Assembly: GCA_015061905.1 (NCBI GenBank)
Contig: SUVQ01000007.1
Coordinates: 62,001 to 126,000, forward strand
Reading direction: 5' to 3'
Source: Verrucomicrobiota bacterium
GTDB taxonomy: Bacteria > Verrucomicrobiota > Verrucomicrobiia > Opitutales > UBA953
DNA length: 64,000 nt
Below the pieces are notes generated by a model that did not search any database, had not been told where the DNA came from, and worked only from the letters and a program-made list of their open reading frames with translations. This document shows, one piece after another, positions 1-64,000 of the stretch (positions are counted from its first letter, which is position 1; the number at the start of each line of letters is the position of its first letter). The position numbers and the translations under genes were made by a program.

Positions 1-206
1 AGCATCACGCGGACGTGCTGGCGGAAGCGGATCATATTATTGAAATCGGACCGGAGGGCGGGAACGCCGGCGGTCGCCTGCTTTATCAGGGCGATTTGCC
101 CGGGCTTGCAAAATTAACGGCGGAAGTTTCGCCCACGGCACCGTTTTTGCCGAAGCTCGGCGGGAACGCGCTTTCCGGTTGCGCAAATGCCGGCGGGGCG
201 GTTTAA
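1..206 (+). CDS. uvrA: UvrABC excinuclease subunit A, C-terminal end (partial)
   Basis: The reading frame is open from the window edge and encodes only the last 67 or so residues. It begins HHADVLAEADHIIEIGPEGG, which matches the end of the second ATPase domain of UvrA: the H-loop histidine region, then the ADWIIDLGPEGG..GG signature. UvrA is the damage-recognition ATPase of nucleotide excision repair. The GTG at base 15 is an internal valine, not a start. After the signature comes a short tail of about 30 residues ending in AGGAV. An unknown protein starts 33 bases downstream on the same strand. Walker A, the zinc fingers and the rest of the protein lie outside the window, so a UvrA-like paralogue cannot be excluded. 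Confidence 0.85.
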   Translation, partial: HHADVLAEADHIIEIGPEGGNAGGRLLYQGDLPGLAKLTAEVSPTAPFLPKLGGNALSGCANAGGAV

Positions 207-239
207 TTCTCCGCATAACTTTTTTTTTTCGTAAAACCT

Positions 240-1958
240 ATGGACGGCAAAAACGAAGATAACGAAAATTTTTCCGGCGAGCTTGATTTGAGCGCGCTTT
301 CATCGCTTAGCCTTGAGCCTTCTTGGGCTTCGGGAAACAAAACCGACAAGATTTCCGTCGGTCGGATTTCGCGCGACGATCGTCGCGGACCGGCTCCGAG
401 GCGGGAACGCGGCTCCGGTGCCGGTTTTCGGGATCGCCGCCCGCCGCGCAATCGGGAGCGCGGAATCGCGCCCGAGGCGGAATCCGGTGCGCATTCGGAC
501 GGAGCGTCGCCGCGCAGAGAGCGCCGCGGGAAGCCGCCGCATCGCCGCGACGGCAAGCGCGCAGGATTTGTTCCCGCGCCGCGCGTGGTTGAAGTTTCGT
601 TTTTCCCGGAGGAAAAACCGTTCGGGATTCTTTCCAAGGCGATTAAAAATTCGGCGCGCACTTACGCGCTGTTTGAGATTGCGAATTTGATTTTGGAAAA
701 GCCGGAACGCTTTACGATTGCGATTAAGCCGTTGGCGCGCAAAGGCAATGCGGGCGTTCCCGCCGAGCCCGCGCCGCAGCTTGTTGTCAGCGTTCCCGAC
801 GGCATGCCTTTCCTGAACGAGGCGGATGCGTTCGCGTATGTTTTTGCGCAGCACAAGGACAAGTTCTTTACGGTGGAAACCGTTGAGATTGAAGCTCCGA
901 AGGGGAATTTTTCCATGATTGCGAAATGCGGCTTCACGGGAGAATTGCTTGCGCCGCCGAATTATCATGCGTATCAGCAGATTTTGCGCGATCACCATGC
1001 GGCGAATTTCCCGAAAATGCCGTTTGAGAAATTTATGTCGCGCCTCGAAACCGTGAAGGATTCGGAATCCATCAATGCGTGGGTTGAGAAAATGAAGACG
1101 GTTGAGCGTTATACGATTAAAGATCGCCGAGAAGGCGAGCCGGAAACGCTCGACGGTGTCGGTGCGGCAAAAGCCTTTTTGCTTTCCAACCGGAAAAACA
1201 AGGTGCTTCGCACGGTTGGTGCGGCGCGCATTCCCGGTAAAATGCTGGAGCAAATGCCGATGGGCGTCGTGAAAGCCGGAATCGAGCACGAGTTGGAATT
1301 TCAGCGGAAATTCCCGTTGAATACGGCGAACCTTCTGCGCGGGCGTCTGCGCCGCTCCGGATTTTCTCTGTTCAAACGCGGTGCGAAGGGAATTACGCTT
1401 GTTTGCGCGATTCGCCGCAAGTTCCGCACGCCGGACTCGGTTTTCTCCGATACGATTCAGCGCGTTTTTGATTTTCTCGAAAAACATCCGAACACGAAAG
1501 TGCAGGATTTGCCGAAGCTTATGCTCGGAATCGGAGAAGACGCGGCAAAACCGGAAGACGGGAAAACGGACGTCGCTCCCGAAGGCGTTCCCGCTCCGGC
1601 GGAAAATGCGGAAACGGCTTCCGTTCCCGCGCCGACAGAAACGCCGGCTACCGCTCCTGAAACGGAGGCGCAACTTTCGGAGCTCCTCGTCAATGTGCGC
1701 TGGCTCGTTCTCGAAGGCTACGTTTCCGAGCTTTCCGACGGTTCGCTTTTCACTTATCCGAAAATGACGCTTGCTCAGGCGAAAGCTGCCGCGAAGGAAG
1801 AAGAATCCGAGGTAAAAGCGGAAGAACTTGCCGTTCCCGCCGAGGAAGCTGTTGCGCCTGCCGAAGAGCCCGTCGTTCCTGCCGGGGAAACTGTTGCGCC
1901 TGCCGAGGAGCCTGCCGTTCCCTCCGAGGAAACGCCGGGCGAAGTCGCGGCGGATTAA
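240..1958 (+). CDS. Unrecognised 572-residue protein with Arg-rich N-terminus and Pro/Glu repeat tail
   Basis: I do not recognise this family. Three regions are visible. Residues 1 to about 115 are low-complexity and rich in Arg, Gly and Pro (runs such as PRRERGSGAGFRDRRPPR), probably disordered and able to bind nucleic acid. Residues about 120-435 look globular, with mixed helix and strand and no signal peptide or membrane segment. Residues about 440-572 are Ala/Pro/Glu-rich, interrupted by a short conserved-looking patch (ELLVNVRWLVLEGYVSELSDGS) near residue 480, and end in two tandem 14-residue repeats. The gene lies just downstream of uvrA and is followed by a hairpin terminator. Basic arms on a cytoplasmic core suggest an RNA- or DNA-associated role, but that is inference. 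The start was taken at the ATG after a gap following uvrA; no strong ribosome site is visible. Confidence 0.75.
   Translation: MDGKNEDNENFSGELDLSALSSLSLEPSWASGNKTDKISVGRISRDDRRGPAPRRERGSGAGFRDRRPPRNRERGIAPEAESGAHSDGASPRRERRGKPPHRRDGKRAGFVPAPRVVEVSFFPEEKPFGILSKAIKNSARTYALFEIANLILEKPERFTIAIKPLARKGNAGVPAEPAPQLVVSVPDGMPFLNEADAFAYVFAQHKDKFFTVETVEIEAPKGNFSMIAKCGFTGELLAPPNYHAYQQILRDHHAANFPKMPFEKFMSRLETVKDSESINAWVEKMKTVERYTIKDRREGEPETLDGVGAAKAFLLSNRKNKVLRTVGAARIPGKMLEQMPMGVVKAGIEHELEFQRKFPLNTANLLRGRLRRSGFSLFKRGAKGITLVCAIRRKFRTPDSVFSDTIQRVFDFLEKHPNTKVQDLPKLMLGIGEDAAKPEDGKTDVAPEGVPAPAENAETASVPAPTETPATAPETEAQLSELLVNVRWLVLEGYVSELSDGSLFTYPKMTLAQAKAAAKEEESEVKAEELAVPAEEAVAPAEEPVVPAGETVAPAEEPAVPSEETPGEVAAD
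1848..1931 (+). repeat. Two tandem 42-bp units in coding sequence
   Basis: Two adjacent 42-base units encode AVAPAEEPVVPAGE and TVAPAEEPAVPSEE near the C-terminus of the preceding protein. The units keep the reading frame and are imperfect, which fits an old slippage duplication of a Pro/Ala/Glu linker. Confidence 0.7.
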
Positions 1959-1994
1959 GGGAAAAGGAATTTCCCACGCGCGCTGTTATAGCGC

Positions 1995-2030
1995 AAAAAC
2001 GCAAAGATTTTTTAGTCTTTGCGTTTTTTG
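1995..2030 (+). terminator. Intrinsic terminator after the Arg-rich protein
   Basis: AAAACGCAAAGA pairs with TCTTTGCGTTTT across an 8-base loop and is followed by more T residues. It separates the upstream gene from the GH35 gene. Unlike most terminators here, it is not built from the CGTTCCCG motif. Confidence 0.75.
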
Positions 2031-2081
2031 TGTTTGGGGTTGCGTGAAAATTTCCGAGTTAGTAGTTTTTCGTTCTCAAAT

Positions 2082-4043
2082 ATGAAAAACACTAAATTCG
2101 TTGCGATTTTGTCGGCAGGAGTTTTGGCGTTCCCGTTGGTCGGCGTTCCCGCTTTTGCGGCACCGAAAGATGCGGGAACGCAACCCGTGAAATTTGAATT
2201 TGCGAAAAACCCGCAAAACCCGAACGACGGGATTTTCGTGCTCGACGGAAAGCCGTTTCAGATTCGCGGCGGGGAAATTCACCCTCAGCGTATTCCCCGC
2301 GAATACTGGGATCACCGCATTAAGATGTGCAAGGCGATGGGGCTGAACACAATCGCTTTTTACACGATGTGGAACGATTTCGAGCAAGCGGACGGCTCGT
2401 TTGATTTTAAAACCGGCAATCGCGACATCGCGGCGTTTTTACAACTTTGCCAAGACAACGGCATGTGGGTGCTTTTCCGCCCCGGTCCTTACGTTTGCGG
2501 CGAATGGGATTTCGGCGGACTGCCCGCGTATTTGCTCAAGGAAAAAGACGCAAAAATCCGCACGATTAAGGACAAAAATTTTATGGCGGCGCAAACGCGC
2601 TACCTGAAAGCGATTGCAAAAGTCGCGGAGCCGTTTCGCGCACAAAACGGCGGACCGATTCTGATGACGCAAATCGAAAACGAGCACGGCAGTTGGCCGC
2701 GCAAGGATCCGGAATATCTGCGTTGGCTGAAGGATTTTTGGACGAAGCGCGGTTTTACGCCGATTTATATGTCCGACGGCGCGGGCGACCACTTTTTGCG
2801 CGGCATGATTTACCCGGACAAAGATGTTTGCATCGGGCTGGATCCGGGGCAGAACGACGGCGCGTGGCGCGTGGCCAACAAATACAATCCGGGCGTTCCC
2901 GTGTTTTCCTCGGAAACGTATCCGGGCTGGTTGCGCCGCTGGGGTGAAGGCAATTGGACGCCGACGAATCTTTCCGGAAGTATTAAATGGTACATGGAAA
3001 CGGGACGCTCTTTCAGCGTGTTCCCGGTGCACGGCGGCACGAATTTCGGCTTCACCGCAGGTGCGAACAACGACCCGCGCACGGGCGGCGATTATCACAC
3101 GGATCTGACGAGTTACGACTACGGTTCGCCGATTAACGAGCAGGGAAATCCGACCAAGGAGTATCACCAATACCGCGAAATCATCGGGAACGCGCTTAAA
3201 GGAAAAGAAAAACTGCCGCCGATTCCGAAACCGATTCCTTCCGTTGAAATCAGGGATTTTACGCCGAGATTTTTCGCAAACCTGCGTGATAATACGGAAA
3301 CGTTCCCGTTCAGAAACGGCGGGAAATTCAAAGACGCTCCGTATTTCGAAGTTTTCGGGCAAAATCAGGGACTCGCATTTTACCGCACGCGCGTGCCCGC
3401 AGGCGCGGCGGGAACGCTCGATTTCGACGGCATTCACGATTACGCGCACATTTATCTCGACGGAAAACTCATCGCAACGGTCGATCGCCGTATGAAAAAG
3501 CAACCTGTAGCCGTTCCCGCGCGTGAAAAAGCCTCCGAGCTCGAAATCATGGTCGAAGGCATGGGGCACATTAATTACGGCGGAAAAATGGAAAGCGACC
3601 GAAAAGGAATTGTCGGCGAAGTGCGTTTGGACGGCAAGGCGTTGAAAAACTGGACCGTCGTTCCGAAAACGCTTTCCGAAAAATCCGTGGCGGACGCGAA
3701 AAAGGCGGAGTCTCAGGACAAAAGCGTTCCCGGCGGGCATTTTCGCGGCACGTTTAACTTGTCGAAAGTCGGCGACACATTTCTCGACATGTCAAAATGG
3801 GGCAAGGGCGTGCTTTACGTGAACGGGCACAATCTCGGGCGCTATTGGAGCCAAACGATGGACGGCAAGCCGGTCGGTCCGCAGTTGCGCCTGTATTGCC
3901 CGGCACCGTTTTTGAAGCGCGGAAAAAACGTCGTCGATGTCGTTGAGCTCGAGCTTTCCGAGCCGCGTCCGATTCGCGGTTGCAAGGAGCGCAACTACGA
4001 TATGAACGATATCAAAACCAAAAACATGAACAACCAATGGTAA
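2082..4043 (+). CDS. Secreted beta-galactosidase, glycoside hydrolase family 35
   Basis: This 653-residue protein is expected to hydrolyse terminal beta-galactosides from oligo- or polysaccharides outside the cytoplasm. It starts with a clear signal peptide (MKNTKF, hydrophobic core, PAFA|APKD). The catalytic barrel opens with FVLDGKPFQIRGGEIHPQRIP, typical of GH35. The acid/base glutamate lies in QIENEHG (Glu near 201) and the nucleophile in SSETYPGW (Glu near 278). The C-terminal part (about 400-653) has the jelly-roll modules of the family, including GVLYVNGHNLGRYW. The start was placed at the ATG before the signal peptide rather than 21 codons upstream, because the upstream codons overlap the terminator. 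hemE follows within a few bases. The substrate cannot be read from the sequence. Confidence 0.92.
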   Translation: MKNTKFVAILSAGVLAFPLVGVPAFAAPKDAGTQPVKFEFAKNPQNPNDGIFVLDGKPFQIRGGEIHPQRIPREYWDHRIKMCKAMGLNTIAFYTMWNDFEQADGSFDFKTGNRDIAAFLQLCQDNGMWVLFRPGPYVCGEWDFGGLPAYLLKEKDAKIRTIKDKNFMAAQTRYLKAIAKVAEPFRAQNGGPILMTQIENEHGSWPRKDPEYLRWLKDFWTKRGFTPIYMSDGAGDHFLRGMIYPDKDVCIGLDPGQNDGAWRVANKYNPGVPVFSSETYPGWLRRWGEGNWTPTNLSGSIKWYMETGRSFSVFPVHGGTNFGFTAGANNDPRTGGDYHTDLTSYDYGSPINEQGNPTKEYHQYREIIGNALKGKEKLPPIPKPIPSVEIRDFTPRFFANLRDNTETFPFRNGGKFKDAPYFEVFGQNQGLAFYRTRVPAGAAGTLDFDGIHDYAHIYLDGKLIATVDRRMKKQPVAVPAREKASELEIMVEGMGHINYGGKMESDRKGIVGEVRLDGKALKNWTVVPKTLSEKSVADAKKAESQDKSVPGGHFRGTFNLSKVGDTFLDMSKWGKGVLYVNGHNLGRYWSQTMDGKPVGPQLRLYCPAPFLKRGKNVVDVVELELSEPRPIRGCKERNYDMNDIKTKNMNNQW

Positions 4044-4048
4044 GAGAA

Positions 4049-5086
4049 ATGACATCGCGGGAACGTTTTTTATCTGCATGCCGTTGCGAATGCGTTGATC
4101 GCGTTCCCGCGTGGGTGATGCGGCAGGCAGGGCGTTATTTGCCGGAATATCGCGAGCTCAAGGCGAAGTATGATTTTCTCACGCTTGTGCGCACGCCGGA
4201 GCTCGCGGCGGAAGTTACGCTTCAGCCCGCGCGTCGCTTTGCAAACTTGGATGCGGCAATTTTGTTCAGCGATATTCTCACGATTCCGGAAGCGCTCGGG
4301 CAGGGCTATTCTTTTCGCGAAAGCGGCGGAATCGCGATGGATTTTACGCTGGATTCGGAAGAAAAACTTGCGGCGCTCGGTTCGGCGGCGGACGTTCCCG
4401 CGCGGCTGGATTACATGGCGCAGGCGATGCGGATGGCGCGCGCCGGCTTGGGCGAAAATCGCGCCTTGCTCGGCTTCGCCGGCTCGCCTTGGACGCTTGC
4501 CGTTTACATGGTGGAGGGCGGAAGCGCGAAGCAATTTTATAGAATCAAATGCTTGTCGGCGGAAAATCCGGCGTTGTTTGAAGCGTTGATGGAAAAACTT
4601 TCCGCCGCCGTTGCCGCGTCGCTTCTGATGCAAATTGAGGCGGGAGCGGACGCCGTGCAGATTTTTGATTCGTGGGCTTCTCTTTGTTCCGCCGGAGAAT
4701 ACGAAAACCTTTCTCTGCGGTGGATTCGGAAAATTATTTCGGCTTTGCCCGGGAACGTTCCCGTCATCGTTTTCGCAAAAGGAATGTCTCATTTTGCGCC
4801 GCAAATTGCGGCGGCGGGAGCGCGTGTGCTCGGCGCGGACTGGACGCACAAACTTTCCGATATCCGGAAGCTCGCGGGAACGCGGCTTGCGCTCCAAGGA
4901 AACTTGGATCCGACGGTGTTAAATTTTTCCGACGAAAAAATCGTGCGGGAACGCACGCGGGCAATTTTGGACGATATGCGCGGAGAAAACGGATTTATTT
5001 TTAATCTCGGGCACGGAATTTTACCCGAGGCAAAACCGGAAAATGTCGCCGCCATGCTCGACGAAATCTGTTCTGCAAAGCGGTAA
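4049..5086 (+). CDS. hemE: Uroporphyrinogen decarboxylase
   Basis: HemE converts uroporphyrinogen III to coproporphyrinogen III by removing four carboxyl groups, a cytoplasmic step of haem synthesis. Family motifs run in order: VPAWVMRQAGRYLPEYR at the N-terminus, the substrate-binding GFAGSPWTLAVYMVEGG, IFDSWAS, LGADW, LQGNLDPTVL and FNLGHGILPEAKPENV. The 345 residues are the usual length. I chose the ATG that begins MTSRERFL, six bases after the GH35 stop. An in-frame ATG at 4037 would overlap the GH35 stop and cannot be excluded. The gene sits between two secreted carbohydrate-active enzymes with almost no spacing, so it is probably co-transcribed with GH35. Confidence 0.95.
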   Translation: MTSRERFLSACRCECVDRVPAWVMRQAGRYLPEYRELKAKYDFLTLVRTPELAAEVTLQPARRFANLDAAILFSDILTIPEALGQGYSFRESGGIAMDFTLDSEEKLAALGSAADVPARLDYMAQAMRMARAGLGENRALLGFAGSPWTLAVYMVEGGSAKQFYRIKCLSAENPALFEALMEKLSAAVAASLLMQIEAGADAVQIFDSWASLCSAGEYENLSLRWIRKIISALPGNVPVIVFAKGMSHFAPQIAAAGARVLGADWTHKLSDIRKLAGTRLALQGNLDPTVLNFSDEKIVRERTRAILDDMRGENGFIFNLGHGILPEAKPENVAAMLDEICSAKR

Positions 5087-5138
5087 AAAATCCGGAATCA
5101 CACTTCTTTTTTTCAAAAAAAACAAAGAACCCCGTTTT

Positions 5139-5972
5139 ATGAAAAAAATCTTTTTTGCCGCTTGCCTTGCGGTGCTTTGTTTTTCGTCCGCCGTTCACGC
5201 GGAAATCATCGAAATTTGGAAGCCGAGCGTTCCCGGAGAAAACGCGCCCAAGGAAAAACACCTTGTCGACACAAAAACGGAAAAGGGCGTGATTCGCCTG
5301 ACGCGGGTTTCGAATCCGACCTTGAAAGTTACGCTTCCCGAAAAAACGCCGAACGGCGTTGCCGTCATTGTTTGTCCCGGCGGTGCGTATCAGGTGCTTT
5401 CTTACGACAAGGAAGGAATCGAGGTCGCGCAATGGCTGGCGCGGCAAGGTTTTACGGCGTTTATCTTGGCGTATCGCGTTCCCGCGAATCCGAACGGGGC
5501 TTTGCAGGATCTTCAGCGTGCGATTCGCGTTGTGCGTGAAAAATACGCGCCGGAAAAAATCGGCGTTATCGGTTTTTCCGCAGGAGCGAGCCTTTCCGCA
5601 CGCGCGGCAACGAGGTTTGGCGAAACGCTTTATCCGCCGCAGGACGTTGCCGACAAGCTCAGTTGCCGTCCCGATTTTGCGATGCTGATTTATCCGGCGT
5701 ATCTCGACGGCGGCCCCGGGCACAGCCTGACGCCGGAGCTCAAGGTTTCGGCAAATACGCCGCCGATGTTCATTTTCGGAACGCTTGACGATTATCATTA
5801 CAGTAGCCGGAGTGCGTTGGTGATGGCGGAGGCAATGCGCGCAAATCGTCGTCCCGTAGATTTGCATTATCTTTCAAAGGGCGGACACGGCTACGGCATG
5901 CGTTCCGGTGTCGGGCTCGTTTGGCCGAAACTCGCGGAAGCTTGGTTGCAGGGTTTTTCTCGTGAAAAATAA
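5139..5972 (+). CDS. Secreted alpha/beta-hydrolase, probable carbohydrate esterase
   Basis: This 277-residue protein starts with a signal peptide (MKKIFFAACLAVLCFSSAVHA). It has the alpha/beta-hydrolase layout: an oxyanion-hole loop in VIVCPGGAYQVLSYDKEG, the nucleophile elbow GFSAGAS, an acidic residue in GTLDDYHY, and the catalytic histidine in GGHGYGM. This arrangement is common in BD-FAE or acetyl-xylan-esterase-like enzymes of plant and algal polysaccharide degraders. Deacetylation or deacylation of polysaccharide is therefore likely, but the substrate is inference. The start is the ATG at the signal peptide; an upstream in-frame start would overlap hemE and give an unlikely N-terminus. 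It is the third gene after GH35 and hemE. Confidence 0.85.
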   Translation: MKKIFFAACLAVLCFSSAVHAEIIEIWKPSVPGENAPKEKHLVDTKTEKGVIRLTRVSNPTLKVTLPEKTPNGVAVIVCPGGAYQVLSYDKEGIEVAQWLARQGFTAFILAYRVPANPNGALQDLQRAIRVVREKYAPEKIGVIGFSAGASLSARAATRFGETLYPPQDVADKLSCRPDFAMLIYPAYLDGGPGHSLTPELKVSANTPPMFIFGTLDDYHYSSRSALVMAEAMRANRRPVDLHYLSKGGHGYGMRSGVGLVWPKLAEAWLQGFSREK

Positions 5973-6056
5973 TGCGAAGCGGAAACTCCGCGCGGAATGC
6001 CTTTTGCATTGACTTGCCGCGCGGGAACGCTTTCCATTGACATTCCTTTTTGCCAC

Positions 6057-6145
<89 letters not shown>

Positions 6146-6148
6146 TTT

Positions 6149-6195
6149 AAAAAGCCCGCAAACCCGCGTAAATACAGGGTTTGCGGGCTTTTTGT
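6149..6195 (+). terminator. Terminator of tRNA-Ser
   Basis: AAAGCCCGCAAACCC pairs perfectly with GGGTTTGCGGGCTTT across an 11-base loop and is followed by T residues. It lies directly behind the tRNA and does not use the CGTTCCCG motif. Confidence 0.9.
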
Positions 6196-6224
6196 TTCGG
6201 TTCTTTGCCGCTTCTTAGTTTTTT

Positions 6225-6316
6225 TTCGCGCGAATCCGCCAAGCCGCGAAGTTTTTTTTATAAATTAATTAGGAATTGGCAAAAAAAGAACTGCGAATAA
6301 ACACGAATTTTCACGC
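6225..6316 (+). repeat. Partial copy of the composite intergenic repeat
   Basis: The segment contains TTTTTTCGCGCGAATCCGCCAA, then CCGCGAAGTTTTT, then GCGAATAAACACGAATTTTC. These are the same blocks, in the same order, found behind tsf, exbD, sdhB and other genes in this window. It has no coding potential. Confidence 0.7.
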
Positions 6317-6391
6317 TTTTGCAGAAAAGGATTTTTTTATTTCGCGGGAACGCGTGGCGGATTAGAATCTGCGTTCTTTCCTCTTCTCAAG

Positions 6392-8026
6392 ATGTTTGCT
6401 GTGCTTGCTTTGATGCCGATTTTGGCGGCTATGATTTTAATGGGCGCGTTTCGGGTTTCGCCGCCGATTTCGATGTCGGTTGCGCTTGCCGCTGCGGCGG
6501 GCGTCGGATTTTCCGTTTGGGAAATGTCTCCGGAGCTGATTGCCGGAGCGTCGGTTTTGGGCACGCTTAAGGCACTGGATATTGTGCTGATTATTTTCGG
6601 GGCGATTCTTTTGCTGAATGTTTTGGAAAAGAGCGGAGCCTTGGTTGTAATCAACGGTTCGTTTTCCAAGATTTCGGAGGACAGGCGCGTGCAAACCGTG
6701 ATTTTGGCGTGGCTTTTCAGCGGCTTTATTGAGGGGGCGGCGGGGTTCGGTGCGGCGGCGGCGTTGACGGCACCGCTTTTGGTCGGGCTCGGTTTTCCGG
6801 CGGTGGCGGCGGTGGCGTTGGCGTTGATTTGCAATTCGATGCCGGTGCCGTTCGGTGCGGCGGGAACGCCGGCGTTGACGGTGGGGAAAACGCTTTCTGA
6901 GGCGTTGTCGGCGGCGGGAACGGAGCCGGGAGTGTTCATGGCGGCGGTGGTGGAGCAGACAGCCGGGATTTTTGCTTCGGCGGGAACGTTTTTGCCGCTG
7001 ATTGCGGTTGCGTTTTTGGTGGTAACGACTTCGCGGGAACGCCGTTTGCGGTCGATTTTGGAGGCGGTGCCGTTTTGTTTGTTCGCGGGGCTTGCGTATA
7101 CGGTTCCGTGGTATTTGACGGCGAAATATTTGGGTCCGGAGTTACCGTCGATGCTGGGCGTAGTTGTCGGGTTGCCGATGGTTATCGGGTGTGTGCGAGC
7201 GGGTTTTTTGGTGCCGAAACACGTTTGGCGTTTTGAAGCGGATTCGGCTTTAGCGCGGGGCTCGGAGAAATCCGTGGCGGCGGGAACGCGGGAATCGGGA
7301 GGAGAAAGTGTTTCCGTGGTGAAAGCGTGGTTGCCGTATGCGGCGATTGCGGCGATTTTGGTGATAACGCGGCTTGAGTTTTTGCCGTTTCGGGAAATGT
7401 TGTCGTCGGCGGGGCGCATTTTTATCGAAAAAGGTTTTTTGCCGGGAAATTTTGATTGGAGTCTTTTGAACAATCCCGGCGTGATTCCGTTTTTGCCTGT
7501 GGCGGTGATTTCGGGATTGTGTTTCGGTTTGGGGTTTCGCGATATTTTCGGTGTTTTCCGTGCGTCGGAAAAACAGGTGCGTGCGGCGGCGATTGCGATT
7601 ATCGCGAGTGTGGCGATGGTGCAGATTATGGTTTTCTCCGGTCGCGGGAGCGGCGATATGCCGGAAATGCTGACGGCGATTGCGCAGGCGGCGGCGGGCT
7701 TGGCGGGAAGTGCGTTCCCGTTGATTTCTCCGTTTATCGGGGTGCTCGGAACGTTTTTCTCCGGGTCATGCACGGTTTCGAGTATTTTGTTTGTTTCGAT
7801 TCAATATGATACGGCGAAGTTGCTTGCGTTGTCGCAGGAAACGCTGGTGGCGTTGCAGTTGGTCGGCGGGGGAATCGGGAGTATTGTGCGCATTAGCGGC
7901 GTGATTGCGGCGTGTGCGACGGTGAACATCACCGGCAAGGAAGGGCGGCTGATGGCTCTCGGGTGCGTTCCCGTCGTGATTTTGTCGTTTTTGGCTTGGT
8001 GTGCAGCGGAGGTTTTTTATTTGTGA
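6392..8026 (+). CDS. L-lactate permease family transporter (LctP/LldP)
   Basis: This 544-residue inner-membrane protein has a dozen or more hydrophobic segments and belongs to the lactate permease family (TC 2.A.14). These carriers import lactate or glycolate with protons. Characteristic stretches are [22 protein letters not shown] near residue 105, [17 protein letters not shown] near 145, and a C-terminal [20 protein letters not shown]. Orthologues are usually 530-560 residues, so it looks complete. It stands alone between tRNA-Ser and rodA. The gene is very rich in the GCGGGAACG motif: five copies between 6850 and 7290, four of them read as Ala-Gly-Thr, show how the motif shapes the protein sequence. 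Confidence 0.92.
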
Positions 8027-8116
8027 GGTGTTGAGGCGGGAACGCAGGTGTTTCCCGCTTTCTGCGTTGAAAATACGCGGGAGAAGTTCTACGATAAAAT
8101 AAAGTAGAATTACCTC

Positions 8117-9517
8117 TTGCAAAACGTGAATTGTGCCGCCTCATACGACCGTTCCCGCCTCGCCTCTTTTTTTGAAGCGGGGTGGAGTTTTTTGTGTCGC
8201 GCGGACAAGGTGTCGCCGCTGATTATTTTGGCGCTGTCGGCTTTGGGCGTGGCGGGAATTTATGCCTCGGGAAGTTTCGGCGAGAGCGACGAATGGTGTA
8301 AGCAGATTGTTTACATCGGCATCGGATGTGTTGCGTATGTGTGCGTGTCGGCGATAGATTTTCGTTTTTACAAACGATATGCGAACTGGATTTATTTGCT
8401 CGGGTGCGCGTTGCTTTTCCCGATTGCGGTGTTCGGTTTTTTTAAAATCGGCGGGGTGGATTTTATCCACGCGGTGAACGGGGCGTATCGCTGGTATTTT
8501 ATCGGGTCGACGAGTTTGCAACCGTCGGAGTTTGCGAAAGTTTCGACGCTGATTTTTCTGGCGGCGATGCTTTCCGTAAAGCCGATGGGCGCGTTTAAGG
8601 TTTCGTTTTCGCAATTGTGGCGCGTGGTTCTGGCGGCGGGAATTCCTTTTGTAATGGTTTTCGTGGAGCCGGACTTGGGTTCGAGCCTCGTTTACGTTCC
8701 CGTGGTGTTTGCGTTGCTGTTTTTGGCAAATTTGACGCCGAAGTTTTTTTTGACGATCGGAGCCGCGGGAGCCTTGCTGTTTTCGGTGGTCGCGGTGGAC
8801 TTGTATTTTTACCGGGCTCGCGTCGTGGATTACATTGAAGCGAAGGTGGAGGCGACGGGGCGCGTGCCGCAAAATCCGGCGGCGGAAATCCGTTCCCGCG
8901 AAAATCGTGCGACTTGGGGCTACGAGAAAGATTCGTATTTCTTTTTGCTGAAAGATTATCAGCGGGAACGCCTTTTGTCGTTTATAGATCCGGAAACGAT
9001 TGACCCGAACGGAATCGGTTCGAGCTGGAACGTGCGGCAGGCGTTGATTTCCGTCGGCAAGGGCGGCTTGACCGGCGAAGGTTTTAATAAGGGAACGCAG
9101 GCGAAGCTCGGGTATTTGCCCGAACTTGCCGCGCATAACGACTTTCTTTTCTCCGTAATTGCGGAGGAATATGGGTTCGCGGGGTGCTTAATGCTGGTGT
9201 TGACCTATGGGGCACTTTTGTTCCGGACGGTGGACATCGGCTTACGTTCCCGCGATACATTCGGTATACTTTTGACGACCGGAATTGCGGTGATGATGGC
9301 GGTTCATCTTCTGATTAATATCGGGATGAATATCGGAATCATGCCCGTTACCGGCTTGTCTCTCCCATTTTTAAGCTATGGGGGCTCTTTTGTGTTGAGC
9401 TGTTTTATCGTGTTCGGATTGGTGCAAAGTGTGCATTGCCATTCGAAAGTTCCCGAAAACGAAGAGGTTTTTGAGGAAACAAAAACAGGTGCTCATGTGC
9501 AGGAGTTCCCGGCATAA
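8117..9517 (+). CDS. rodA: Rod-shape-determining peptidoglycan glycosyltransferase RodA
   Basis: RodA is the SEDS-family polymerase that makes peptidoglycan strands for cell elongation, working with a class B PBP and MreBCD. The 466-residue protein has about ten membrane segments. It has the SEDS motifs GAYRWYFIG..SLQPSEFAK, VEPDLGSSLVYVPV, GEGFNKGTQAKLGYLPE.HNDF, and the C-terminal GLSLPFLSYGGSFVLSC. The start taken is TTG at 8117 (a GTG nine bases on is the alternative); no ATG fits. The gene ends 19 bases before the RNase E/G gene, and rodA next to rng is common in mre-type clusters, though mreBCD are not in this window. FtsW is the main alternative; the GAYRWY loop and rng neighbour favour RodA. 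Confidence 0.88.
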   Translation: MQNVNCAASYDRSRLASFFEAGWSFLCRADKVSPLIILALSALGVAGIYASGSFGESDEWCKQIVYIGIGCVAYVCVSAIDFRFYKRYANWIYLLGCALLFPIAVFGFFKIGGVDFIHAVNGAYRWYFIGSTSLQPSEFAKVSTLIFLAAMLSVKPMGAFKVSFSQLWRVVLAAGIPFVMVFVEPDLGSSLVYVPVVFALLFLANLTPKFFLTIGAAGALLFSVVAVDLYFYRARVVDYIEAKVEATGRVPQNPAAEIRSRENRATWGYEKDSYFFLLKDYQRERLLSFIDPETIDPNGIGSSWNVRQALISVGKGGLTGEGFNKGTQAKLGYLPELAAHNDFLFSVIAEEYGFAGCLMLVLTYGALLFRTVDIGLRSRDTFGILLTTGIAVMMAVHLLINIGMNIGIMPVTGLSLPFLSYGGSFVLSCFIVFGLVQSVHCHSKVPENEEVFEETKTGAHVQEFPA

Positions 9518-9536
9518 CCCCTAAAACATCATTAAA

Positions 9537-11273
9537 ATGCCAGATATTCCCGAAAAAGACAATTTGCCGCAGGACGAAAACGAAGCTTTGCGTCATCCGC
9601 CGAAACCGCACGAGGTCGTGCCGATCCCGACTGCGGAACTCAAGGACGGCGCACGTCAGCGTGCCAAAAAACTTCCACTTCTTCAACGCATCGTGAAACA
9701 TTTTTCCAAAGACCGCGATCGCTTTCGCGAACTTATCATTAACTCGGAGCCGCTTGAGAAACGCGCCGCTCTGCTTACGGACGGCGTTCTCGAAAAATAC
9801 GAGCTGGAACGCGTCGGTGAGCAGCGCATGGTCGGAGCTATTTTCAAAGGGCGGATTCAGAATCTCGAAAAAGGCCTGAAGGCGGCGTTTGTAGATATCG
9901 GGCAGGCAAAAAATGCGTTTCTGCATTATTGGGACATGCTCCCGGCGGCGAACGATTCGTCCGTCGAGTTTATTCGCGACAATGAAAGTGCCGAACAAAA
10001 ATCGAAGCGCGAAAAATACAAAATCACGGACATTCCCGAGCTTTTTCCCATCGGGAGCGAAATCGTTATTCAGGTAACCAAAGACCAAATCGGGACGAAA
10101 GGTCCGCGCACGACGACAAATATCGCCATTCCCGGGCGCTTTATCGTATTGATGCCTTTCTCAGGGCAATGCGGCGTTTCCCGGAAAATCGAAAACAGTG
10201 CCGAGCGGGATCGCCTGAAAAAACTTTTGAGAAAGCTGACGATCCCGCAGGGAATGGGCGTGATCATCCGCACGGCGGGCGAAGGTAAAAAGCTCCGCTA
10301 CTTCGTGCGCGACTTGCACATGTTGCTTCGCCGTTGGGCGGAAATTTGCAATACGATTAATTCCACGGAAAAACCCTGTATGCTCTATCAGGAACCGGAT
10401 TTGATTGAGCGCACCGTGCGGGACTTTTTGACCGAGGATATCGACCGTATTCTCGTCGACTCCGAGGAGGATTATCAGGCAATTCTGAAAGCCGTCGGCG
10501 AAATTTCTCCGCGTTCCCGCAGCAAGGTCGTGCGGTATAAGGATAATATCCCGATTTTTGAACGGTTTAATATCGAACGCCAAATTGAACAAACCTACAT
10601 GCGCCGCGTGCCGCTCCCGTCCGGCGGAGAAATCGTTATCGACGAAACGGAGGCACTCACGGCGATTGACGTCAATACCAGCGGACACAAAGGCAAGGGC
10701 GACGCGAAGGATTTTGTCGTTCAGGCAAACATCGAGGCGGTTAAAGAATCCGCACGTCAAATTCGCCTGCGCAACTTGGGCGGTTTGATCATCATCGACA
10801 CCGTCGATATGAAAAACCCGAAAGATCGTAAGGCGGTGTTTAACGCACTTCGCGACGCGATGAGCATGGATCGGGCGAAACATCAGATTTTGCCGATTTC
10901 GCAACTCGGGATTTTGCAAATGACGCGCCAGCGCCAGCAGGAAAGCAATACGACGTCGCTCTATATGGGCTGTCCGTATTGTCAGGGACGCGGGATCGTG
11001 AAAAACCCGCGCACGATGAGCGTTGAAATTCAGCGCCGCCTCGTCAGCGTAATTCGCCGCTTGCGCGGAATCGAAGCCAATGTCGGGCGGGAACTTTCAT
11101 TCCGGATTTTCCTGCATCCGATGAACTTGGAACGTTTGCGTTCGGACGATCGAGACTCGATCGTTGATATCGAAAAGGCTTACAACGTCAGTTTGTCGTT
11201 CCGTGCGGACCCCTCGTTCCACGTTGAAAACTTCAAAATCATTAACATGGAAACCGGAGAGGAAGTGCGATAG
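9537..11273 (+). CDS. rng: Ribonuclease E/G family endoribonuclease
   Basis: This 578-residue protein is a single-strand-specific endoribonuclease that processes rRNA and mRNA. After a hydrophilic N-terminal extension of about 60 residues comes the family start [16 protein letters not shown]. An S1 RNA-binding insert follows ([21 protein letters not shown]). The catalytic DNase I-like domain contains [14 protein letters not shown] and the metal-binding IIIDTVDM. The zinc-link motif CPYCQGRG lies near residue 480. The long C-terminal degradosome scaffold of E. coli RNase E is absent, so RNase G-like is the better label. It is translationally close to rodA and is followed by about 100 bases before the outer-membrane barrel gene. 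Only one or two copies of the CGGGAACG motif occur here, fewer than in neighbouring genes. Confidence 0.93.
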
Positions 11274-11376
11274 CGTGTCGCATTTTCTTCCGGTTTTGTA
11301 AATAAGACTTGCCATTGCATTTTTCTCCGCGTAGCCTTGGCTCAAATCATTTTTCAAAACATAACAAAGAAAAACA

Positions 11377-12585
11377 ATGAAACAGATCCTAAATAAACTC
11401 GCTGTCTCCTTTATTTTTGCGGGTGTTGCCGGCTCCGCTTCCGCCGCCGGTACCGCGCTTATTCCGCTTCCCGCCTTCGGAGAAGACGCAGGAATTCACG
11501 GTTTGCTGAACGCCTCCGTTGCCTATAACGACAATATTTACCTGTCGGATACAAACGAAGACGCGGACACGATCTTCACGATTTCTCCGGGCTTGGAATT
11601 TACCAACGGAGACGAAGCTCGCAGTAAATTTAGCCTTCGCTTCGTCGAAAACATCCTCTTCTACATGGATGAAACCGACAACAATCGCGCGCTCGAAAAT
11701 ATCGACTTTACGTTCACGCACGGCGGCGAAGGACAAAAACTCAAACTTACGGTTGCCGGCGGTTTCCACCACAACCAGAGTGCTTCTGCCCGTGATTCCT
11801 ACACGAAAGGCACGATGACGCGTTCTTACAACTACTACGGGAAGGGCATTCTTTCCTACAAAGTCGGCGAAAAAACTTCACTTCGTTCCGGGCTCAACTG
11901 GAGCGGCACGACTTATCAGAACAGCGAAGCAAAATACTACTACAACGACCGTCAGCAATACTCCATTCCGCTGTATCTCTACTACGCGGTAACGGAGAAG
12001 CTTAACGCCGGTCTTTCCGCCGAATACCGCTACGTCGACCTCGCCACGAGCGGACGCAATCGCGATCTCGGTAAAACGGCGGGAACGGAGCAGGTTTGGT
12101 TCTTCGGTCTTTCCGCAGAAGGTAATGCTTGGGAAAAGCTTTCCCTCAACGGGCGTATCGGTGTTACGACTTCCGATTACTCTGACCGCACAATCGACAA
12201 TCTCGACGGTCGCGACACGCTCGGTATGTCCATCACGGCGGATTATCAAGCCACGGAAAAACTTTCCACTGCGTTGACGCTCAATCGTGACTTCGAACTC
12301 GGCTCTGCCGGTGAAGGCATCATCGCGACGGGTGCAACGCTTTCCGCCAACTATCGTATCGACGATTTCTGGTCCGCGAACGCGAGCCTCGGCTATCGTC
12401 TCGACGATTATCAGTCATCCGCTCGTGAAGACGACATTTACAAAATGACGGTCGGCGCATCTTACGCCATCAACGAATGGGCGAGTGCTTACGCGAATTA
12501 CTCTCTCGCGATTGACGAATCCAATCAGGAAGGCTCGGACTATACGAATAACATCGTTACGGTCGGTATCTCCCTCCGCTACTAA
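11377..12585 (+). CDS. Outer-membrane beta-barrel protein of the polysaccharide export cluster (BBP2-like)
   Basis: A 402-residue protein with a signal peptide (MKQILNKL, hydrophobic core, GSASA|AGTALI). It is followed by alternating polar/aromatic strands over the whole length, ending in NNIVTVGISLRY. The terminal aromatic residue is the usual BAM recognition end. The N-terminal NASVAYNDNIYLSDTNEDAD and the repeated strand pattern resemble the putative barrel porins found beside Wza/Wzc genes in exosortase-type exopolysaccharide loci. Its likely role is as an outer-membrane conduit or accessory for polysaccharide. It precedes the Wza-like lipoprotein by 66 bases on the same strand. Barrel class is clear from the pattern; the specific function is inferred from neighbours. 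Confidence 0.8.
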   Translation: MKQILNKLAVSFIFAGVAGSASAAGTALIPLPAFGEDAGIHGLLNASVAYNDNIYLSDTNEDADTIFTISPGLEFTNGDEARSKFSLRFVENILFYMDETDNNRALENIDFTFTHGGEGQKLKLTVAGGFHHNQSASARDSYTKGTMTRSYNYYGKGILSYKVGEKTSLRSGLNWSGTTYQNSEAKYYYNDRQQYSIPLYLYYAVTEKLNAGLSAEYRYVDLATSGRNRDLGKTAGTEQVWFFGLSAEGNAWEKLSLNGRIGVTTSDYSDRTIDNLDGRDTLGMSITADYQATEKLSTALTLNRDFELGSAGEGIIATGATLSANYRIDDFWSANASLGYRLDDYQSSAREDDIYKMTVGASYAINEWASAYANYSLAIDESNQEGSDYTNNIVTVGISLRY

Positions 12586-12651
12586 GCGGAAGGGAGTTAC
12601 GACATTCGATTTTTTTCGTGTGTTGAAGCTATTAAGCAACCTCAATCTGAA

Positions 12652-13290
12652 ATGAAATCAAATGTTTTGATTCGAGCCGCGATGTTTCTTGCGGCTCTTT
12701 TCTTTTGCCTCGGTTTTTCCGCTTGCCGGACTGCTCAGCCGCACGCCGGTTATCCGGCATCGAATTTGAGCGAAGACGGTCCGGGAACGCAGGATTACCG
12801 TATCCGTCCGTTGGATACATTGCGTTTCGAGATGTATGCGGAGCCGGATAATCGCGGAGAATATCGCGTTTCGAAGGAAGGCAATATTACGCTGAACTTC
12901 ATCGGGCAGGTAACGGTCGCCGGAAAGACGCTTAGCGAGCTCAAGGATTCTATTGAAAAACGCTATCGCGACGAAGGATTTTATACGAATCCTCAGGTTA
13001 CGTTGACCGTTATTGCGTATGCCGAGCGGCGTATTTACGTCAGCGGATTCGTTGCAAGTCCCGGTCCGGTGCTGATTCCGATTGAAGAAGAGCTGACACT
13101 GGGAAAAGCGATTGACGCTGCGCGCGGTGTGCTTCCCCGCGGATCCCGCACGAGTGTGAAAGTTACCCGTTCCCGAGATGGTGTTATCCAAACTTGGGAA
13201 GTGGATTTGAAGGCGATTCAGGAAGGCTACGAACCGGATTTCCCGCTCGAAGAGGGAGACCGCGTGTATGTCCCGGATAGTGCGATTTAA
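12652..13290 (+). CDS. Polysaccharide export lipoprotein, Wza family (poly_export and SLBB domains)
   Basis: This 212-residue protein begins with a lipoprotein signal peptide whose lipidated cysteine is probably Cys25 (LGFSAC). The poly_export domain follows: DYRIRPLDTLRF, then EYRVSKEGNITLNFIGQV. One SLBB domain follows (IYVSGFVASPGPVLIPIEE to PLEEGDRVYVPDSAI). It is much shorter than E. coli Wza (379 residues), lacking the second SLBB repeats and the C-terminal amphipathic helix that forms the outer-membrane pore. A separate barrel is therefore probably needed, and one is encoded just upstream. The Wzc-like kinase follows 37 bases downstream. Together they form the export part of an exopolysaccharide pathway. 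Confidence 0.9.
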   Translation: MKSNVLIRAAMFLAALFFCLGFSACRTAQPHAGYPASNLSEDGPGTQDYRIRPLDTLRFEMYAEPDNRGEYRVSKEGNITLNFIGQVTVAGKTLSELKDSIEKRYRDEGFYTNPQVTLTVIAYAERRIYVSGFVASPGPVLIPIEEELTLGKAIDAARGVLPRGSRTSVKVTRSRDGVIQTWEVDLKAIQEGYEPDFPLEEGDRVYVPDSAI

Positions 13291-13327
13291 TCGTTGATTC
13301 GGAATAACTGACTAAATTTTTTCTCCA

Positions 13328-15589
13328 ATGGCGAATTTAAATGAAAACGAAGTCGTAACGGAAAATGCGCCTCGCGCATCGTCGGGTTACGGCTACGGTT
13401 ATAATAACTACGGAGGCTACGGAGCCGGCTACGGCGAATCGGCGAGCTTTTCCGATATGATGCAAACGCGAACGCTTTCCGATTGGATTGCGATGTTCCG
13501 GGAACGCATTTGGTATTTGATTTTGTCCGTTTTCGTCGTCGTTACGGGAACGCTCATTTATACGTATAATGTTGTTCCGGAATATACGGCTTCCGCGCGT
13601 TTGCGCGTTTTGAAAAATGCGGTTCAGGCGGCTCCGGGAAGCGGCGCGAATACGACTTCCCTGGATGCGATTTCCGGACAGGAAGACTTTCAGACGCAAC
13701 TTGAAATCATGCGTTCGGGCACGATTGTTAAACGTGTTCAATCGCGCCTGACATCGCCGGAGCTGACGGAAGTCGTTCGTCCGTATCAGGGCGGGAACGT
13801 TTTTTCCGGTCCGCTGACGCCGACGGAGGTTATTGCAAAGCACCGCAATGTCGTTCCTCAGAAAGCGACGTTTATTGCGTTCGTCGAATATACGCACCGC
13901 CGTCCGGAAGTTGCCGAAAAGTTGGCAAATTATTTCGCGGAAGAAATTCAGAAATATAATTCCGAAGACCGTGCGAATCTGACCAGTCCGGTTATTGAAA
14001 CGACGCGTGTTCAGATTGAGCAAATGGAGCACACGCTTGCTCAGCAACGTGAAGAACGAAATATGCTCATCAAGAATGAGCGTTTGCTTACAACGGAAAT
14101 GGGAACGGCGAACGCGGAACTTGCCAGTGTTATTTCCGTGCGCGATACGGAGCGCAAGAATTACGAAGATTTGCTTGCGATTCGTAATGAAATTCAAAAG
14201 ACCAAAGATGCCGGACTTTCGTTGTTGTCTCAGCCTTCGATTACGAGCAATCAATTGGTCGCGACCTTGCTTCCCCGCGTGGCGGATCTGCGTATTTCGA
14301 TTACTGGGTTGCTTGAAAAATACGGGAAGAGCCACCCGACTCTTATCGCGGAAACGCAAAAGTTGGAGCAGGCGGAGGCGGAGCTCGCCGAAGCCGTGAA
14401 AAAAGCGGAAGCGGAATTTGATTCGAACTTTGTCGCGGCAAAGCGTCGCTATGAATCGGCACAAAAGCGCGCGGAGGAAAAAGAAGTTGAGTTGGTGCGC
14501 CTGCGTGATGCCATTTCGCAACTCACGGCTTTGGATAAGAAAATTCTTTTGAACGAAGAATTGCTCCAGCGTCTGAAGTTTAATTTGGAAGATTTGAAAA
14601 TGCGGGTCATCGGCTCCGTTTCGTCGATTGTCAGTATTCTTGACCCGGCGGTGGTTCCGACGCGCGCTTCCAACAAAAACTTTGTTCTCAATGCTATTTT
14701 CGGTGTCGTTGCCGGGATCGCAATCGGTGCCGGTGTCATCGTTCTGCTCTCGTTCTTTGATGATCGCATCAAATCGACCCGCGACATCGAAAGCTTCCTC
14801 GGGATTCCGCTTTTGGGAACCATTACGCGCCTGAACCACGTTAAATCTGCCGTGGACAAAGCCTGCATCGTTTCCAACGGAAAAGATCGCGGAGCGACGG
14901 AAGCATTTCGTGCAATCTATTCGGCGCTGAAAATCGGGGAGCAATCCGGGAACGCAAAGGTTTTTCTGGTTACTTCGACGATGCCTTCCGAAGGGAAAAC
15001 TTTTGTTTCGACAAACCTTGCTCAAACCTATGCCGCGCACGGGGAACGCGTGTTGGTGCTTGATGCCGACTTGCGCCTGCCGAACGTCGGCAACTCGCTG
15101 GGCTTGTCCAAAGATGAACGCGGATTGACGCGCTACATGGAAGGAACGATGTCTTTGGACGAGGCAATTATTCACGATGTTCGTCCTAATTTTGACGTGT
15201 TGCAGGTTGGTGCGTTCTGCAAAAATCCGACGCAGGTTATCAATAGCGAAAAGTTCCGCGAAATGCTTGAAGAGCTCAAGAAAAGCTACGCGCGCATCTT
15301 TATTGACACTCCGCCGATCGGTGCCGTTTCCGACGTGCTGAACTTGCTTCCCCTGTGCGACGGCGTTGTTTACACCGTGCGCTTCAATACGGTTCAGCGC
15401 ACGATGATTAAGAACAATCTCCATCGCATTCAGGAATCCAAGCTTCCGATTTTCGGTGCCGTGATGAATCAAATGGTTCGTGAAACGGCTCGCTACTACG
15501 TTAGCTCGGGGCAGTATGGTATGTATTCTAAGTATTACCATTCCGCCCAAGCGAAAGAAGTTGAAGTGAAAATCAGCAAAGACGCGTAG
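13328..15589 (+). CDS. Wzc-like polysaccharide copolymerase and tyrosine autokinase
   Basis: This 753-residue inner-membrane protein controls exopolysaccharide chain assembly through a Wzz domain and a cytoplasmic BY-kinase. The N-terminus is Gly/Tyr-rich (SSGYGYGYNNYGGYGAGYG). A first membrane segment is near residue 65 and a second near residue 455, with a long coiled-coil periplasmic region between them. The kinase has Walker A in TMPSEGKTF (near 553), Walker A' in VLVLDADLRLP, Walker B in IFIDTPP, and a C-terminal tyrosine cluster YYVSSGQYGMYSKYYHS. It follows the Wza-like gene directly and is closed by a strong terminator. No glycosyltransferase, flippase or polymerase lies nearby, so the sugar-building genes must be elsewhere. 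Confidence 0.93.
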   Translation: MANLNENEVVTENAPRASSGYGYGYNNYGGYGAGYGESASFSDMMQTRTLSDWIAMFRERIWYLILSVFVVVTGTLIYTYNVVPEYTASARLRVLKNAVQAAPGSGANTTSLDAISGQEDFQTQLEIMRSGTIVKRVQSRLTSPELTEVVRPYQGGNVFSGPLTPTEVIAKHRNVVPQKATFIAFVEYTHRRPEVAEKLANYFAEEIQKYNSEDRANLTSPVIETTRVQIEQMEHTLAQQREERNMLIKNERLLTTEMGTANAELASVISVRDTERKNYEDLLAIRNEIQKTKDAGLSLLSQPSITSNQLVATLLPRVADLRISITGLLEKYGKSHPTLIAETQKLEQAEAELAEAVKKAEAEFDSNFVAAKRRYESAQKRAEEKEVELVRLRDAISQLTALDKKILLNEELLQRLKFNLEDLKMRVIGSVSSIVSILDPAVVPTRASNKNFVLNAIFGVVAGIAIGAGVIVLLSFFDDRIKSTRDIESFLGIPLLGTITRLNHVKSAVDKACIVSNGKDRGATEAFRAIYSALKIGEQSGNAKVFLVTSTMPSEGKTFVSTNLAQTYAAHGERVLVLDADLRLPNVGNSLGLSKDERGLTRYMEGTMSLDEAIIHDVRPNFDVLQVGAFCKNPTQVINSEKFREMLEELKKSYARIFIDTPPIGAVSDVLNLLPLCDGVVYTVRFNTVQRTMIKNNLHRIQESKLPIFGAVMNQMVRETARYYVSSGQYGMYSKYYHSAQAKEVEVKISKDA

Positions 15590-15597
15590 TTCGCGAA

Positions 15598-15648
15598 AAA
15601 AAAACGCGGCGGGAACGGACAAATGCTTCGTTCCCGCCGCGTTTTTTT
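15598..15648 (+). terminator. Terminator of the export operon, inverted CGGGAACG pair
   Basis: A 20-base perfect inverted repeat: A-run plus ACGCGGCGGGAACG, an 11-base loop, then CGTTCCCGCCGCGT plus a T-run. The A and T tracts make it able to work in both directions. The stem core is an inverted pair of the window's highly iterated motif. Confidence 0.92.
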
Positions 15649-15697
15649 GCAGGATAAAGCTTTCTCCGGCGTTCCCGTTTGAATATATTTAACGGCT

Positions 15698-16690
15698 ATG
15701 AATCGGCTTTATTTTTGCGTAAGCGTTGTTTTGTCGGTGATTCTCTCCGGCGTATATGTGTGCTCGGCTCCGCTTGATCCGGAAGACGCTTCGTCCGCGC
15801 ATTTTGCAAGAGCATCGGCTCCGTGGAAGATGCCGGACTCGATTTTCCGAAACTATGTTCTTCCCGATACTTCCGTCGGAGAGGCGCGGGATAACTGGCG
15901 TCCGTTATTTCGGGAAAAATTTTTGCCTTTGGTGAAAAACTGCAAAACGCCTACCGAAGCGGCGGAAGTTTTGAATCGGGAAATTTGGGATATTTTGGGC
16001 GTGCATTACAGCCCGTTAAGAGACAAGCCCGACCAGTCGCCGTTTCATTCCATGAGAATCGGAAAAGCTTCGTGCACGGGGCTGTCGATATTGCTCATCG
16101 ATGCATGCCGCGCTGTCGGTGTTCCCGCGCGCTTCGTCGGGTGCCGATGGAAAAACAAGCCCGGCAATCACTCTTGGGTGGAAATTTGGGACAACGGAGA
16201 ATGGAAGCATTTGGGCGCGGGCGATGGCGGCGCGGCAAATAAAACCTGGTTCGATGTTGACGCGGCGCAGGCCGCTCCGAACGATCCCCGTTTTGCCATT
16301 TACGCCGCTTGCGCAGAGCCGACGGGCTTGACGTTTTGGGCTTCATGGAAACGAAACGGCGCAACGAATATCCCGGCTCTCAACGTAACGGAGCGTTATT
16401 TGCGCCTCGCTGAAATTTTACCACCCGGAGTCGTTCGCGTTTCGTTTGATTTGCGTTCCCGCGCGGGCGCGCGCCTCGCTCGCGAAATAATTGTTTTCGA
16501 CGCAGAAAGCGGAAACGAACTTGCCCGCGGGAACACGCACGATAATCGCTTCGATTTAAACGATCACCTGAGTTTCACGTTCCCGAAAAAGGCAAAACTC
16601 CGTGTTGCAGAAGCGGATTCTCCTCAAAAAACACTCGCCGAAATTGTCGTTTCTAAAAAGGACGAAGTTTTTGTTCTTCGGCTACCGTAA
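15698..16690 (+). CDS. Secreted transglutaminase-like (protease-fold) protein
   Basis: A 330-residue protein with a signal peptide (MNRLYFCVSVVLSVILSGVYVCS). It has a transglutaminase-like domain with the cysteine in KASCTGLSILL (Cys126) and the histidine in NHSWVEIWDNGEW (His158); an acidic third residue is plausible in the GAGDGG or WFDVD region. Bacterial members are usually peptidases or cross-linking enzymes acting outside the cytoplasm. The C-terminal 110 residues look like a beta-sandwich (SFDLRSRAGARLAREIIVFD). It follows the exopolysaccharide export genes but is separated from them by a terminator, so a link to that system is only suggested by position. Confidence 0.82.
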   Translation: MNRLYFCVSVVLSVILSGVYVCSAPLDPEDASSAHFARASAPWKMPDSIFRNYVLPDTSVGEARDNWRPLFREKFLPLVKNCKTPTEAAEVLNREIWDILGVHYSPLRDKPDQSPFHSMRIGKASCTGLSILLIDACRAVGVPARFVGCRWKNKPGNHSWVEIWDNGEWKHLGAGDGGAANKTWFDVDAAQAAPNDPRFAIYAACAEPTGLTFWASWKRNGATNIPALNVTERYLRLAEILPPGVVRVSFDLRSRAGARLAREIIVFDAESGNELARGNTHDNRFDLNDHLSFTFPKKAKLRVAEADSPQKTLAEIVVSKKDEVFVLRLP

Positions 16691-16917
16691 AAAGGGCGGA
16701 GAGGTCGCGTGCTACTTAGGCGAAATCCGAGGGCTTTTCCGTCGCTTTCTATAATTTTTTTCTTGCGGGAACGCATTAAAAAAGGTTTTATCTCCCACTC
16801 TTTTACGCGAAATGCGCCGTGCCGGAACGCATTTCGTATTTAAAAATATAAAAACAAACCTACATTATCCAATGTCTCACGCGAACCGGCGGCGAAGAGA
16901 TACGGAGCCTAAATATT
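16691..16917 (+). promoter_or_regulatory. Leader region of rpsB with two candidate promoters
   Basis: The 227-base gap has a TATAAT at 16750-16755 without a good -35 box, and TTGCGG (16763-16768) spaced 17 bases from TTTTAT (16786-16791). Either would leave a leader of more than 120 bases before rpsB, as is usual for this autoregulated ribosomal operon. I see no clear terminator in it for the preceding gene. Promoter assignment is a guess from hexamer matches. Confidence 0.3.
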
Positions 16918-17787
16918 ATGAACATCACTGTTAAAGACCTCCTCGACGCAGGCGTCCACTTCGGTCACCAAACTCGCCGCTGGAACCCGAAATCCCGCGA
17001 ATACGTTTTCAAACACCAGAACGGGATCTCCATCATCGACCTCGAAAAAACCTTCGAATGCCTCGAAAAGGCGACGCAATTTATCGAAGATACGGTCGCT
17101 TCCGGCAAGGACGTGCTTTTTGTCGCTACCAAGCGTCAAGCGCAGGAGCTGATGCGTGATGCCGCCAAGGCGTGCAATATGCCGTATGCGGTCAATCGCT
17201 GGATGGGCGGCTGCCTCACGAACTTCGAGACCGTCAAAGGTTCTCTCGAAAAGTATCGCAAATATCTCCGCATGGAAGCGGACGGCTCGCTCGACAAAAT
17301 GCACAAAAAAGAAGCCGCCGTTATCAAGCGCCAAATGACGCGTATGTCCCGCGGTTTTGAAGGTTTGCTCGATTTTTACAAACTTCCGGGCGCGGTTTTC
17401 GTGGTTGATATTCTCAACGAAGAAATCGCCGTCAACGAAGCCAAACGCCTCAATATTCCGTGTGTCGGTCTCGTCGACACGAACTCGGACCCGACGCAGG
17501 TCGCGTTCCCGATTCCGGGCAATGACGACGCCGTGAAGTCCGTTCGCCTCATCGTTTCCGTCATTTCCGACGCGATTCAGGCAGGGCTTGCCCGCCGCGA
17601 AGCGGAAGCTTCCGCTCGCCGTGCCGCCGCCCCGGTCGCGAAGCAGGAAATTGCGTCTTCCGCGGTTGAACCGGAAGTAACGATTTCTCCGGACTTGCTC
17701 AAGGACAGCCAGCTTGCGGACGCGAAGAAGCCGGCTCGCCGCACGGGAACGCGCAAACCGCGCGCGCCGAAAGCGAAAGCTGAATAA
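16918..17787 (+). CDS. rpsB: 30S ribosomal protein S2
   Basis: S2 is a late-assembling protein of the small ribosomal subunit. The protein begins VKDLLDAGVHFGHQTRRWNPK, the family signature. It contains FVATKRQAQELM, NRWMGGCLTNFETV and the second signature VGLVDTNSDPTQVAFPIPGNDDA. At 289 residues it is about 50 longer than E. coli S2. The excess is a basic, Ala-rich C-terminal tail (KPARRTGTRKPRAPKAKAE) that probably contacts rRNA. tsf follows 46 bases later, the usual rpsB-tsf pair. Confidence 0.97.
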   Translation: MNITVKDLLDAGVHFGHQTRRWNPKSREYVFKHQNGISIIDLEKTFECLEKATQFIEDTVASGKDVLFVATKRQAQELMRDAAKACNMPYAVNRWMGGCLTNFETVKGSLEKYRKYLRMEADGSLDKMHKKEAAVIKRQMTRMSRGFEGLLDFYKLPGAVFVVDILNEEIAVNEAKRLNIPCVGLVDTNSDPTQVAFPIPGNDDAVKSVRLIVSVISDAIQAGLARREAEASARRAAAPVAKQEIASSAVEPEVTISPDLLKDSQLADAKKPARRTGTRKPRAPKAKAE

Positions 17788-17833
17788 GTTTTTCGTCGCT
17801 CATTAAAATTCAACAGGAAAGAACTTAGAAAAC

Positions 17834-18430
17834 ATGGCAGCTATTACTGCACAAATCGTTAACGAGCTCCGTTCCCGCACGGGAGCCGGGCTCATGGACT
17901 GCAAAAAGGCGCTCGTCGAAACCGACGGTGATATGGACGCCGCCGCCGAAATCCTTCGCAAGAAGGGTGCCGCGACGCGCGACAAAAAAGCCGGTCGCTC
18001 CGCTTCCCAAGGCACGGTCGCTTCCTACATTCACATGGGCGGGCGCATCGGCGTTCTCGTCGAAGTGAACTGCGAATCCGACTTCGTTGCCAAGAACGAA
18101 CTCTTCCAGAACTTTGCCCGCGACATCGCGATGCACATCGCCGCTGCCGCTCCGCGCTTTATCACGCGCGAAGAAGTTCCGGCGGAAGAAATCGCCAAGG
18201 AAACGGAAATCGTTAAGGCTCAGTGTGAAGGCAAACCCGCGATGGCGATTGAAAAAATCGTTGCCGGGAAGCTCGACAAATACTACAGCGAAATCTGCTT
18301 GCTCGACCAACCGTATGTCAAGGATTCGACGGGCAAAACGACGGTCAACGATCTCATCACCGAGCAGATCACGAAGACCGGCGAAAACATTAAGATTTCC
18401 CGCTTCTCCCGCTTCCAAATCGGCGGCTAA
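17834..18430 (+). CDS. tsf: Translation elongation factor Ts
   Basis: EF-Ts exchanges GDP on EF-Tu. The N-terminal UBA-like region contains [19 protein letters not shown], and the core has the diagnostic [13 protein letters not shown]. At 198 residues it is the short form, similar in size to the Thermus type; the second subdomain of E. coli EF-Ts is reduced. The ribosome site (CAGGAAAG) lies 13-20 bases before the ATG. It is the second gene of the rpsB operon and is followed by a terminator made of an inverted CGTTCCCG pair. Confidence 0.97.
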
Positions 18431-18461
18431 AAAGTTCGGAGTTTTAAAGCTCCTAACGCTT

Positions 18462-18502
18462 AAAAACGTTCCCGTGATTCATTTCGCGGGAACGTTTTTT
18501 TT
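18462..18502 (+). terminator. Terminator of rpsB-tsf, inverted CGTTCCCG pair
   Basis: AAAAACGTTCCCG pairs with CGGGAACGTTTTT across a 12-base loop and is followed by more T. It starts just after a degenerate GCTTAAA-type segment. Confidence 0.9.
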
Positions 18503-18775
18503 TCGGGATTGCCATTCTTGTCGCTTCCGACTGTGAGAAAAGACTTTTTTTTTCGCGCGAAGCCGCCAAACCGAGAAATTTTTAGGAACCGCGAATCAAC
18601 ACGAATTTTCACGAATGATTTTAACGCAAAAAAGGAATCAGGGTCTTTGCGAAAATCTGTTTTATCCGTGGGAAAAATAAACCGCAAAAAAACTTTGTGC
18701 CTTTGCGTTTTGGCGCGAAATTTTTGAACTTTAGATTGAGAGCGATTTTGCTTCGCACGGGAACGTTATGTTTGT
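18503..18775 (+). repeat. Composite intergenic repeat between tsf and nuoJ
   Basis: No gene is seen in 18431-18887. The segment carries repeat blocks in order: TTTTCGCGCGAAGCCGCCAA; AGGAACCGCGAATCAACACG with AATTTTCACGAATG; AAAACTTTGTGCCTTTGCG; then GAGAGCGATTTTGCTTCGCACGGGAACGTTATG. Copies in the same order recur behind exbD, PEP-CTERM genes, sdhB and usp. Short reading frames across it are not credible genes. Confidence 0.75.
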
Positions 18776-18887
18776 TGGACGCGGGCGAGCTTATAGAGAA
18801 ACCGCCGGGGCGGGTTACGTTTCCGCCTTTTTTAAAACGCTTTTTTGCTTTCGCTTGTCTCGTGAAAGGTTTACAGTTTTCCCACTT

Positions 18888-19445
18888 ATGGTTGATACTT
18901 TGTTCTACCTTTTTGCTACACTGACTTTGGTAAGTGCTCTGTTGGTCGTTTTGAACCGCAAGCCCGTTAACAGCGTGGTTGCGATGATTGTTACGATTGT
19001 CGGCGTGGCGGCAAATCTGTTTCTGCTGGACGCGCCGTTTTTGGCGACTTTGCTGATAATGGTTTACGCCGGCGCGGTTATCGTGCTGTTTCTCTTTGTT
19101 ATTATGCTCATGGATCCGGACGTTCCCGCGTTGAAGCGCGGCTGGTTCGGCTCTGCGCTCGGCGGAGTGGTTTTCTTTGCGCTTTGCGCGGCGGGAACGG
19201 TTTGGCTGTTCGGGTTTTCCGGAGCGGTATCCGCGATTGACGCGAAGACAGCTTCGAACGTTTCTCCGTTACTTGCGTATTCGAATGAGGCGACGGCGTT
19301 CGGTTGGCCGCTGTTCACGAAATATGTCGTGCTTGTGGAGGCTTCGGCGTTGCTGCTTCTCGCGGCGATGGTTGCCGTGTTTATGTTGCATTCACGTCGC
19401 CGCGGGAACGCGGAATCTTGTGAATGTGCGTGCAAAAACAAATAA
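18888..19445 (+). CDS. nuoJ: NADH-quinone oxidoreductase subunit J
   Basis: NuoJ is a small core subunit of the membrane arm of respiratory complex I. The 185-residue protein has five membrane segments and contains the conserved AGAVIVLFLFVIMLMD in the third, which carries the pi-bulge of the family. The start was set at the ATG giving MVDTLFYLFA. An in-frame start 40 codons upstream would add a non-membrane leader read from repeat DNA, so it was rejected. The nuoA-I genes are not upstream, where there is a repeat and then tsf, so this is a split operon of the last five subunits. Confidence 0.95.
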   Translation: MVDTLFYLFATLTLVSALLVVLNRKPVNSVVAMIVTIVGVAANLFLLDAPFLATLLIMVYAGAVIVLFLFVIMLMDPDVPALKRGWFGSALGGVVFFALCAAGTVWLFGFSGAVSAIDAKTASNVSPLLAYSNEATAFGWPLFTKYVVLVEASALLLLAAMVAVFMLHSRRRGNAESCECACKNK

Positions 19446-19463
19446 ATTTTCGGGAGAAAAACG

Positions 19464-19763
19464 ATGACTTTATCTCATTTTCTGATTCTTGCCGGATTGC
19501 TTTTCGGCGTAGGGCTGACGGGGGCGGTGGTTCGCCGCAATATTCTCGTCATTTATATGTCGTTGGAAATGATGCTGACGGCGGCGATGCTTGCGTTGGT
19601 CGCGTTTTCCAAATTCTGTAATTTGATGGACGGAGCGGTGTTCTGCTTCTTCATCATTACGATTGCGGCGGCGGAAGTGGCGGTCGGGCTTGCGCTCATC
19701 GTTTCTCTTTTCCGCAAGCGTAAAACGGTGGCACTTGACGATTTGCGCTCCCTGAAAAACTAA
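19464..19763 (+). CDS. nuoK: NADH-quinone oxidoreductase subunit K
   Basis: A 99-residue, three-helix subunit of complex I that takes part in proton pumping. It contains the conserved LVIYMSLEMMLTAAM segment with the key membrane glutamate, and IITIAAAEVAVGLALI with the second. Length is as in other bacteria. A ribosome site (GGGAG) lies about eight bases before the ATG. It sits 18 bases after nuoJ and 13 before nuoL. Confidence 0.96.
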   Translation: MTLSHFLILAGLLFGVGLTGAVVRRNILVIYMSLEMMLTAAMLALVAFSKFCNLMDGAVFCFFIITIAAAEVAVGLALIVSLFRKRKTVALDDLRSLKN

Positions 19764-19776
19764 ATTTTCTCTCAAC

Positions 19777-21693
19777 ATGGATAACGAAACCTTACTTCGC
19801 GTGATTTTGTTGACGCCGCTGGTGGCGGCTGTCGTTTCCGCGTTTTTCTTTCGGCGTTCCCGCGTGGTTGCTCCGGCGATTTCGGTAACGGCGGCGGGCG
19901 TAATACTGTTTGCGTCGTTGGCGCTTTTGCTCGGGTTGGACCCGGCGAATCCGACGGCGAGTGCGACGCTTCCGGGGTTTGCGCTCGGCGGTTTTACCGA
20001 GCTTGAGACCATCGGGCTTTCGATTGACAAAAACGGGGCGGCGATGCTTTTCGTCGTAACTTTTGTCGCGTTTTGGATTCACGTTTTTTCCGTCGGCTAC
20101 ATGGACGACGACAAGGCACGCGGACGCTTTTTCGCGGGCTTGAGCGTGTTCATGTTTTCGATTCTGGGCATCATTCTCGCGAACAATCTTTTCATGACGT
20201 TTATTTTCTGGGAACTTGTCGGGTTCAGTTCCTACATGCTGATCGCGCATTATTACGATACGGATTATGCGGCGATGGCGTCGAAGAAAGCGTTTATCGC
20301 GAATCGCGTCGGCGACCTTGGTTTCCTCGTCGGAATTATTCTTTGCTACAAACAATACGGCACGACCAACTTTGCCGAACTCGGCGAACTGATTAAAAAC
20401 GGCGAAATGACGTTCACGTCAATCGGTTTGTTGCTGATGTGCGGTTTTCTCGGAAAATCCGCTCAGTTCCCCTTGCATGTTTGGTTGACGGACGCGATGG
20501 CGGGTCCGACGCCGGTTTCCGCGCTCATTCACGCGGCGACGATGGTTGCGGCGGGCGTGTTTTTCATGGTGCGTATTTTCTTCCTGCTCACGCCGGAAGT
20601 GCTGACGACGATGCTTTGGCTTTGCGCGGGCATGGCGGCTCTCGGCGGGCTTTGCGCGCTCGGGCAAACGGATATTAAAAAATCGCTTGCGTATTCGACG
20701 CTTTCGCACCTCGGTTTCATGGGGGCGGCAATCGGTTTGGGGCTTCCCGAAATCGCGTTGTTGCACATGGCGATGCACGCGTTTTTCAAGGCGACTTTGT
20801 TCCTTTGCTCCGGTTCGGTTATTCATGCCTGCCATCACGAGCAGGATATGACGAAGATGGGCGGTTTGTTGAAAAAAATGCCGATTACGGCGGCGGCGTT
20901 TGTGGTCGCCGGGCTTTCGATTTGCGCGTTCCCGTGGTTTGCGGGTTGGTATTCGAAGGATATGATTTTGTCCGGCGCGTATTTGGAGGGAAATATTCCG
21001 GCGTTTGTGGCGTTGGTGATTGCCGCAATCGGCACGACGCTTTACACGGGGCGCATGTTCGCGATGGTTTTCCTCGGGAACGCGCACGGACACGGAGCGG
21101 CGCATGCGAAGGAATCTTCGGCTTGGATGACGCTCCCGCTCGTCGTTTTGGGCGTAATCTTTTCACTCGGAGCCGGCTGGTTCCTTGCGGGAACGAACGG
21201 GATTCCGTGGCTTGACGGAAAAATGAACGCGTTGTTCCCGGCGTCGGCGACGGAAGTTTTTGCACACGGCTATCATGATTTGCACGAAAAGCTTGCGGAT
21301 GCGGGCTTGGTCGCGCCGATGTTCATTCTCGGTGTAGTTATTTTGGTCGTCGGGCTTGGGCTTGCAGTGGTGTTTTACCGCACTTCGACGGGAGAAGATA
21401 AATTGCGGGAACATTCACCCGTTTTGTATAAGGCGTTGGAATATCGCTACATGGACGCATTTTACGGTTGGTATATTGAAAAAGTTCAGCAACGCGTGGC
21501 GATGTTTGTTGCCATGCTTGATACGGCTTTAATCAATATGCTGGCGATGCGCGGCGTGATCGGCGGCGTTCCCGCGATTCTCGGCTCGGTTGCCCGCCGC
21601 TATATTCAGAACGGCAGCGGCGGCGTTCCCGTTTTTTGGATTGCTTTCGGGGCGCTTGTGATTGCGGCGGCGCTTGTCTGCGGTGTTCTTTAA
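19777..21693 (+). CDS. nuoL: NADH-quinone oxidoreductase subunit L
   Basis: NuoL is an antiporter-like proton-pumping subunit at the distal end of complex I. The 638-residue protein has about 16 membrane segments. It contains FWELVGFSSYMLIAHY with the key glutamate, GKSAQFPLHVWLTDAMAGPTPVSALIHAATMV, and a lysine-bearing DIKKSLAYSTLSHLGFM. The C-terminal lateral helix region (EYRYMDAFYGWYIEKVQ) and anchoring helix are present. The operon order J-K-L-M-N is canonical. Confidence 0.97.
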   Translation: MDNETLLRVILLTPLVAAVVSAFFFRRSRVVAPAISVTAAGVILFASLALLLGLDPANPTASATLPGFALGGFTELETIGLSIDKNGAAMLFVVTFVAFWIHVFSVGYMDDDKARGRFFAGLSVFMFSILGIILANNLFMTFIFWELVGFSSYMLIAHYYDTDYAAMASKKAFIANRVGDLGFLVGIILCYKQYGTTNFAELGELIKNGEMTFTSIGLLLMCGFLGKSAQFPLHVWLTDAMAGPTPVSALIHAATMVAAGVFFMVRIFFLLTPEVLTTMLWLCAGMAALGGLCALGQTDIKKSLAYSTLSHLGFMGAAIGLGLPEIALLHMAMHAFFKATLFLCSGSVIHACHHEQDMTKMGGLLKKMPITAAAFVVAGLSICAFPWFAGWYSKDMILSGAYLEGNIPAFVALVIAAIGTTLYTGRMFAMVFLGNAHGHGAAHAKESSAWMTLPLVVLGVIFSLGAGWFLAGTNGIPWLDGKMNALFPASATEVFAHGYHDLHEKLADAGLVAPMFILGVVILVVGLGLAVVFYRTSTGEDKLREHSPVLYKALEYRYMDAFYGWYIEKVQQRVAMFVAMLDTALINMLAMRGVIGGVPAILGSVARRYIQNGSGGVPVFWIAFGALVIAAALVCGVL

Positions 21694-21715
21694 TTTTTAG
21701 AGGAAGGTTTTCAAA

Positions 21716-23629
21716 ATGAGCTGTGCTTCCACTCTCTTGCAAGTTGCCGTGGCGACGCCGTTGGTTGCGGCGTTGGCTTTGGCGTTTTCAAAATGGCTTC
21801 CGTGCGGTGCTAAGAAGGCGATTGCGGGCGTCGGGTTTGTCGTTCCCGTGTTGATTGCCGTAACGTTGCTTTGCGCGTTCCCGTGTGCGGAAAAGATTAG
21901 CGGTTACGCGTTTTATTCTTTCTGCGAAATGCTGGGCGTTCCCTCGCTCGGTATTTGGTTGCAATTCGGATTAAACGGCATCTCGCTTCCGTTGTTTTTG
22001 ATGGCGGCGGTCGTCGGCGTGGCGGCGGGCTTGCGAGCACTTTCAACGAAAAATGTTGAGCGTAGCGGTCTTTACTACGCGGTAACGCTCGTGATGTTCG
22101 GCGGCGTTCTCGGTGTGTTTTCCGCGATTGATGTATTCTCGTTTTACATTTTCCACGAGTTCGCGTTGATTCCGACCTTTGTCGCGATCCTGCTTTGGGG
22201 AGGCTACGGGCGTAAAACAACGGCGATTACGATGGCGATTTACCTCACGCTCGGCGCGATGATTTCTCTTGCCGGTTTGTTGGCTCTTTATTTTGCGGGC
22301 GCGGGCATCGGAGAATACGGATTCAGTTTCTTGGGAATTGCGCAGGCGGTTGCGAACGGCATGGTGCTCAACGGCGATGTGTCCGTGATTTTTGCGCTTC
22401 TGCTTTTCGGTTTCGGAATTTTGGTCTCGCTGTTCCCGTTCCACTCGTGGGCACCGGATACTTACGCGGTGGCTCCGACCCCGATTTCGATGCTTCATGC
22501 GGGCGTTTTGAAAAAATTCGGGCTCTACGGGCTGATTCAGCTTGGCGCGCTTGCGCTCCCGCTCGGCTTGGCGGATTGGCAAAACTGGATTATTTGGCTC
22601 GCGCTCGGAAATATCGTGCTCATCGGTTTGATTACGATGACGCAGAAGGACCTGAAGCAAATGGTGGCATACAGTTCCGTGATGCACATGGGACCGATTT
22701 TCCTCGGAATCGCGGCGTTCGCCATTTCCGGCGGAGATGTCGCCGGGCTTGGGGGCGCGGTTGTGCTGATGTTTGCGCACGGACTTTCGGTTGCGCTTTT
22801 GTTCCATCTCGGACAATCCGTTTACGACCGCACGGGAACGTATGACATGACGAAAATGGGCGGCTTGACGGCGAAGGTTCCGGTGCTGGCGGCGTTTTTC
22901 GTCGCGGCGACGATGGCGAGTATCGGTTTGCCGGGCTTCGCGAACTTCTGGGGCGAGCTCACGATTTTCACGTCGCTCGCGGATATTCAGCCGGCTTGGC
23001 TTCTCGGTGCGATTGTGCTTTCCATCGTGATTTCCGCGATTTACGGACTGCGAGCCGTGGCGAAAATTTTCTACGGAAAAAATACCGGAGCCGCTCTTTC
23101 GGACGAAGCCTTTGAAAATGTGCGCGACATCACGGTCTCCGAACGCGTTCCCGCGCTGATTCTTTTCGCGGCGCTGGTGGTTGTCGGATTTGTGCCGTCG
23201 CTGATTACGAAAAATATTGATGCGGCACTGAAAGCGGATTTCGCTCCGGCGGCAAAAGTATTTTGCGCGGGAAATTGCGGAGCGGAAGCGACGGATGAGG
23301 ACATCATCATACTCGACGGACCGCTTCCGGTTTTGCCTGCCGTTCCCGCCGATAATTGCGAAAGCTGCGGGGAAGGGAAAGAGTTGATTCTTGCAAAGAA
23401 CATCACGGTTACGGTTTCCGGAGCCGTGGAGGAAGAAGGCGATTTCGTTTTGTCTGCGGAGGACGCGACGCTGCTGAAGGCATTGGAGTTGGCAAAGGCG
23501 GATTCCGAAGCGACGTTTGCGGTGGTGCTTCGCGTAACGGCTCGCATTCCCGTGGATTTGGACGAGCTGAGAAACGGAGACGTCGAGGACGTTCCGCTTG
23601 AGGACGGCGATAAAATTTCTGTCGAATAA
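21716..23629 (+). CDS. nuoM: NADH-quinone oxidoreductase subunit M with a C-terminal SLBB-like soluble tail
   Basis: NuoM is a second antiporter-like proton-pumping subunit of complex I. The membrane part (to about residue 500) has the family motifs IFHEFALIPTFVAILLWGG, FPFHSWAPDTYAVAPTPISM and DLKQMVAYSSVMHMG. Typical NuoM ends about here at 490-520 residues, but this protein has 637. The extra 135 residues are hydrophilic. They contain four cysteines in two pairs (Cys517/Cys521 and Cys548/Cys551), then about 78 residues resembling an SLBB beta-grasp domain (VTVSGAVEEEGDFVLS to PLEDGDKISVE). The window's own Wza-like lipoprotein has the same layout (VSGFV to PLEEGDRVYV). The tail is in frame with no stop and ends cleanly before nuoN, so it is not a sequencing run-on. 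Its function is unknown. Confidence 0.93.
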   Translation: MSCASTLLQVAVATPLVAALALAFSKWLPCGAKKAIAGVGFVVPVLIAVTLLCAFPCAEKISGYAFYSFCEMLGVPSLGIWLQFGLNGISLPLFLMAAVVGVAAGLRALSTKNVERSGLYYAVTLVMFGGVLGVFSAIDVFSFYIFHEFALIPTFVAILLWGGYGRKTTAITMAIYLTLGAMISLAGLLALYFAGAGIGEYGFSFLGIAQAVANGMVLNGDVSVIFALLLFGFGILVSLFPFHSWAPDTYAVAPTPISMLHAGVLKKFGLYGLIQLGALALPLGLADWQNWIIWLALGNIVLIGLITMTQKDLKQMVAYSSVMHMGPIFLGIAAFAISGGDVAGLGGAVVLMFAHGLSVALLFHLGQSVYDRTGTYDMTKMGGLTAKVPVLAAFFVAATMASIGLPGFANFWGELTIFTSLADIQPAWLLGAIVLSIVISAIYGLRAVAKIFYGKNTGAALSDEAFENVRDITVSERVPALILFAALVVVGFVPSLITKNIDAALKADFAPAAKVFCAGNCGAEATDEDIIILDGPLPVLPAVPADNCESCGEGKELILAKNITVTVSGAVEEEGDFVLSAEDATLLKALELAKADSEATFAVVLRVTARIPVDLDELRNGDVEDVPLEDGDKISVE

Positions 23630-23658
23630 CGAGAATTTTTTTTCTGGAGATTTTTTTA

Positions 23659-25188
23659 ATGAATTCCGTAATTGAATTTTATAAAGCCTGGCAACCCGGC
23701 ACGGATACGCTTCACATGTGCTTGCCGGAGATTGTGCTCGGTGTGTTGGCTCTTCTCGCTCTGGTTTTTGACGTGGCGTGCAAATGTTGCGGAGCGAAGC
23801 GTGCGGCGCGCGGATTTATCAATGCCGCGTTGATCGCGCTGGTGATTTGTCTCGTCGGCGGGGCGTTCCCGCAGTCGTGGGGCGCGGAACCGAAAACGAT
23901 TTTCGGCTATTCGCTTTTCGGGCAAATTTCGACACCGCTGTTTGTCGCGTGCGCATTTTTGGCAATCAATCTTTCCGGAATTGTGCGTTCCCGCGAAAGC
24001 AATTCCGAAATTTCGGCACCGGCAACGACGCACTTAATTTTGATTGCAACGGCGGCGGCTTCGCTCTTGCTGAAGGCGACAAATTTCGTGGCGTTTTTCG
24101 TTTTGCTTGAAACGCTGACGGTTTCGCTTTACGCGCTTGTCGGTTCAAACCGCAACAGCCCGTATTCGCTTGAAGCCGGTGTGAAATATCTGATTGCCGG
24201 CGGCGTTTCCGGCGGCTTGATGCTTTTCGGGATTGTTTTGCTTTACGGCGGCGCGGCGATGGCGGGAACGGCGGCTACGGCTCTTGCCGATCCGCTTGGC
24301 TATGGCACGATTGCATCTTTCCTTTTGCAAAATCCGGACAATTTGGTTGGCATCGTCGGTGCGGGGTTGGTGCTCGCCGGAGTGATGTTTAAGCTCGGCG
24401 TGTTCCCGATGCAGTTTTGGATTCCGGACGTTTATCAGGGCGCGCCGACACACGTTACGTTTTTCTTGGCGACGGTCTCGAAGGCGACGGGCTTTTTCCT
24501 GATGGCGATTTTGCTCTCGGTTTTCGGCGGAATTTGGGAAACGCTTCTGCCCGTGCTTTTGGCGTGCACGTTGATTTCCGTTGTTTACGCGAACGTAACG
24601 GCTCTCGGGCAACGCAACGTGAAGCGTTTGCTGGGGCTTTCCGGTGTCTCGCACGCCGGCTATCTGATGCTCGGCTTGTTGGGTGCGGTTGCCGTTGCGC
24701 GTGAAGCGTCCGATCCGCAGTGGATTGTTTTGATGCTTGTGCTCGTTGTTGCGTATTTGCTTGTTTACATTTTGACGGTGTATCCGATTTTCTCGGTGAT
24801 GACGCGTATGCCGCAGTCGGATGATGCTCTGCAAAGCCTCGACGATTACGAAGGTTTGTCGAAGAACAATCCGCTTTTTGCGGGAACGCTGGCTTTCGCT
24901 TTGGCTTCGCTTGCGGGGATCCCGCCGGCGGTCGGGTTTATTGCAAAGCTCGGCATTTTGTTTGTGCTTTTCCAAGCCGGATTCTACGGCACGATTGCTG
25001 TGATGCTGGTATGTGTGGTAGTCAGTATTTACTACTATTTCGGCTGGTTCCGTGCGGCGTTTTCTGCGGACGAATCCGGCAAGGGAAAGGCGTATTTGCC
25101 GACGGGAACGTGCGCACGCATTGTGCTGATAGGCTTTTCCGCGCTGATGATTTTGGCATCTTTGGCATACTGGGATGTCATTTCCTAA
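23659..25188 (+). CDS. nuoN: NADH-quinone oxidoreductase subunit N
   Basis: NuoN is the third antiporter-like subunit of complex I. The 509 residues contain LLETLTVSLYALVGSNRNSPYSLEAGVKYLIAG (split here by key residues Glu and Lys of the channel), MFKLGVFPMQFWIPDVYQGAP, and NVKRLLGLSGVSHAGYLMLG. About 14 membrane segments are visible. A Cys pair (CKCCGAKR) sits in the first cytoplasmic loop. It is the last gene of the nuoJ-N operon and is followed by a hairpin terminator. Confidence 0.96.
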   Translation: MNSVIEFYKAWQPGTDTLHMCLPEIVLGVLALLALVFDVACKCCGAKRAARGFINAALIALVICLVGGAFPQSWGAEPKTIFGYSLFGQISTPLFVACAFLAINLSGIVRSRESNSEISAPATTHLILIATAAASLLLKATNFVAFFVLLETLTVSLYALVGSNRNSPYSLEAGVKYLIAGGVSGGLMLFGIVLLYGGAAMAGTAATALADPLGYGTIASFLLQNPDNLVGIVGAGLVLAGVMFKLGVFPMQFWIPDVYQGAPTHVTFFLATVSKATGFFLMAILLSVFGGIWETLLPVLLACTLISVVYANVTALGQRNVKRLLGLSGVSHAGYLMLGLLGAVAVAREASDPQWIVLMLVLVVAYLLVYILTVYPIFSVMTRMPQSDDALQSLDDYEGLSKNNPLFAGTLAFALASLAGIPPAVGFIAKLGILFVLFQAGFYGTIAVMLVCVVVSIYYYFGWFRAAFSADESGKGKAYLPTGTCARIVLIGFSALMILASLAYWDVIS

Positions 25189-25213
25189 CGGCTCCCGAAG
25201 AAAATTTTACGAG

Positions 25214-25251
25214 AAATTAGAGTGGCGAAATGCCGCTCTAATTTTTTTTTT
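25214..25251 (+). terminator. Terminator of nuoJKLMN
   Basis: AAATTAGAGTGGC pairs with GCCGCTCTAATTT (one mismatch, five-base loop) and is followed by a run of T. It does not contain the CGTTCCCG motif. Confidence 0.85.
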
Positions 25252-25356
25252 CAAAAAATAGAATTGTCCAGAGGGCAATTTTATTGTTTCATTTGCGTCA
25301 ATCCGCAGAAAGCCTCGTTTCTGTAGCCTCATTAATTTCCCCCAACGATTTCTAAA

Positions 25357-28300
25357 ATGCTTAAAAAATCCCGTTCGTATGCATTGGCAGCGGCAGCTCT
25401 TGCGGCTGTGTTTATCGCTCTTACGCCGGTAGCGGCTCCGTCCGTGTTCGCACAGGCGGCACCGGCTCAACAAAAGAAATCTCCGCTCGAAATTGAAGCG
25501 GAAAATGCCTACAAGCTTGCCAACGAAAAGAAATATCCGGAAGCAATTGCGGCGTTTAAAGCTCTCAAAAACGGAAAATACAAAGATTGGCTTGAAACTA
25601 ATGAAATGGTTTCGGCACTTGATTATCAAATCGCCGCCTGTCTTATTGCTCAAAAAAAATGGGCGGAAGCGGAAGCGGAATTGAAGGCGTTTGTTGAGAA
25701 ATATCCGAAAGATGCGCAGTTGACGGATGTCCGCCTCGCGCTTGTCAATTGCTATGTCCAGCAGGAACGCTGGGAAGACGCGCGTGTAACGGTGGACGTG
25801 ATTTTGAAATGGCTTGAGCGCAATCCCAATCCGGGGCTTGCGATTAAGGCGATGTTGGCGCGTGTGGACCTCCTTCAGCGCGAAGGCGCGGCGAAAGATA
25901 AGGCGGGAACGAAACCGCCGGAAGGTGTGGATTCTTGGGAAAAACTGGCTTTGGCGACGAGTGCGCAAGCTCTTTACAGCTTGACGAATAATAACATCAA
26001 TTCCTCGGAAATGATTGAAGCTCGCCAAAAGCTGATCAACATTTATCGCAAGCTCGGGCGCGTCGGCGAAGCAAATGCGTTGAAGGAAAAAGTCGATGCT
26101 TATATTTCCGGAAAAGGCGGAGAACTCGATCCCGCCGGCTTGATTCGCTCCAACATGCAGAATTTGGAAGTCGGCGACGATTATTTCAGCCAAGCACAGG
26201 AAATCGATCCCGAGGCGGCAGACGATGCGGAATTTGCCCGACGGAAAGAGCTTTTCCGCCAGGCTCTTCAAATTTATCAGGGCGTGATGCGTAAATCCGC
26301 CTTGGTTAAATGTTTCGGTCCGGCACTTGAATCTGCGAAAGCCGCAGTAGAGCAGGCAAAAAAAGCCGGCGGCGAAACGCCGGACGAGAAAGCTCAGGCG
26401 CGTATTGATAAAGCGGAAGAAGAGCTTGCCGAACTCGAAGAATACAAAACCGCATTTGATGCGAACAAAGATTTTGATGCTCTCATTTCTTTCCGTATCG
26501 GTGCCGGTTTGATTTCTCTGGATCGTTTTTGGGAAGCTTATGTCGCTTTCGGCGATATTCTCCAAAATCACAAGGATTTCGATCTGCTTAGCACGGCAAC
26601 GTATTATTACATTCTTACCTTGCGTGCAATGGGGCGCGACAACGAAGCGCAGGCAGAATGCAAGAAATTTATCGAAACCTACAAGAACACGAAAGAGAAG
26701 GGCGACGAGCTCGGTCGCGTGGCTCTTTTGCTCGGACAAATTTCTTATGACAAAGGCGATTACAAGGACGCAATCGAGCAGCTTCAGTGGGTGAAGCAAA
26801 ATGTCGAAAAGCTTCCGCTCGATGTTAATTGCCAAATTGATTGGTTTATCATTGCTGCGAATTTCTCGCGTTGCCCGTGGGGGATTCTCAACGACGAAGA
26901 AAAAGAATACATCAAGGGAATGGGGAAACCCGGTTATAAACCGAAACTTTCCCAGGAATCTCAGAAAACGCTCTCTCTGATTGATGCGTTCCTCGAAAAG
27001 TATCAGTCCAATATGGATTTCTCGCCGGTCGTCGAAGAAATGCTTTACCGTCGTGCGCTTCTGTTCTTCTATTCGACGATGTTGCCGGAAACGAAGGCGG
27101 CGTTTGAAGTTTATGTCGACAAATACCCGGAAGGGCAGTTTATTCCGGACGCGCGTTACCGCCTTGCCGTGGTTCAAAACGGGATTCGCCCGCCGCAGAC
27201 GCAGGACGTTGTCAGCCGTTGCACGAACTGGATTAAGGATTATTTCGACGTAGACGATAAAACCGTTCTCAATTCGTTGGCGGTTCCGAAAGTGCGCGAA
27301 GACGTTTCCGTTAATATCGCGGACTCCGTTGCTTACCAGCTTCCGGAAGTTTATACCTTGCTCGGGGACGCGAACAAAAGCCTCGCCGAAGCCGTGAAGG
27401 GCTCGGACGTTCGCCAAGGGCTCGGGAACAAGAAAATCGCGAAGTTCACGCAAAGCGATTTGCGCAAGAAACAAAAATACATGGACGCGAGCGTGGATGC
27501 TTATATTCTCGCTGCGAAAACGGCGCGCTATAATCCGGACGCCTTGTATTTTTCACTGAATGAGCTCGACAAGCAACTTCCGCAGATTGAAGGCGGTTAT
27601 GCACGCTTGCTCGATCTTTACGACACGCTTTACAACTGGGATCCGTCCTCGCCGGAAGCGTTGAATTATCTTTTCAAGAAAGTTGATTATACGGTGCGTA
27701 AAGCGCGTTCCGAAGCTCAGGGTATGCAGCAGGCGGAAAAGCTTGCGCATATTGCCAAGGCACAGGACGAAACCCGTAAAATCATGGCGGACGCGATTTT
27801 GAAAAACATCAACGACCCGCGTCAGGACGGCGTGGAAACGTTGATTGACGACCTCGCATCCCGCTTCGCGGACAAGGTAAAAAAACATCCCGCACCGAAA
27901 GAAGGGCAAGTGCTCCCGCCCCGCGACCCGAAAGAATACACGGTGGAAAAAGCCGTGGCGGACATGAAAACCTTGCTGAATCTCACCGGAGATTCGCAGG
28001 CTTCTTTGGTCGCCCGTGCCCGCGGGCTTTATGCGGAATCGGTGATTTACGATAATCTCGCGTTCCTTAACGCTCGCCGGAATCCGCCGGAAAGCAATCG
28101 CCTCGCCTCCAAGCGCGACGATCTTTACCGAAGCCTTGCGGCGCAACACAAGCCGGACGAACTCAGCCCGATGATTCTTTCCAAGGTCGGTTCTTACCTG
28201 CTTGATCGCGGGGACGTCGCAAAGGCGGAAGAATTTTTCAAATATGTTTTGGATTTCTACAAGGGCTCCGAATCCGCCGAGTTTTCCTTCGAAGGCGAAG

Positions 28301-28866
28301 GCAGAATCCTTCTCGACCGCAAGGAATACAAAAAAGCGTATGAGATTTTCAACGAGGCAATTGAAGGAAATGTTGCCTACATGTTGGAACCGGACCTCCG
28401 CCTCGGTCGCGCGCAGGCACTCATTTTGATGTCGGATGCCGACGCTTCCTCGCTCAATATCGCCGACCGTTTTGAAAATGCGACGGCGGAGTTGAACTAC
28501 ATCAAAAGCATCAAGGAATGGCGCGGACGCCCGACGGCGGCATCGCTTTATTACCTGGGGCAGATTAAGGAAATGAAGGCGGAGAAAGAAAAAGACCGCA
28601 CCAAGCGGGAAGATCTTTACAAGTCTGCAATCGGCGATTACCGGATCTGCTATCTGACGTGGAAAAAATATCCGGAATTTGCGGCGAAAGCGATGCTTCG
28701 CTCCGGGATTGTGTTCAAAGACAAGCTCGGTCGCCCGAGCGACGGTGTAAATCCTTCCGATGCCGAAGCGGCAAAATTGATTTTCCTTCAGATGACGGAA
28801 GAGTCCAGCCGTTACAAAAATACGCCGGAAGGCAAAAAGGCAGCCGAGTTCCTCCAAACAATGTAA
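25357..28866 (+). CDS. Large periplasmic TPR-repeat protein of an ExbB/ExbD cluster
   Basis: This 1169-residue protein has a signal peptide (MLKKSRSY, hydrophobic core, PSVFA|QAAPAQ). The rest is helical with many degenerate tetratricopeptide-type repeats, for example AENAYKLANEKKYPEAIAAF, LLGQISYDKGDYKDAIEQL and VGSYLLDRGDVAKAEEFF. Such proteins act as periplasmic scaffolds. It is the first of five closely spaced genes: two repeat proteins, ExbB and two ExbD. It probably couples proton-driven ExbBD motion to an envelope or transport task, but the substrate is unknown. The start is the only ATG that gives the signal peptide. The coding sequence has one CGGGAACG copy in 3.5 kb, much below its surroundings. 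Confidence 0.8.
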   Translation: MLKKSRSYALAAAALAAVFIALTPVAAPSVFAQAAPAQQKKSPLEIEAENAYKLANEKKYPEAIAAFKALKNGKYKDWLETNEMVSALDYQIAACLIAQKKWAEAEAELKAFVEKYPKDAQLTDVRLALVNCYVQQERWEDARVTVDVILKWLERNPNPGLAIKAMLARVDLLQREGAAKDKAGTKPPEGVDSWEKLALATSAQALYSLTNNNINSSEMIEARQKLINIYRKLGRVGEANALKEKVDAYISGKGGELDPAGLIRSNMQNLEVGDDYFSQAQEIDPEAADDAEFARRKELFRQALQIYQGVMRKSALVKCFGPALESAKAAVEQAKKAGGETPDEKAQARIDKAEEELAELEEYKTAFDANKDFDALISFRIGAGLISLDRFWEAYVAFGDILQNHKDFDLLSTATYYYILTLRAMGRDNEAQAECKKFIETYKNTKEKGDELGRVALLLGQISYDKGDYKDAIEQLQWVKQNVEKLPLDVNCQIDWFIIAANFSRCPWGILNDEEKEYIKGMGKPGYKPKLSQESQKTLSLIDAFLEKYQSNMDFSPVVEEMLYRRALLFFYSTMLPETKAAFEVYVDKYPEGQFIPDARYRLAVVQNGIRPPQTQDVVSRCTNWIKDYFDVDDKTVLNSLAVPKVREDVSVNIADSVAYQLPEVYTLLGDANKSLAEAVKGSDVRQGLGNKKIAKFTQSDLRKKQKYMDASVDAYILAAKTARYNPDALYFSLNELDKQLPQIEGGYARLLDLYDTLYNWDPSSPEALNYLFKKVDYTVRKARSEAQGMQQAEKLAHIAKAQDETRKIMADAILKNINDPRQDGVETLIDDLASRFADKVKKHPAPKEGQVLPPRDPKEYTVEKAVADMKTLLNLTGDSQASLVARARGLYAESVIYDNLAFLNARRNPPESNRLASKRDDLYRSLAAQHKPDELSPMILSKVGSYLLDRGDVAKAEEFFKYVLDFYKGSESAEFSFEGEGRILLDRKEYKKAYEIFNEAIEGNVAYMLEPDLRLGRAQALILMSDADASSLNIADRFENATAELNYIKSIKEWRGRPTAASLYYLGQIKEMKAEKEKDRTKREDLYKSAIGDYRICYLTWKKYPEFAAKAMLRSGIVFKDKLGRPSDGVNPSDAEAAKLIFLQMTEESSRYKNTPEGKKAAEFLQTM

Positions 28867-28888
28867 ATAACCTCTGTTTTTCACGATT

Positions 28889-30073
28889 ATGAAAAAGAAA
28901 TTTTTACAGTTTTTAGCACTTGCAGCTCTTATTGCCGTTCCCGCGACAAGCGCGTTCGCGCAAGCCGCTCCCGCCGCAAATAATGTGGGAGACGTGATTA
29001 AGGCGGCGGATACAAAAAAGAAAAAACGCGTTGTCATTAAATTCGGTTTTGAAAAACCGGTGCGCCAAACCTGGGAAGTCAACTACCCCGAAAAGCTTTT
29101 GCCGCCGGGAGCGAAGAAACCGAAGGCGCGTTTGACGGCTGCAAATTTAAAAGATTCTCCGCGCGGCGTAATGGTTGTTAAGGAAAACGTGGACTTGCAG
29201 ACCGGAATGCGCTTTACCGACGAAGTTCCGCTGAAAAACGTTGTCGGAATTATTTGGGAAAACGAAACCCAGCTGAAAGACGCCCGTAATGAATTGGTGC
29301 AGGGGAATCCTGCGGCGGCGCTTGCAACGGCGGAACGCTTCTTGGCTTTCTTTAAAGACCTGAAAGCCATTCCGGGATCGCTTTGGCTCGAAGCCGCCGT
29401 TATCAAGCTCGATGCTCTCGACCTTCAGGAAAACGATGCCATCATGGATTCGTTTATCCGCGAACTTCAAGATGCTCCGGGCTGGGAAAAAATTGAAGGC
29501 TTGCCGGAACGCATCAAGCTTGTTCGTCTTCGCCAGCAATTGCGTAAGGGCGATTTTCAACGCGTTCTTCGCGACGCGGGAGAAATGATGAAAACCACCG
29601 ATGACCAGTCGACGCTTGCTCAGCTGACAATGCTGAAAGGGCAGGCGGAGTTTAATCTCGGAAAGTATGAAGACGCTCTCTACACCTTCCTTCGCGTTCC
29701 CGTTTTCTACGGGAATCAAACCGAATACGTTCCCGCGTCGAAACTTGGCGTCGCTCGTTGCTTCCTGAAGTTGGACAGCCCGGATCGCAAGGCACAGAAT
29801 CTCCCGGCTCTCGCCGAATCTTATATCATGGAAGTCGTTACCGAATATTCCATGACTCCGGAAGCAAAAGAAGCCCTCGCGCTCTTGCCGAAGGACAAAC
29901 AGGCGGCGCTCGCATCGCGAAATTCGCTTGAAGACGACCAGAAACGCGCAATGATTGCCGCTTCTATCGCCTCCGACGGGAACGATGCGTCCTCCTCTGA
30001 AGTCAGCGACGGAAGCGAAGATCTCATCGTCGAAGACGAAGAAATCGAAATTGACGATTCGGAAACAGAATAA
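28889..30073 (+). CDS. Secreted helical-repeat protein with acidic tail
   Basis: A 394-residue protein with a signal peptide (MKKKFLQFLALAALIAVPATSAFA|QAAPA). A basic region (DTKKKKRVVIKFGF) is followed by a helical part with two or three TPR-like hairpins (DARNELVQGNPAAALATAERF, GQAEFNLGKYEDALYTFLRV). The tail, LIVEDEEIEIDDSETE, is strongly acidic. I do not recognise a named family. It starts 22 bases after the large TPR protein and precedes exbB by 75 bases, so it is almost certainly a partner in the same energy-coupled envelope complex. Confidence 0.75.
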   Translation: MKKKFLQFLALAALIAVPATSAFAQAAPAANNVGDVIKAADTKKKKRVVIKFGFEKPVRQTWEVNYPEKLLPPGAKKPKARLTAANLKDSPRGVMVVKENVDLQTGMRFTDEVPLKNVVGIIWENETQLKDARNELVQGNPAAALATAERFLAFFKDLKAIPGSLWLEAAVIKLDALDLQENDAIMDSFIRELQDAPGWEKIEGLPERIKLVRLRQQLRKGDFQRVLRDAGEMMKTTDDQSTLAQLTMLKGQAEFNLGKYEDALYTFLRVPVFYGNQTEYVPASKLGVARCFLKLDSPDRKAQNLPALAESYIMEVVTEYSMTPEAKEALALLPKDKQAALASRNSLEDDQKRAMIAASIASDGNDASSSEVSDGSEDLIVEDEEIEIDDSETE

Positions 30074-30148
30074 ATTCGCATTACACACTATTTTTCTTTT
30101 TAATACAGACAATTCATTAACCCCCTTAACCCCTCTATTTTAATCGCT

Positions 30149-30994
30149 ATGAATATGAAATTGCGCAAACTCCTCCCGCTGTTCGTTCTCGGAGCAGCTC
30201 TTGTCCCGACGTTCCTGTTCGCACAGGAAGCCGTTGAACCCGCCGCCGAAGCGGCTACCGAAGCCGTTTCCGAAGACAGCTTTCTCGACACGCTCGCTCA
30301 GGGCGGTTGGGTTATGTGGCCGCTGCTTATCTGCTCCATTGCCCTTGTTTGGCTGACGGTCGACGGTTATATGCGCTCGATGATCAAACGCATGTTCCCG
30401 CCGGCACACATCGAACAAATCCGCACGCTCTTTCAAAACGGCGACTATCGCGGAGCGTATGAATTTTGCAAAGCGAATCCGTCCACGCTTTCCGACGTCG
30501 TTCGCATGGGCGTCGTCTTCCTTCCCGACGGAAAAACGATGACGGAAGAAGCGATTTTTTCCGAAATTTCCCGCATTAAGGCAGGCTTTGACGCCCGTAT
30601 TTCCTACCTCTCCGTTATCGGGGTTTGCGCGCCGATGGTCGGTCTGCTCGGAACCGTTACGGGGATGAAAGGCGCGTTCGGTGCTCTCGGTAAAGAAGGC
30701 GTCGGCGGCGGCGGTGCCGGCGAACTCGCAGGACACATCGGGGAAGTTCTCGTGGCTACGGCTTCCGGTCTCGCAGTCTCCATTCCGGCGTTCTTCTTCT
30801 TCTACCTGCTCCGCAACCGTATCACCACCGTCCTCCACGACTTGCAGGAAGTGGTTACCGGGCTGTTCCGTAAGATGCCTTACGAAAAGTTTGAAGGCTA
30901 TCAAATCGGCGACGAAGAAATCTACGCGGCAATGCCGAACTGGGTCGAAGCGGAAGAAGCCGCCGCCCCCGCAGAAGAAGCTCCGCAAGCCTAA
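30149..30994 (+). CDS. exbB: MotA/TolQ/ExbB proton channel family protein
   Basis: This family forms the pentameric inner-membrane proton channel that powers TonB- or Tol-type envelope machines. The 281-residue protein has an N-terminal signal-like segment (LLPLFVLGAALVPTFLFA), then a first membrane helix (GGWVMWPLLICSIALVWL). Two conserved helices follow, with VIGVCAPMVGLLGTVTGM and HIGEVLVATASGLAVSIPAFF. The glycine-rich loop between them (GKEGVGGGGAGELAG) is longer than usual. The C-terminal tail is acidic and Ala-rich. Two ExbD genes follow. TonB itself is not seen nearby, so ExbB versus TolQ cannot be settled from context. Confidence 0.9.
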   Translation: MNMKLRKLLPLFVLGAALVPTFLFAQEAVEPAAEAATEAVSEDSFLDTLAQGGWVMWPLLICSIALVWLTVDGYMRSMIKRMFPPAHIEQIRTLFQNGDYRGAYEFCKANPSTLSDVVRMGVVFLPDGKTMTEEAIFSEISRIKAGFDARISYLSVIGVCAPMVGLLGTVTGMKGAFGALGKEGVGGGGAGELAGHIGEVLVATASGLAVSIPAFFFFYLLRNRITTVLHDLQEVVTGLFRKMPYEKFEGYQIGDEEIYAAMPNWVEAEEAAAPAEEAPQA

Positions 30995-31044
30995 TAGCGC
31001 GTTCCCGCGCTTCACGTTAACTTTTATCTGAAAGGGATTGACCT

Positions 31045-31512
31045 ATGGCCAGTAGCGGTGGCGGAAATGGCGAGCCGGAATTTCAGATCGCGCCGATGCT
31101 CGACGTGCTTTTCGTTTTGCTCATTTTCTTTATGAGCATTTCGACGTCGCAGATGTTGAAGATCGACACCAGCATTACGCTGCCTGTCGCCTCCAACGGC
31201 GCAGAGCCCGATCCTAAAACAAAGGCAAAAGCCGTGCTCATCAACGTCAGTTGGGACAAAACGCTGGGACAACCCATCGTCAAACTCGACGATACGCTGA
31301 TTGATATTACGGAGCAGGGTCGCGATAAAGCCGTGGAAAATATTATTTCCCGCGCGACCAATCCGTATACAAAAGAAATCGACCCCGAAGTTCGCTTCCT
31401 TATTCGCGCCGACAGGCAAATCCCGGCTAAATACATTAGCCAGGTTCTGATGCTCGCCGCCGATGCGGGAATGGATAACATCGCCTTTACGGGCATGAGC
31501 AAGGAGGACTAA
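31045..31512 (+). CDS. exbD: ExbD/TolR family protein, first copy
   Basis: A 155-residue single-pass inner-membrane protein. The membrane helix carries the conserved proton-binding aspartate in FQIAPMLDVLFVLLIFFM. The periplasmic part (about residues 40-155) has the ExbD fold and ends DAGMDNIAFTGM. It partners ExbB in using the proton gradient. It lies 50 bases after exbB and three bases before a second, divergent ExbD. Paired ExbD proteins suggest a heteromeric stator. Confidence 0.92.
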   Translation: MASSGGGNGEPEFQIAPMLDVLFVLLIFFMSISTSQMLKIDTSITLPVASNGAEPDPKTKAKAVLINVSWDKTLGQPIVKLDDTLIDITEQGRDKAVENIISRATNPYTKEIDPEVRFLIRADRQIPAKYISQVLMLAADAGMDNIAFTGMSKED

Positions 31513-31515
31513 CCC

Positions 31516-31968
31516 ATGAAACGAGTTCCGCCGGAAGAACCGGCAAATCTTGGCTTCCAAATCGCGCCGATGCTCGACGTCGTCTTCGTTATTCTCCTTT
31601 ACTTCATGGTTTTGGCGGGAACGGCGAAAGTCGAATACGAAATCAAAACGACGCTTCCGGGATCCGCCGAAGTTTCGACTGCCGTCTCGGACGAATTGCC
31701 GCCGGACGAAGTCGTTATCGGGATTTCCGCCGAAGGCGAAGTTTCCCTCAACGACGATCCCATCGGGCAACCCGGGGATGTGAAAATGAACGAACTCTAC
31801 GTGGAAATGCGCAATCTCGCCGACGCGGCATTGCAGTCCCAAACGAAGATTATCGTTACCGTCGCCGCCGAGGAAACCGTCGTTTACGATCGCATTATGA
31901 ACGTGCTCGACGTGCTCGCAAAAGCAAAAATCTCCAACGTGACGTTTAGCACCACCGAAGGCGAATAA
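31516..31968 (+). CDS. ExbD/TolR family protein, second copy
   Basis: A 150-residue ExbD paralogue with the same helix motif (FQIAPMLDVVFVILLYFM) and periplasmic domain ending in KAKISNVTFSTTEGE. Outside the helix it differs clearly from the first copy, so the pair is old rather than a recent duplication. It starts three bases after the first ExbD stop and is closed by an inverted CGTTCCCG terminator, which ends the operon. Confidence 0.92.
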   Translation: MKRVPPEEPANLGFQIAPMLDVVFVILLYFMVLAGTAKVEYEIKTTLPGSAEVSTAVSDELPPDEVVIGISAEGEVSLNDDPIGQPGDVKMNELYVEMRNLADAALQSQTKIIVTVAAEETVVYDRIMNVLDVLAKAKISNVTFSTTEGE

Positions 31969-31982
31969 TCTCTTCGCCGAGC

Positions 31983-32028
31983 AAAAAAAGCGTTCCCGTG
32001 ATCCATTTCGCGGGAACGCTTTTTTTTT
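31983..32028 (+). terminator. Terminator of the TPR-ExbB-ExbD operon, inverted CGTTCCCG pair
   Basis: AAAAAAAGCGTTCCCG pairs with CGGGAACGCTTTTTTT across a 12-base loop. The same loop theme (TGATYCATTT) is found in the tsf terminator, so the two are copies of one element. Confidence 0.92.
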
Positions 32029-32240
32029 CGGACTAAAAAGAAAGGAACCGCGAATAAACACAAATATTCACGAATAGTTTTCGCGCAAAGCCGCTAAACC
32101 GCGAAGTATTTTTAAGAGGAAATCTGCGTGCAGCTGTTTCATTTGCGGCAAAAAGAATTACCCGCAAATAAAAACTCCGTGTCTCCGTGAGAGATACTTA
32201 AAAAACTTTGCGTCTTAGCGTCTTTGCGCGAAGAAATAAA
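32029..32240 (+). repeat. Composite intergenic repeat before PEP-CTERM gene 1
   Basis: The 406-base gap from 31969 holds a terminator, this repeat and a promoter-like element; no gene is seen. Blocks: GAACCGCGAATAAACACAAA with TTCACGAATA; TTTTCGCGCAAAGCCGCTAA; CCGCGAAGTATTT; AACTCCGTGTCTCCGTGAGA; AAAAACTTTGCGTCTTAGCG followed by TCTTTGCGCGAAG. Confidence 0.75.
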
Positions 32241-32264
32241 ATTTACCGATTTGGTAAAAATAAT

Positions 32265-32295
32265 TTGACAATTCGCTTTTTTTTTTTGCGAAAAT
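32265..32295 (+). promoter_or_regulatory. PEP-CTERM promoter-like element, copy 1
   Basis: TTGACA (32265-32270), then 19 bases including exactly 11 consecutive T, then GAAAAT (32290-32295). The same layout stands at about the same distance before all three PEP-CTERM genes. It lies 79 bases before this start codon. It is the most divergent of the three in sequence but keeps spacing and T count. Confidence 0.6.
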
Positions 32296-32374
32296 CCACT
32301 TGATATTTGAGTCAAATTTCTCCGGGAACGGTTCCCGGAAAGCTCAAATTTAAAAACACAAATTAGAAAAACAC

Positions 32375-33364
32375 ATGAAAAAATCATTATTAATTACAAC
32401 TCTCCTCGCGGCGAGTAGCCTCGGAGCAATGGCGGGGCTTCCTGCTACAGCTCAATTAAATTTATTTACTAACGGGAATCATGAACAATTGAACACGAAT
32501 CCCTATAATAAAGGCTGGACGTATACATCGCCTCAAGAGAGTAATTACGGCGGTTCGTATGATGGAGTGTGGCGTGGACAATTTCCTCTCGACGGTGTTC
32601 ACAATGCTAGTGCGAAGCCGCTTAATCTGACTCATCATCGGCAAAACACGAGTTTTGATTTAACGAAAGATGCACGTTATGAATTCGGATTTACGTTCAG
32701 CTTAAATCAAGCAGGAGCAAATGTTGGAGACCAGGCTATGGCCGGCATGTATTTGGCGGGGAATAAGGGTTCTATCTTTTTTGGAAATGTTCAACTGGAT
32801 CCTTATAGCGATCGGAGAGAAGCTGTCGCTGTTAAATATAATGCAGATATAGCGGAATACAATGACAATGCGGGGCAAAGAGTCTATTTCCCTAACGATG
32901 AGTTTAGTTATAAAACACAAAGTCCGCATACCTACACAAGTCCGATAAAAGGACAGTGGATTACCGTTTTTGACGGCTCCAATAATTCTTTTGATTCCGG
33001 GCAATACAGACTTGAAATCGTTATTGAGTCTTTTGCTGACTCGGGACGAGAAGATTTGTTTTATATGTTTGCAAGAACACCTGAAGGAACAAAATACGGT
33101 TGGTATAAGCTTTCTGACTTAGGTTTTGATAATAACGCGTATTTTGACGCGTATGGCTTCGTTCTTCACAACGACGGGGCGTCAATCGCTACTGCGGAAA
33201 AAATAAGCGGTTATGAATATTCTCGAACGTTAAAACAAGTTGCGCCGGAAGTGCCCCCGACACCTTCGCTACCTGACATTCCGGAGCCGTCGGCGTTCGG
33301 GTTGTTGGCGGGAGCGGGTGCGCTTGCGTTGGTGGCGGCGCGCCGACGGCGTTCCCGTTCGTAG
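32375..33364 (+). CDS. PEP-CTERM sorting domain protein 1
   Basis: A 329-residue surface protein for exosortase processing. It has a signal peptide (MKKSLLITTLLAASSLGAMA) and a passenger of about 270 residues rich in Asn, Tyr, Gly and Ser without any family I recognise. A Pro-rich spacer (VPPTPSLPD) leads to the sorting tail IPEPSAFGLLAGAGALALVA followed by Arg-rich RRRRSRS. The passenger is visibly lower in GC than the neighbours and contains no CGGGAACG motif until the last codons. Only the tail and the flanks look native in composition. Its function is probably structural or adhesive within an exopolysaccharide matrix, by analogy with the family. Confidence 0.9.
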   Translation: MKKSLLITTLLAASSLGAMAGLPATAQLNLFTNGNHEQLNTNPYNKGWTYTSPQESNYGGSYDGVWRGQFPLDGVHNASAKPLNLTHHRQNTSFDLTKDARYEFGFTFSLNQAGANVGDQAMAGMYLAGNKGSIFFGNVQLDPYSDRREAVAVKYNADIAEYNDNAGQRVYFPNDEFSYKTQSPHTYTSPIKGQWITVFDGSNNSFDSGQYRLEIVIESFADSGREDLFYMFARTPEGTKYGWYKLSDLGFDNNAYFDAYGFVLHNDGASIATAEKISGYEYSRTLKQVAPEVPPTPSLPDIPEPSAFGLLAGAGALALVAARRRRSRS

Positions 33365-33402
33365 AATGTTTGATTCTATATTTATTTTAATGTGAATTGT
33401 TT

Positions 33403-33442
33403 TGCGTTCCCGTGATGAGAGTCGCGGGAACGTTTTTTTTTT
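33403..33442 (+). terminator. Terminator of PEP-CTERM gene 1, inverted CGTTCCCG pair
   Basis: GCGTTCCCG and CGGGAACG are separated by a 12-base loop (TGATGAGAGTCG) and followed by ten T residues. Confidence 0.88.
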
Positions 33443-33740
33443 CGCGCAAAGCCGCGAAGTTTTTAAACAGGTAAAAAAAGAAACCACGAATAGCCACGAA
33501 TTTTCCCGAATGGTTTTCGCGCAAACGCAAAGGATTACCCGCAGACAAAAAAAACTCCGTGCCTCTGTGTCTCCGTGAGGATTACTTAAAAAGCTTCGCG
33601 TCTTAGCGTCTTTGTGCGAGATTTTTGAAGCTTGTATTACGGACGATTTTACTTCTCTCGCAAAACGTTTCGCGGCGAAAATTTCTTTTCGTTTGCACCA
33701 ACTTCACGTTGAAAGCGACAGGTGAGCGAAGCGTGGAGCC
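33443..33740 (+). repeat. Composite intergenic repeat between PEP-CTERM gene 1 and argG
   Basis: No gene is seen in 33365-33858. The repeat blocks are CGCGCAAAGCCGCGAAGTTT; GAAACCACGAATAGCCACGA; CTCCGTGCCTCTGTGTCTCC; AAAGCTTCGCGTCTTAGCGT; and the end block CGCAAAACGTTTCGCGGCGA with AAAATTTCTTTTCGTTTGC. After it comes a hairpin, GAAAGCGACA...TGTCGCTTTC (about 33711-33752), which could act in the argG leader. Confidence 0.75.
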
Positions 33741-33858
33741 ATGTCGCTTTCCCGTTTTCTTCCGACTTCGTTTTTTCTCTAAATTTCAATTTGATTTTCG
33801 CGGGAACGCGGCGCATGATTTTTGCTCACTTTTTTAACCACACAAAACAATCATTGCC

Positions 33859-35091
33859 ATGAAGATTCTTCTCGCATATTCCGGCGGATTGGACACGTCC
33901 GTGCTCCTTTCCTGGATTAAAGAAAAATACAACGCCGAAATGGTCGCTTACTGCGCGAACGTCGGTCAGGAAGAAGAGCTTTCCGGGCTCGAAGAAAAGA
34001 GCAAAAAAACCGGTGCTTCCAAAATTTACATTGAAGATTTGCAGGAAGAATTTGCCCGCGACTTCATTTTCCCGATGATGCAGGCGGGAGCGATTTACGA
34101 AGGACAATACTTCCTCGGCACGTCGATTGCGCGTCCGCTCATCGCGAAACGTATGGTCGAAATCGCCAAGGCGGAAGGTTGCGACGCTATCGCTCACGGT
34201 GCGACGGGCAAGGGTAACGACCAGGTGCGCTTTGAGCTCGCCGCCGCCGCGCTCGCGCCGGATTTGAAAATCATTGCTCCGTGGCGCGACGAAACGTTCC
34301 GCGCGCAGTTCCCGGGGCGCAAGGAAATGATCGATTACTGCGTGGCGCAGGGGCTTCCCGTCGAAGCGAGCATGAAAAAGCCGTATTCGATGGACCGCAA
34401 TTTGCTCCACATTTCCTACGAAGCCGGAATCATGGAAGATCCGTGGTTCGACGCGTTCTGCCCGGAAAACAAGGCGATGTTCAAACTCTCCGTCGCTCCG
34501 GAAGACGCTCCCGACGCACCGGAATTTATCGAACTCGATTTTGAAAAAGGTAACTGCGTCGCCATCGACGGCAAGAAAATGACGCCGCTTGAAGTGATGC
34601 AAACGCTCAATAAGCTCGGCGGAAAGCACGGCATCGGGCGCGTCGACATGGTTGAAAACCGTTTTGTCGGCATGAAGTCGCGCGGCGTTTATGAAACCCC
34701 GGGCGGAGCAATTCTTTTCTTCGCGCATCGCCAGATGGAATCCATCACGATGGATCGCGACACGATGCACTTGCGCGACAGCCTCATTCCGAAATATGCG
34801 GAACTCGTTTACAACGGATTCTGGTATGCGCCGGAACGCCTCGCGTTGCAGGCACTTGTTACGGAAACGCAGAAAAACGTCACGGGAACGGTGCGCGTCA
34901 AGCTCTACAAGGGCAACTGCTATGTCGCCGGCCGCAAGTCGCCGTGCTCGCTCTACAATCCGGACATCGCGACGATGGAAGCCGACCCGACCAATGCTTA
35001 CGACCAGGACGACGCTTCCGGCTTCATTCACTTGAACGCGCTTCGCCTCAAGGTGAACGCCAAGGTCAACGGCCCGGAAAACATGATGTAG
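33859..35091 (+). CDS. argG: Argininosuccinate synthase
   Basis: ArgG joins citrulline and aspartate with ATP to form argininosuccinate, the penultimate step of arginine synthesis, in the cytoplasm. The ATP-binding P-loop AYSGGLDTS starts at residue 6. Substrate motifs [26 protein letters not shown] and [12 protein letters not shown] are intact. The 410 residues match the family. argH is not adjacent. The gene stands alone between repeats, with a terminator behind it. Confidence 0.97.
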
Positions 35092-35095
35092 TTTG

Positions 35096-35128
35096 AAAGC
35101 TTAGAGCTTAGGGCTTAAAGCTTAGAGA
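35096..35128 (+). repeat. GCTTAAA/GCTTAGA degenerate heptamer repeat, copy 1
   Basis: AAAGCTTAGAGCTTAGGGCT continues into TAAAGCTTAGAG just after the argG stop. Similar GCTTARA strings stand after sdhA, after sdhB, after tsf (weaker) and before argS. Confidence 0.6.
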
Positions 35129-35130
35129 AA

Positions 35131-35176
35131 CGCGTTCCCGTGCGGCGAAAGTCGGCTTAAGCGGGAACGCTTTTTT
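35131..35176 (+). terminator. Terminator of argG, inverted CGTTCCCG pair
   Basis: GCGTTCCCG pairs with CGGGAACGC across a 21-base loop that can itself pair in part (CGGCGAAAGTCGG). Six T residues follow. The sdhB terminator has nearly the same loop. Confidence 0.85.
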
Positions 35177-35321
35177 ATCTTTATTGGCGACGGCGGCGCG
35201 TTCTTGCGCAGAGCAGAATCTGGCTTCTTCCAAGGCTTAAAAATCTTTCACGAAGGTAAAAACCGTCGCGTTTTTCTCTTGGCGGATTTGGCTTTTTGTC
35301 CGAAAAAACGGTTTCCGCCGC

Positions 35322-36992
35322 TTAATTTTTTCGGCGCAGAATAATCCAGGAAAGCCACGCTGTCCAAATCGCCGCAACGATGAATCCGGTAACGCCGAGA
35401 TGGTGCGTAAAGCCGCGCGTTTCGTTCCCGACAAACGAATCGGAGCAAACGAGCAGGGCGGAGGCAACGAGAAGCGCGCCGATAATGAGGGCGAGCGAGA
35501 GGCGGTTGGTCGCTTTGTCGAGCGTATTGCGCATCGCGCTCATGCCGCGATGTTCGATCTCGATTTTGGCTTCGCCTCTTTCGATTTTCCAAAGAATGCG
35601 TTGGAGGGATTCCGGCATTTCTCTGATGTAGGCGAATTGGCGTTCCGCGCCGCGAAGCGTGTCTCCGACGAGTGTTTTCGGGTTCCAGCGCTCCATGTAA
35701 AGGCGGTTGAGAGCTTCTTTCGCAAAGGGCTGGATATTAAATTCGGGATCGGCGGCGCGCCCGGTTTCTTCCATGACGATGACGGATTTTGCGAGTAGCG
35801 CGTAGTCGCGCGGGAGCGGAAGCCCGCAATCGGAAAACACGCGTAGCATATCGAAAATCATGCGTCCGAGAGAACCTTCTTTTTGCTCGAAATTTTGATG
35901 CCGGCGCAAAACGACGGCGATTTCCGATTCCGCTTTCGCTTTGTTGATGCGCTCTGCGGGCGGATAGGTTTTCAAAACGACCTGGAAAACTTTTTCGGCA
36001 TCGCCTTCTGCGGCGGCGGCAAAAATGTCGGCGAGGAAGTAGCGCATTTTTCGCGAGAGCGTTCCCGCGATGCCCCAGTCGATGAAGCAAACGCGATTAT
36101 CCGGCGTGAGCAGGACGTTCCCGCTGTGCGGGTCGGCGTGGAAAAACCCGGCGGTGAAAATTTGGTGAAAAAGGGAGCGTGCGCCTTGGGCGGCGGCGGC
36201 AGGCGCGGGAACACCGTTTTTGCCGGGCGCAATTCCGTCAATCCACTCGGAAACGAGCACGCGCGATGTTGAAATGCGCGGAAAAATCTTTGGTGCAAAA
36301 ACTTCCGGGAACGGGTTTTCGGCATTAAAATGCTCGGCGTTGCGGGCTTCGAAGGAAAAGTCTGTTTCGCGTAAAACCCCGTTGCGGATTTCTTCGAGGA
36401 TTCCCGCCAGATCGTAGGCGGCAAGCTCCGGAAAGCGTTCTGCGGCGCGGTCGATAAGCCAGGCGAGAATTTCGAAATCGCGCGTCATGTTGCGCGCCGC
36501 GCCCGGGCGGCGGATTTTGACGGCGACGTCTTCGCCGGTTTTCAACCGCGCGCGGTAAACTTGCCCGACGCTTCCTGCCGCCGCCGGCGTTGTATTAAAT
36601 TCCGAAAAATAAAAATCGATTCCGTTTTCGAGTTCTTCGTTAAAAACCGGTTCGATTTGTTCCCACGGCGCGGGCGAAACGCTGTCGCGGAGTTGCTTGA
36701 GCTCTTCAATCAGCGGAGCCGGGAGAATGTCTTCGCGGGTGCTGACGATTTGCCCGAATTTGACAAAAGTCGGTCCCAGTTCTTCGCAGGTAACGCGAAT
36801 GCGCCTCCAAAGCGTAACGCTTTTGTCCGGCTTGGGAATGAGGTGGCGAAAAAATGATTTCGGACTGTAAATTTTGTCGATGAGTTCGTTAAACCCGTTG
36901 CGCAGGAGCACGACGAAGATTTCCTTCGCGCGTATGCCGTTGCGCAACATCGCAATCGTTTTGAGCGGCGATTTTTTTCGGGTCGAAAACAT
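35322..36992 (-). CDS. ABC1/AarF/UbiB family atypical kinase
   Basis: A 556-residue protein of the UbiB family, which carries an atypical protein-kinase fold and supports ubiquinone or other prenyl-lipid metabolism at the membrane. Family features are GPTFVKFGQIVSTREDILP (the KxGQ motif), the alanine-rich nucleotide loop TPAAAGSVGQVYRARL, the catalytic HADPHSGNVLL and the metal-binding FIDWGIAG. Two C-terminal membrane helices close the protein (LALIIGALLVASALLVCSD and VTGFIVAAIWTAWLSWIIL). A phasin-like gene lies 63 bases upstream on the same strand, an arrangement common for UbiB-type kinases. No ubi or men gene is near, so the exact substrate is open. Confidence 0.9.
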   Translation of the reverse strand: MFSTRKKSPLKTIAMLRNGIRAKEIFVVLLRNGFNELIDKIYSPKSFFRHLIPKPDKSVTLWRRIRVTCEELGPTFVKFGQIVSTREDILPAPLIEELKQLRDSVSPAPWEQIEPVFNEELENGIDFYFSEFNTTPAAAGSVGQVYRARLKTGEDVAVKIRRPGAARNMTRDFEILAWLIDRAAERFPELAAYDLAGILEEIRNGVLRETDFSFEARNAEHFNAENPFPEVFAPKIFPRISTSRVLVSEWIDGIAPGKNGVPAPAAAAQGARSLFHQIFTAGFFHADPHSGNVLLTPDNRVCFIDWGIAGTLSRKMRYFLADIFAAAAEGDAEKVFQVVLKTYPPAERINKAKAESEIAVVLRRHQNFEQKEGSLGRMIFDMLRVFSDCGLPLPRDYALLAKSVIVMEETGRAADPEFNIQPFAKEALNRLYMERWNPKTLVGDTLRGAERQFAYIREMPESLQRILWKIERGEAKIEIEHRGMSAMRNTLDKATNRLSLALIIGALLVASALLVCSDSFVGNETRGFTHHLGVTGFIVAAIWTAWLSWIILRRKN

Positions 36993-37055
36993 CGTTCCGG
37001 AATCTGGCGTTGAGAAAACGGGCGGAAACGGGTTCGTGCGTTCCCGCCTGCCCGT

Positions 37056-37397
37056 CTATTGCTCGTCGGGCGGTGTGCAGGGATTTTCGGCGGGAACGTT
37101 GCCGAGTTTTTCTTCAAGGGCGGCGACGCGTTTTTCGAGGGCTTCGATTTTTTTTGCACAAGTTACGCTTTCGAGGGCTTCCTTGCCTTTTGCCGTCGCT
37201 TTTTCGTAAATTGCTTTCGCGTCCTCTTCTCCGCGTGCGGCGGCTTTGTCGAAGGCGGATTTGGCGTCTTCCGCGGAGAGTTTGCCTTTGTTGACGAGGT
37301 CCGAGAGCGCGGATTTTACCGCGTCGGCGGACATAACGGTGGCTCCCACGCCGGCGAAAAGTGTTTTTTTCAGGGTTTCCTGTAGATTTTCGAGCAT
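37056..37397 (-). CDS. Small phasin/PhaF-like coiled-coil protein
   Basis: A 113-residue, mostly helical protein. The N-terminal part (LQETLKKTLFAGVGATVMSADAV) resembles the amphipathic start of phasin-related or PHA-regulator-like proteins. A middle helix with KSALSDLVNKGKLSAEDAK follows, then an Ala/Lys-rich stretch and a leucine-zipper-like segment (KKIEALEKRVAALEEKLG). The start was taken at the ATG giving MLENLQETL, 26 codons inside a longer frame whose leader has no helix or ribosome site. It is probably co-transcribed with the downstream ABC1 kinase. The family link is by pattern only. Confidence 0.7.
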   Translation of the reverse strand: MLENLQETLKKTLFAGVGATVMSADAVKSALSDLVNKGKLSAEDAKSAFDKAAARGEEDAKAIYEKATAKGKEALESVTCAKKIEALEKRVAALEEKLGNVPAENPCTPPDEQ

Positions 37398-37566
37398 TGT
37401 TTTCCTTCGTATTTTAGGGGTTGAGGGTAAATGAATAATTGCGGAATGCGTTCCCGCACGCCCCGAATTTTGCATGAAATTTTGAGCGAGGCGAGATTAT
37501 TGTATAAGCGGAACCGGGCGGAATTTTTTTCTAAAAAAATCGACGAAGGGGCGCCAAAATTTCCTG

Positions 37567-37596
37567 CGTTCCCGCCTTGCGTTGCGGGAACGTTTT
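37567..37596. terminator. Hairpin with inverted CGTTCCCG pair between divergent genes
   Basis: CGTTCCCGC and GCGGGAACG flank an eight-base loop, followed by only four T. It lies between the phasin-like gene (minus) and sdhC (plus), where a terminator is not needed, so it may be just another inverted motif pair. Apart from this hairpin and a possible Fur box, I see nothing else in 37398-37789. Confidence 0.45.
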
Positions 37597-37650
37597 GCCT
37601 GTCGTCGGCGGGCGGAAATTTGACTTCCGAATCTGCTTCCGAGGCTTATT

Positions 37651-37669
37651 AATACTCATTCTCATTATG
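37651..37669 (+). promoter_or_regulatory. Candidate Fur box upstream of sdhC
   Basis: AATACTCATTCTCATTATG matches the 19-base Fur consensus GATAATGATWATCATTATC at 14 positions. It lies 120 bases before the sdhC start. SdhB carries three iron-sulfur clusters and SdhC haem, so iron control is reasonable, but no Fur protein is in the window and the match is imperfect. Confidence 0.35.
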
Positions 37670-37789
37670 GTACGGGGGAGAAAAAGAGATTGAAAAAAGC
37701 CCGGAAAAGAGGCACATTTTCTGGCGTCTTCGCGAAGGTCGCGAAGGCAGGCCTCAAATCCTTTCATTATCCAAAACTTATCAAAACTT

Positions 37790-38638
37790 ATGAGCGAAAA
37801 ATGCTGCTGCCGCGTGCCGTCGGTTGTAAAAAAATACCTGATGGCAGTTACCGGTCTGGTTCTCGTGCTGTTCCTCATTGTCCACGTGGTGGGCAATTTG
37901 CAGATGTTCCAGGCTCCCGAAAAGATTAATACCTATGCGCATTTGTTGCATAGCCTGCCGCCGGTTGCCCTGTGGGGTTTCCGCTTGTTTATGCTGTTGT
38001 GCTTTGTGGTGCACTTCGGCTTGGCGATTCATCTGAAGATGGAAAATCTCGCGGCGCGCGGACCGGAAAAATACGCGGCGAATGCGACGCGCTATGCGGC
38101 GTGGTCGGCTCGCGCGATGATTCTTTCCGGGATTGTTCTCCTCGCTTTTGTCGTTTTCCATATTTTGCAATTCACGGTGTTCAAGGAAGCCGGGCTTTGC
38201 GGCATGGCGGCGTATGAAGGCGCGACGACGATTACGGCCGTCGGCGGCGAAGGCATTTTCGGCTACCTCGGGCAGCACGGGAACGCGGAATCGACGCTCT
38301 CTTACAAGGTTTTTGATGTTTACCAAATGGTTTACAATGCGTTCGCGAATCCGTGGATTTCGCTCATTTATGTGGTGAGCATGATTTGCCTTTTCTCGCA
38401 CCTTTCGCACGGCGTGCACTCGATGTTCCAGTCCGTCGGTCTGCGCAACGAAAAAATGCGCCCGATTTTCCGTAGCATTGCGGTGGTTTACTGTATTGCG
38501 GTTTGCGGCGGCTTGATTGCCGTTCCCGCCGGCGTGCTTACCGGAATCATTAAGCCGAACCCGAATACGACGGCTCCGATTGTCGAAGTTTCCTGCCCGT
38601 GCTGCAGCGCGGATGCTTGCGACGTTCCCGCGAAATAA
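37790..38638 (+). CDS. sdhC: Succinate dehydrogenase / fumarate reductase cytochrome b subunit
   Basis: The 282-residue membrane anchor of the b558 type (Bacillus/Wolinella class) has five membrane segments and the haem-ligand histidines, for example in LIVHVVGNLQMF, CFVVHFGLAIHL, LAFVVFHILQF and LFSHLSHGVHSMFQ. It binds quinone and holds SdhAB to the membrane. Two features are odd. The N-terminus is MSEKCCCRVPS, with three consecutive cysteines, and the tail after the last helix ends VSCPCCSADACDVPAK, with four more. These are not typical of the family and could form a metal site or membrane-proximal disulfides. Order sdhC-A-B, with 27 bases to sdhA. Confidence 0.94.
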   Translation: MSEKCCCRVPSVVKKYLMAVTGLVLVLFLIVHVVGNLQMFQAPEKINTYAHLLHSLPPVALWGFRLFMLLCFVVHFGLAIHLKMENLAARGPEKYAANATRYAAWSARAMILSGIVLLAFVVFHILQFTVFKEAGLCGMAAYEGATTITAVGGEGIFGYLGQHGNAESTLSYKVFDVYQMVYNAFANPWISLIYVVSMICLFSHLSHGVHSMFQSVGLRNEKMRPIFRSIAVVYCIAVCGGLIAVPAGVLTGIIKPNPNTTAPIVEVSCPCCSADACDVPAK

Positions 38639-38665
38639 CCCCGAATTTTAAGGAGAATTTATAAA

Positions 38666-40678
38666 ATGAGTTCCAACGTTACTCCCGAAGTTAAATTTGC
38701 TTCGAAATGGCAGGCGGTTTCGGATCCGAAAGAATTTGCCGCAAAGATTTCTCAAATTCCGGACGGACCGATTGCCGGAAAATGGGGCAAGCGTAAGTTT
38801 GAATACAAGCTCGTCAATCCCGCGAATCGCCGCAAATACCATGTTATCGTGGTCGGTTCCGGTCTCGCCGGCGGAGCAGCCGCCGCATCGCTCGGGGAAA
38901 TGGGCTTTAACGTCAGCTGCTTCTGCTATCAGGACAGCCCGCGCCGCGCGCACTCGATTGCCGCTCAGGGCGGTATCAACGCCGCGAAAAATTACCAGAA
39001 CGACGGCGACTCCGTTTATCGTCTTTTCTACGATACGATTAAGGGCGGCGACTTCCGCGCCCGCGAAGGCAACGTTTACCGCTTGGCGGAAGTTTCCAAC
39101 GCGATTATCGACCAGTGTGTAGCGCAAGGCGTTCCGTTCGCCCGCGAATACGGAGGAACGCTCGCGAACCGCTCCTTCGGCGGTGCGCAGGTTTCCCGCA
39201 CGTTCTACGCCCGCGGTCAAACCGGTCAGCAACTTCTCCTCGGCGCGTATTCCGCGCTCTCGAAGCAAATCGGTCTCGGCACGGTCAAAATGTATAACCG
39301 CCACGAAATGATGGACCTCGTCGTCGTCAACGGCGAAGCGAAGGGCATCGTTACCCGCAACATGGTTACGGGCGAAGTGAAATCGTGGAACGCAGATTGC
39401 GTCGTGCTCTGCACGGGCGGCTACGGGAACGTGTTTTATCTTTCGACGAATGCGCAGGGGTGCAATGTTACGGCGGCTTTCCGCGCCTACAAACACGGCG
39501 CAGGGTTCGCGAATCCGTGCTACACGCAAATTCACCCGACCTGCATTCCGGTTCACGGCGAACAGCAGTCCAAGCTCACGCTCATGTCGGAATCCCTCCG
39601 CAATGACGGTCGCGTTTGGGTGCCGAAATCCCGCGAACAGGCAAAACTGATTCGCGAAGGCAAACTCAACCCGAACGACGTTAAGGACGAAGATCGCGAC
39701 TACTATCTGGAACGCAAGTATCCGAGCTTCGGGAACCTTGCTCCGCGTGATATTTCCTCCCGCGCCGCGAAGGAAGCTTGCGACGACGGTCGCGGCGTGG
39801 CTCCGACCGGTTTCGGTGTGTTCCTCGACTTCCGCGATGCGATCAACCGCCTCGGCGAAGGCGTCATTCGCGACCGTTACGGAAATCTGTTCGATATGTA
39901 TGAAAACATTACGGGCGTGAATCCGTATAAGAACCCGATGCAGATTTATCCGGCGTCTCACTACACGATGGGCGGTCTCTGGGTGGACTACAATTTGATG
40001 TCCACGATCCCGGGCTTGTTTGTCGGCGGCGAAGCCAACTTCTCCGACCACGGGGCAAACCGCCTCGGCGCTTCCGCGCTCATGCAGGGGCTTTCCGACG
40101 GTTACTTCGTGCTTCCGGCGGCGATTCCGGACTACCTCGCGAAATGCGGTCTCAAGGGTGCTCCGAAGAAGGAAGATCATCCGGAATACGCGGCGGCGGA
40201 AACCGCTGTTCGCGAACGCATCGAAAAGCTGATGGCGGTCAAGGGCGACAAATCTCCCCGCTACTTCCACCAGAAACTCGGACACATCATCTGGGAAAAG
40301 TGCGGCATGGCGCGCACGAAGGAAGGTCTCACCGAAGCTATTGCCGAAATCAAAACGCTTCGCGAAGACTTTTGGAAAAACGTTCGCGTCGTCGGCGATA
40401 AAGATACGCTCAATATCGAGCTCGAACGCGCGGCTCGCGTGGCGGACTTCCTCGAATTTGCCGAACTCCTTTGCCTTGACGCACGGGAACGCGACGAATC
40501 TTGCGGCGGACACTTCCGCTCGGAATACGCGACCGATGAAGGCGAAGCGCAACGCGTGGACGAAAAATTCCACCACGTCGGCGTTTGGGAATTCCAGGGC
40601 GACGGCAAGGAACCCGTTCGCGTTCAGGAACCGCTCGTTTACGAAAACGTTCACCTCGCAACGCGCTCGTATAAATAA
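38666..40678 (+). CDS. sdhA: Succinate dehydrogenase / fumarate reductase flavoprotein subunit
   Basis: This 670-residue subunit oxidises succinate (or reduces fumarate) with covalent FAD. It has the Rossmann start [20 protein letters not shown], the flavinylation histidine in [17 protein letters not shown], the active-site arginine region [15 protein letters not shown], and [13 protein letters not shown]. Length fits the Bacillus/Bacteroidetes type that pairs with a five-helix cytochrome b. The ribosome site AAGGAG lies about ten bases before the ATG. The direction of the reaction in the cell cannot be told from sequence. Confidence 0.97.
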
Positions 40679-40681
40679 GAG

Positions 40682-40713
40682 TGCTTAAAGTTTAGAGCTT
40701 AACGCTTAAAGAG
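40682..40713 (+). repeat. GCTTAAA heptamer repeat, copy 2 (between sdhA and sdhB)
   Basis: GCTTAAAGTTTAGAGCTTAA continues as CGCTTAAAGAG inside the operon, so this small repeat does not end transcription. It pairs weakly with itself through the AGCTT cores. Confidence 0.6.
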
Positions 40714-40729
40714 AGATAAGGAATAAATC

Positions 40730-41521
40730 ATGTCCGAAGAAAAAACGATTTCACTCACGCTCAAGGTTTGGCGCCAAAAAAGCGGCTCCGCTGACGGTCA
40801 TTTCGAAACTTACAAGGTTTCCGACGTTTCCACGGGATCGTCCTTCCTTGAAATGCTCGACATTCTCAATGAAGACCTCGTCGCCCAAGGCAAAGAACCG
40901 ATCGCGTTCGACCACGACTGCCGCGAAGGCATTTGCGGTATGTGCTCGATGACGATTAACGGTATGCCGCACGGTCCGCTTCCGGGCGTTACGACCTGCC
41001 AGCTCCACATGCGCCACTTCAAAGACGGCGAAACCGTTACGATTGAGCCGTTCCGCGCAAAGCCGTTCCCGGTTATCCGCGACCTCATCGTCGACCGCAC
41101 CGCGTTTGACAAAATTATCCAGGCGGGCGGCTTCGTTTCCGTGCGCACGGGTTCTGCAATCGACGCGAACATCATGCCGATTCCGAAGGAAGTCGCCGAT
41201 ACGGCGATGGACGCTGCGGAATGCATCGGTTGCGGTGCTTGCGTTGCGGCGTGTAAAAACGCTTCCGCAATGCTCTTCGTTTCCTCGAAGGTTACGCAGC
41301 TTAACTCGCTCCCGCAGGGCAAGCCCGAAAAGGACAAACGCGTGCTCGCAATGGTCAAGGCAATGGACGACGCCGGATTCGGCAACTGCTCCAACCTCGG
41401 CGAATGCCAGGCGGTTTGCCCGAAGGGACAAACGCTCGATTTCATCGCCAAGATGAATCGCGATTACGCTGTCGCTTCGGTCAAGAAACTCTTTAAGACC
41501 ACCGGAAAGAGAAAAGCGTAA
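40730..41521 (+). CDS. sdhB: Succinate dehydrogenase / fumarate reductase iron-sulfur subunit
   Basis: The 263-residue subunit passes electrons from FAD to the quinone site. The [2Fe-2S] ligands are in [14 protein letters not shown] plus a later cysteine (TTCQLH). The first ferredoxin motif is [13 protein letters not shown], and the last cysteines lie in [16 protein letters not shown], giving the [4Fe-4S] and [3Fe-4S] sites. Length and motif order match the class with the b558 anchor. It is the last gene of sdhCAB, followed by a heptamer repeat and a terminator. Confidence 0.97.
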
Positions 41522-41545
41522 AGCTTAGAGCTTAAAGCTTAAAGA
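41518..41545 (+). repeat. GCTTAAA heptamer repeat, copy 3 (end of sdhB)
   Basis: GCGTAAAGCTTAGAGCTTAA with AGCTTAAAG begins inside the last codons of sdhB and runs to the terminator. It is very close to the copy after argG. Confidence 0.6.
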
Positions 41546-41548
41546 AAA

Positions 41549-41597
41549 GCGTTCCCGCGCGACGAAAGTCGGTTTTATGCGGGAACGTTTTTTTTTT
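41549..41597 (+). terminator. Terminator of sdhCAB, inverted CGTTCCCG pair
   Basis: CGTTCCCGC pairs with GCGGGAACG across a 20-base loop that contains CGACGAAAGTCG, a nested hairpin. Ten T residues follow. It is nearly the same element as the argG terminator. Confidence 0.9.
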
Positions 41598-41815
41598 GCA
41601 CAAAAAGAGAAAGGAACCGCGAATAAACACGAATTTTCACGAATGTTTTTCGCGCAAAGACGTTAAGCCGCCAAGTTTTTATAATTTAATTAAAAATTAG
41701 TAGAAAAAATGCGAATAGCCGCGAATTTTCACGCAAAACTCCCTGCGGCAGAAAATTTCTTTTCGTTCGAACAAGCTTCACTTCGGACGCGACAGGATTG
41801 TCGCTTCTTTTTTTT
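41598..41815 (+). repeat. Composite intergenic repeat between sdhB and usp
   Basis: No gene lies in 41522-41927. Blocks: AGGAACCGCGAATAAACACG with AATTTTCACGAATG; TTTTTCGCGCAAAGACGTTA; GCCGCCAAGTTTTTATAA; GCGAATAGCCGCGAATTTTC; and the end block CGGCAGAAAATTTCTTTTCG. Confidence 0.72.
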
Positions 41816-41839
41816 TTGCTACTTTCCTAAGCGTTTTTT

Positions 41840-41868
41840 CTTTCCCGCGCTTGCTTTTTTTGTATAAT
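41840..41868 (+). promoter_or_regulatory. Candidate promoter of the tandem Usp gene
   Basis: A perfect TATAAT (41863-41868) lies 59 bases before the start codon. A -35 box at the standard 17-base distance (CTTTCC) is poor, so activation by a regulator is possible. The -10 match is the only firm evidence. Confidence 0.4.
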
Positions 41869-41927
41869 TCGGAGTTGTAGAACGAACAACACCCCACCCC
41901 AAAAACCCAAAACGAAAGGTTTCCCTA

Positions 41928-42782
41928 ATGAGAAGAATTCTAGCTTGTGTCGACGGTTCCGCTTACGGACAAATCTGCTCGAAATACGCCGTTTGGCTTT
42001 CCAAGGAGCTCGACGTTCCCGTTACCGTTCTCTATGTTTCCGAGCTTTGGCAATATGAAACGCCGCTGATTGCGGATTTCGGCGGCACACTCGGTGCGCA
42101 ACCGTATCTCGGCTTGACGGCGCAATTGAAGGAAATCGAAAACAGCAAGGCAAAAGCGATTTGCGATTACGTGAAAAAACTTTTCGCCGAAGCCGGAATT
42201 CCCGACAACGTGGAATTTGAACACCGCTCCGGATTGCTCGTGGATTGTATCGATGAATTTGAAAACCAAAAGAAAAACATCGATTTCATCATTTTGGGTA
42301 AACGCGGCGAGAACGCGAATTTGGCAAAAGGGCATCTCGGCTCGAACATGGAACGCGTAATTCGCGCTTCGCGTCGTCCCTGCTTCGTCGCCAATCGCAA
42401 ATTCATTGAACAGAAAAAAATTCTGCTCGCTTACGACGGAAGCCCCTCGGCGACGCGCGCGCTCAATTGGTTGGCGAATACGAAAGCGTTCCCGAAGTGC
42501 GAAATCCACGTGGTAACCGTCGGGAAACCCGGCGCGGAAGCGGAAGCCTCCCAATTACTTATCGAGGCGGAATCCATTTTCCAAGGCACGGACAAGAAAC
42601 CGATTTGCCAAGTGCTTTCCGGCGCGCCGGGCGAATCCATCGAAAAATATGTCATCGAAAATGCCGTAACCGCCTTGCTCATGGGTGCTTACGGGCATTC
42701 GCGCATTCGCCAATTCATTATCGGGAGCACGACTTCGGAACTTGTTCGCCGCTGCCTCGTTCCCGTCGTTATGTTCCGTTAG
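41928..42782 (+). CDS. Tandem universal stress protein (two Usp domains)
   Basis: A 284-residue cytoplasmic protein made of two UspA-type domains. The first begins RRILACVDGSAYGQICSKYA and the second, near residue 164, KKILLAYDGSPSATRAL. The second ends with the ATP-binding type G-2x-G-9x-G-S sequence (MGAYGHSRIRQFIIGSTTSE); the first has LGKRGENANLAKGHLGSNME. Tandem Usp proteins bind ATP or AMP and respond to stress or growth arrest. The gene has its own TATAAT and a separate terminator, so it is monocistronic. Confidence 0.93.
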   Translation: MRRILACVDGSAYGQICSKYAVWLSKELDVPVTVLYVSELWQYETPLIADFGGTLGAQPYLGLTAQLKEIENSKAKAICDYVKKLFAEAGIPDNVEFEHRSGLLVDCIDEFENQKKNIDFIILGKRGENANLAKGHLGSNMERVIRASRRPCFVANRKFIEQKKILLAYDGSPSATRALNWLANTKAFPKCEIHVVTVGKPGAEAEASQLLIEAESIFQGTDKKPICQVLSGAPGESIEKYVIENAVTALLMGAYGHSRIRQFIIGSTTSELVRRCLVPVVMFR

Positions 42783-42794
42783 GAATTTTCCCAA

Positions 42795-42838
42795 GCTTGC
42801 GGGAGATGCGACTTTGGTCGTTTCTCCCGCTTTTTTTG
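42795..42838 (+). terminator. Terminator of the Usp gene
   Basis: GCGGGAGA pairs with TCTCCCGC across a 16-base loop that contains a second small stem (GCGACTTTGGTCGT); seven T follow. It is not an exact motif pair (GGGAGA instead of GGGAAC). Confidence 0.88.
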
Positions 42839-42860
42839 TGCGAAATTTCTTATGAAACGC

Positions 42861-43130
42861 GCGTTCCCGCGGCTTCGGTCGCGGGAACGTTTTTTTTTCG
42901 CGCGAAGCCGGCGAAGCGTTAAAAAAAACTTAGTGTCTCTGCGTCTCCGTGAGAGAAAATAAATAACCACGGATAAACACGGAAACATACGGATGTTTTT
43001 CTTTAAAAAAAGAAATCATTCGTGAAATTTGTGCTATTCGTGGATTCTTTCTTCGCGCGAAGCCGCCAAGCCGCAAAGCGTTAAAAAAAACTTTGCGCCT
43101 TAGCGTCTTCGCGCGAAATTTTTTGTGTAA
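42861..43130 (+). repeat. Composite intergenic repeat upstream of PEP-CTERM gene 2
   Basis: It begins with an inverted CGTTCCCGCG/CGCGGGAACG hairpin (42862-42889) and a nine-T run. Then CGCGCGAAGCCGGCGAAGCG, CTTAGTGTCTCTGCGTCTCC, ATAACCACGGATAAACACGG, AAACATACGGATGTTTTTCT and AACTTTGCGCCTTAGCGTCT. The first 160 bases are nearly identical to 44149-44305 on the other side of the PEP-CTERM gene, so the gene is bracketed by direct copies. No gene is present in 42783-43280. Confidence 0.82.
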
Positions 43131-43169
43131 TTGGTGAAATTGGCAGATTTTTTTTTTTTCAAAACATGC

Positions 43170-43200
43170 TTGACGGGCAAGTTTTTTTTTTTGCGAGAAT
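43170..43200 (+). promoter_or_regulatory. PEP-CTERM promoter-like element, copy 2
   Basis: TTGACG (43170-43175), 19 bases with exactly 11 T, then GAGAAT (43195-43200). The surrounding 54 bases, from an upstream T-run through CAAAACATGCTTGACGGGCA to GCGAGAATC, are the same before PEP-CTERM gene 3. It lies 80 bases before the start codon. Confidence 0.7.
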
Positions 43201-43280
43201 CGGCGTTGGAAATTGGGCAAATATGGACGCATTTGTCCGCCCCGATTTTTTTTTCTTAACACTATAACCAAATCTAAATC

Positions 43281-43952
43281 ATGAAAAAATACATAACGCT
43301 CGCGGCGTTACTCGCCGCTGGAACCGCCTGCGCTAACGCGGCTTCGAACGACCTTAGTATTTCGCCCGGAGGCAACTTCTGGGGCGGGGATTTTTCGTTC
43401 GGATTTACGATTGACACGGGAACGCTATCCGACAGTGATAAAACAGATGTGCTCGCTCTTTACTGGGGTACATATTCTGACGCGAATTATTATTCTAACG
43501 GCTTTAATTTGACTTACACGAACGACGGAATCGAGTTATATGTCGGAGACGGGGCGATGGCGAACGTTGGTGCGAGCGCAGATGTCGCGACGATCACAGA
43601 AACCACGACATTCACAGGGGCGCGCGGAGCGACGTTTAATACGCTTTTGACTGTTGGTGAATCTTATGTAATTAAGAACGTCGGAGGAGATGGCAATCAA
43701 ACAGTCTCGCTCTACGCAGCGACATGGGATAGCGCTCAAGAGGCGTATCTCATCGGAACCGAAGCGCTTGAAACGGTAACCTATAACGGGAACATGAATG
43801 GCGGAAATGCCAACACCACGATGGGCTCCGTCGTAAATTCCGCCTATAGTGTATCCACGAATATTACCGTGGTTCCTGAGCCTTCGGCGTTCGGGTTGTT
43901 GGCGGGAGTCGGTGCGCTCGCGCTCGTGGCATCGCGTCGCCGCCGTCGCTAA
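43281..43952 (+). CDS. PEP-CTERM sorting domain protein 2
   Basis: A 223-residue exported protein. The signal peptide is MKKYITLAALLAAGTACANA. The passenger is rich in Thr, Ser, Asn and Gly with beta-strand character and no family I recognise. The tail is VVPEPSAFGLLAGVGALALV followed by ASRRRRR. The signal peptide and tail are nearly those of PEP-CTERM protein 3, while the passengers do not align by eye. A member of an exosortase-processed surface set; its role in the matrix is inference. Flanked by near-identical repeats on both sides. Confidence 0.9.
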   Translation: MKKYITLAALLAAGTACANAASNDLSISPGGNFWGGDFSFGFTIDTGTLSDSDKTDVLALYWGTYSDANYYSNGFNLTYTNDGIELYVGDGAMANVGASADVATITETTTFTGARGATFNTLLTVGESYVIKNVGGDGNQTVSLYAATWDSAQEAYLIGTEALETVTYNGNMNGGNANTTMGSVVNSAYSVSTNITVVPEPSAFGLLAGVGALALVASRRRRR

Positions 43953-44135
43953 CGAACGCCCTCACCATGCTTCGCATGGTCCCCTCCCTCTTAGCAAGAG
44001 GGAGAGCTTCTGATAATCCTCAAAAATAAAACAAAAAAAACTAAAGCTCCTCCCCTTGGTAAGGGGAGGGGGACCGCGCCGAGGGCGTGGTGGAGGAGTC
44101 AAGACTTTCCCTGCCTTAGGCGGGGGAATTAGTAA
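43953..44135 (+). repeat. 3' module of PEP-CTERM gene 2
   Basis: Directly after the stop: CGCCCTCACCATGCTTCGCA with TGGTCCCCTCCCTCTTAGCA (two hairpins: ACCATG..CATGGT and CTCCCTCTTAGCAAGAGGGAG). After 40 AT-rich bases comes AAAGCTCCTCCCCTTGGTAA with GGGGAGGGGGACCGCGCC and GGCGTGGTGGAGGAG, then TGCCTTAGGCGGG. The same order follows PEP-CTERM gene 3. The hairpins may be its terminator. Confidence 0.85.
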
Positions 44136-44148
44136 TTATGGTTTATTG

Positions 44149-44450
44149 CGTTCCCGCGGCTTCGGTCGCGGGAACGTTTTTTTTTCGCGCGAAGCCGTCA
44201 AAGCGTTAAAAAAACTTAGTGTCTCTGCGTCTCCGTGAGAGAAAATAAATAACCACGGATAAACACGGAAACATACGGATGTTTTTCTTTAAAAAAAAAA
44301 TCATTCGTGAAAATTCGTGTTTATTCGTGGTTCTTAAATTATAAAACTTCGCGGCTTGGCGTCTTTGCGTGAGATTTTTGAACCTTGTGCTAAGAGTGAT
44401 TTTGCTTCACACGTAAAACGTTATGCGGCGAAAATAAAATTTGCACGCTC
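44149..44450 (+). repeat. Composite intergenic repeat downstream of PEP-CTERM gene 2
   Basis: It starts with the hairpin CGTTCCCGCG/CGCGGGAACG (44149-44176) and a nine-T run, which is a good terminator. It goes on as a near copy of 42861-43020 and ends with TTCGCGGCTTGGCGTCTTTG and GTGATTTTGCTTCACACGTA plus AAACGTTATGCGGCGAAAAT. A reading frame starting at 44356 across it is not a credible gene. Confidence 0.82.
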
Positions 44451-44483
44451 GCTCAAAAAGCGGCAGAATCTTCCGTTCTTACT

Positions 44484-46562
44484 ATGGCTACATCGAATAC
44501 GACCTCAACGGCAGACGCGGCAATCGTTTCCGAACCGGAAGCGGATACCTCCGTCTTCGCTTTGGATAAAATTCCGCCGGAACAGCGTGATGCTTATTGG
44601 CGCAAGCATATTTACCGTGCGGACAAAGAGCCGCAGTTGACGGTGCGCGGTGCGATTTTTGGCGGCTTAATCGGGATTCTTGCCTGCGCGTCGAGTATGT
44701 ATACGTCGCTGAAAATCGGCTGGGGTTTCGGAATCGCCCTCGTTGCCGTGATTCTTTCTTTTGTCGTATTCAATTTTATCCGTTCCGTTTCCGGCGGGCG
44801 TATCAAATCGATGGGGGTTTTGGAAAATGCGGCGACTTCGTCTGTCGCCTCCGTAACGGGAATGACGACAACGCATACGGTGGTTTCCGCCTTCGGTGCG
44901 CTCATGCTTTTGCAGGGCGTTCCCGCGCCCTGGTATAAGATGGTGCCGACGTTATTTTTCAGTGCATTGCTCGGAACCTGCATTGCTATTCCGATGAAGC
45001 GCGCGTTGATCAATCAGGAACGCCTTCGCTTCCCGAGTGCCATCGCTTCTGCGGAAACGCTGAAATCGCTTTATGCGACGAGCGGGAACGCGGTTACGAA
45101 AAACAAGGTGCGCACTTTGCTCGGCGCGCTCGGGCTTGCCGCCGTGCTCGGCATCATCAAGCAGCTCCCGACGCTGGCGAGCGCATTTGCCGAAATCGGG
45201 AAAACGAAATTTGCCGATTTTTGCACTCGCTTCGCGTTTGTTCCCGATGCTATCGGGCTTCCCGATTTTCTCAATCCGCTCAAGCTTTGGGGCGGGATTC
45301 AAGGCTCGACGGTCGTTTCCGATAAGGGCGTGAAAGCCGTCGTTCCCGAAGATGCGAATTTGCCCGGCGTTTCGCTCGACGCGTCTGTGCTTCTCATCGG
45401 CGCGGGTATGCTCTGTGGTTTGCGTGTTTCGCTCACGATGTTTTTCACGGCAATCGTGCTTGATTGGTGGGTGGCTCCGTGGCTGATTTCTCAAGATATT
45501 TTGAACGCGGGAACGGATATTTTCCGCAATATCGAAGCCTCTGTCGACGCGCAGGGTAATTTCACCGGATTCCGCGTTGTTTACTGGTCGCTCTGGATGG
45601 GAACGGCGATTATGGTGATGTCGAGCTTCACGGCGCTTGCGTTCCAGTGGCGCACAATCGGGCGCGCGTTTTCGGGGATTTTCCCGAAAAAAGGTGCTCC
45701 GAAAAACGATGCCGGGGACGATCCCGTTGCCGACGTCGAAGTGCCGATGAAATGGTTTGTTATCGGCGTGATTCCCTCTGCAATCGGTTTGATTATTACG
45801 CTTCACTTTGCGTTTAACACGGCGTGGTATCTTGGCGTTCTCGCCATTTTCCTTGCGGGCGCGTTCGGCCTGATTTGCGCGCGCTCCTGCGGGGAAGCCG
45901 ACACGAATCCGATCGGCGCGATGGGGAAAATTTCCCAGCTCATCTATTCCGTGATGCCGGGCGCGCGCGGGAACGTCAGCACGAACCTTATCACCGGGGG
46001 CGTTACGGCGGCTGCCGGCGGTGCATCGGGCGACTTGATGTCCGACATGAAGCTCGGGAATCTTCTCGGCTTGAAACCGCGTATTCAGTTCTGGACGCAG
46101 TTGCTCGCGATTTGCATCGGCACGACGATTGCCGTTCCCGTGTGGCGTTTGCTCGTTCCGAGCGTTGAAGCCCTTGAAAAATACCCGGCTCCGCCCGCGC
46201 GCATGTGGAAAGCGGTTGCCGAATTTTTGAATGACCCGCTGATTTCGCTTCCGACGACGGTTTACTGGGCGATGTCTCTCGGAGCGCTCATCGGAATCGC
46301 GATTCCGGTTTGCGAAAAACTTTTCCCGAAATATCGTGCCTATATGCCGTCTGCAATGGGGATGGGGATTGTGCTTACGCTCCCGGCGGCATTCAACAAC
46401 GCGGCATCGTTCGCGATCGGGGCGATTGCGGTTTGGGCGTGGAATAAGTTCCACCCGAAAAGCGAAGAAAACTACTCGGTTGCGCTCGCTTCCGGCTTAG
46501 TCGGCGGCGAATCCATTGCCTGCGCTCTCGCGGCGATGGCGGCGACGGCAATTCTTCTCTGA
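44484..46562 (+). CDS. OPT family oligopeptide transporter
   Basis: A 692-residue inner-membrane protein with about 15 hydrophobic segments, of the OPT family, which imports small peptides or metal chelates with protons. Typical regions are LTVRGAIFGGLIGILACASSMYTSLKIGWGFG near residue 55, SVASVTGMTTTHTVVSAFG, RLRFPSAIASAETLKSLY, and SGDLMSDMKLGNLLGLKPRIQ near residue 525. The N-terminal 45 residues are polar. It stands alone, with a perfect inverted repeat behind it shared with the recB end. Substrate unknown. Confidence 0.92.
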   Translation: MATSNTTSTADAAIVSEPEADTSVFALDKIPPEQRDAYWRKHIYRADKEPQLTVRGAIFGGLIGILACASSMYTSLKIGWGFGIALVAVILSFVVFNFIRSVSGGRIKSMGVLENAATSSVASVTGMTTTHTVVSAFGALMLLQGVPAPWYKMVPTLFFSALLGTCIAIPMKRALINQERLRFPSAIASAETLKSLYATSGNAVTKNKVRTLLGALGLAAVLGIIKQLPTLASAFAEIGKTKFADFCTRFAFVPDAIGLPDFLNPLKLWGGIQGSTVVSDKGVKAVVPEDANLPGVSLDASVLLIGAGMLCGLRVSLTMFFTAIVLDWWVAPWLISQDILNAGTDIFRNIEASVDAQGNFTGFRVVYWSLWMGTAIMVMSSFTALAFQWRTIGRAFSGIFPKKGAPKNDAGDDPVADVEVPMKWFVIGVIPSAIGLIITLHFAFNTAWYLGVLAIFLAGAFGLICARSCGEADTNPIGAMGKISQLIYSVMPGARGNVSTNLITGGVTAAAGGASGDLMSDMKLGNLLGLKPRIQFWTQLLAICIGTTIAVPVWRLLVPSVEALEKYPAPPARMWKAVAEFLNDPLISLPTTVYWAMSLGALIGIAIPVCEKLFPKYRAYMPSAMGMGIVLTLPAAFNNAASFAIGAIAVWAWNKFHPKSEENYSVALASGLVGGESIACALAAMAATAILL

Positions 46563-46577
46563 TTCGCACGCAATAAA

Positions 46578-46633
46578 CGGAGACCGTTAAACAGGGAAAA
46601 CGCTTTTGCCGATTCCCTGTTTAACGGTCTCCG
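46578..46633. terminator. Perfect 21-bp inverted repeat between OPT gene and recB
   Basis: The arms 46578-46598 and 46613-46633 (left arm begins CGGAGACCGTTAAACAGGGA) are perfect complements around a 14-base loop. The right arm includes the stop codon and last codons of recB. It serves two converging genes, but there is no T-run on either side, so it may block both polymerases by structure or protect the mRNA end. Confidence 0.7.
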
Positions 46634-49600
46634 AGTATACGCTCCAGTTCATCGAGCTTTGCATCCGTGAGGTTTTTTGTATCCGAAAAAGGAATACACC
46701 AGCGCACGAAAAGGTAAACGATCCCGCCGAAATCCCGATCGTGAACGTAGTTTTCCCCAAGGCTTTGCTTAAGGAATTTTCTTAGCGCGAGCGCGTAAAT
46801 GCTCCATTGCAAGGCGTATCCGTGGCGCACGATTTCGCGGCGCAATTCCGATTCGCTTAAGCGAAAATCTGCGGGAACGTCCGGCGGCGCGATGCTGTTG
46901 GTTTTCCAGTCGAGGATGAAAAATTTTCCGTTGGTGCGGAAGACGAGGTCGATGATTCCCGTCATCATGCCTGCAACGCGCAGGGAGCTTTCCTTGGCGG
47001 GAGATGTCGGTGCCCAGTGGTAATCTGCCGTTTCCGCGTATATGCCGCCCCAGTTTTTAAAAATGCGGAAAAGTTCGGGATAAATATCACGCGATTGCTT
47101 TAGCGGGAAATGGAATTCCATTTCGTGCACGGCGTCTTCGGCGGCGAGAGAGGCGAGGCGAAAATCTTCGTCGGGAAACAGCGGAAGCCGGAGATTTTCT
47201 TCCGTCATCGCGCAGAATTTTGCGAAAAGGATTTCCTGCTCGCGCGGCGTGGCGTTTGGGCGACTCGGAAGTGCGTCCAATGCCGAGTTTACGAGTTCGG
47301 GCAGATTTTCCCGCGAGCGGAAATCCGTTTTTTCAAAAATGAGGTGCGCGAGCGTTCCGAATTCCGCCCCGGAAGGAAGATCGAAAAAATGTTTTTTCGG
47401 AAAAGTTTTTTCGTCGGAAGAGGTCGCGGGAACGGCGGTTTCGGGAACGTCGCTTGCTGTCGGGTTGCCTTCGTCGTTGCGGAGAAATCCGGCGGATTCG
47501 CTTTCTGAGGCGTGGATGATTTTTGAAAAGCTGAAAACGCTTTCGGTTTCCCGGGAAAGTTTTTTCCGGATTTCTTCGGCTTGTGCGAAGCGGGTTTCCG
47601 CTTCTTCCGGAGATAAAATTTTTCCCGTCTTTTTCGCCTGCGCAGAGCGAGCGCGGAATCCTGCGTTTTCAGGGAATGCGGAGTCCGGAAGCGGCGTTCC
47701 CGCCGGGAGAATTTGCCAGGCGGAATGCGTTCCCGCTTCGGAAAGTTTCGGGAGTGCGACGCCTAAAATTTGGTTTTGGTAAGAGTTCCAAATTTCGCGG
47801 GAGCGGCGTTGCGGCACATGGTAGAGAACGAGCCGGGAACGCGCCCGTGTCAGCGCAACGTAAAAAAGACATGCGGCGTTTGCGCCTGCGGCTTCAAGCG
47901 CGGCGGTAAGAAATTCGCGGGATTTATCTTTTGAAGAGTCAAAAAGTAAAACGGCGTTCCCGTCTTTCCCGGTGCTTTTGACAAAATCTTTTTCGCCGCG
48001 TTTGGAGTAAAGCGGTTTCGCCCAAAGAGACGGCACAAAAACCGTGTCAAATTCCAATCCTTTGCTTTTATGAATTGTGAGAATGTTGACTGCGTCGGAG
48101 TCGGAATCGGCGCGAAGGCGGAGTTCCTCTGCATCGTCCGAGCGTTTCGCCGAGGCGAGAAGCGCGTCAAACGTGCGGGTCAGCGCACGCGGCGAGAGCG
48201 CGGATTTTTGTTCATGGTTGTGCAAAATTTCCGTTAAATGCAGGAGGTTGGTTACCTGCGCCGTTGCGGATTTTTGCTTGGATAAAACCGGGAAAAACTG
48301 AAGCGTTTCCGATAATTTTTGAAAAGCGGAAAGAATCCCGCTTTTTTCCCAGCGCGTGCGGGCGTCTGCAAAAGCCTGTCTGGCGGCATCGGAAAATTCT
48401 GATGTTTCGTTTCCGGAAATGGCGTTTGCGTCGATTCCTTCAAAAAACGGCGAAATTATTGCTCTGCGGAAACGGGCTGTGTTTTGCGGCTCCAGCATCG
48501 CGTGCAAAATGTCTGCAAGTGAGCGGGCAATCGGTTCGCAGAGCACGTTCCCGCGTGCCGTGGTGGCGGCGGGAATATTTTTTTTGCCGAGCTCGGCGCG
48601 GTAGAGATTCGCCTCGTCGTTATCCGACACTAAAATTGCGATGTCGGAGGCGGGAACGCCCCGGCGGATTACGAGGTCTTCAATGTCTGCGGCGATGTGT
48701 TTGCGGACGTTTTCCTTTCCCCGCTCTTTGCTGCTTTCGTCGTCTTCAATTTTTATATACGCCGCGACGGTTTTTCTTTTTGTATCAAAAAAATCATTAC
48801 CGGCTTCGCTGAGTTTTTTTTGAGGAAACGCGACGGGCGAGTAATCGAGAAGTCCTGAAATTTCGGCGGGAACGCTGAAAGGTTTTTTCGCCGTTCCCAA
48901 GTCAACTGTTGCGGGAATTTGAGAGTCGAAGGAAAAAATTTCATTAAACGCGTCGATGACGGCGGGTTCCGATCTCCAGTTTTCTCCGAGCGTGAGCGCG
49001 TTCCCGTTGCCGGCGGCGAGTATTTCCCGCTTGGCTTTCCGGTAAATGCGAATGTCTCCGCCGCGAAATTCGTAGATTGCCTGTTTCGGGTCTCCGACGC
49101 AGAAAATCGGTTTGTTGCGGGAAAGAAAAAGGTTACGGAAAATTTCCCATTGCACCGGATCTGTATCCTGAAATTCATCGACAACGGCAACGCGATAGCG
49201 CGCCGAGATGCGGGCGGCGAGTTTCGGGTCGTCGCGCAATGCGTCGCGAAGCGTGATGAGAATTTCTCCGTAGGAAATATCTTTCGCGCGTTCCCGCCGC
49301 AGAGTCCATTCTTCACGAGCCTGTGTGGCGACGGCGTAAAGGGCGCAGGCGCGCTCGTCGGCAGGATTCGGCTCGGCGGGAACGAGTTCCGGGTTTTGAA
49401 GGAAAGGCTGAAGCACCGAGCAGATTTCCGCCGCTTCGACGGAGAAGAAAATGTTTTCGCCGGAGGCTATTTTTCGCGCGCGCCAACGCGTCGCGAAGCG
49501 CAGAAGCTCGTCGGACAACGATGCGCGAATTTCTTCCGTGCGAGCAGAAATGCCGAAATCTTTTAAAACGCGCAGGCAAAATCCGTGAATGGTAAATACG

Positions 49601-49953
49601 GAGGCTTCGTCGAACTCGGCGTCGGCGAGTTGCAGGGCGGTTCGTATTTTTTCGTTTTCGGGATTTTCCGCAATGGCTTCGCGAACGTTTTTCCGAAGGC
49701 GGGAACGCAGTTCCGCCGTGGCGGCATCCGTAAAAGTAACGACCAAAATTTCCCGAACGCGCGGCGCGGAAAATGTTTCGTCCGAAGAAAAAGTTTGTTT
49801 CGGGTTTCCGGGCGAAAAAGTTTTTTCACCGCGCAGGAGCGAAAGATAAATTTCCGCGATGGTGAAAGTTTTTCCCGTTCCCGCGGAAGCCTCAATGATG
49901 CCGGGGCGCGTCAAATCGAGCGAGGCGGGCAAATGTGATGAGGCTTCGGGCAT
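46621..49953 (-). CDS. recB: Exodeoxyribonuclease V beta subunit (RecB-like helicase-nuclease)
   Basis: A 1110-residue UvrD-type helicase fused to a RecB-family nuclease, acting in double-strand-break repair. Helicase motifs: Walker A EASAGTGKTFTIAE near residue 20, motif II VAVVDEFQDTDPVQWEIF, motif III GDPKQAIYEFRGGDIRIY, motif V LTIHKSKGLEFDTVFVPSLW, and motif VI ALTRARSRLVLY. The C-terminal nuclease motif is GKFFILDWKTNSI with a following YALQWSIYALALRK. It resembles E. coli RecB in architecture. recC and recD are not beside it; the upstream neighbour is panC, 29 bases away on the same strand. AddA is a less likely alternative; the EASAGTGKT start favours RecB. Confidence 0.9.
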   Translation of the reverse strand: MPEASSHLPASLDLTRPGIIEASAGTGKTFTIAEIYLSLLRGEKTFSPGNPKQTFSSDETFSAPRVREILVVTFTDAATAELRSRLRKNVREAIAENPENEKIRTALQLADAEFDEASVFTIHGFCLRVLKDFGISARTEEIRASLSDELLRFATRWRARKIASGENIFFSVEAAEICSVLQPFLQNPELVPAEPNPADERACALYAVATQAREEWTLRRERAKDISYGEILITLRDALRDDPKLAARISARYRVAVVDEFQDTDPVQWEIFRNLFLSRNKPIFCVGDPKQAIYEFRGGDIRIYRKAKREILAAGNGNALTLGENWRSEPAVIDAFNEIFSFDSQIPATVDLGTAKKPFSVPAEISGLLDYSPVAFPQKKLSEAGNDFFDTKRKTVAAYIKIEDDESSKERGKENVRKHIAADIEDLVIRRGVPASDIAILVSDNDEANLYRAELGKKNIPAATTARGNVLCEPIARSLADILHAMLEPQNTARFRRAIISPFFEGIDANAISGNETSEFSDAARQAFADARTRWEKSGILSAFQKLSETLQFFPVLSKQKSATAQVTNLLHLTEILHNHEQKSALSPRALTRTFDALLASAKRSDDAEELRLRADSDSDAVNILTIHKSKGLEFDTVFVPSLWAKPLYSKRGEKDFVKSTGKDGNAVLLFDSSKDKSREFLTAALEAAGANAACLFYVALTRARSRLVLYHVPQRRSREIWNSYQNQILGVALPKLSEAGTHSAWQILPAGTPLPDSAFPENAGFRARSAQAKKTGKILSPEEAETRFAQAEEIRKKLSRETESVFSFSKIIHASESESAGFLRNDEGNPTASDVPETAVPATSSDEKTFPKKHFFDLPSGAEFGTLAHLIFEKTDFRSRENLPELVNSALDALPSRPNATPREQEILFAKFCAMTEENLRLPLFPDEDFRLASLAAEDAVHEMEFHFPLKQSRDIYPELFRIFKNWGGIYAETADYHWAPTSPAKESSLRVAGMMTGIIDLVFRTNGKFFILDWKTNSIAPPDVPADFRLSESELRREIVRHGYALQWSIYALALRKFLKQSLGENYVHDRDFGGIVYLFVRWCIPFSDTKNLTDAKLDELERILGDR

Positions 49954-49982
49954 CGGCGGGAACGCGAACCGGCGAGCGGGGT

Positions 49983-50831
49983 TTAGACGAGAATGTTGTC
50001 GATAAGGCGCGTGCGCGATTCCGTCATGCGAACGGCGACGGCGATGAGCGTGTTGCCGGGCACGATTTTTTTGAGCGGAGCCATCGTCGTGTTGTCCACG
50101 ATTTCGATGTATTCCGGCTCAAAAATTGCCTCGGCGGAAAGTTTGTTCAAGAACGTTTCCGCGAGTTTTTCCGCAGAGTCCGTTCCCGCGCAGATGTCGT
50201 TTTTCAGCATTTGCAAGGCGGCTTGAATTTTCGGGGCGGCGGCGCGTTCTTTTTGCGTCAGATACTGGTTGCGGGAACTGAGCGCGAGCCCGTCTTCCTC
50301 GCGAACGATGGGCGCGACCACCATTTCCACGGGAACGTGCAAGTCCTGCACCATGCGTTTGAGCACGGCAACCTGCTGCGCATCCTTTTGCCCGAAAACG
50401 GCGACATTCGGTTGCGCGAGGTTAAAAAGAATGTCGACAACGGTGCAAACGCCGCGAAAATGCGTCGGACGGGAACGCCCGCAAAGCCCTTGAGAGCAAG
50501 CCGATTCCGTGATGTAGGTGGAAAATGTCGGCGCATACATCGTTCCCGGCGTCGGCGCAAAAAGAATGTCCGCTCCGTGGGCGCGGCAAACCTCGCAGTC
50601 CGCATCAAGCGTGCGAGGATATTTTTCGTAGTCTTCGTTCGGTCCGAATTGCGTGGGATTGACGAAAACGGAAACGATGAGCACGTCGGCGCGCGGGCGG
50701 GCTTCGTCCATGAGCGAAGCGTGTCCGGCATGAAGATTGCCCATGGTCGGGACGAGGGCGATAGTTTTTCCCTGCGCGCGGAGCGCGAGAGCCGTTTGTT
50801 GAAGTTCTTTGGAGTCGTGAATGACTTTCAT
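49983..50831 (-). CDS. panC: Pantothenate synthetase
   Basis: PanC condenses pantoate and beta-alanine with ATP, the last step of pantothenate synthesis. Motifs: VPTMGNLHAGHASLM (the HxGH nucleotide motif), SVFVNPTQFGPNEDYEKYPR, FGQKDAQQVAVLKRMVQDL and SSRNQYL. The start at MKVIHDSKEL gives 282 residues, as in the family; a longer frame upstream would include non-conserved residues. It is the first gene of a panC-recB pair. Confidence 0.96.
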   Translation of the reverse strand: MKVIHDSKELQQTALALRAQGKTIALVPTMGNLHAGHASLMDEARPRADVLIVSVFVNPTQFGPNEDYEKYPRTLDADCEVCRAHGADILFAPTPGTMYAPTFSTYITESACSQGLCGRSRPTHFRGVCTVVDILFNLAQPNVAVFGQKDAQQVAVLKRMVQDLHVPVEMVVAPIVREEDGLALSSRNQYLTQKERAAAPKIQAALQMLKNDICAGTDSAEKLAETFLNKLSAEAIFEPEYIEIVDNTTMAPLKKIVPGNTLIAVAVRMTESRTRLIDNILV

Positions 50832-50969
50832 CGCTAAAAAATTTAAAGAAAAGATAATGATACGCCGCCTGCGCTTAACTTTCCACGAAAAAGCTTGGTG
50901 AAGATAGACGTCGGGAAACCTCGCGCAAAGACGCGAAATTAATAAACAGGCGTTTCCGCGCGAAGCGGA

Positions 50970-51028
50970 CTCCTCCACCACGCCGAAGGCGCGGTTCCCC
51001 TCCTCTTGGCAAGAGGAGGAGCTTTTTT
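50970..51028 (-). repeat. Inverted copy of the PEP-CTERM 3' module
   Basis: CTCCTCCACCACGCCGAAGG, CGCGGTTCCCCTCCTCTTGG and CAAGAGGAGGAGC are the reverse complement of the last part of the module at 51886-51941, with a few changes. Together they flank PEP-CTERM gene 3 as an inverted pair. In the panC direction it is upstream of that gene. The rest of 50832-51188 is AT-rich with long T tracts and holds no gene. Confidence 0.75.
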
Positions 51029-51068
51029 TATTTTTTTATTTTTTTATTTTTTTTTTTTCAAAACATGC

Positions 51069-51099
51069 TTGACGGGCAAGTTTTTTTTTTTGCGAGAAT
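51069..51099 (+). promoter_or_regulatory. PEP-CTERM promoter-like element, copy 3
   Basis: TTGACG (51069-51074), 19 bases with 11 T, then GAGAAT (51094-51099), 89 bases before the start codon. Identical to copy 2 over about 54 bases. Confidence 0.7.
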
Positions 51100-51188
51100 C
51101 CGAACAGAAATTGAGTCATTTCGGCGGGAACGCCTGTCGTGATTCGGTTTTTACTTCAAATACTATTTAACATTCAACAAATACTACT

Positions 51189-51803
51189 ATGAAAAAATAT
51201 ATCACTATTGCGGCTCTCCTCGCAGCAGGAGGCTTGTCGGCTAATGCAACTACCTATCACGGTAACGTCAACTTTGATGCTCTTGACCTGCTTCTTCAGG
51301 AAAAAGGCTATGTAGGACAAGGTGCATTTTCGTTTGATTTTACTTTCACGGGAATGGACATTGCCAAAGGATACGATTCTGCCGAGATTTTGAATTTGGG
51401 GACGACTGGTTATTATCTCGGAACCCAACAAGCACGGTATATTGCCGTTTCAAATGCCGAAGGAGATGACCTTGGCGCAGTGAATAATATCCGTTATACG
51501 GACTATACGGGAGATCTAACTTCTGGATGGGTGTGGGATTCCGGTTCTCAAGGGGGCGTTTATAATCAAAAGTACAGCATCTCGTACGACGGAATTAGCA
51601 CGTTGACAATTGATGTTGCTTCCCAAAAAACACTTGTTTTCACAAATGTTACTAATTTGGATGCACGTGAGTTTGATCTTGGAGAAAAGGTTACAGGAGC
51701 TAGTGTTTCTAATTTAGTTGCCGTTCCCGAGCCGTCGGCATTCGGATTGTTGGCAGGAGTCGGAGCTTTGGCGCTCGTGGCTTCGCGTCGCCGCCGCCGC
51801 TAA
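51189..51803 (+). CDS. PEP-CTERM sorting domain protein 3
   Basis: A 204-residue exported protein. The signal peptide MKKYITIAALLAAGGLSANA differs from that of protein 2 at only a few positions. The passenger (about residues 21-170) has many Tyr, Gly, Asp and Thr residues, lower GC than flanking genes, and no recognised family. The tail is VAVPEPSAFGLLAGVGALAL followed by VASRRRRR. One CGTTCCC motif copy lies exactly at the start of the sorting tail. Likely exosortase substrate on the cell surface. Confidence 0.9.
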   Translation: MKKYITIAALLAAGGLSANATTYHGNVNFDALDLLLQEKGYVGQGAFSFDFTFTGMDIAKGYDSAEILNLGTTGYYLGTQQARYIAVSNAEGDDLGAVNNIRYTDYTGDLTSGWVWDSGSQGGVYNQKYSISYDGISTLTIDVASQKTLVFTNVTNLDAREFDLGEKVTGASVSNLVAVPEPSAFGLLAGVGALALVASRRRRR

Positions 51804-51970
51804 TAAACGCCCTCACCATGCTTCGCATGGTCCCCTCCCTCTTAGTAAGAGGGAGAGCTTTTTAAAAATCTAAAAAAGGAAAACTAAAGCTCCTCCCCTT
51901 GGTAAGGGGAGGGGGACCGCGCCGAAGGCGTGGTGGAGGAGTCAAAACTTTCTCTGCCTTAGGCGGAGAT
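51804..51970 (+). repeat. 3' module of PEP-CTERM gene 3
   Basis: Almost the same as the module behind gene 2: CGCCCTCACCATGCTTCGCA, TGGTCCCCTCCCTCTTAGTA, then AAAGCTCCTCCCCTTGGTAA, GGGGAGGGGGACCGCGCC, GGCGTGGTGGAGGAG and TGCCTTAGGCGGAG. The spacer between the two hairpin groups differs. The hairpin CTCCCTCTTAGTAAGAGGGAG followed by CTTTTT is a probable terminator. Confidence 0.85.
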
Positions 51971-51990
51971 GATTTAGTAATATGGTTATA

Positions 51991-52030
51991 GCGTTCCCGT
52001 GGTGAAAACTGCGGGAACGTTTTGTTTTTT
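51991..52030 (+). terminator. Inverted CGTTCCCG pair after PEP-CTERM gene 3
   Basis: CGTTCCCG (51992-51999) and CGGGAACG (52012-52019) with a 12-base loop, then TTTTGTTTTTT. It lies between the convergent PEP-CTERM gene 3 and sufC. Confidence 0.85.
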
Positions 52031-52187
52031 CGCGCAAAGCTACGAAACCGCAAAGTTTTTTTTTATTTTTCAAATACTTTGCGGCTTCGCGTCTTTGCGC
52101 GAGAATTTTAAGCATTGTGTGAAGTCTCACTTTACTTCACACGCAAAACACTTTGCGGCGGAAATTCCTTTCCGTTCGCATGCGCTA
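52031..52187 (+). repeat. Composite intergenic repeat between PEP-CTERM gene 3 and sufC
   Basis: Blocks CGCGCAAAGCTACGAAACCG, CAAAGTTTTTTTTTATTTTT, TTTGCGGCTTCGCGTCTTTG and the end block CACTTTACTTCACACGCAAA with ACACTTTGCGGCGGAAATTC. The accessory blocks with ACACGAATTTTCACG are missing here, so it is a short version. No gene is seen in 51804-52188. Confidence 0.72.
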
Positions 52188-52188
52188 T

Positions 52189-52947
52189 TTACTTGCTGAA
52201 ATTTTCTTTCACCCAGGCGTAGCCTTTTTGCTCGAGCTCCAGCGCGAGTTCCTTGCCGCCGGAGTGAACGATGCGCCCGCCGTCCATAATGTGAACTTTG
52301 TCGGGAACGATGTATTCGAGCAAACGTTGATAGTGCGTAATGACGAGTGCGCCGAACGCGTTCCCGCGCATTTTATTAACGCCCTCGGCGACGATGCGAA
52401 GCGCGTCGATATCCAACCCGGAATCGGTTTCGTCCAAAATCGCGTAAGAGGGCTGAGCCATCATCATTTGCAAAATGTCGCAACGTTTTTTTTCGCCGCC
52501 GGAAAAACCTTCGTTGACTGCGCGCGAAGTAAATTTGCGGTCCATCGCGAGCGCGTCCATTTTTTCGTAAAGCCTGGCGTAAAATTCCTTCGCGTTAAAC
52601 GGCGTTCCCGCCGGCTGGCGTGCAACCATCATTGCGCGGATAAAGTTGGCGATGGTAACGCCGGGAATTTCAACGGGATACTGGAATGCGACGAAAAGCC
52701 CGAGGCGCGCGATTTCGTCCGGCTCTTTTCCGAGGATTTGCACGCCGTCCAAATACGCTTCGCCGCTTGTTACCGTGTAATCCGGATGCCCGGCAAGCGC
52801 TTTCGCGAGTGTCGATTTTCCCGTTCCGTTCGGACCCATGATGGCGTGCACTTCGCCTTTCGGCAAAGTCAGGGAAAAATTTTTCAAAATTTCGCGGTCT
52901 CCGATGGAAACGCAAAGGTCTTTAATTTCTAAAATATTATTAGTCAT
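52189..52947 (-). CDS. sufC: Fe-S cluster assembly ATPase SufC
   Basis: SufC is the ABC-type ATPase of the SufBCD scaffold for iron-sulfur clusters. The 252 residues contain Walker [10 protein letters not shown] near 38, the SufC-type Q-loop [13 protein letters not shown], the signature [15 protein letters not shown], Walker [17 protein letters not shown], and the H-loop [11 protein letters not shown]. All fit SufC rather than a transport ATPase. sufB, sufD and sufS are not adjacent; both neighbours are transcribed differently, so this copy is an orphan. Confidence 0.95.
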
Positions 52948-53033
52948 GTTTTATTTTTTCTGCGCATTCTATGCGTTTTCGGTGCGTTCCCGCAAATTGA
53001 AATTTAGCGAACGCAACGCGCGCGTTCGCTAAA

Positions 53034-53084
53034 TGTTTAAAAGCTTAAGAGCTTAGAAGTTTAGTTGTTTCGCAAGCGAAACAA
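53034..53084 (+). repeat. GCTTAAGA heptamer repeat and small hairpin before argS
   Basis: TTTAAAAGCTTAAGAGCTTA then GAAGTTTAGTTG resembles the strings after argG and sdhB. It is followed by TTGTTTCGCAAGCGAAACAA, a small hairpin. The 308-base gap 52948-53255 has no gene; a further string similar to a weak promoter is not clear enough to call. Confidence 0.55.
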
Positions 53085-53255
53085 GGAAAGGAATCCTTTT
53101 TATTTTATAAAAGTAAAACCCTCGGTGTAGCCGATTAACCTTTTCAGCTTCTCCGCTTTTAAACGTCTCAACTTTTTTTTAACATTGGCGGAAGCATGCG
53201 CTTCAGCAAATTTCAATTTGCGGGACGCGCGGGAACGCTGTTTATTAGAACGATT

Positions 53256-55049
53256 ATGGAAATTTGGTTTAATCCGGCAAAAGAACTGGACACGATTTTG
53301 CGGCGCGTCGCGGGAACGGTCGACGGCTTCTCATCCGCGTTTTCTCCCGAAATGCGTCCCGCAGATCCGCGTTTCGGAGATTATCAGGCAAACGGCGTTC
53401 TCGCCGAAGCAAAACGTGCGAAAACCAATCCGCGCGCGCTTGCAACCGCGCTTGTCGACGCGCTGAAAAATTCCGGCGAAATCGATTCTTCACTTGTCGA
53501 AATTTCCATCGCCGGCCCCGGGTTTATCAATTTTAAGCTTTCCGCAGAATTTCTCGCGCAATGGCTGGTGCGTTACCGCGGCGCGGAAGATTTGCACAAA
53601 TCTGCAGAGTCCGCCTACCGCGGCAAAAAAGTCGTCATCGACTATCCGTCCACAAACACGGCGAAGCAAATGCACGTCGGGCATCTGCGCATTATGGACA
53701 TCGGCGAAGCCATTGCGCGCCTGCTCGCGTTTTGCGGCGCGGACCTCGTGCGCGACAATCATATCGGCGACTGGGGCACCAATTTCGGCGTGCTCATGTT
53801 TGAAATCAAACGCCAAAATTTCGCGTTCCCGGACGACGACGAACTCGCGCTCGAACAACTCGAAGAACTTTACAAATCCGGCACCGCGTTTTGTAAAGAT
53901 GCGGAAAAAAATCCCGGCGCAATGGATGCCGCCCGCGCCGAACTCGTTAAACTCCAGCAGGGCGATGCGGAAAACCTCGCGCTTTGGGAACGCATCGTTC
54001 GCGTCTCCAACGCCGCCTGCGAAAAAATGTATGACGTTTTCGGCGTTAAGCCCGACGTTACTCTCGGCGAAAGTTTCTACCGCGACAAAGTCGGACGCGT
54101 TTATTCCGAGCTCACCGAATGCGGCATTGCCGAAGAAGACGACGGCGCGCTCATCGTTTGGAACGATGACGATCCGCGCTATTCCCGCCACAACGAGAAC
54201 GCCGCTCCGTTTATCGTGCGAAAAAAAGACGGCGGCTCCAACTACGCTTCGACGGACCTCGCGACGCTGCTTTACCGCGTTGAACATTTCAAGGCGGACG
54301 AAGTCGTTTACGTTACCGACGACCGCCAATGCGACCACTTCCGCATGCTTTTCCTTACGGCGGCGCGTTGGTTTAAATGCAAAAATTACACGCTCCCGTC
54401 TCTGCGCCACGTTTCTTTCGGAAAAATTCTCGGCGCGAACGGCAAGCCGCTGAAAACCAAGGAGGGCGGAACGATTCGCCTCAAAGCACTCGTTGCCGAA
54501 GCCGTTGAGCGCGCCTTTGCCATCGTTTCCGAAAAGAACCCGGATTTGTCCGAACCCGAACGCCGCAAAATCGCCGAAACCATCGGCGTTGCCGCCATTC
54601 GCTACGTTGACCTGATGTCCAACCGCACGGGCGATTACATGTTCGCGTGGGATCGCCTCCTTGCTTTCGAAGGAAACACCGCGCCTTACCTGCTTTACGC
54701 GGTGGCGCGTATCCGTAGCGTTTTCCGGAAGGCGGGAACGTCCCTCGACGCCGTTTCCGGAGATGTTGAAAAATACGTTCCCGCGACCGATGCGGAAATC
54801 GCGCTTGCGAAAAAACTTCTCGGCTTTTCCGCCGCCGTTCAAAGTGCGTGCGACGAGCTCAAACCGCACCACATTTGCGGCTATCTCTTCGACCTTGCCG
54901 GCGCGTTCTCGTCGTTCTACAACGCGGACAAAGTGATGGTCGACGATCCCGCCGTGCGCGCCCTGCGCCTGCTCCTCTGCGCGCGCACTTGCACTATTCT
55001 CGAAACCGGGCTTCGCCTTCTCGGCATCGAGCCGCTTGAGCGTATGTAA
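53256..55049 (+). CDS. argS: Arginyl-tRNA synthetase
   Basis: A class I aminoacyl-tRNA synthetase that charges tRNA-Arg. It has the N-terminal Add-1 domain, the HIGH-type motif as PSTNTAKQMHVGHLRIMDIG, and a degenerate KMSKS region (NGKPLKTKEGGTIRLK), as is normal for ArgRS. The DALR anticodon-binding domain at the C-terminus ends RTCTILETGLRLLGIEPLERM. I chose the ATG giving MEIWFNPAKELD (597 residues); a start 20 codons upstream adds residues unlike ArgRS. It leads an operon with the EpsI-like gene 31 bases downstream. Confidence 0.95.
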   Translation: MEIWFNPAKELDTILRRVAGTVDGFSSAFSPEMRPADPRFGDYQANGVLAEAKRAKTNPRALATALVDALKNSGEIDSSLVEISIAGPGFINFKLSAEFLAQWLVRYRGAEDLHKSAESAYRGKKVVIDYPSTNTAKQMHVGHLRIMDIGEAIARLLAFCGADLVRDNHIGDWGTNFGVLMFEIKRQNFAFPDDDELALEQLEELYKSGTAFCKDAEKNPGAMDAARAELVKLQQGDAENLALWERIVRVSNAACEKMYDVFGVKPDVTLGESFYRDKVGRVYSELTECGIAEEDDGALIVWNDDDPRYSRHNENAAPFIVRKKDGGSNYASTDLATLLYRVEHFKADEVVYVTDDRQCDHFRMLFLTAARWFKCKNYTLPSLRHVSFGKILGANGKPLKTKEGGTIRLKALVAEAVERAFAIVSEKNPDLSEPERRKIAETIGVAAIRYVDLMSNRTGDYMFAWDRLLAFEGNTAPYLLYAVARIRSVFRKAGTSLDAVSGDVEKYVPATDAEIALAKKLLGFSAAVQSACDELKPHHICGYLFDLAGAFSSFYNADKVMVDDPAVRALRLLLCARTCTILETGLRLLGIEPLERM

Positions 55050-55080
55050 ATTATTTATACAAAAAAACACGTTTCACTTT

Positions 55081-55809
55081 ATGCGAAAAATTATTTTTGC
55101 CATCGTCGCATTTGTCGTTCTGGCCTCCGTCGGAATGATTTTTTACGTGCGGATTTTTTCCGTCGTGAAACCGCAACTGACAACGACGCTCAAGGAAATC
55201 GTTCCCGAAAAGATCGACGGCTGGACGATTACCGAGCAGCCGCTTGCGGAAACGGAAGGCATGCGCCAATACGTCGGAGATTTTCTTAAATTTGACCAAT
55301 ACATTTCCCGCATTTTCCGCAAGGGCGAGCTAGAAGTCGTGTTCTACACCGCTTATTGGGAACCGGGTGGGAAAACGCCGTTCGATGCCGGCGGACACAA
55401 TCCGGACTCCTGCTGGGTGAACTTCGGTTGGACGCGCGAAGCCCGAAACTTCGCCGTTTCCGGGCACAAAATCGAAGGGCGGGAACTGCTTCCCTACGAA
55501 TTCGGCATTTACACTAAAGACGACACCACTCAGCCCGTCATTTTTTGGCACCTTATCAACGGCGTTCCTTTTCGTTACGAGGACCAAAAATTAGGCTGGA
55601 GCGAAGGGCTTGCCGGCGCGGTGGATCGCGTAGGCGTTCGCGTAGAGGATTTTAAACGCTTCGGGCTGAATCAGCGCCGCGAACAAATGTTCATCCGCAT
55701 CTCGTTCCCGAATCAGGACATGGAAAAAGTTTGGGCGAATCCGGATTTCCGGAAACTTCTTCTCTCCGTCGAGCGTCTCGGGATTTTTAAAGACATGCCC
55801 TGGAAATAA
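55081..55809 (+). CDS. Exosortase-associated EpsI-like protein (DUF3485 type)
   Basis: A 242-residue protein with one N-terminal membrane anchor (RKIIFAIVAFVVLASVGMIF) and a periplasmic domain. It matches the EpsI pattern: PEKIDGWTITEQPLAETEGM, an AYWEPGGKTPFDAGGHNPDSCW core with the conserved GHxPxxCW element, and a following basic strand. EpsI proteins accompany exosortases in exopolysaccharide and PEP-CTERM systems, where the cysteine is thought to be important. No exosortase gene lies beside it. It sits between argS and folD in a housekeeping operon. The match is by motif memory, so the family name should be confirmed, but the three PEP-CTERM genes in the window make it coherent. Confidence 0.75.
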   Translation: MRKIIFAIVAFVVLASVGMIFYVRIFSVVKPQLTTTLKEIVPEKIDGWTITEQPLAETEGMRQYVGDFLKFDQYISRIFRKGELEVVFYTAYWEPGGKTPFDAGGHNPDSCWVNFGWTREARNFAVSGHKIEGRELLPYEFGIYTKDDTTQPVIFWHLINGVPFRYEDQKLGWSEGLAGAVDRVGVRVEDFKRFGLNQRREQMFIRISFPNQDMEKVWANPDFRKLLLSVERLGIFKDMPWK

Positions 55810-55857
55810 TAATTTTTTTCAAAAAAAACGCATCCGAAATCTAAATACAAAAAAACA

Positions 55858-56736
55858 ATGGAACTCATCGACGGAAATCTCATCGCCAAACAAATTCTCA
55901 CGGAACTGAAAGCGACGGTTGAAAAAATCTCGCCGCGAGCGATTCCGCACATCGTCGTCATTCGCGTGGGAGACGATCCCGCCTCCGTTTCCTACGTCAG
56001 CAAAAAACAAAAAACCGCCGCCGAAATCGGCATGAAAAGCACGCTCAAGCTTTTCCCGGAAAGCGTTTCCCAAGCGGAACTGGAAGCAACAATCGACGAG
56101 TTGAACGCAGATGCTTCCGTGCACGGAATCCTCATTCAGGCACCGCTCCCGAAACACATTTGCGAAACCGAAATCTTCAACCGCGTTTCACCGGACAAAG
56201 ACGTGGACGGATTTTCCACCGTCAATATCGGTCGCCTCGTTCAGGAACTTCCGGAAGCTTTCGCCGCCTGCACACCGGCGGGAATTATTGAGCTTTTGGA
56301 ACGCTCCGGCGTAAAAACTTCCGGGAAGCACGCCGTCATTGTCGGGCGTTCGCTCATCGTCGGAAAGCCCGCCGCGCTTCTCCTTATTTCCAAGAAATGC
56401 GACGCGACCGTTACCGTTTGCCATTCCCGCACGCAAAATTTGGCGGAAATCACGCGCCAAGCGGACATTCTTGTTGCCGCAATCGGGAAAGCTCATTTTA
56501 TCACGGAAGAAATGGTAAAGCCCGGAGCCGTCGTCATCGATGTCGGAATCAACCGCGTTCCCGACGCTTCCAAGAAAAGCGGCTTCCGCCTTGTCGGCGA
56601 CGTCGATTTTGAGAAAGTCGCTCCGAAATGCGAAAAAATCACGCCCGTTCCCGGCGGCGTCGGTCCGATGACCGTTGCGATGCTGATGAAAAATACGCTT
56701 GATGCCTGCCGCCGCGCAATCGGCGACGATCGATAA
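55858..56736 (+). CDS. folD: Bifunctional methylenetetrahydrofolate dehydrogenase / cyclohydrolase
   Basis: FolD interconverts 5,10-methylene-, methenyl- and 10-formyl-tetrahydrofolate, supplying one-carbon units for purines and formyl-Met. Motifs: [15 protein letters not shown] with the catalytic lysine, [40 protein letters not shown] and [15 protein letters not shown]. 292 residues, as usual. It is followed after three bases by the RDD gene, so co-translation is likely. Confidence 0.97.
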
Positions 56737-56739
56737 AAA

Positions 56740-57393
56740 ATGAACCCGCCGCCGATTCCCGAGAAACTCGTTTTCGTCGTCGCAGAAAAAGATCTGCCTC
56801 CGACGGCTCCGTTGCGTTTTCGGGTGCTCGCATTTTTGGCGGACGGCGTTCTCGCACTCATTGTTGCCGCGCTTGCCGTAAAAATCCTCGTTCCCGTTTT
56901 TTATCCGGAAGGTTTTTCGCTTTTCGCCGAATATTACCGCGATTTCCGGACAGCTTACGAAGCCGCGTTAAATGCCGCCGTCGGCGGGAACGTCGACCGC
57001 ACCGCGCTTGATGCCGTTTCCGCGCGTGCGTTGCAGGACGAGAGGCTTTATTCGTTTTTTGAAACGGTTTACTCGGTTTCTTTCATCGCCGTCGCGCTTT
57101 ATTTTGTGCTGACGGAATTTTTCCTGCGCGGACAAAGCCTCGGAAAAAAAATCTTCGGTCTGCGCACCGTTGTTTTCGGCACGCCGTTCCCGCCGCTTTT
57201 TCTTCAAATTCTCTCCCGCTCCTTCTGGAAAGCGATAACGCTTGTTCCCGTCGGTCCCTTGCTCGCACTTCTCGGGCTCGCCAATGCCGCCGTCGTCCTT
57301 TTCGCTCGCCGACATCGCGGGTGGCACGACAAGCTCGCCAGAACAGAAGTCATTGACCTTCGCGAACTCGAAAAACGTTCTTCAAAAAAATAA
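56740..57393 (+). CDS. RDD family membrane protein
   Basis: A 217-residue protein with three to four membrane segments: LAFLADGVLALIVAALAVKIL, VYSVSFIAVALYFVLTEFFL and VGPLLALLGLANAAVVLF. The RDD signature residues appear as RFRVLAFLADG, LGKKIFGLRTV and HRGWHDKLARTEVI. The family's function is poorly defined (some members are transporters). An inserted, partly polar stretch between the first two helices (about residues 60-105) is longer than average. Neighbours folD and aroB give no clear functional hint. Confidence 0.82.
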   Translation: MNPPPIPEKLVFVVAEKDLPPTAPLRFRVLAFLADGVLALIVAALAVKILVPVFYPEGFSLFAEYYRDFRTAYEAALNAAVGGNVDRTALDAVSARALQDERLYSFFETVYSVSFIAVALYFVLTEFFLRGQSLGKKIFGLRTVVFGTPFPPLFLQILSRSFWKAITLVPVGPLLALLGLANAAVVLFARRHRGWHDKLARTEVIDLRELEKRSSKK

Positions 57394-57399
57394 TTTTCC

Positions 57400-58497
57400 A
57401 TGCAAAACATCACGGTCGAACTCGGCGAACGCGCCTACACAATCCACGTCGGAAACAATCTCACGGGAACGCTTCTTGCGCTTGCCGACCGGTTCGTAGC
57501 AGAAAATCGCCCCGTTGCCGTCATCACGTGTCCGACGCTTCCCCGCCTGCATCCGTCGCTTTTTGACGCGTTGAAAAAACGCGCCCGCCTGGTTATCGAA
57601 ACTTCTGCGGACGGCGAAGCGGCAAAAAGCACGCGCGAGCTCGCCGACATTTGGGAGAAACTCGCGCAGGCGCGCATCGATCGCAGCGGCGTTATTTTTG
57701 CCGTCGGCGGCGGTGTCGTCGGCGACCTTTCCGGCTTTTGCGCCGCAACGTTTTTGCGCGGGATCGCGTTCGTTCAGGTTCCGACCACGCTGCTTTCCAT
57801 GGTGGACAGTTCCGTCGGCGGAAAAACCGGAATTAATTTGCCGTCCGGGAAAAACCTCGTCGGCGCGTTTCATCAGCCCGAAGCCGTTATCGCCGACATG
57901 AATCTGCTCGCCACGCTCCCGCCGCGCGAGTTTGCCGCCGGCATGGCGGAAGTTATCAAATACGGACTTCTCGGCGATGATGCGTTTTTTGCACAACTTG
58001 AAGCTGCGGGAACGCTCGCGTGGGATTCGCCGGAACTTCCTGCCGTCGTGCGCCGCTGTTGCGAAATCAAAGCGCAAGTCGTTGCCGCAGACGAACGCGA
58101 AACCGCCAAGGAAAACGGACGCGCCTTGCTCAATCTCGGACACACGTTCGGGCACGCCGTCGAAAAAGTCGCCGGCTACGGGGAATACTTGCACGGAGAA
58201 GCCGTTGCCGTCGGTTGCGTCGCCGCCGCCATGCTTTCGGAGCGGCTCGGCATCGCGCCGGAAAATTCAATCGTTCCCCGCGCCGTTTCCCTTTTGGAAA
58301 AAAATAATTTGCCCGTAAAATTGCGTGCGCCGTTGAGCCTCAATGCGCTTGTCGCCGCCGGCGGGAACGACAAAAAAGTCATCGCGGGAAAGCTTCGCTA
58401 CGTGCTTATGAAAAAAATCGGGAACGCATTCACGACTTCCGACGTTCCCGCCGATGCCGTCCGCGAAATTTGGCTCGCGCTCGGTGCCGACGAGTGA
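57400..58497 (+). CDS. aroB: 3-dehydroquinate synthase
   Basis: AroB makes 3-dehydroquinate from DAHP, the second step of the shikimate pathway, using NAD and a metal. Motifs: FAVGGGVVGDLSGFCAATFL, QVPTTLLSMVDSSVGGKTGI, FAAGMAEVIKYGL and NLGHTFGHAVE (metal-binding histidines). The 365 residues fit the family. It starts six bases after the RDD gene and closes the argS-epsI-folD-rdd-aroB run, ending before a bidirectional terminator. Confidence 0.97.
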   Translation: MQNITVELGERAYTIHVGNNLTGTLLALADRFVAENRPVAVITCPTLPRLHPSLFDALKKRARLVIETSADGEAAKSTRELADIWEKLAQARIDRSGVIFAVGGGVVGDLSGFCAATFLRGIAFVQVPTTLLSMVDSSVGGKTGINLPSGKNLVGAFHQPEAVIADMNLLATLPPREFAAGMAEVIKYGLLGDDAFFAQLEAAGTLAWDSPELPAVVRRCCEIKAQVVAADERETAKENGRALLNLGHTFGHAVEKVAGYGEYLHGEAVAVGCVAAAMLSERLGIAPENSIVPRAVSLLEKNNLPVKLRAPLSLNALVAAGGNDKKVIAGKLRYVLMKKIGNAFTTSDVPADAVREIWLALGADE

Positions 58498-58540
58498 AAA
58501 AACTTTGTTCCGAGCTAAGACGCGAAGCTGCAAAGTTTCA

Positions 58541-58585
58541 AAAAAAAGCGTTCCCGTGACGAAAACTCGCGGGAACGCTTTTTTT
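58541..58585. terminator. Bidirectional terminator between aroB and ompH, inverted CGTTCCCG pair
   Basis: AAAAAAAGCGTTCCCG pairs with CGGGAACGCTTTTTTT across 13 bases, giving T-runs in both directions between the converging genes. A short GACGCGAAGCTGCAAAG string of the intergenic repeat precedes it. Confidence 0.92.
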
Positions 58586-58605
58586 GAAGAATCGAAGAAG
58601 AATAA

Positions 58606-59181
58606 TTAGTCTTTCTTCGGAGCCGGGAATGCTTTGTTGAGGAGGTCAATGAGTTCCTTCGTAATGTCTGCGGATTCTTCCACGTAGAAGACGTTTGCGC
58701 GGTTCAGAACGATTTCGGCATTGTGTTTCTTGGCGAGTTCTTTAATGCGCGGAAGAATGTCTTCTTTGAGAACGACGTTGGTTTTTTCCGTGAATTTCTT
58801 TTGAAGAAATTCGCGGGCTTCCTGCTGGGATTTGCGGAGACCTTGCTCGGCTTTGGCAACTTCCGTGTAGAGTTTTTCAACTTCGGCTTCCGCTTTGGTG
58901 ACGGCGGATTTCGAGAGCGTCGGGTTGCTGCGGGTCGTTTTCAGTTCTTCGACGGCGGCGTTGAGTTTTTCACGAAGTTTCGTGAATTCTTCGATTTTGA
59001 TTTTTTGCGTTTCTTCCGCGAATTTTCCGTCGGCTTCGACTTCTTCCTTAATCGCGACGGTTTTCGAGAACGAGGCGATAACTTGGTTCATGTCGAGAAC
59101 GACGGCGTTTTTCGCTTCCGCGAAGAGCGTTCCCGCCGCAACGGCGAGCATTCCGAGAACGAGTGCTAACTTTTTCATCAT
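58606..59181 (-). CDS. OmpH/Skp family periplasmic chaperone
   Basis: A 191-residue protein with a signal peptide (MMKKLALVLGMLAVAAGTLFA|EAKN). A short strand with VVLDMNQVIASF follows, as in Skp, then a long coiled coil rich in Lys and Glu (about residues 50-140) and a C-terminal strand region (HNAEIVLNRANVFYVEES). Skp-type trimers carry unfolded outer-membrane proteins to the BAM machine. It follows bamA by 44 bases, the classic bamA-skp order. Confidence 0.9.
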   Translation of the reverse strand: MMKKLALVLGMLAVAAGTLFAEAKNAVVLDMNQVIASFSKTVAIKEEVEADGKFAEETQKIKIEEFTKLREKLNAAVEELKTTRSNPTLSKSAVTKAEAEVEKLYTEVAKAEQGLRKSQQEAREFLQKKFTEKTNVVLKEDILPRIKELAKKHNAEIVLNRANVFYVEESADITKELIDLLNKAFPAPKKD

Positions 59182-59225
59182 GATATTTGTATTTAGGTGG
59201 TTGTGATTGTTGTCTGTTTTGGTTT

Positions 59226-61874
59226 TTAGAAATTGGTGCCGAAGGAGAACTGGAGGCGCATGCCGTCGTCGTTGTCGTCATTGGCATGAATCGGGAAGCC
59301 GAAGTCGATATTCATGAGGGCTCCGAGCATGAGAATGCGGAAGCCGAAGCCGACGTCGTCATTCCAGTCGTTCGGGGAAAAATCAAAAGAGCCGGAGTTG
59401 ACGAAGCCGCCGTCGTAAAAGATGGCGAAGCGCAATTCGTCGAGCAGGCGGATTGTATATTCGGCGGTGATGTAAGCGCGGGATTGCCCGCCGGTCGGCT
59501 CGTCGCCGTCGAAGGGACCTACGTAGCCGTAGCGGAAGCCGCGCAAGTTGTAGGGACCGCCGAGGTAGAGGCGTTCAAAGAAGGGAACGTAGCTTCCGCC
59601 GTAAGAGTGAAGCGTGCCGATGCGCCCGCCGATTTTCAGCGAGTGATCGTAGTCGATAATCGGGAACCACTGCGCCGCTTGGAGATCAAGCCCGTAGTAG
59701 TCGCAATCGCCCATGAACGGACCACCGACGACTTCCGCGTTGAAGCGGATTCTGTTCCCGCTGGTCGGGAACAGGACATCGTCCCGCGTATCGCGGGAAA
59801 GTGTTACGCCGCCGCGCGAGAGCAAAGTGTAGCCTTCTTCGTCGCGGATAAATTGCGGAACGTCGTATTCGATGTCCTTAATTTCGTAGTTGTCGATTTT
59901 GTAGTAAACTTCGGCGCGGATTTTTTCGACGACGCGACGACCGACGTAAAGTTTGAGCCCGGTGTCGACCGTGTTGTAGTCGCTGGAAATGTAGCGGTTG
60001 GACTTGTGATAGGCGTCGTAGCCGAGAGCGAGTTCGCGCCCGAAAAGCATCGGTTCTTCGAGCGATTGGATAATCGAGGTCGATCGCGTGCCGATTTGGA
60101 CGCGGAATCGGAATTTTTGTCCGCCGCCGCGAAATTTGTTGCGGGCGTTGAATAAATCGAAATTGCTTTGCTGAAATTCCGCGAAGCCGGAAACGCTTTC
60201 GACCGTTGAAAAACCGGCACCGAAGGAGAGCGATCCCGTGCGACCTTCGCGCACGGTGATGCGCATATCTTTTTGCGAAGGAATTCCGGTGTCGACGGGT
60301 TGAATCGAAACGTAATCGAAGTAGCGCGTTGCCTTCAGGCGGCGTTCGGAGGTTTTCATGCGCACCATGTCGAAAACTTCGCCGGGAGCGATAACGAGGT
60401 CTCTCAGGAGAATTTCCGCTTTGGAAATATTGTTCCCGTCGATTGTGATTGAGCGCAGGTAAGATTTTTCTCCTTCGGAAACGGTGAAAACCAGATCGAC
60501 TTTTCCCGTTTCGATGTCGGGTTCTTTGGTGACGGAAACGCGTGTGTTCAGATAGCCGACTTCGCCGTAATACTCGCGGATTTTTTGTGTGGCGACGTCG
60601 ACGGCACTCGGTGAATACCACGAGCCGGAGAAAATCCGGTCGAAGGGAATTTCGTCGCGGCGGCGCACGCCTCGCGGCGAAATATTTGCGAGCATGGCGA
60701 TGATGGCTTTTTCCGTAAAGCGCGTGTGTTGTTCGCCGAGCTTGTTCCCGCGAATTTTGATGTCGCCGAGCCGGTAGCGTTGCCCTTCGTCAATTGCGAT
60801 TTCAATCGGCAAATATCCGAGCGTTTCTTCGTTGTTGACGGAGGAGTAGCCTTCGGCGAGTTCGCTTTCCGTCGGCGGCACGATTTTAACGTCGAGAAAA
60901 CCGCTGTTCAGGTAAAACGAACGGAGCGTTTCCATATCGGTTTCAAATTTTGCCCGATTGAAATAGCCGTTGCTTGTAATCCACGAAAATTTGAAAAGGC
61001 GGTTCGGAAAATCCGTAAAATCCAAGCCCCACGCCCAAGAAGTGGTTTCGATTAAGCCGCGGAGTTCTTCGTCCGTAAATGTTTCGTTCCCGATAAAATC
61101 GACGGAGGCGATACGCGTTTCGAGATTCTCCTTAATGTCAAAAACGACGTAAGCCGTTCCCGTTTCTTCGTTGCGCTTGATTTCGTAGGAAACTTCGACG
61201 AAAGGATAATCTTTGCTACGGTATTTTTCGCGGATTTTGCGGGCGGCGCGTTTGATGGCGGCTTCGTCGAGCGGCGCACCGGCGACGATGCCCGCCGCCG
61301 TGCATTCTTCGGAAAGCCCGGTCAGGAACCAGCCGGCGGAATCGTGTTCGAGCGTTTCGTCTTCTTCGCGCGGATCGTGAACCGTTGCGATATTTTTGCG
61401 CACGACGCTACGAGCGTCTTCACCTTCCTGATTGCGAATGTTCCCGCCGGCAATGGCGGTGTTCCCCCGGAAAAAAACGTCCGTCAGAATAGGGCGCGGG
61501 AACAGCACGACGTTGATGTTTACGAGTTTGGTTTCCGGATCCAAAATCGGTTCGATGCCGACGTAGTCGAAAAGTTCCGTGTCGTAAAGCGAGCGAATGG
61601 ATTCGGCAACATCGAGCGGCAAAAACGGTTCGCCTTCGGTCAGCGAAAGGTGCGCGGCAACGATGTCGGTGCTGATTTTGCGCGCGCCTTCTATTTGGTA
61701 TGAAATTTTCCCGACGGTCGGTTGGTCGTAAATTTTTTTCTCGGCGGGAACGTCGCCGGCGACCGGTGTTTTTTGTTGCGCGAAAAGAGGCGTTCCCGCG
61801 CCCAAGAAGGCGGAAACTCCCAACGCAACCCAAAGTAGCTTTTTTGAAAAAAACTCGGAATTCGAAATTTTCAT
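59226..61874 (-). CDS. bamA: Outer-membrane protein assembly factor BamA
   Basis: BamA inserts beta-barrels into the outer membrane. The 882-residue protein has a signal peptide (ending GTPLFA|QQKT), then about five POTRA domains (examples: VGKISYQIEGARKISTDIVA, RIASVDFIGNETFTDEELRG, SYLRSITIDGNNISKAEIL). The C-terminal 16-strand barrel contains loop 6 with LRGFRYGYVGPF (the VRGF-type motif) and ends MRLQFSFGTNF with the terminal aromatic. Length is slightly above the usual 800; one POTRA has an acidic insert (HDPREEDETLEHDSAGW) near residue 170. The gene lies 11 bases after dnaB, an unusual neighbour. Confidence 0.95.
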   Translation of the reverse strand: MKISNSEFFSKKLLWVALGVSAFLGAGTPLFAQQKTPVAGDVPAEKKIYDQPTVGKISYQIEGARKISTDIVAAHLSLTEGEPFLPLDVAESIRSLYDTELFDYVGIEPILDPETKLVNINVVLFPRPILTDVFFRGNTAIAGGNIRNQEGEDARSVVRKNIATVHDPREEDETLEHDSAGWFLTGLSEECTAAGIVAGAPLDEAAIKRAARKIREKYRSKDYPFVEVSYEIKRNEETGTAYVVFDIKENLETRIASVDFIGNETFTDEELRGLIETTSWAWGLDFTDFPNRLFKFSWITSNGYFNRAKFETDMETLRSFYLNSGFLDVKIVPPTESELAEGYSSVNNEETLGYLPIEIAIDEGQRYRLGDIKIRGNKLGEQHTRFTEKAIIAMLANISPRGVRRRDEIPFDRIFSGSWYSPSAVDVATQKIREYYGEVGYLNTRVSVTKEPDIETGKVDLVFTVSEGEKSYLRSITIDGNNISKAEILLRDLVIAPGEVFDMVRMKTSERRLKATRYFDYVSIQPVDTGIPSQKDMRITVREGRTGSLSFGAGFSTVESVSGFAEFQQSNFDLFNARNKFRGGGQKFRFRVQIGTRSTSIIQSLEEPMLFGRELALGYDAYHKSNRYISSDYNTVDTGLKLYVGRRVVEKIRAEVYYKIDNYEIKDIEYDVPQFIRDEEGYTLLSRGGVTLSRDTRDDVLFPTSGNRIRFNAEVVGGPFMGDCDYYGLDLQAAQWFPIIDYDHSLKIGGRIGTLHSYGGSYVPFFERLYLGGPYNLRGFRYGYVGPFDGDEPTGGQSRAYITAEYTIRLLDELRFAIFYDGGFVNSGSFDFSPNDWNDDVGFGFRILMLGALMNIDFGFPIHANDDNDDGMRLQFSFGTNF

Positions 61875-61885
61875 AGGGCGGATTT

Positions 61886-63376
61886 TTATTCGTTCGGATC
61901 TTGGACGTTGAATTCCGGTTCGGAAAAGAGGGTGAGATCTCCGTGGAAAATCAGCGGAATTTCGCCGACGGGACCGTTACGTTGCTTGGCGATGATAAGC
62001 GTGCGCTGATACACGCCGGCGATGCGTGCTTCTTCTTCGGTTTCTTTTTTGCCGCGGGCTTTATCGATGAGCATGACGACGTCCGCGTCCTGCTCGATGG
62101 AGCCGGATTCGCGCAAATCGCTCACGCGCGGGGCGCGATTTTCGTCTTCGGATTTACGATTGAGCTGCGCGAGCGCGATAATCGGGATTCCGAATTCTTT
62201 CGCCATGGCTTTGATGGAGCGCGAAGCTTCGGCGATTTGCTGTTCGCGGGAAACGGAATTATCCGTCCCGTTGATGAGTTGCAAATAGTCGATAACAATG
62301 AGGTCGAGTTTCACTCGCGCGTGGAGGCGGCGAGCTTTGGCGCGCATTTCCATGATGGTCTGCCCGCCGACATCGTCGATGTAAAGTTTTCTTGATTTGA
62401 AATCGCGCGCCGCTTGGGCAAGTTTTTTGTGTTCGTCCGCTTTAGCGAAACCGCGTTGAACTTCGCGCAACTTTACGCGGGAATGCGATGCCAGCAAGCG
62501 CAACTGCAGGTCTTGCGCCGTCATTTCCAGCGAGAACATCAGCACGTTGAGCCCGACGTTCCCGCGCTTTGTTTGGTCAAAAAGCGCCGCTTCGATGAAA
62601 TTGAGTGCGATGGAGGTTTTTCCCATCCCCGGGCGCGCGGCGATAACAATCATCTGACCGGGGTGGAGCCCGAAGGTCATTTGGTCGAGGCGTTTAAATC
62701 CGGTCGGAATACCCGTGATTGCGCCTTTGCTTTGCGCCATGCGCGAAATCATCGCGAGCGCGTTGTCGAGCGGCCCGTTCGGGTCGCCGATGAGCTGGGC
62801 ACTTTCCTGAACGCGGTCTTGGGAAATTTCGAGAAAGCTTTTTTCAACGGAATTGAGCAGGCTGTCGAGCTTGTCTGCCGGAGAATAAGCGGCTTCGATC
62901 GTGCGCCGGGAGGTCTCGATGAGTTTGCGCAAAAAATATTTTTCGCGGACGATTTCGAGCCAGTGAATTGCGTGCGCAGTGGTTTCCGTGCGCGCCGTGA
63001 GTTCGTTGACGTAAATGACGCCGCCGGCGGCTTCGAGGTTTCCGCGGGAACGCAATTCTTCGCAAAGCGTAATTTCGTCGATGCCTTTACCGGAGGCGCT
63101 GAGCCCGAGAAGCGCGTCAAAAATGAGTTGGTGTGCCGTTCCGAAAAAATATTCGGGGCGAATTTTCTTTTCGACGCAGACGTTTAAAATATCGCCGCCG
63201 CCGTCGATAATTACGGAGGCGAGCAAGCCTTGTTCGGCATCGAGATTGTGCGGCGGAACGCGTTCTTCTCCCGGGAAGGAGCGCTCCGGCGCGTTGCGGG
63301 AACGCGCGCCGCCGTTCCCGCGCGTTTTTGCGGCGGGAGCGATGTAGGGCTCTGCGTTCTCGAAAGATTCCGACAT
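61886..63376 (-). CDS. dnaB: Replicative DNA helicase DnaB
   Basis: DnaB is the hexameric helicase that unwinds DNA at the replication fork. The N-terminal domain starts with VPPHNLDAEQGLLASVIIDG after a polar leader of about 40 residues. The RecA-like C-terminal domain has Walker A AARPGMGKTSIALNF, Walker B LIVIDYLQLING, and the family motif SREQQIAEASRSIKAMAKE with ALAQLNRKSE. The start was placed at MSESFENAEP (496 residues); a longer frame upstream has no support. No intein is present. Confidence 0.96.
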   Translation of the reverse strand: MSESFENAEPYIAPAAKTRGNGGARSRNAPERSFPGEERVPPHNLDAEQGLLASVIIDGGGDILNVCVEKKIRPEYFFGTAHQLIFDALLGLSASGKGIDEITLCEELRSRGNLEAAGGVIYVNELTARTETTAHAIHWLEIVREKYFLRKLIETSRRTIEAAYSPADKLDSLLNSVEKSFLEISQDRVQESAQLIGDPNGPLDNALAMISRMAQSKGAITGIPTGFKRLDQMTFGLHPGQMIVIAARPGMGKTSIALNFIEAALFDQTKRGNVGLNVLMFSLEMTAQDLQLRLLASHSRVKLREVQRGFAKADEHKKLAQAARDFKSRKLYIDDVGGQTIMEMRAKARRLHARVKLDLIVIDYLQLINGTDNSVSREQQIAEASRSIKAMAKEFGIPIIALAQLNRKSEDENRAPRVSDLRESGSIEQDADVVMLIDKARGKKETEEEARIAGVYQRTLIIAKQRNGPVGEIPLIFHGDLTLFSEPEFNVQDPNE

Positions 63377-63442
63377 GGGAAAGGTGCTTAGTCTGACTTC
63401 TTTTTTGTGCCGAGACAAAGAAAATTTCGGCGGAGTTTTCCG

Positions 63443-64000
63443 TTATTTTTCTTCCCTTACCTCGGGAACGATTTCCGCCTCGCACAAAACGCAATGCGTT
63501 ACCGCGTAAACGACTTCGATTTTGTCGGGATCGCTCCGGCGCGGCAAAAAGCGGTATTGTTTTACGCCGGGTTTGACGTTGACGGTGCTTTCGGGGAAAA
63601 GTTCTTCGCCGATGTCGGTTTTGACGCGGTCCGGAGTCCACGAAACGCCGTCGGCGAGAGCGCGTGTCTGGTCGATTTCGAGCACGACGGCGGGGATTTT
63701 TTTTCCGCGCACGCGGAAGTATTCAAAATCGCGAAAAGCCCGCACGCTAACGGTGGAATCTTTGGCGGAAACGGGCTCGCCCAGCACCGAGCTGTTTTTG
63801 CCTACGCGCATCGGCGGGAACGCGTGAAAATCTTCCGGGAAAAATCGGTTGCGGACGAGGCGCATCTGAAGTAGCCAGGGTTGCGGCTCGCCGTTTTTTT
63901 TGACTGCCGGAAAAAGGGTTTTGGCGACGGGAACGTTGAGCACGCCGTTTTCGCTGTTTTCAAAAATTTCGCTTTCAAGGAAGCGCACGTTTTGGTGAAA
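63443..64000 (-). CDS. Unrecognised protein, N-terminus outside the window (partial)
   Basis: The frame stays open to the window edge, so the true start is likely upstream; a GTG at 63988 is the only in-window option. The 185 or so visible residues are soluble, without signal or membrane segment. They contain LRF-type strands (WLLQMRLVRNRFFPEDFHAF), YFRVRGKKIPAVVLEIDQT, and end in a stretch with two cysteines (THCVLCEAEIVPEVREEK). I do not recognise the family. It ends 66 bases before the dnaB start on the same strand, so it is probably in the same transcript. Confidence 0.6.
   Translation of the reverse strand, partial: FHQNVRFLESEIFENSENGVLNVPVAKTLFPAVKKNGEPQPWLLQMRLVRNRFFPEDFHAFPPMRVGKNSSVLGEPVSAKDSTVSVRAFRDFEYFRVRGKKIPAVVLEIDQTRALADGVSWTPDRVKTDIGEELFPESTVNVKPGVKQYRFLPRRSDPDKIEVVYAVTHCVLCEAEIVPEVREEK

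Follow-up and report, generated by a model that had tools for sequence, protein, structure and literature searches.

A putative SLBB-derived C-terminal domain on the NuoM of a few uncultured gut Opitutales

Bacterial complex I is usually regarded as scarcely more than 14 core subunits, and the known fold of NuoM has 14 helices. NDUFS4, NDUFS6 and NDUFA12 are accessory subunits that we take to belong to the hydrophilic arm. They are shared by the complex I of Paracoccus denitrificans and that of mitochondria (PMC11522691). NuoM of E. coli is 509 residues long (PMC8357420). SLBB domains occur in NuoF (Nqo1) of complex I itself and in Wza-type (OPX) export proteins (PF22461/PF10531), and an sGG motif around the second conserved glycine is typical of the SLBB clade that unites Nqo1 with export proteins (PMC1796856). 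In mitochondrial complex I, NDUFB10 and other CX9C accessory subunits form a soluble module with cysteines that sits on the outer side of ND4 (PMC8762328).

The window analysed here, i.e., the whole 64,000-nucleotide stretch of DNA, encodes a NuoM that resembles ordinary NuoM/ND4 by profile (TIGR01972) over residues 1-506 and in its position between nuoL and nuoN. It differs in being about 130 residues longer, with a CxxC-containing linker and an SLBB-derived domain placed after the last helix.

The NuoM gene and its C-terminal tail

The features to which we refer are as follows (positions in the window; all on the forward strand).

21716-23629, + strand: NuoM open reading frame, 637 aa, a single open frame
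21716-23209, + strand: NuoM core, residues 1-498, with 14 predicted membrane helices (from TIGR01972, helices and loop charges)
21923-21925, + strand: Cys70, located in the TMH2-3 loop that is predicted to be periplasmic; by alignment, invariant in the five tail-bearing species
23210-23257, + strand: conserved segment after the last helix, residues 499-514 (KNIDxxLxxDFAPAA)
23258-23389, + strand: linker, residues 515-558, acidic and proline-rich, variable in length and sequence; its dN/dS exceeds those of the core and the SLBB part in the closest pairs
23264-23278, + strand: first cysteine pair, Cys517/Cys521, not conserved
23357-23368, + strand: Cys548/Cys551, the second cysteine pair; this CxxC is invariant across the five species
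23390-23626, + strand: SLBB-derived domain by sequence similarity, residues 559-637 (79 aa), under purifying selection
13033-13272, + strand: residues 128-207, the SLBB stretch of the Wza-like protein encoded in the window (gene 12652-13290); a related domain for comparison that does not belong to complex I

The core is that of a NuoM. Residues 8-506 match TIGR01972 with 327.1 bits, above the 263.8-bit cut-off, and residues 137-440 match Proton_antipo_M. A hydropathy profile shows 14 helices, of which the last spans about 480-498; three weak peaks at 64-82, 200-218 and 530-548 were discounted by judgement, in keeping with the known 14-helix fold. The gene lies in a head-to-tail run of nuoJ, nuoK, nuoL, nuoM and nuoN (18768-25188). 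The same genome encodes NuoF and NuoH elsewhere, which makes a complete NADH-type complex I likely. Complex I genes are spread over several loci in the genus, and cytochrome bd was found in all eight genus genomes.

The tail comprises 139 residues (499-637; 23210-23626) in frame with the core and carries a net charge of -19; a reading made from the sequence only had put the extension past the last helix at about 135 residues, which is borne out. An assembly error or frameshift can be ruled out as its source, since the same tail is present in five species.

Kinship, distribution and selection of the tail domain

The sequence-only reading also placed an SLBB-like domain at this C-terminus, and the similarity proved to be better than chance and conserved in relatives. 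Thus, the tail shares 26 of 80 positions (33%) with the window's Wza-like protein, which itself matches Poly_export and SLBB_2, at a BLASTP E-value of 3e-6; the alignment scores 71, some ten standard deviations over the mean of 25.6 (SD 4.5) for shuffled sequences, none of 2000 being as good. Four tails aligned by hhalign with eight Wza-type SLBB domains give a probability of 97.5% (E = 8e-12) over 72 of 79 columns, so that, by both methods, similarity to the SLBB superfamily spans the whole tail domain. Pfam SLBB_2 aligns over its full length to the tails with 12.2 to 21.9 bits, below its gathering score of 27 bits (E = 0.013 for the window's tail; two homologous tails reach 1.9e-4 and 5.3e-4). 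By inspection, the sGG motif is absent from the domain, the sequence past the helix being LELAKADSEATF. Because of the sub-threshold SLBB_2 score and the missing sGG motif, we use the name "SLBB-derived". AlphaFold models built from a shallow alignment are unreliable, with a mean pLDDT of 40 for the tail alone and 35 for full-length NuoM; their predicted order is E-E-H-E-H, in what may be a beta-grasp fold. The tail profile gave chance-level matches only among PDB sequences, and PF02563 (Poly_export) has no match in NuoM or the tails.

Besides the NuoM fusions, the tail profile has six matches in 372 Opitutales genomes: five measure about 220 aa and resemble export proteins, and the sixth is a 578-aa frame that shows features of such proteins. 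Direct descent of the tail from the window's Wza-like protein is not supported; export proteins of another Opitutales family score higher against the tail profile.

As judged from sequence, the tail domain is SLBB-derived and of the polysaccharide-export (Wza) type, an ancestry that we consider established at this level. It aligns end to end with the SLBB domain of the OPX proteins and shares with them a predicted periplasmic location, but it is a single SLBB with neither Poly_export, signal peptide nor sGG, and is fixed to a proton-pumping membrane protein. The SLBB of NuoF belongs to the same superfamily and the same enzyme, but differs in superfamily branch, subunit and side of the membrane. 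A kinship with the NuoF SLBB is not supported: the tail profile reaches only 15.8% over 30 columns in hhalign against the NuoF SLBB of the genus, compared with the values given above for the Wza type, and NuoF lies across the membrane from the predicted position of the tail.

An exopolysaccharide locus at 11377-15589 of the window encodes an EpsL-like outer-membrane protein, a short one-SLBB Wza-like protein and a Wzc-like chain-length kinase. It resembles the described pairing of class 3 export protein and beta-barrel (PMC9603273).

Among the eight Candidatus Spyradosoma group genomes (uncultured gut Opitutales), five encode the tail, namely the window's genome and those of four further species represented by MAGs: three from ruminant gut (sheep, goat and water deer) and Candidatus Spyradosoma merdigallinarum. 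The three tail-less members of the genus have a NuoM of about 517-541 aa with a short low-complexity end. Searches of 372 Opitutales genomes and of 387 genomes sampled across Verrucomicrobiota yielded no NuoM-SLBB fusion outside the group; a pattern scan of 84,980 species, which detects only relatives retaining short conserved patterns, gave no other fusion. Long NuoM-like frames do occur elsewhere in the phylum. Thirteen such regions were read and contained no SLBB; their extra length is mostly open frame upstream, and the full-length matches among them have low-complexity ends of at most 58 residues past the last NuoM-like residue. That no SLBB was known on NuoM, as previously stated, agrees with a search of open-access papers, none of which names the two together.

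In a tree of NuoM cores, a branch with 100/100 support sets the tail-bearing proteins apart, and a tail-less sister group adjoins them. A single gain is the simplest history and is strongly suggested. The nuoJKLMN genes are together in the tail-bearing genomes, and in the tail-less sisters nuoMN are on contigs other than that of nuoL. Upstream of nuoJ, genomes differ even where their NuoM proteins are 98% identical; tsf and rpsB adjoin nuoJ in genome G000 and were not found within 13 kb of nuoJ in genome G007.

The SLBB part is maintained by purifying selection, while the linker is looser. In the two closest species pairs, omega is 0.000 and 0.012 for the SLBB part, 0.039 and 0.019 for the core, and 0.10 and 0.11 for the linker; comparisons of more distant pairs give rough values only, with a dS that is high given how short these stretches are. 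The 79 residues of the SLBB part align without gaps in five species, with 46 of 79 invariant. We regard the tail as a true domain fusion with a narrow phylogenetic range.

Membrane side and possible role of the tail

Two lines of evidence place the tail. Lysine and arginine residues are distributed over alternate NuoM loops as 20 inside and 1 outside, with both protein ends predicted outside. In published structures, the TMH2-3 hairpin of bacterial ND4 is periplasmic (PMC11522691), and the extension of TMH14 in NuoM of E. coli and T. thermophilus occupies the ND4 site bound by NDUFB10 in mammals (PMC8762328). The loop charges and these structures therefore strongly suggest that the tail lies, almost certainly, in the periplasm. 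A periplasmic tail would provide no NuoF-like electron input, which argues against a role in NADH oxidation.

The best explanation overall, although in our opinion about equally balanced between right and wrong, is a clade-specific Wza-type SLBB fusion acting as a periplasmic docking or bracing module of NuoM. In all likelihood the ancestor of the five-species clade acquired one Wza-type SLBB domain at the NuoM C-terminus, joined through the acidic linker with its CxxC motif, and TMH14 very probably delivers the tail into the periplasm. There it would most likely serve as a fixed accessory domain for protein-protein docking or bracing on the periplasmic side of the distal membrane arm, the place taken by NDUFB10 in the mitochondrial enzyme, or, in a variant of the same explanation, as a dock for an envelope partner; it would take no part in NADH oxidation. 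The absence of sGG may mildly favour a structural over a ligand-binding role. NDUFB10-like subunits offer an analogy only, being not homologous to the tail but separate, helical and disulfide-linked. Several points weigh against the proposal: the AlphaFold models are unreliable, a long and rapidly changing linker would suit a flexible tether no less than a fixed brace, and the tail-less sister species manage without the tail. The earlier suggestion of a new accessory module of complex I is thus retained as the best reading, although its functional part is conjectural.

A broader possibility, which we consider speculative and on balance unlikely, is that the covalently attached periplasmic SLBB couples complex I to the envelope (peptidoglycan or exopolysaccharide export), or that it regulates the pump by way of a ligand bound on the outer side. 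If so, the SLBB would, along with the new cysteine motifs of NuoJ, NuoM and NuoN, belong to a remodelled complex I membrane arm. A tail that ties the pump to the envelope would represent a new kind of connection; one that only braces the membrane arm would still be a clean gain of an accessory module through domain fusion. In either case, an antiporter-like subunit with a conserved soluble domain on its outer face would be a bacterial counterpart to the outer-face accessory subunits of mitochondria, and, with a single gain, the tail-less sister species would serve as natural controls.

Alternative explanations and the cysteines of the clade

The domain may instead have kept the carbohydrate-related function of the export proteins to which it is related, tying complex I in the periplasm to peptidoglycan or to the machinery for exopolysaccharide export. 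This is possible, if rather improbable. SLBB domains of export proteins and of ComEA are predicted to contact the sugars of polysaccharide and peptidoglycan (PMC1796856, PMC9603273), the tail is of Wza type and predicted to be periplasmic, its flexible linker would be suitable for a tether, and a class-3-like export locus is found some 9 kb upstream. However, the motif sGG was not seen on inspection, the tail has a single SLBB whereas Wza works as an oligomer, and the tail-less sister G006 has a Wza-like protein too, so that export needs no tail.

A second alternative is a metal or thiol site: joined by Cys70 or by a partner, the invariant CxxC could bind zinc, iron or another metal, or form a redox-sensitive thiol pair. 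We consider this doubtful. The four cysteines reported earlier (517, 521, 548 and 551) are all present in the window's sequence, but of the two pairs only the second is conserved in all five species, within an otherwise variable linker. The first takes the form CxxxC in two species and CxxC in another two, and Ca. S. merdigallinarum lacks it. This makes the earlier idea of a cluster held by both pairs unlikely to be general. A four-cysteine metal site such as rubredoxin or a zinc ribbon was rejected, with two of four cysteines conserved and no significant match of the linker to these or other metal-domain families. Nor is the number of cysteines exceptional (four per 139 residues; P = 0.08 for the window). 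In favour of a site stand the constancy of Cys548/Cys551 and of Cys70, the latter also present in one tail-less sister (G001), and the gain of cysteine motifs in NuoJ and NuoN of the clade; by loop charge, however, the NuoJ and NuoN motifs are on the other side of the membrane from the NuoM tail. Because DsbB, VKOR and the DsbA-like family PF13462 were not found in the eight genus genomes (controls were detected; the search covered PF13462 rather than the DsbA family PF01323), a dedicated disulfide system may be missing from the genus, and the tail thiols could stay reduced.

That the tail is a chance fusion, tolerated on NuoM and functionless, would suit its narrow distribution and the existence of tail-less sister species. 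It is very unlikely in view of the purifying selection on the SLBB part, its gap-free and largely invariant alignment, and the CxxC preserved inside a variable linker. Finally, a duplicate of complex I's own NuoF SLBB serving electron input is scarcely credible: the tail of S. merdigallinarum does align with the NuoF SLBB (score 53, 0 of 2000 shuffles as good), as expected within one superfamily, but the profile comparison strongly favours the Wza type and the tail is predicted on the opposite membrane side.

Cysteine-rich stretches were also observed in other respiratory proteins. The end of NuoJ (19395-19442) reads SCECACKNK in the window and SCGCACKNK, SCGCCCKK or GGCCCGCCGQK in other tail-bearing species; it is absent in the tail-less sisters and, since it is next to RRR, probably cytoplasmic. 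NuoN of the clade has a CxxC in loop 1 (residues 41-44, 23779-23790; CKCC, CKSC or CGSC) that the tail-less sisters lack, and NuoN of S. merdigallinarum has an additional cysteine-rich insert (CCRGGASCRCGGKGEHAGASCGCG). NuoK and NuoL show no comparable cysteine gain in the clade. A succinate dehydrogenase/fumarate reductase operon lies at 37790-41521 (cytochrome b558 family, flavoprotein and iron-sulfur subunits); its cytochrome b subunit, another respiratory membrane protein with a cysteine-rich end, starts with MSEKCCCRVPS.
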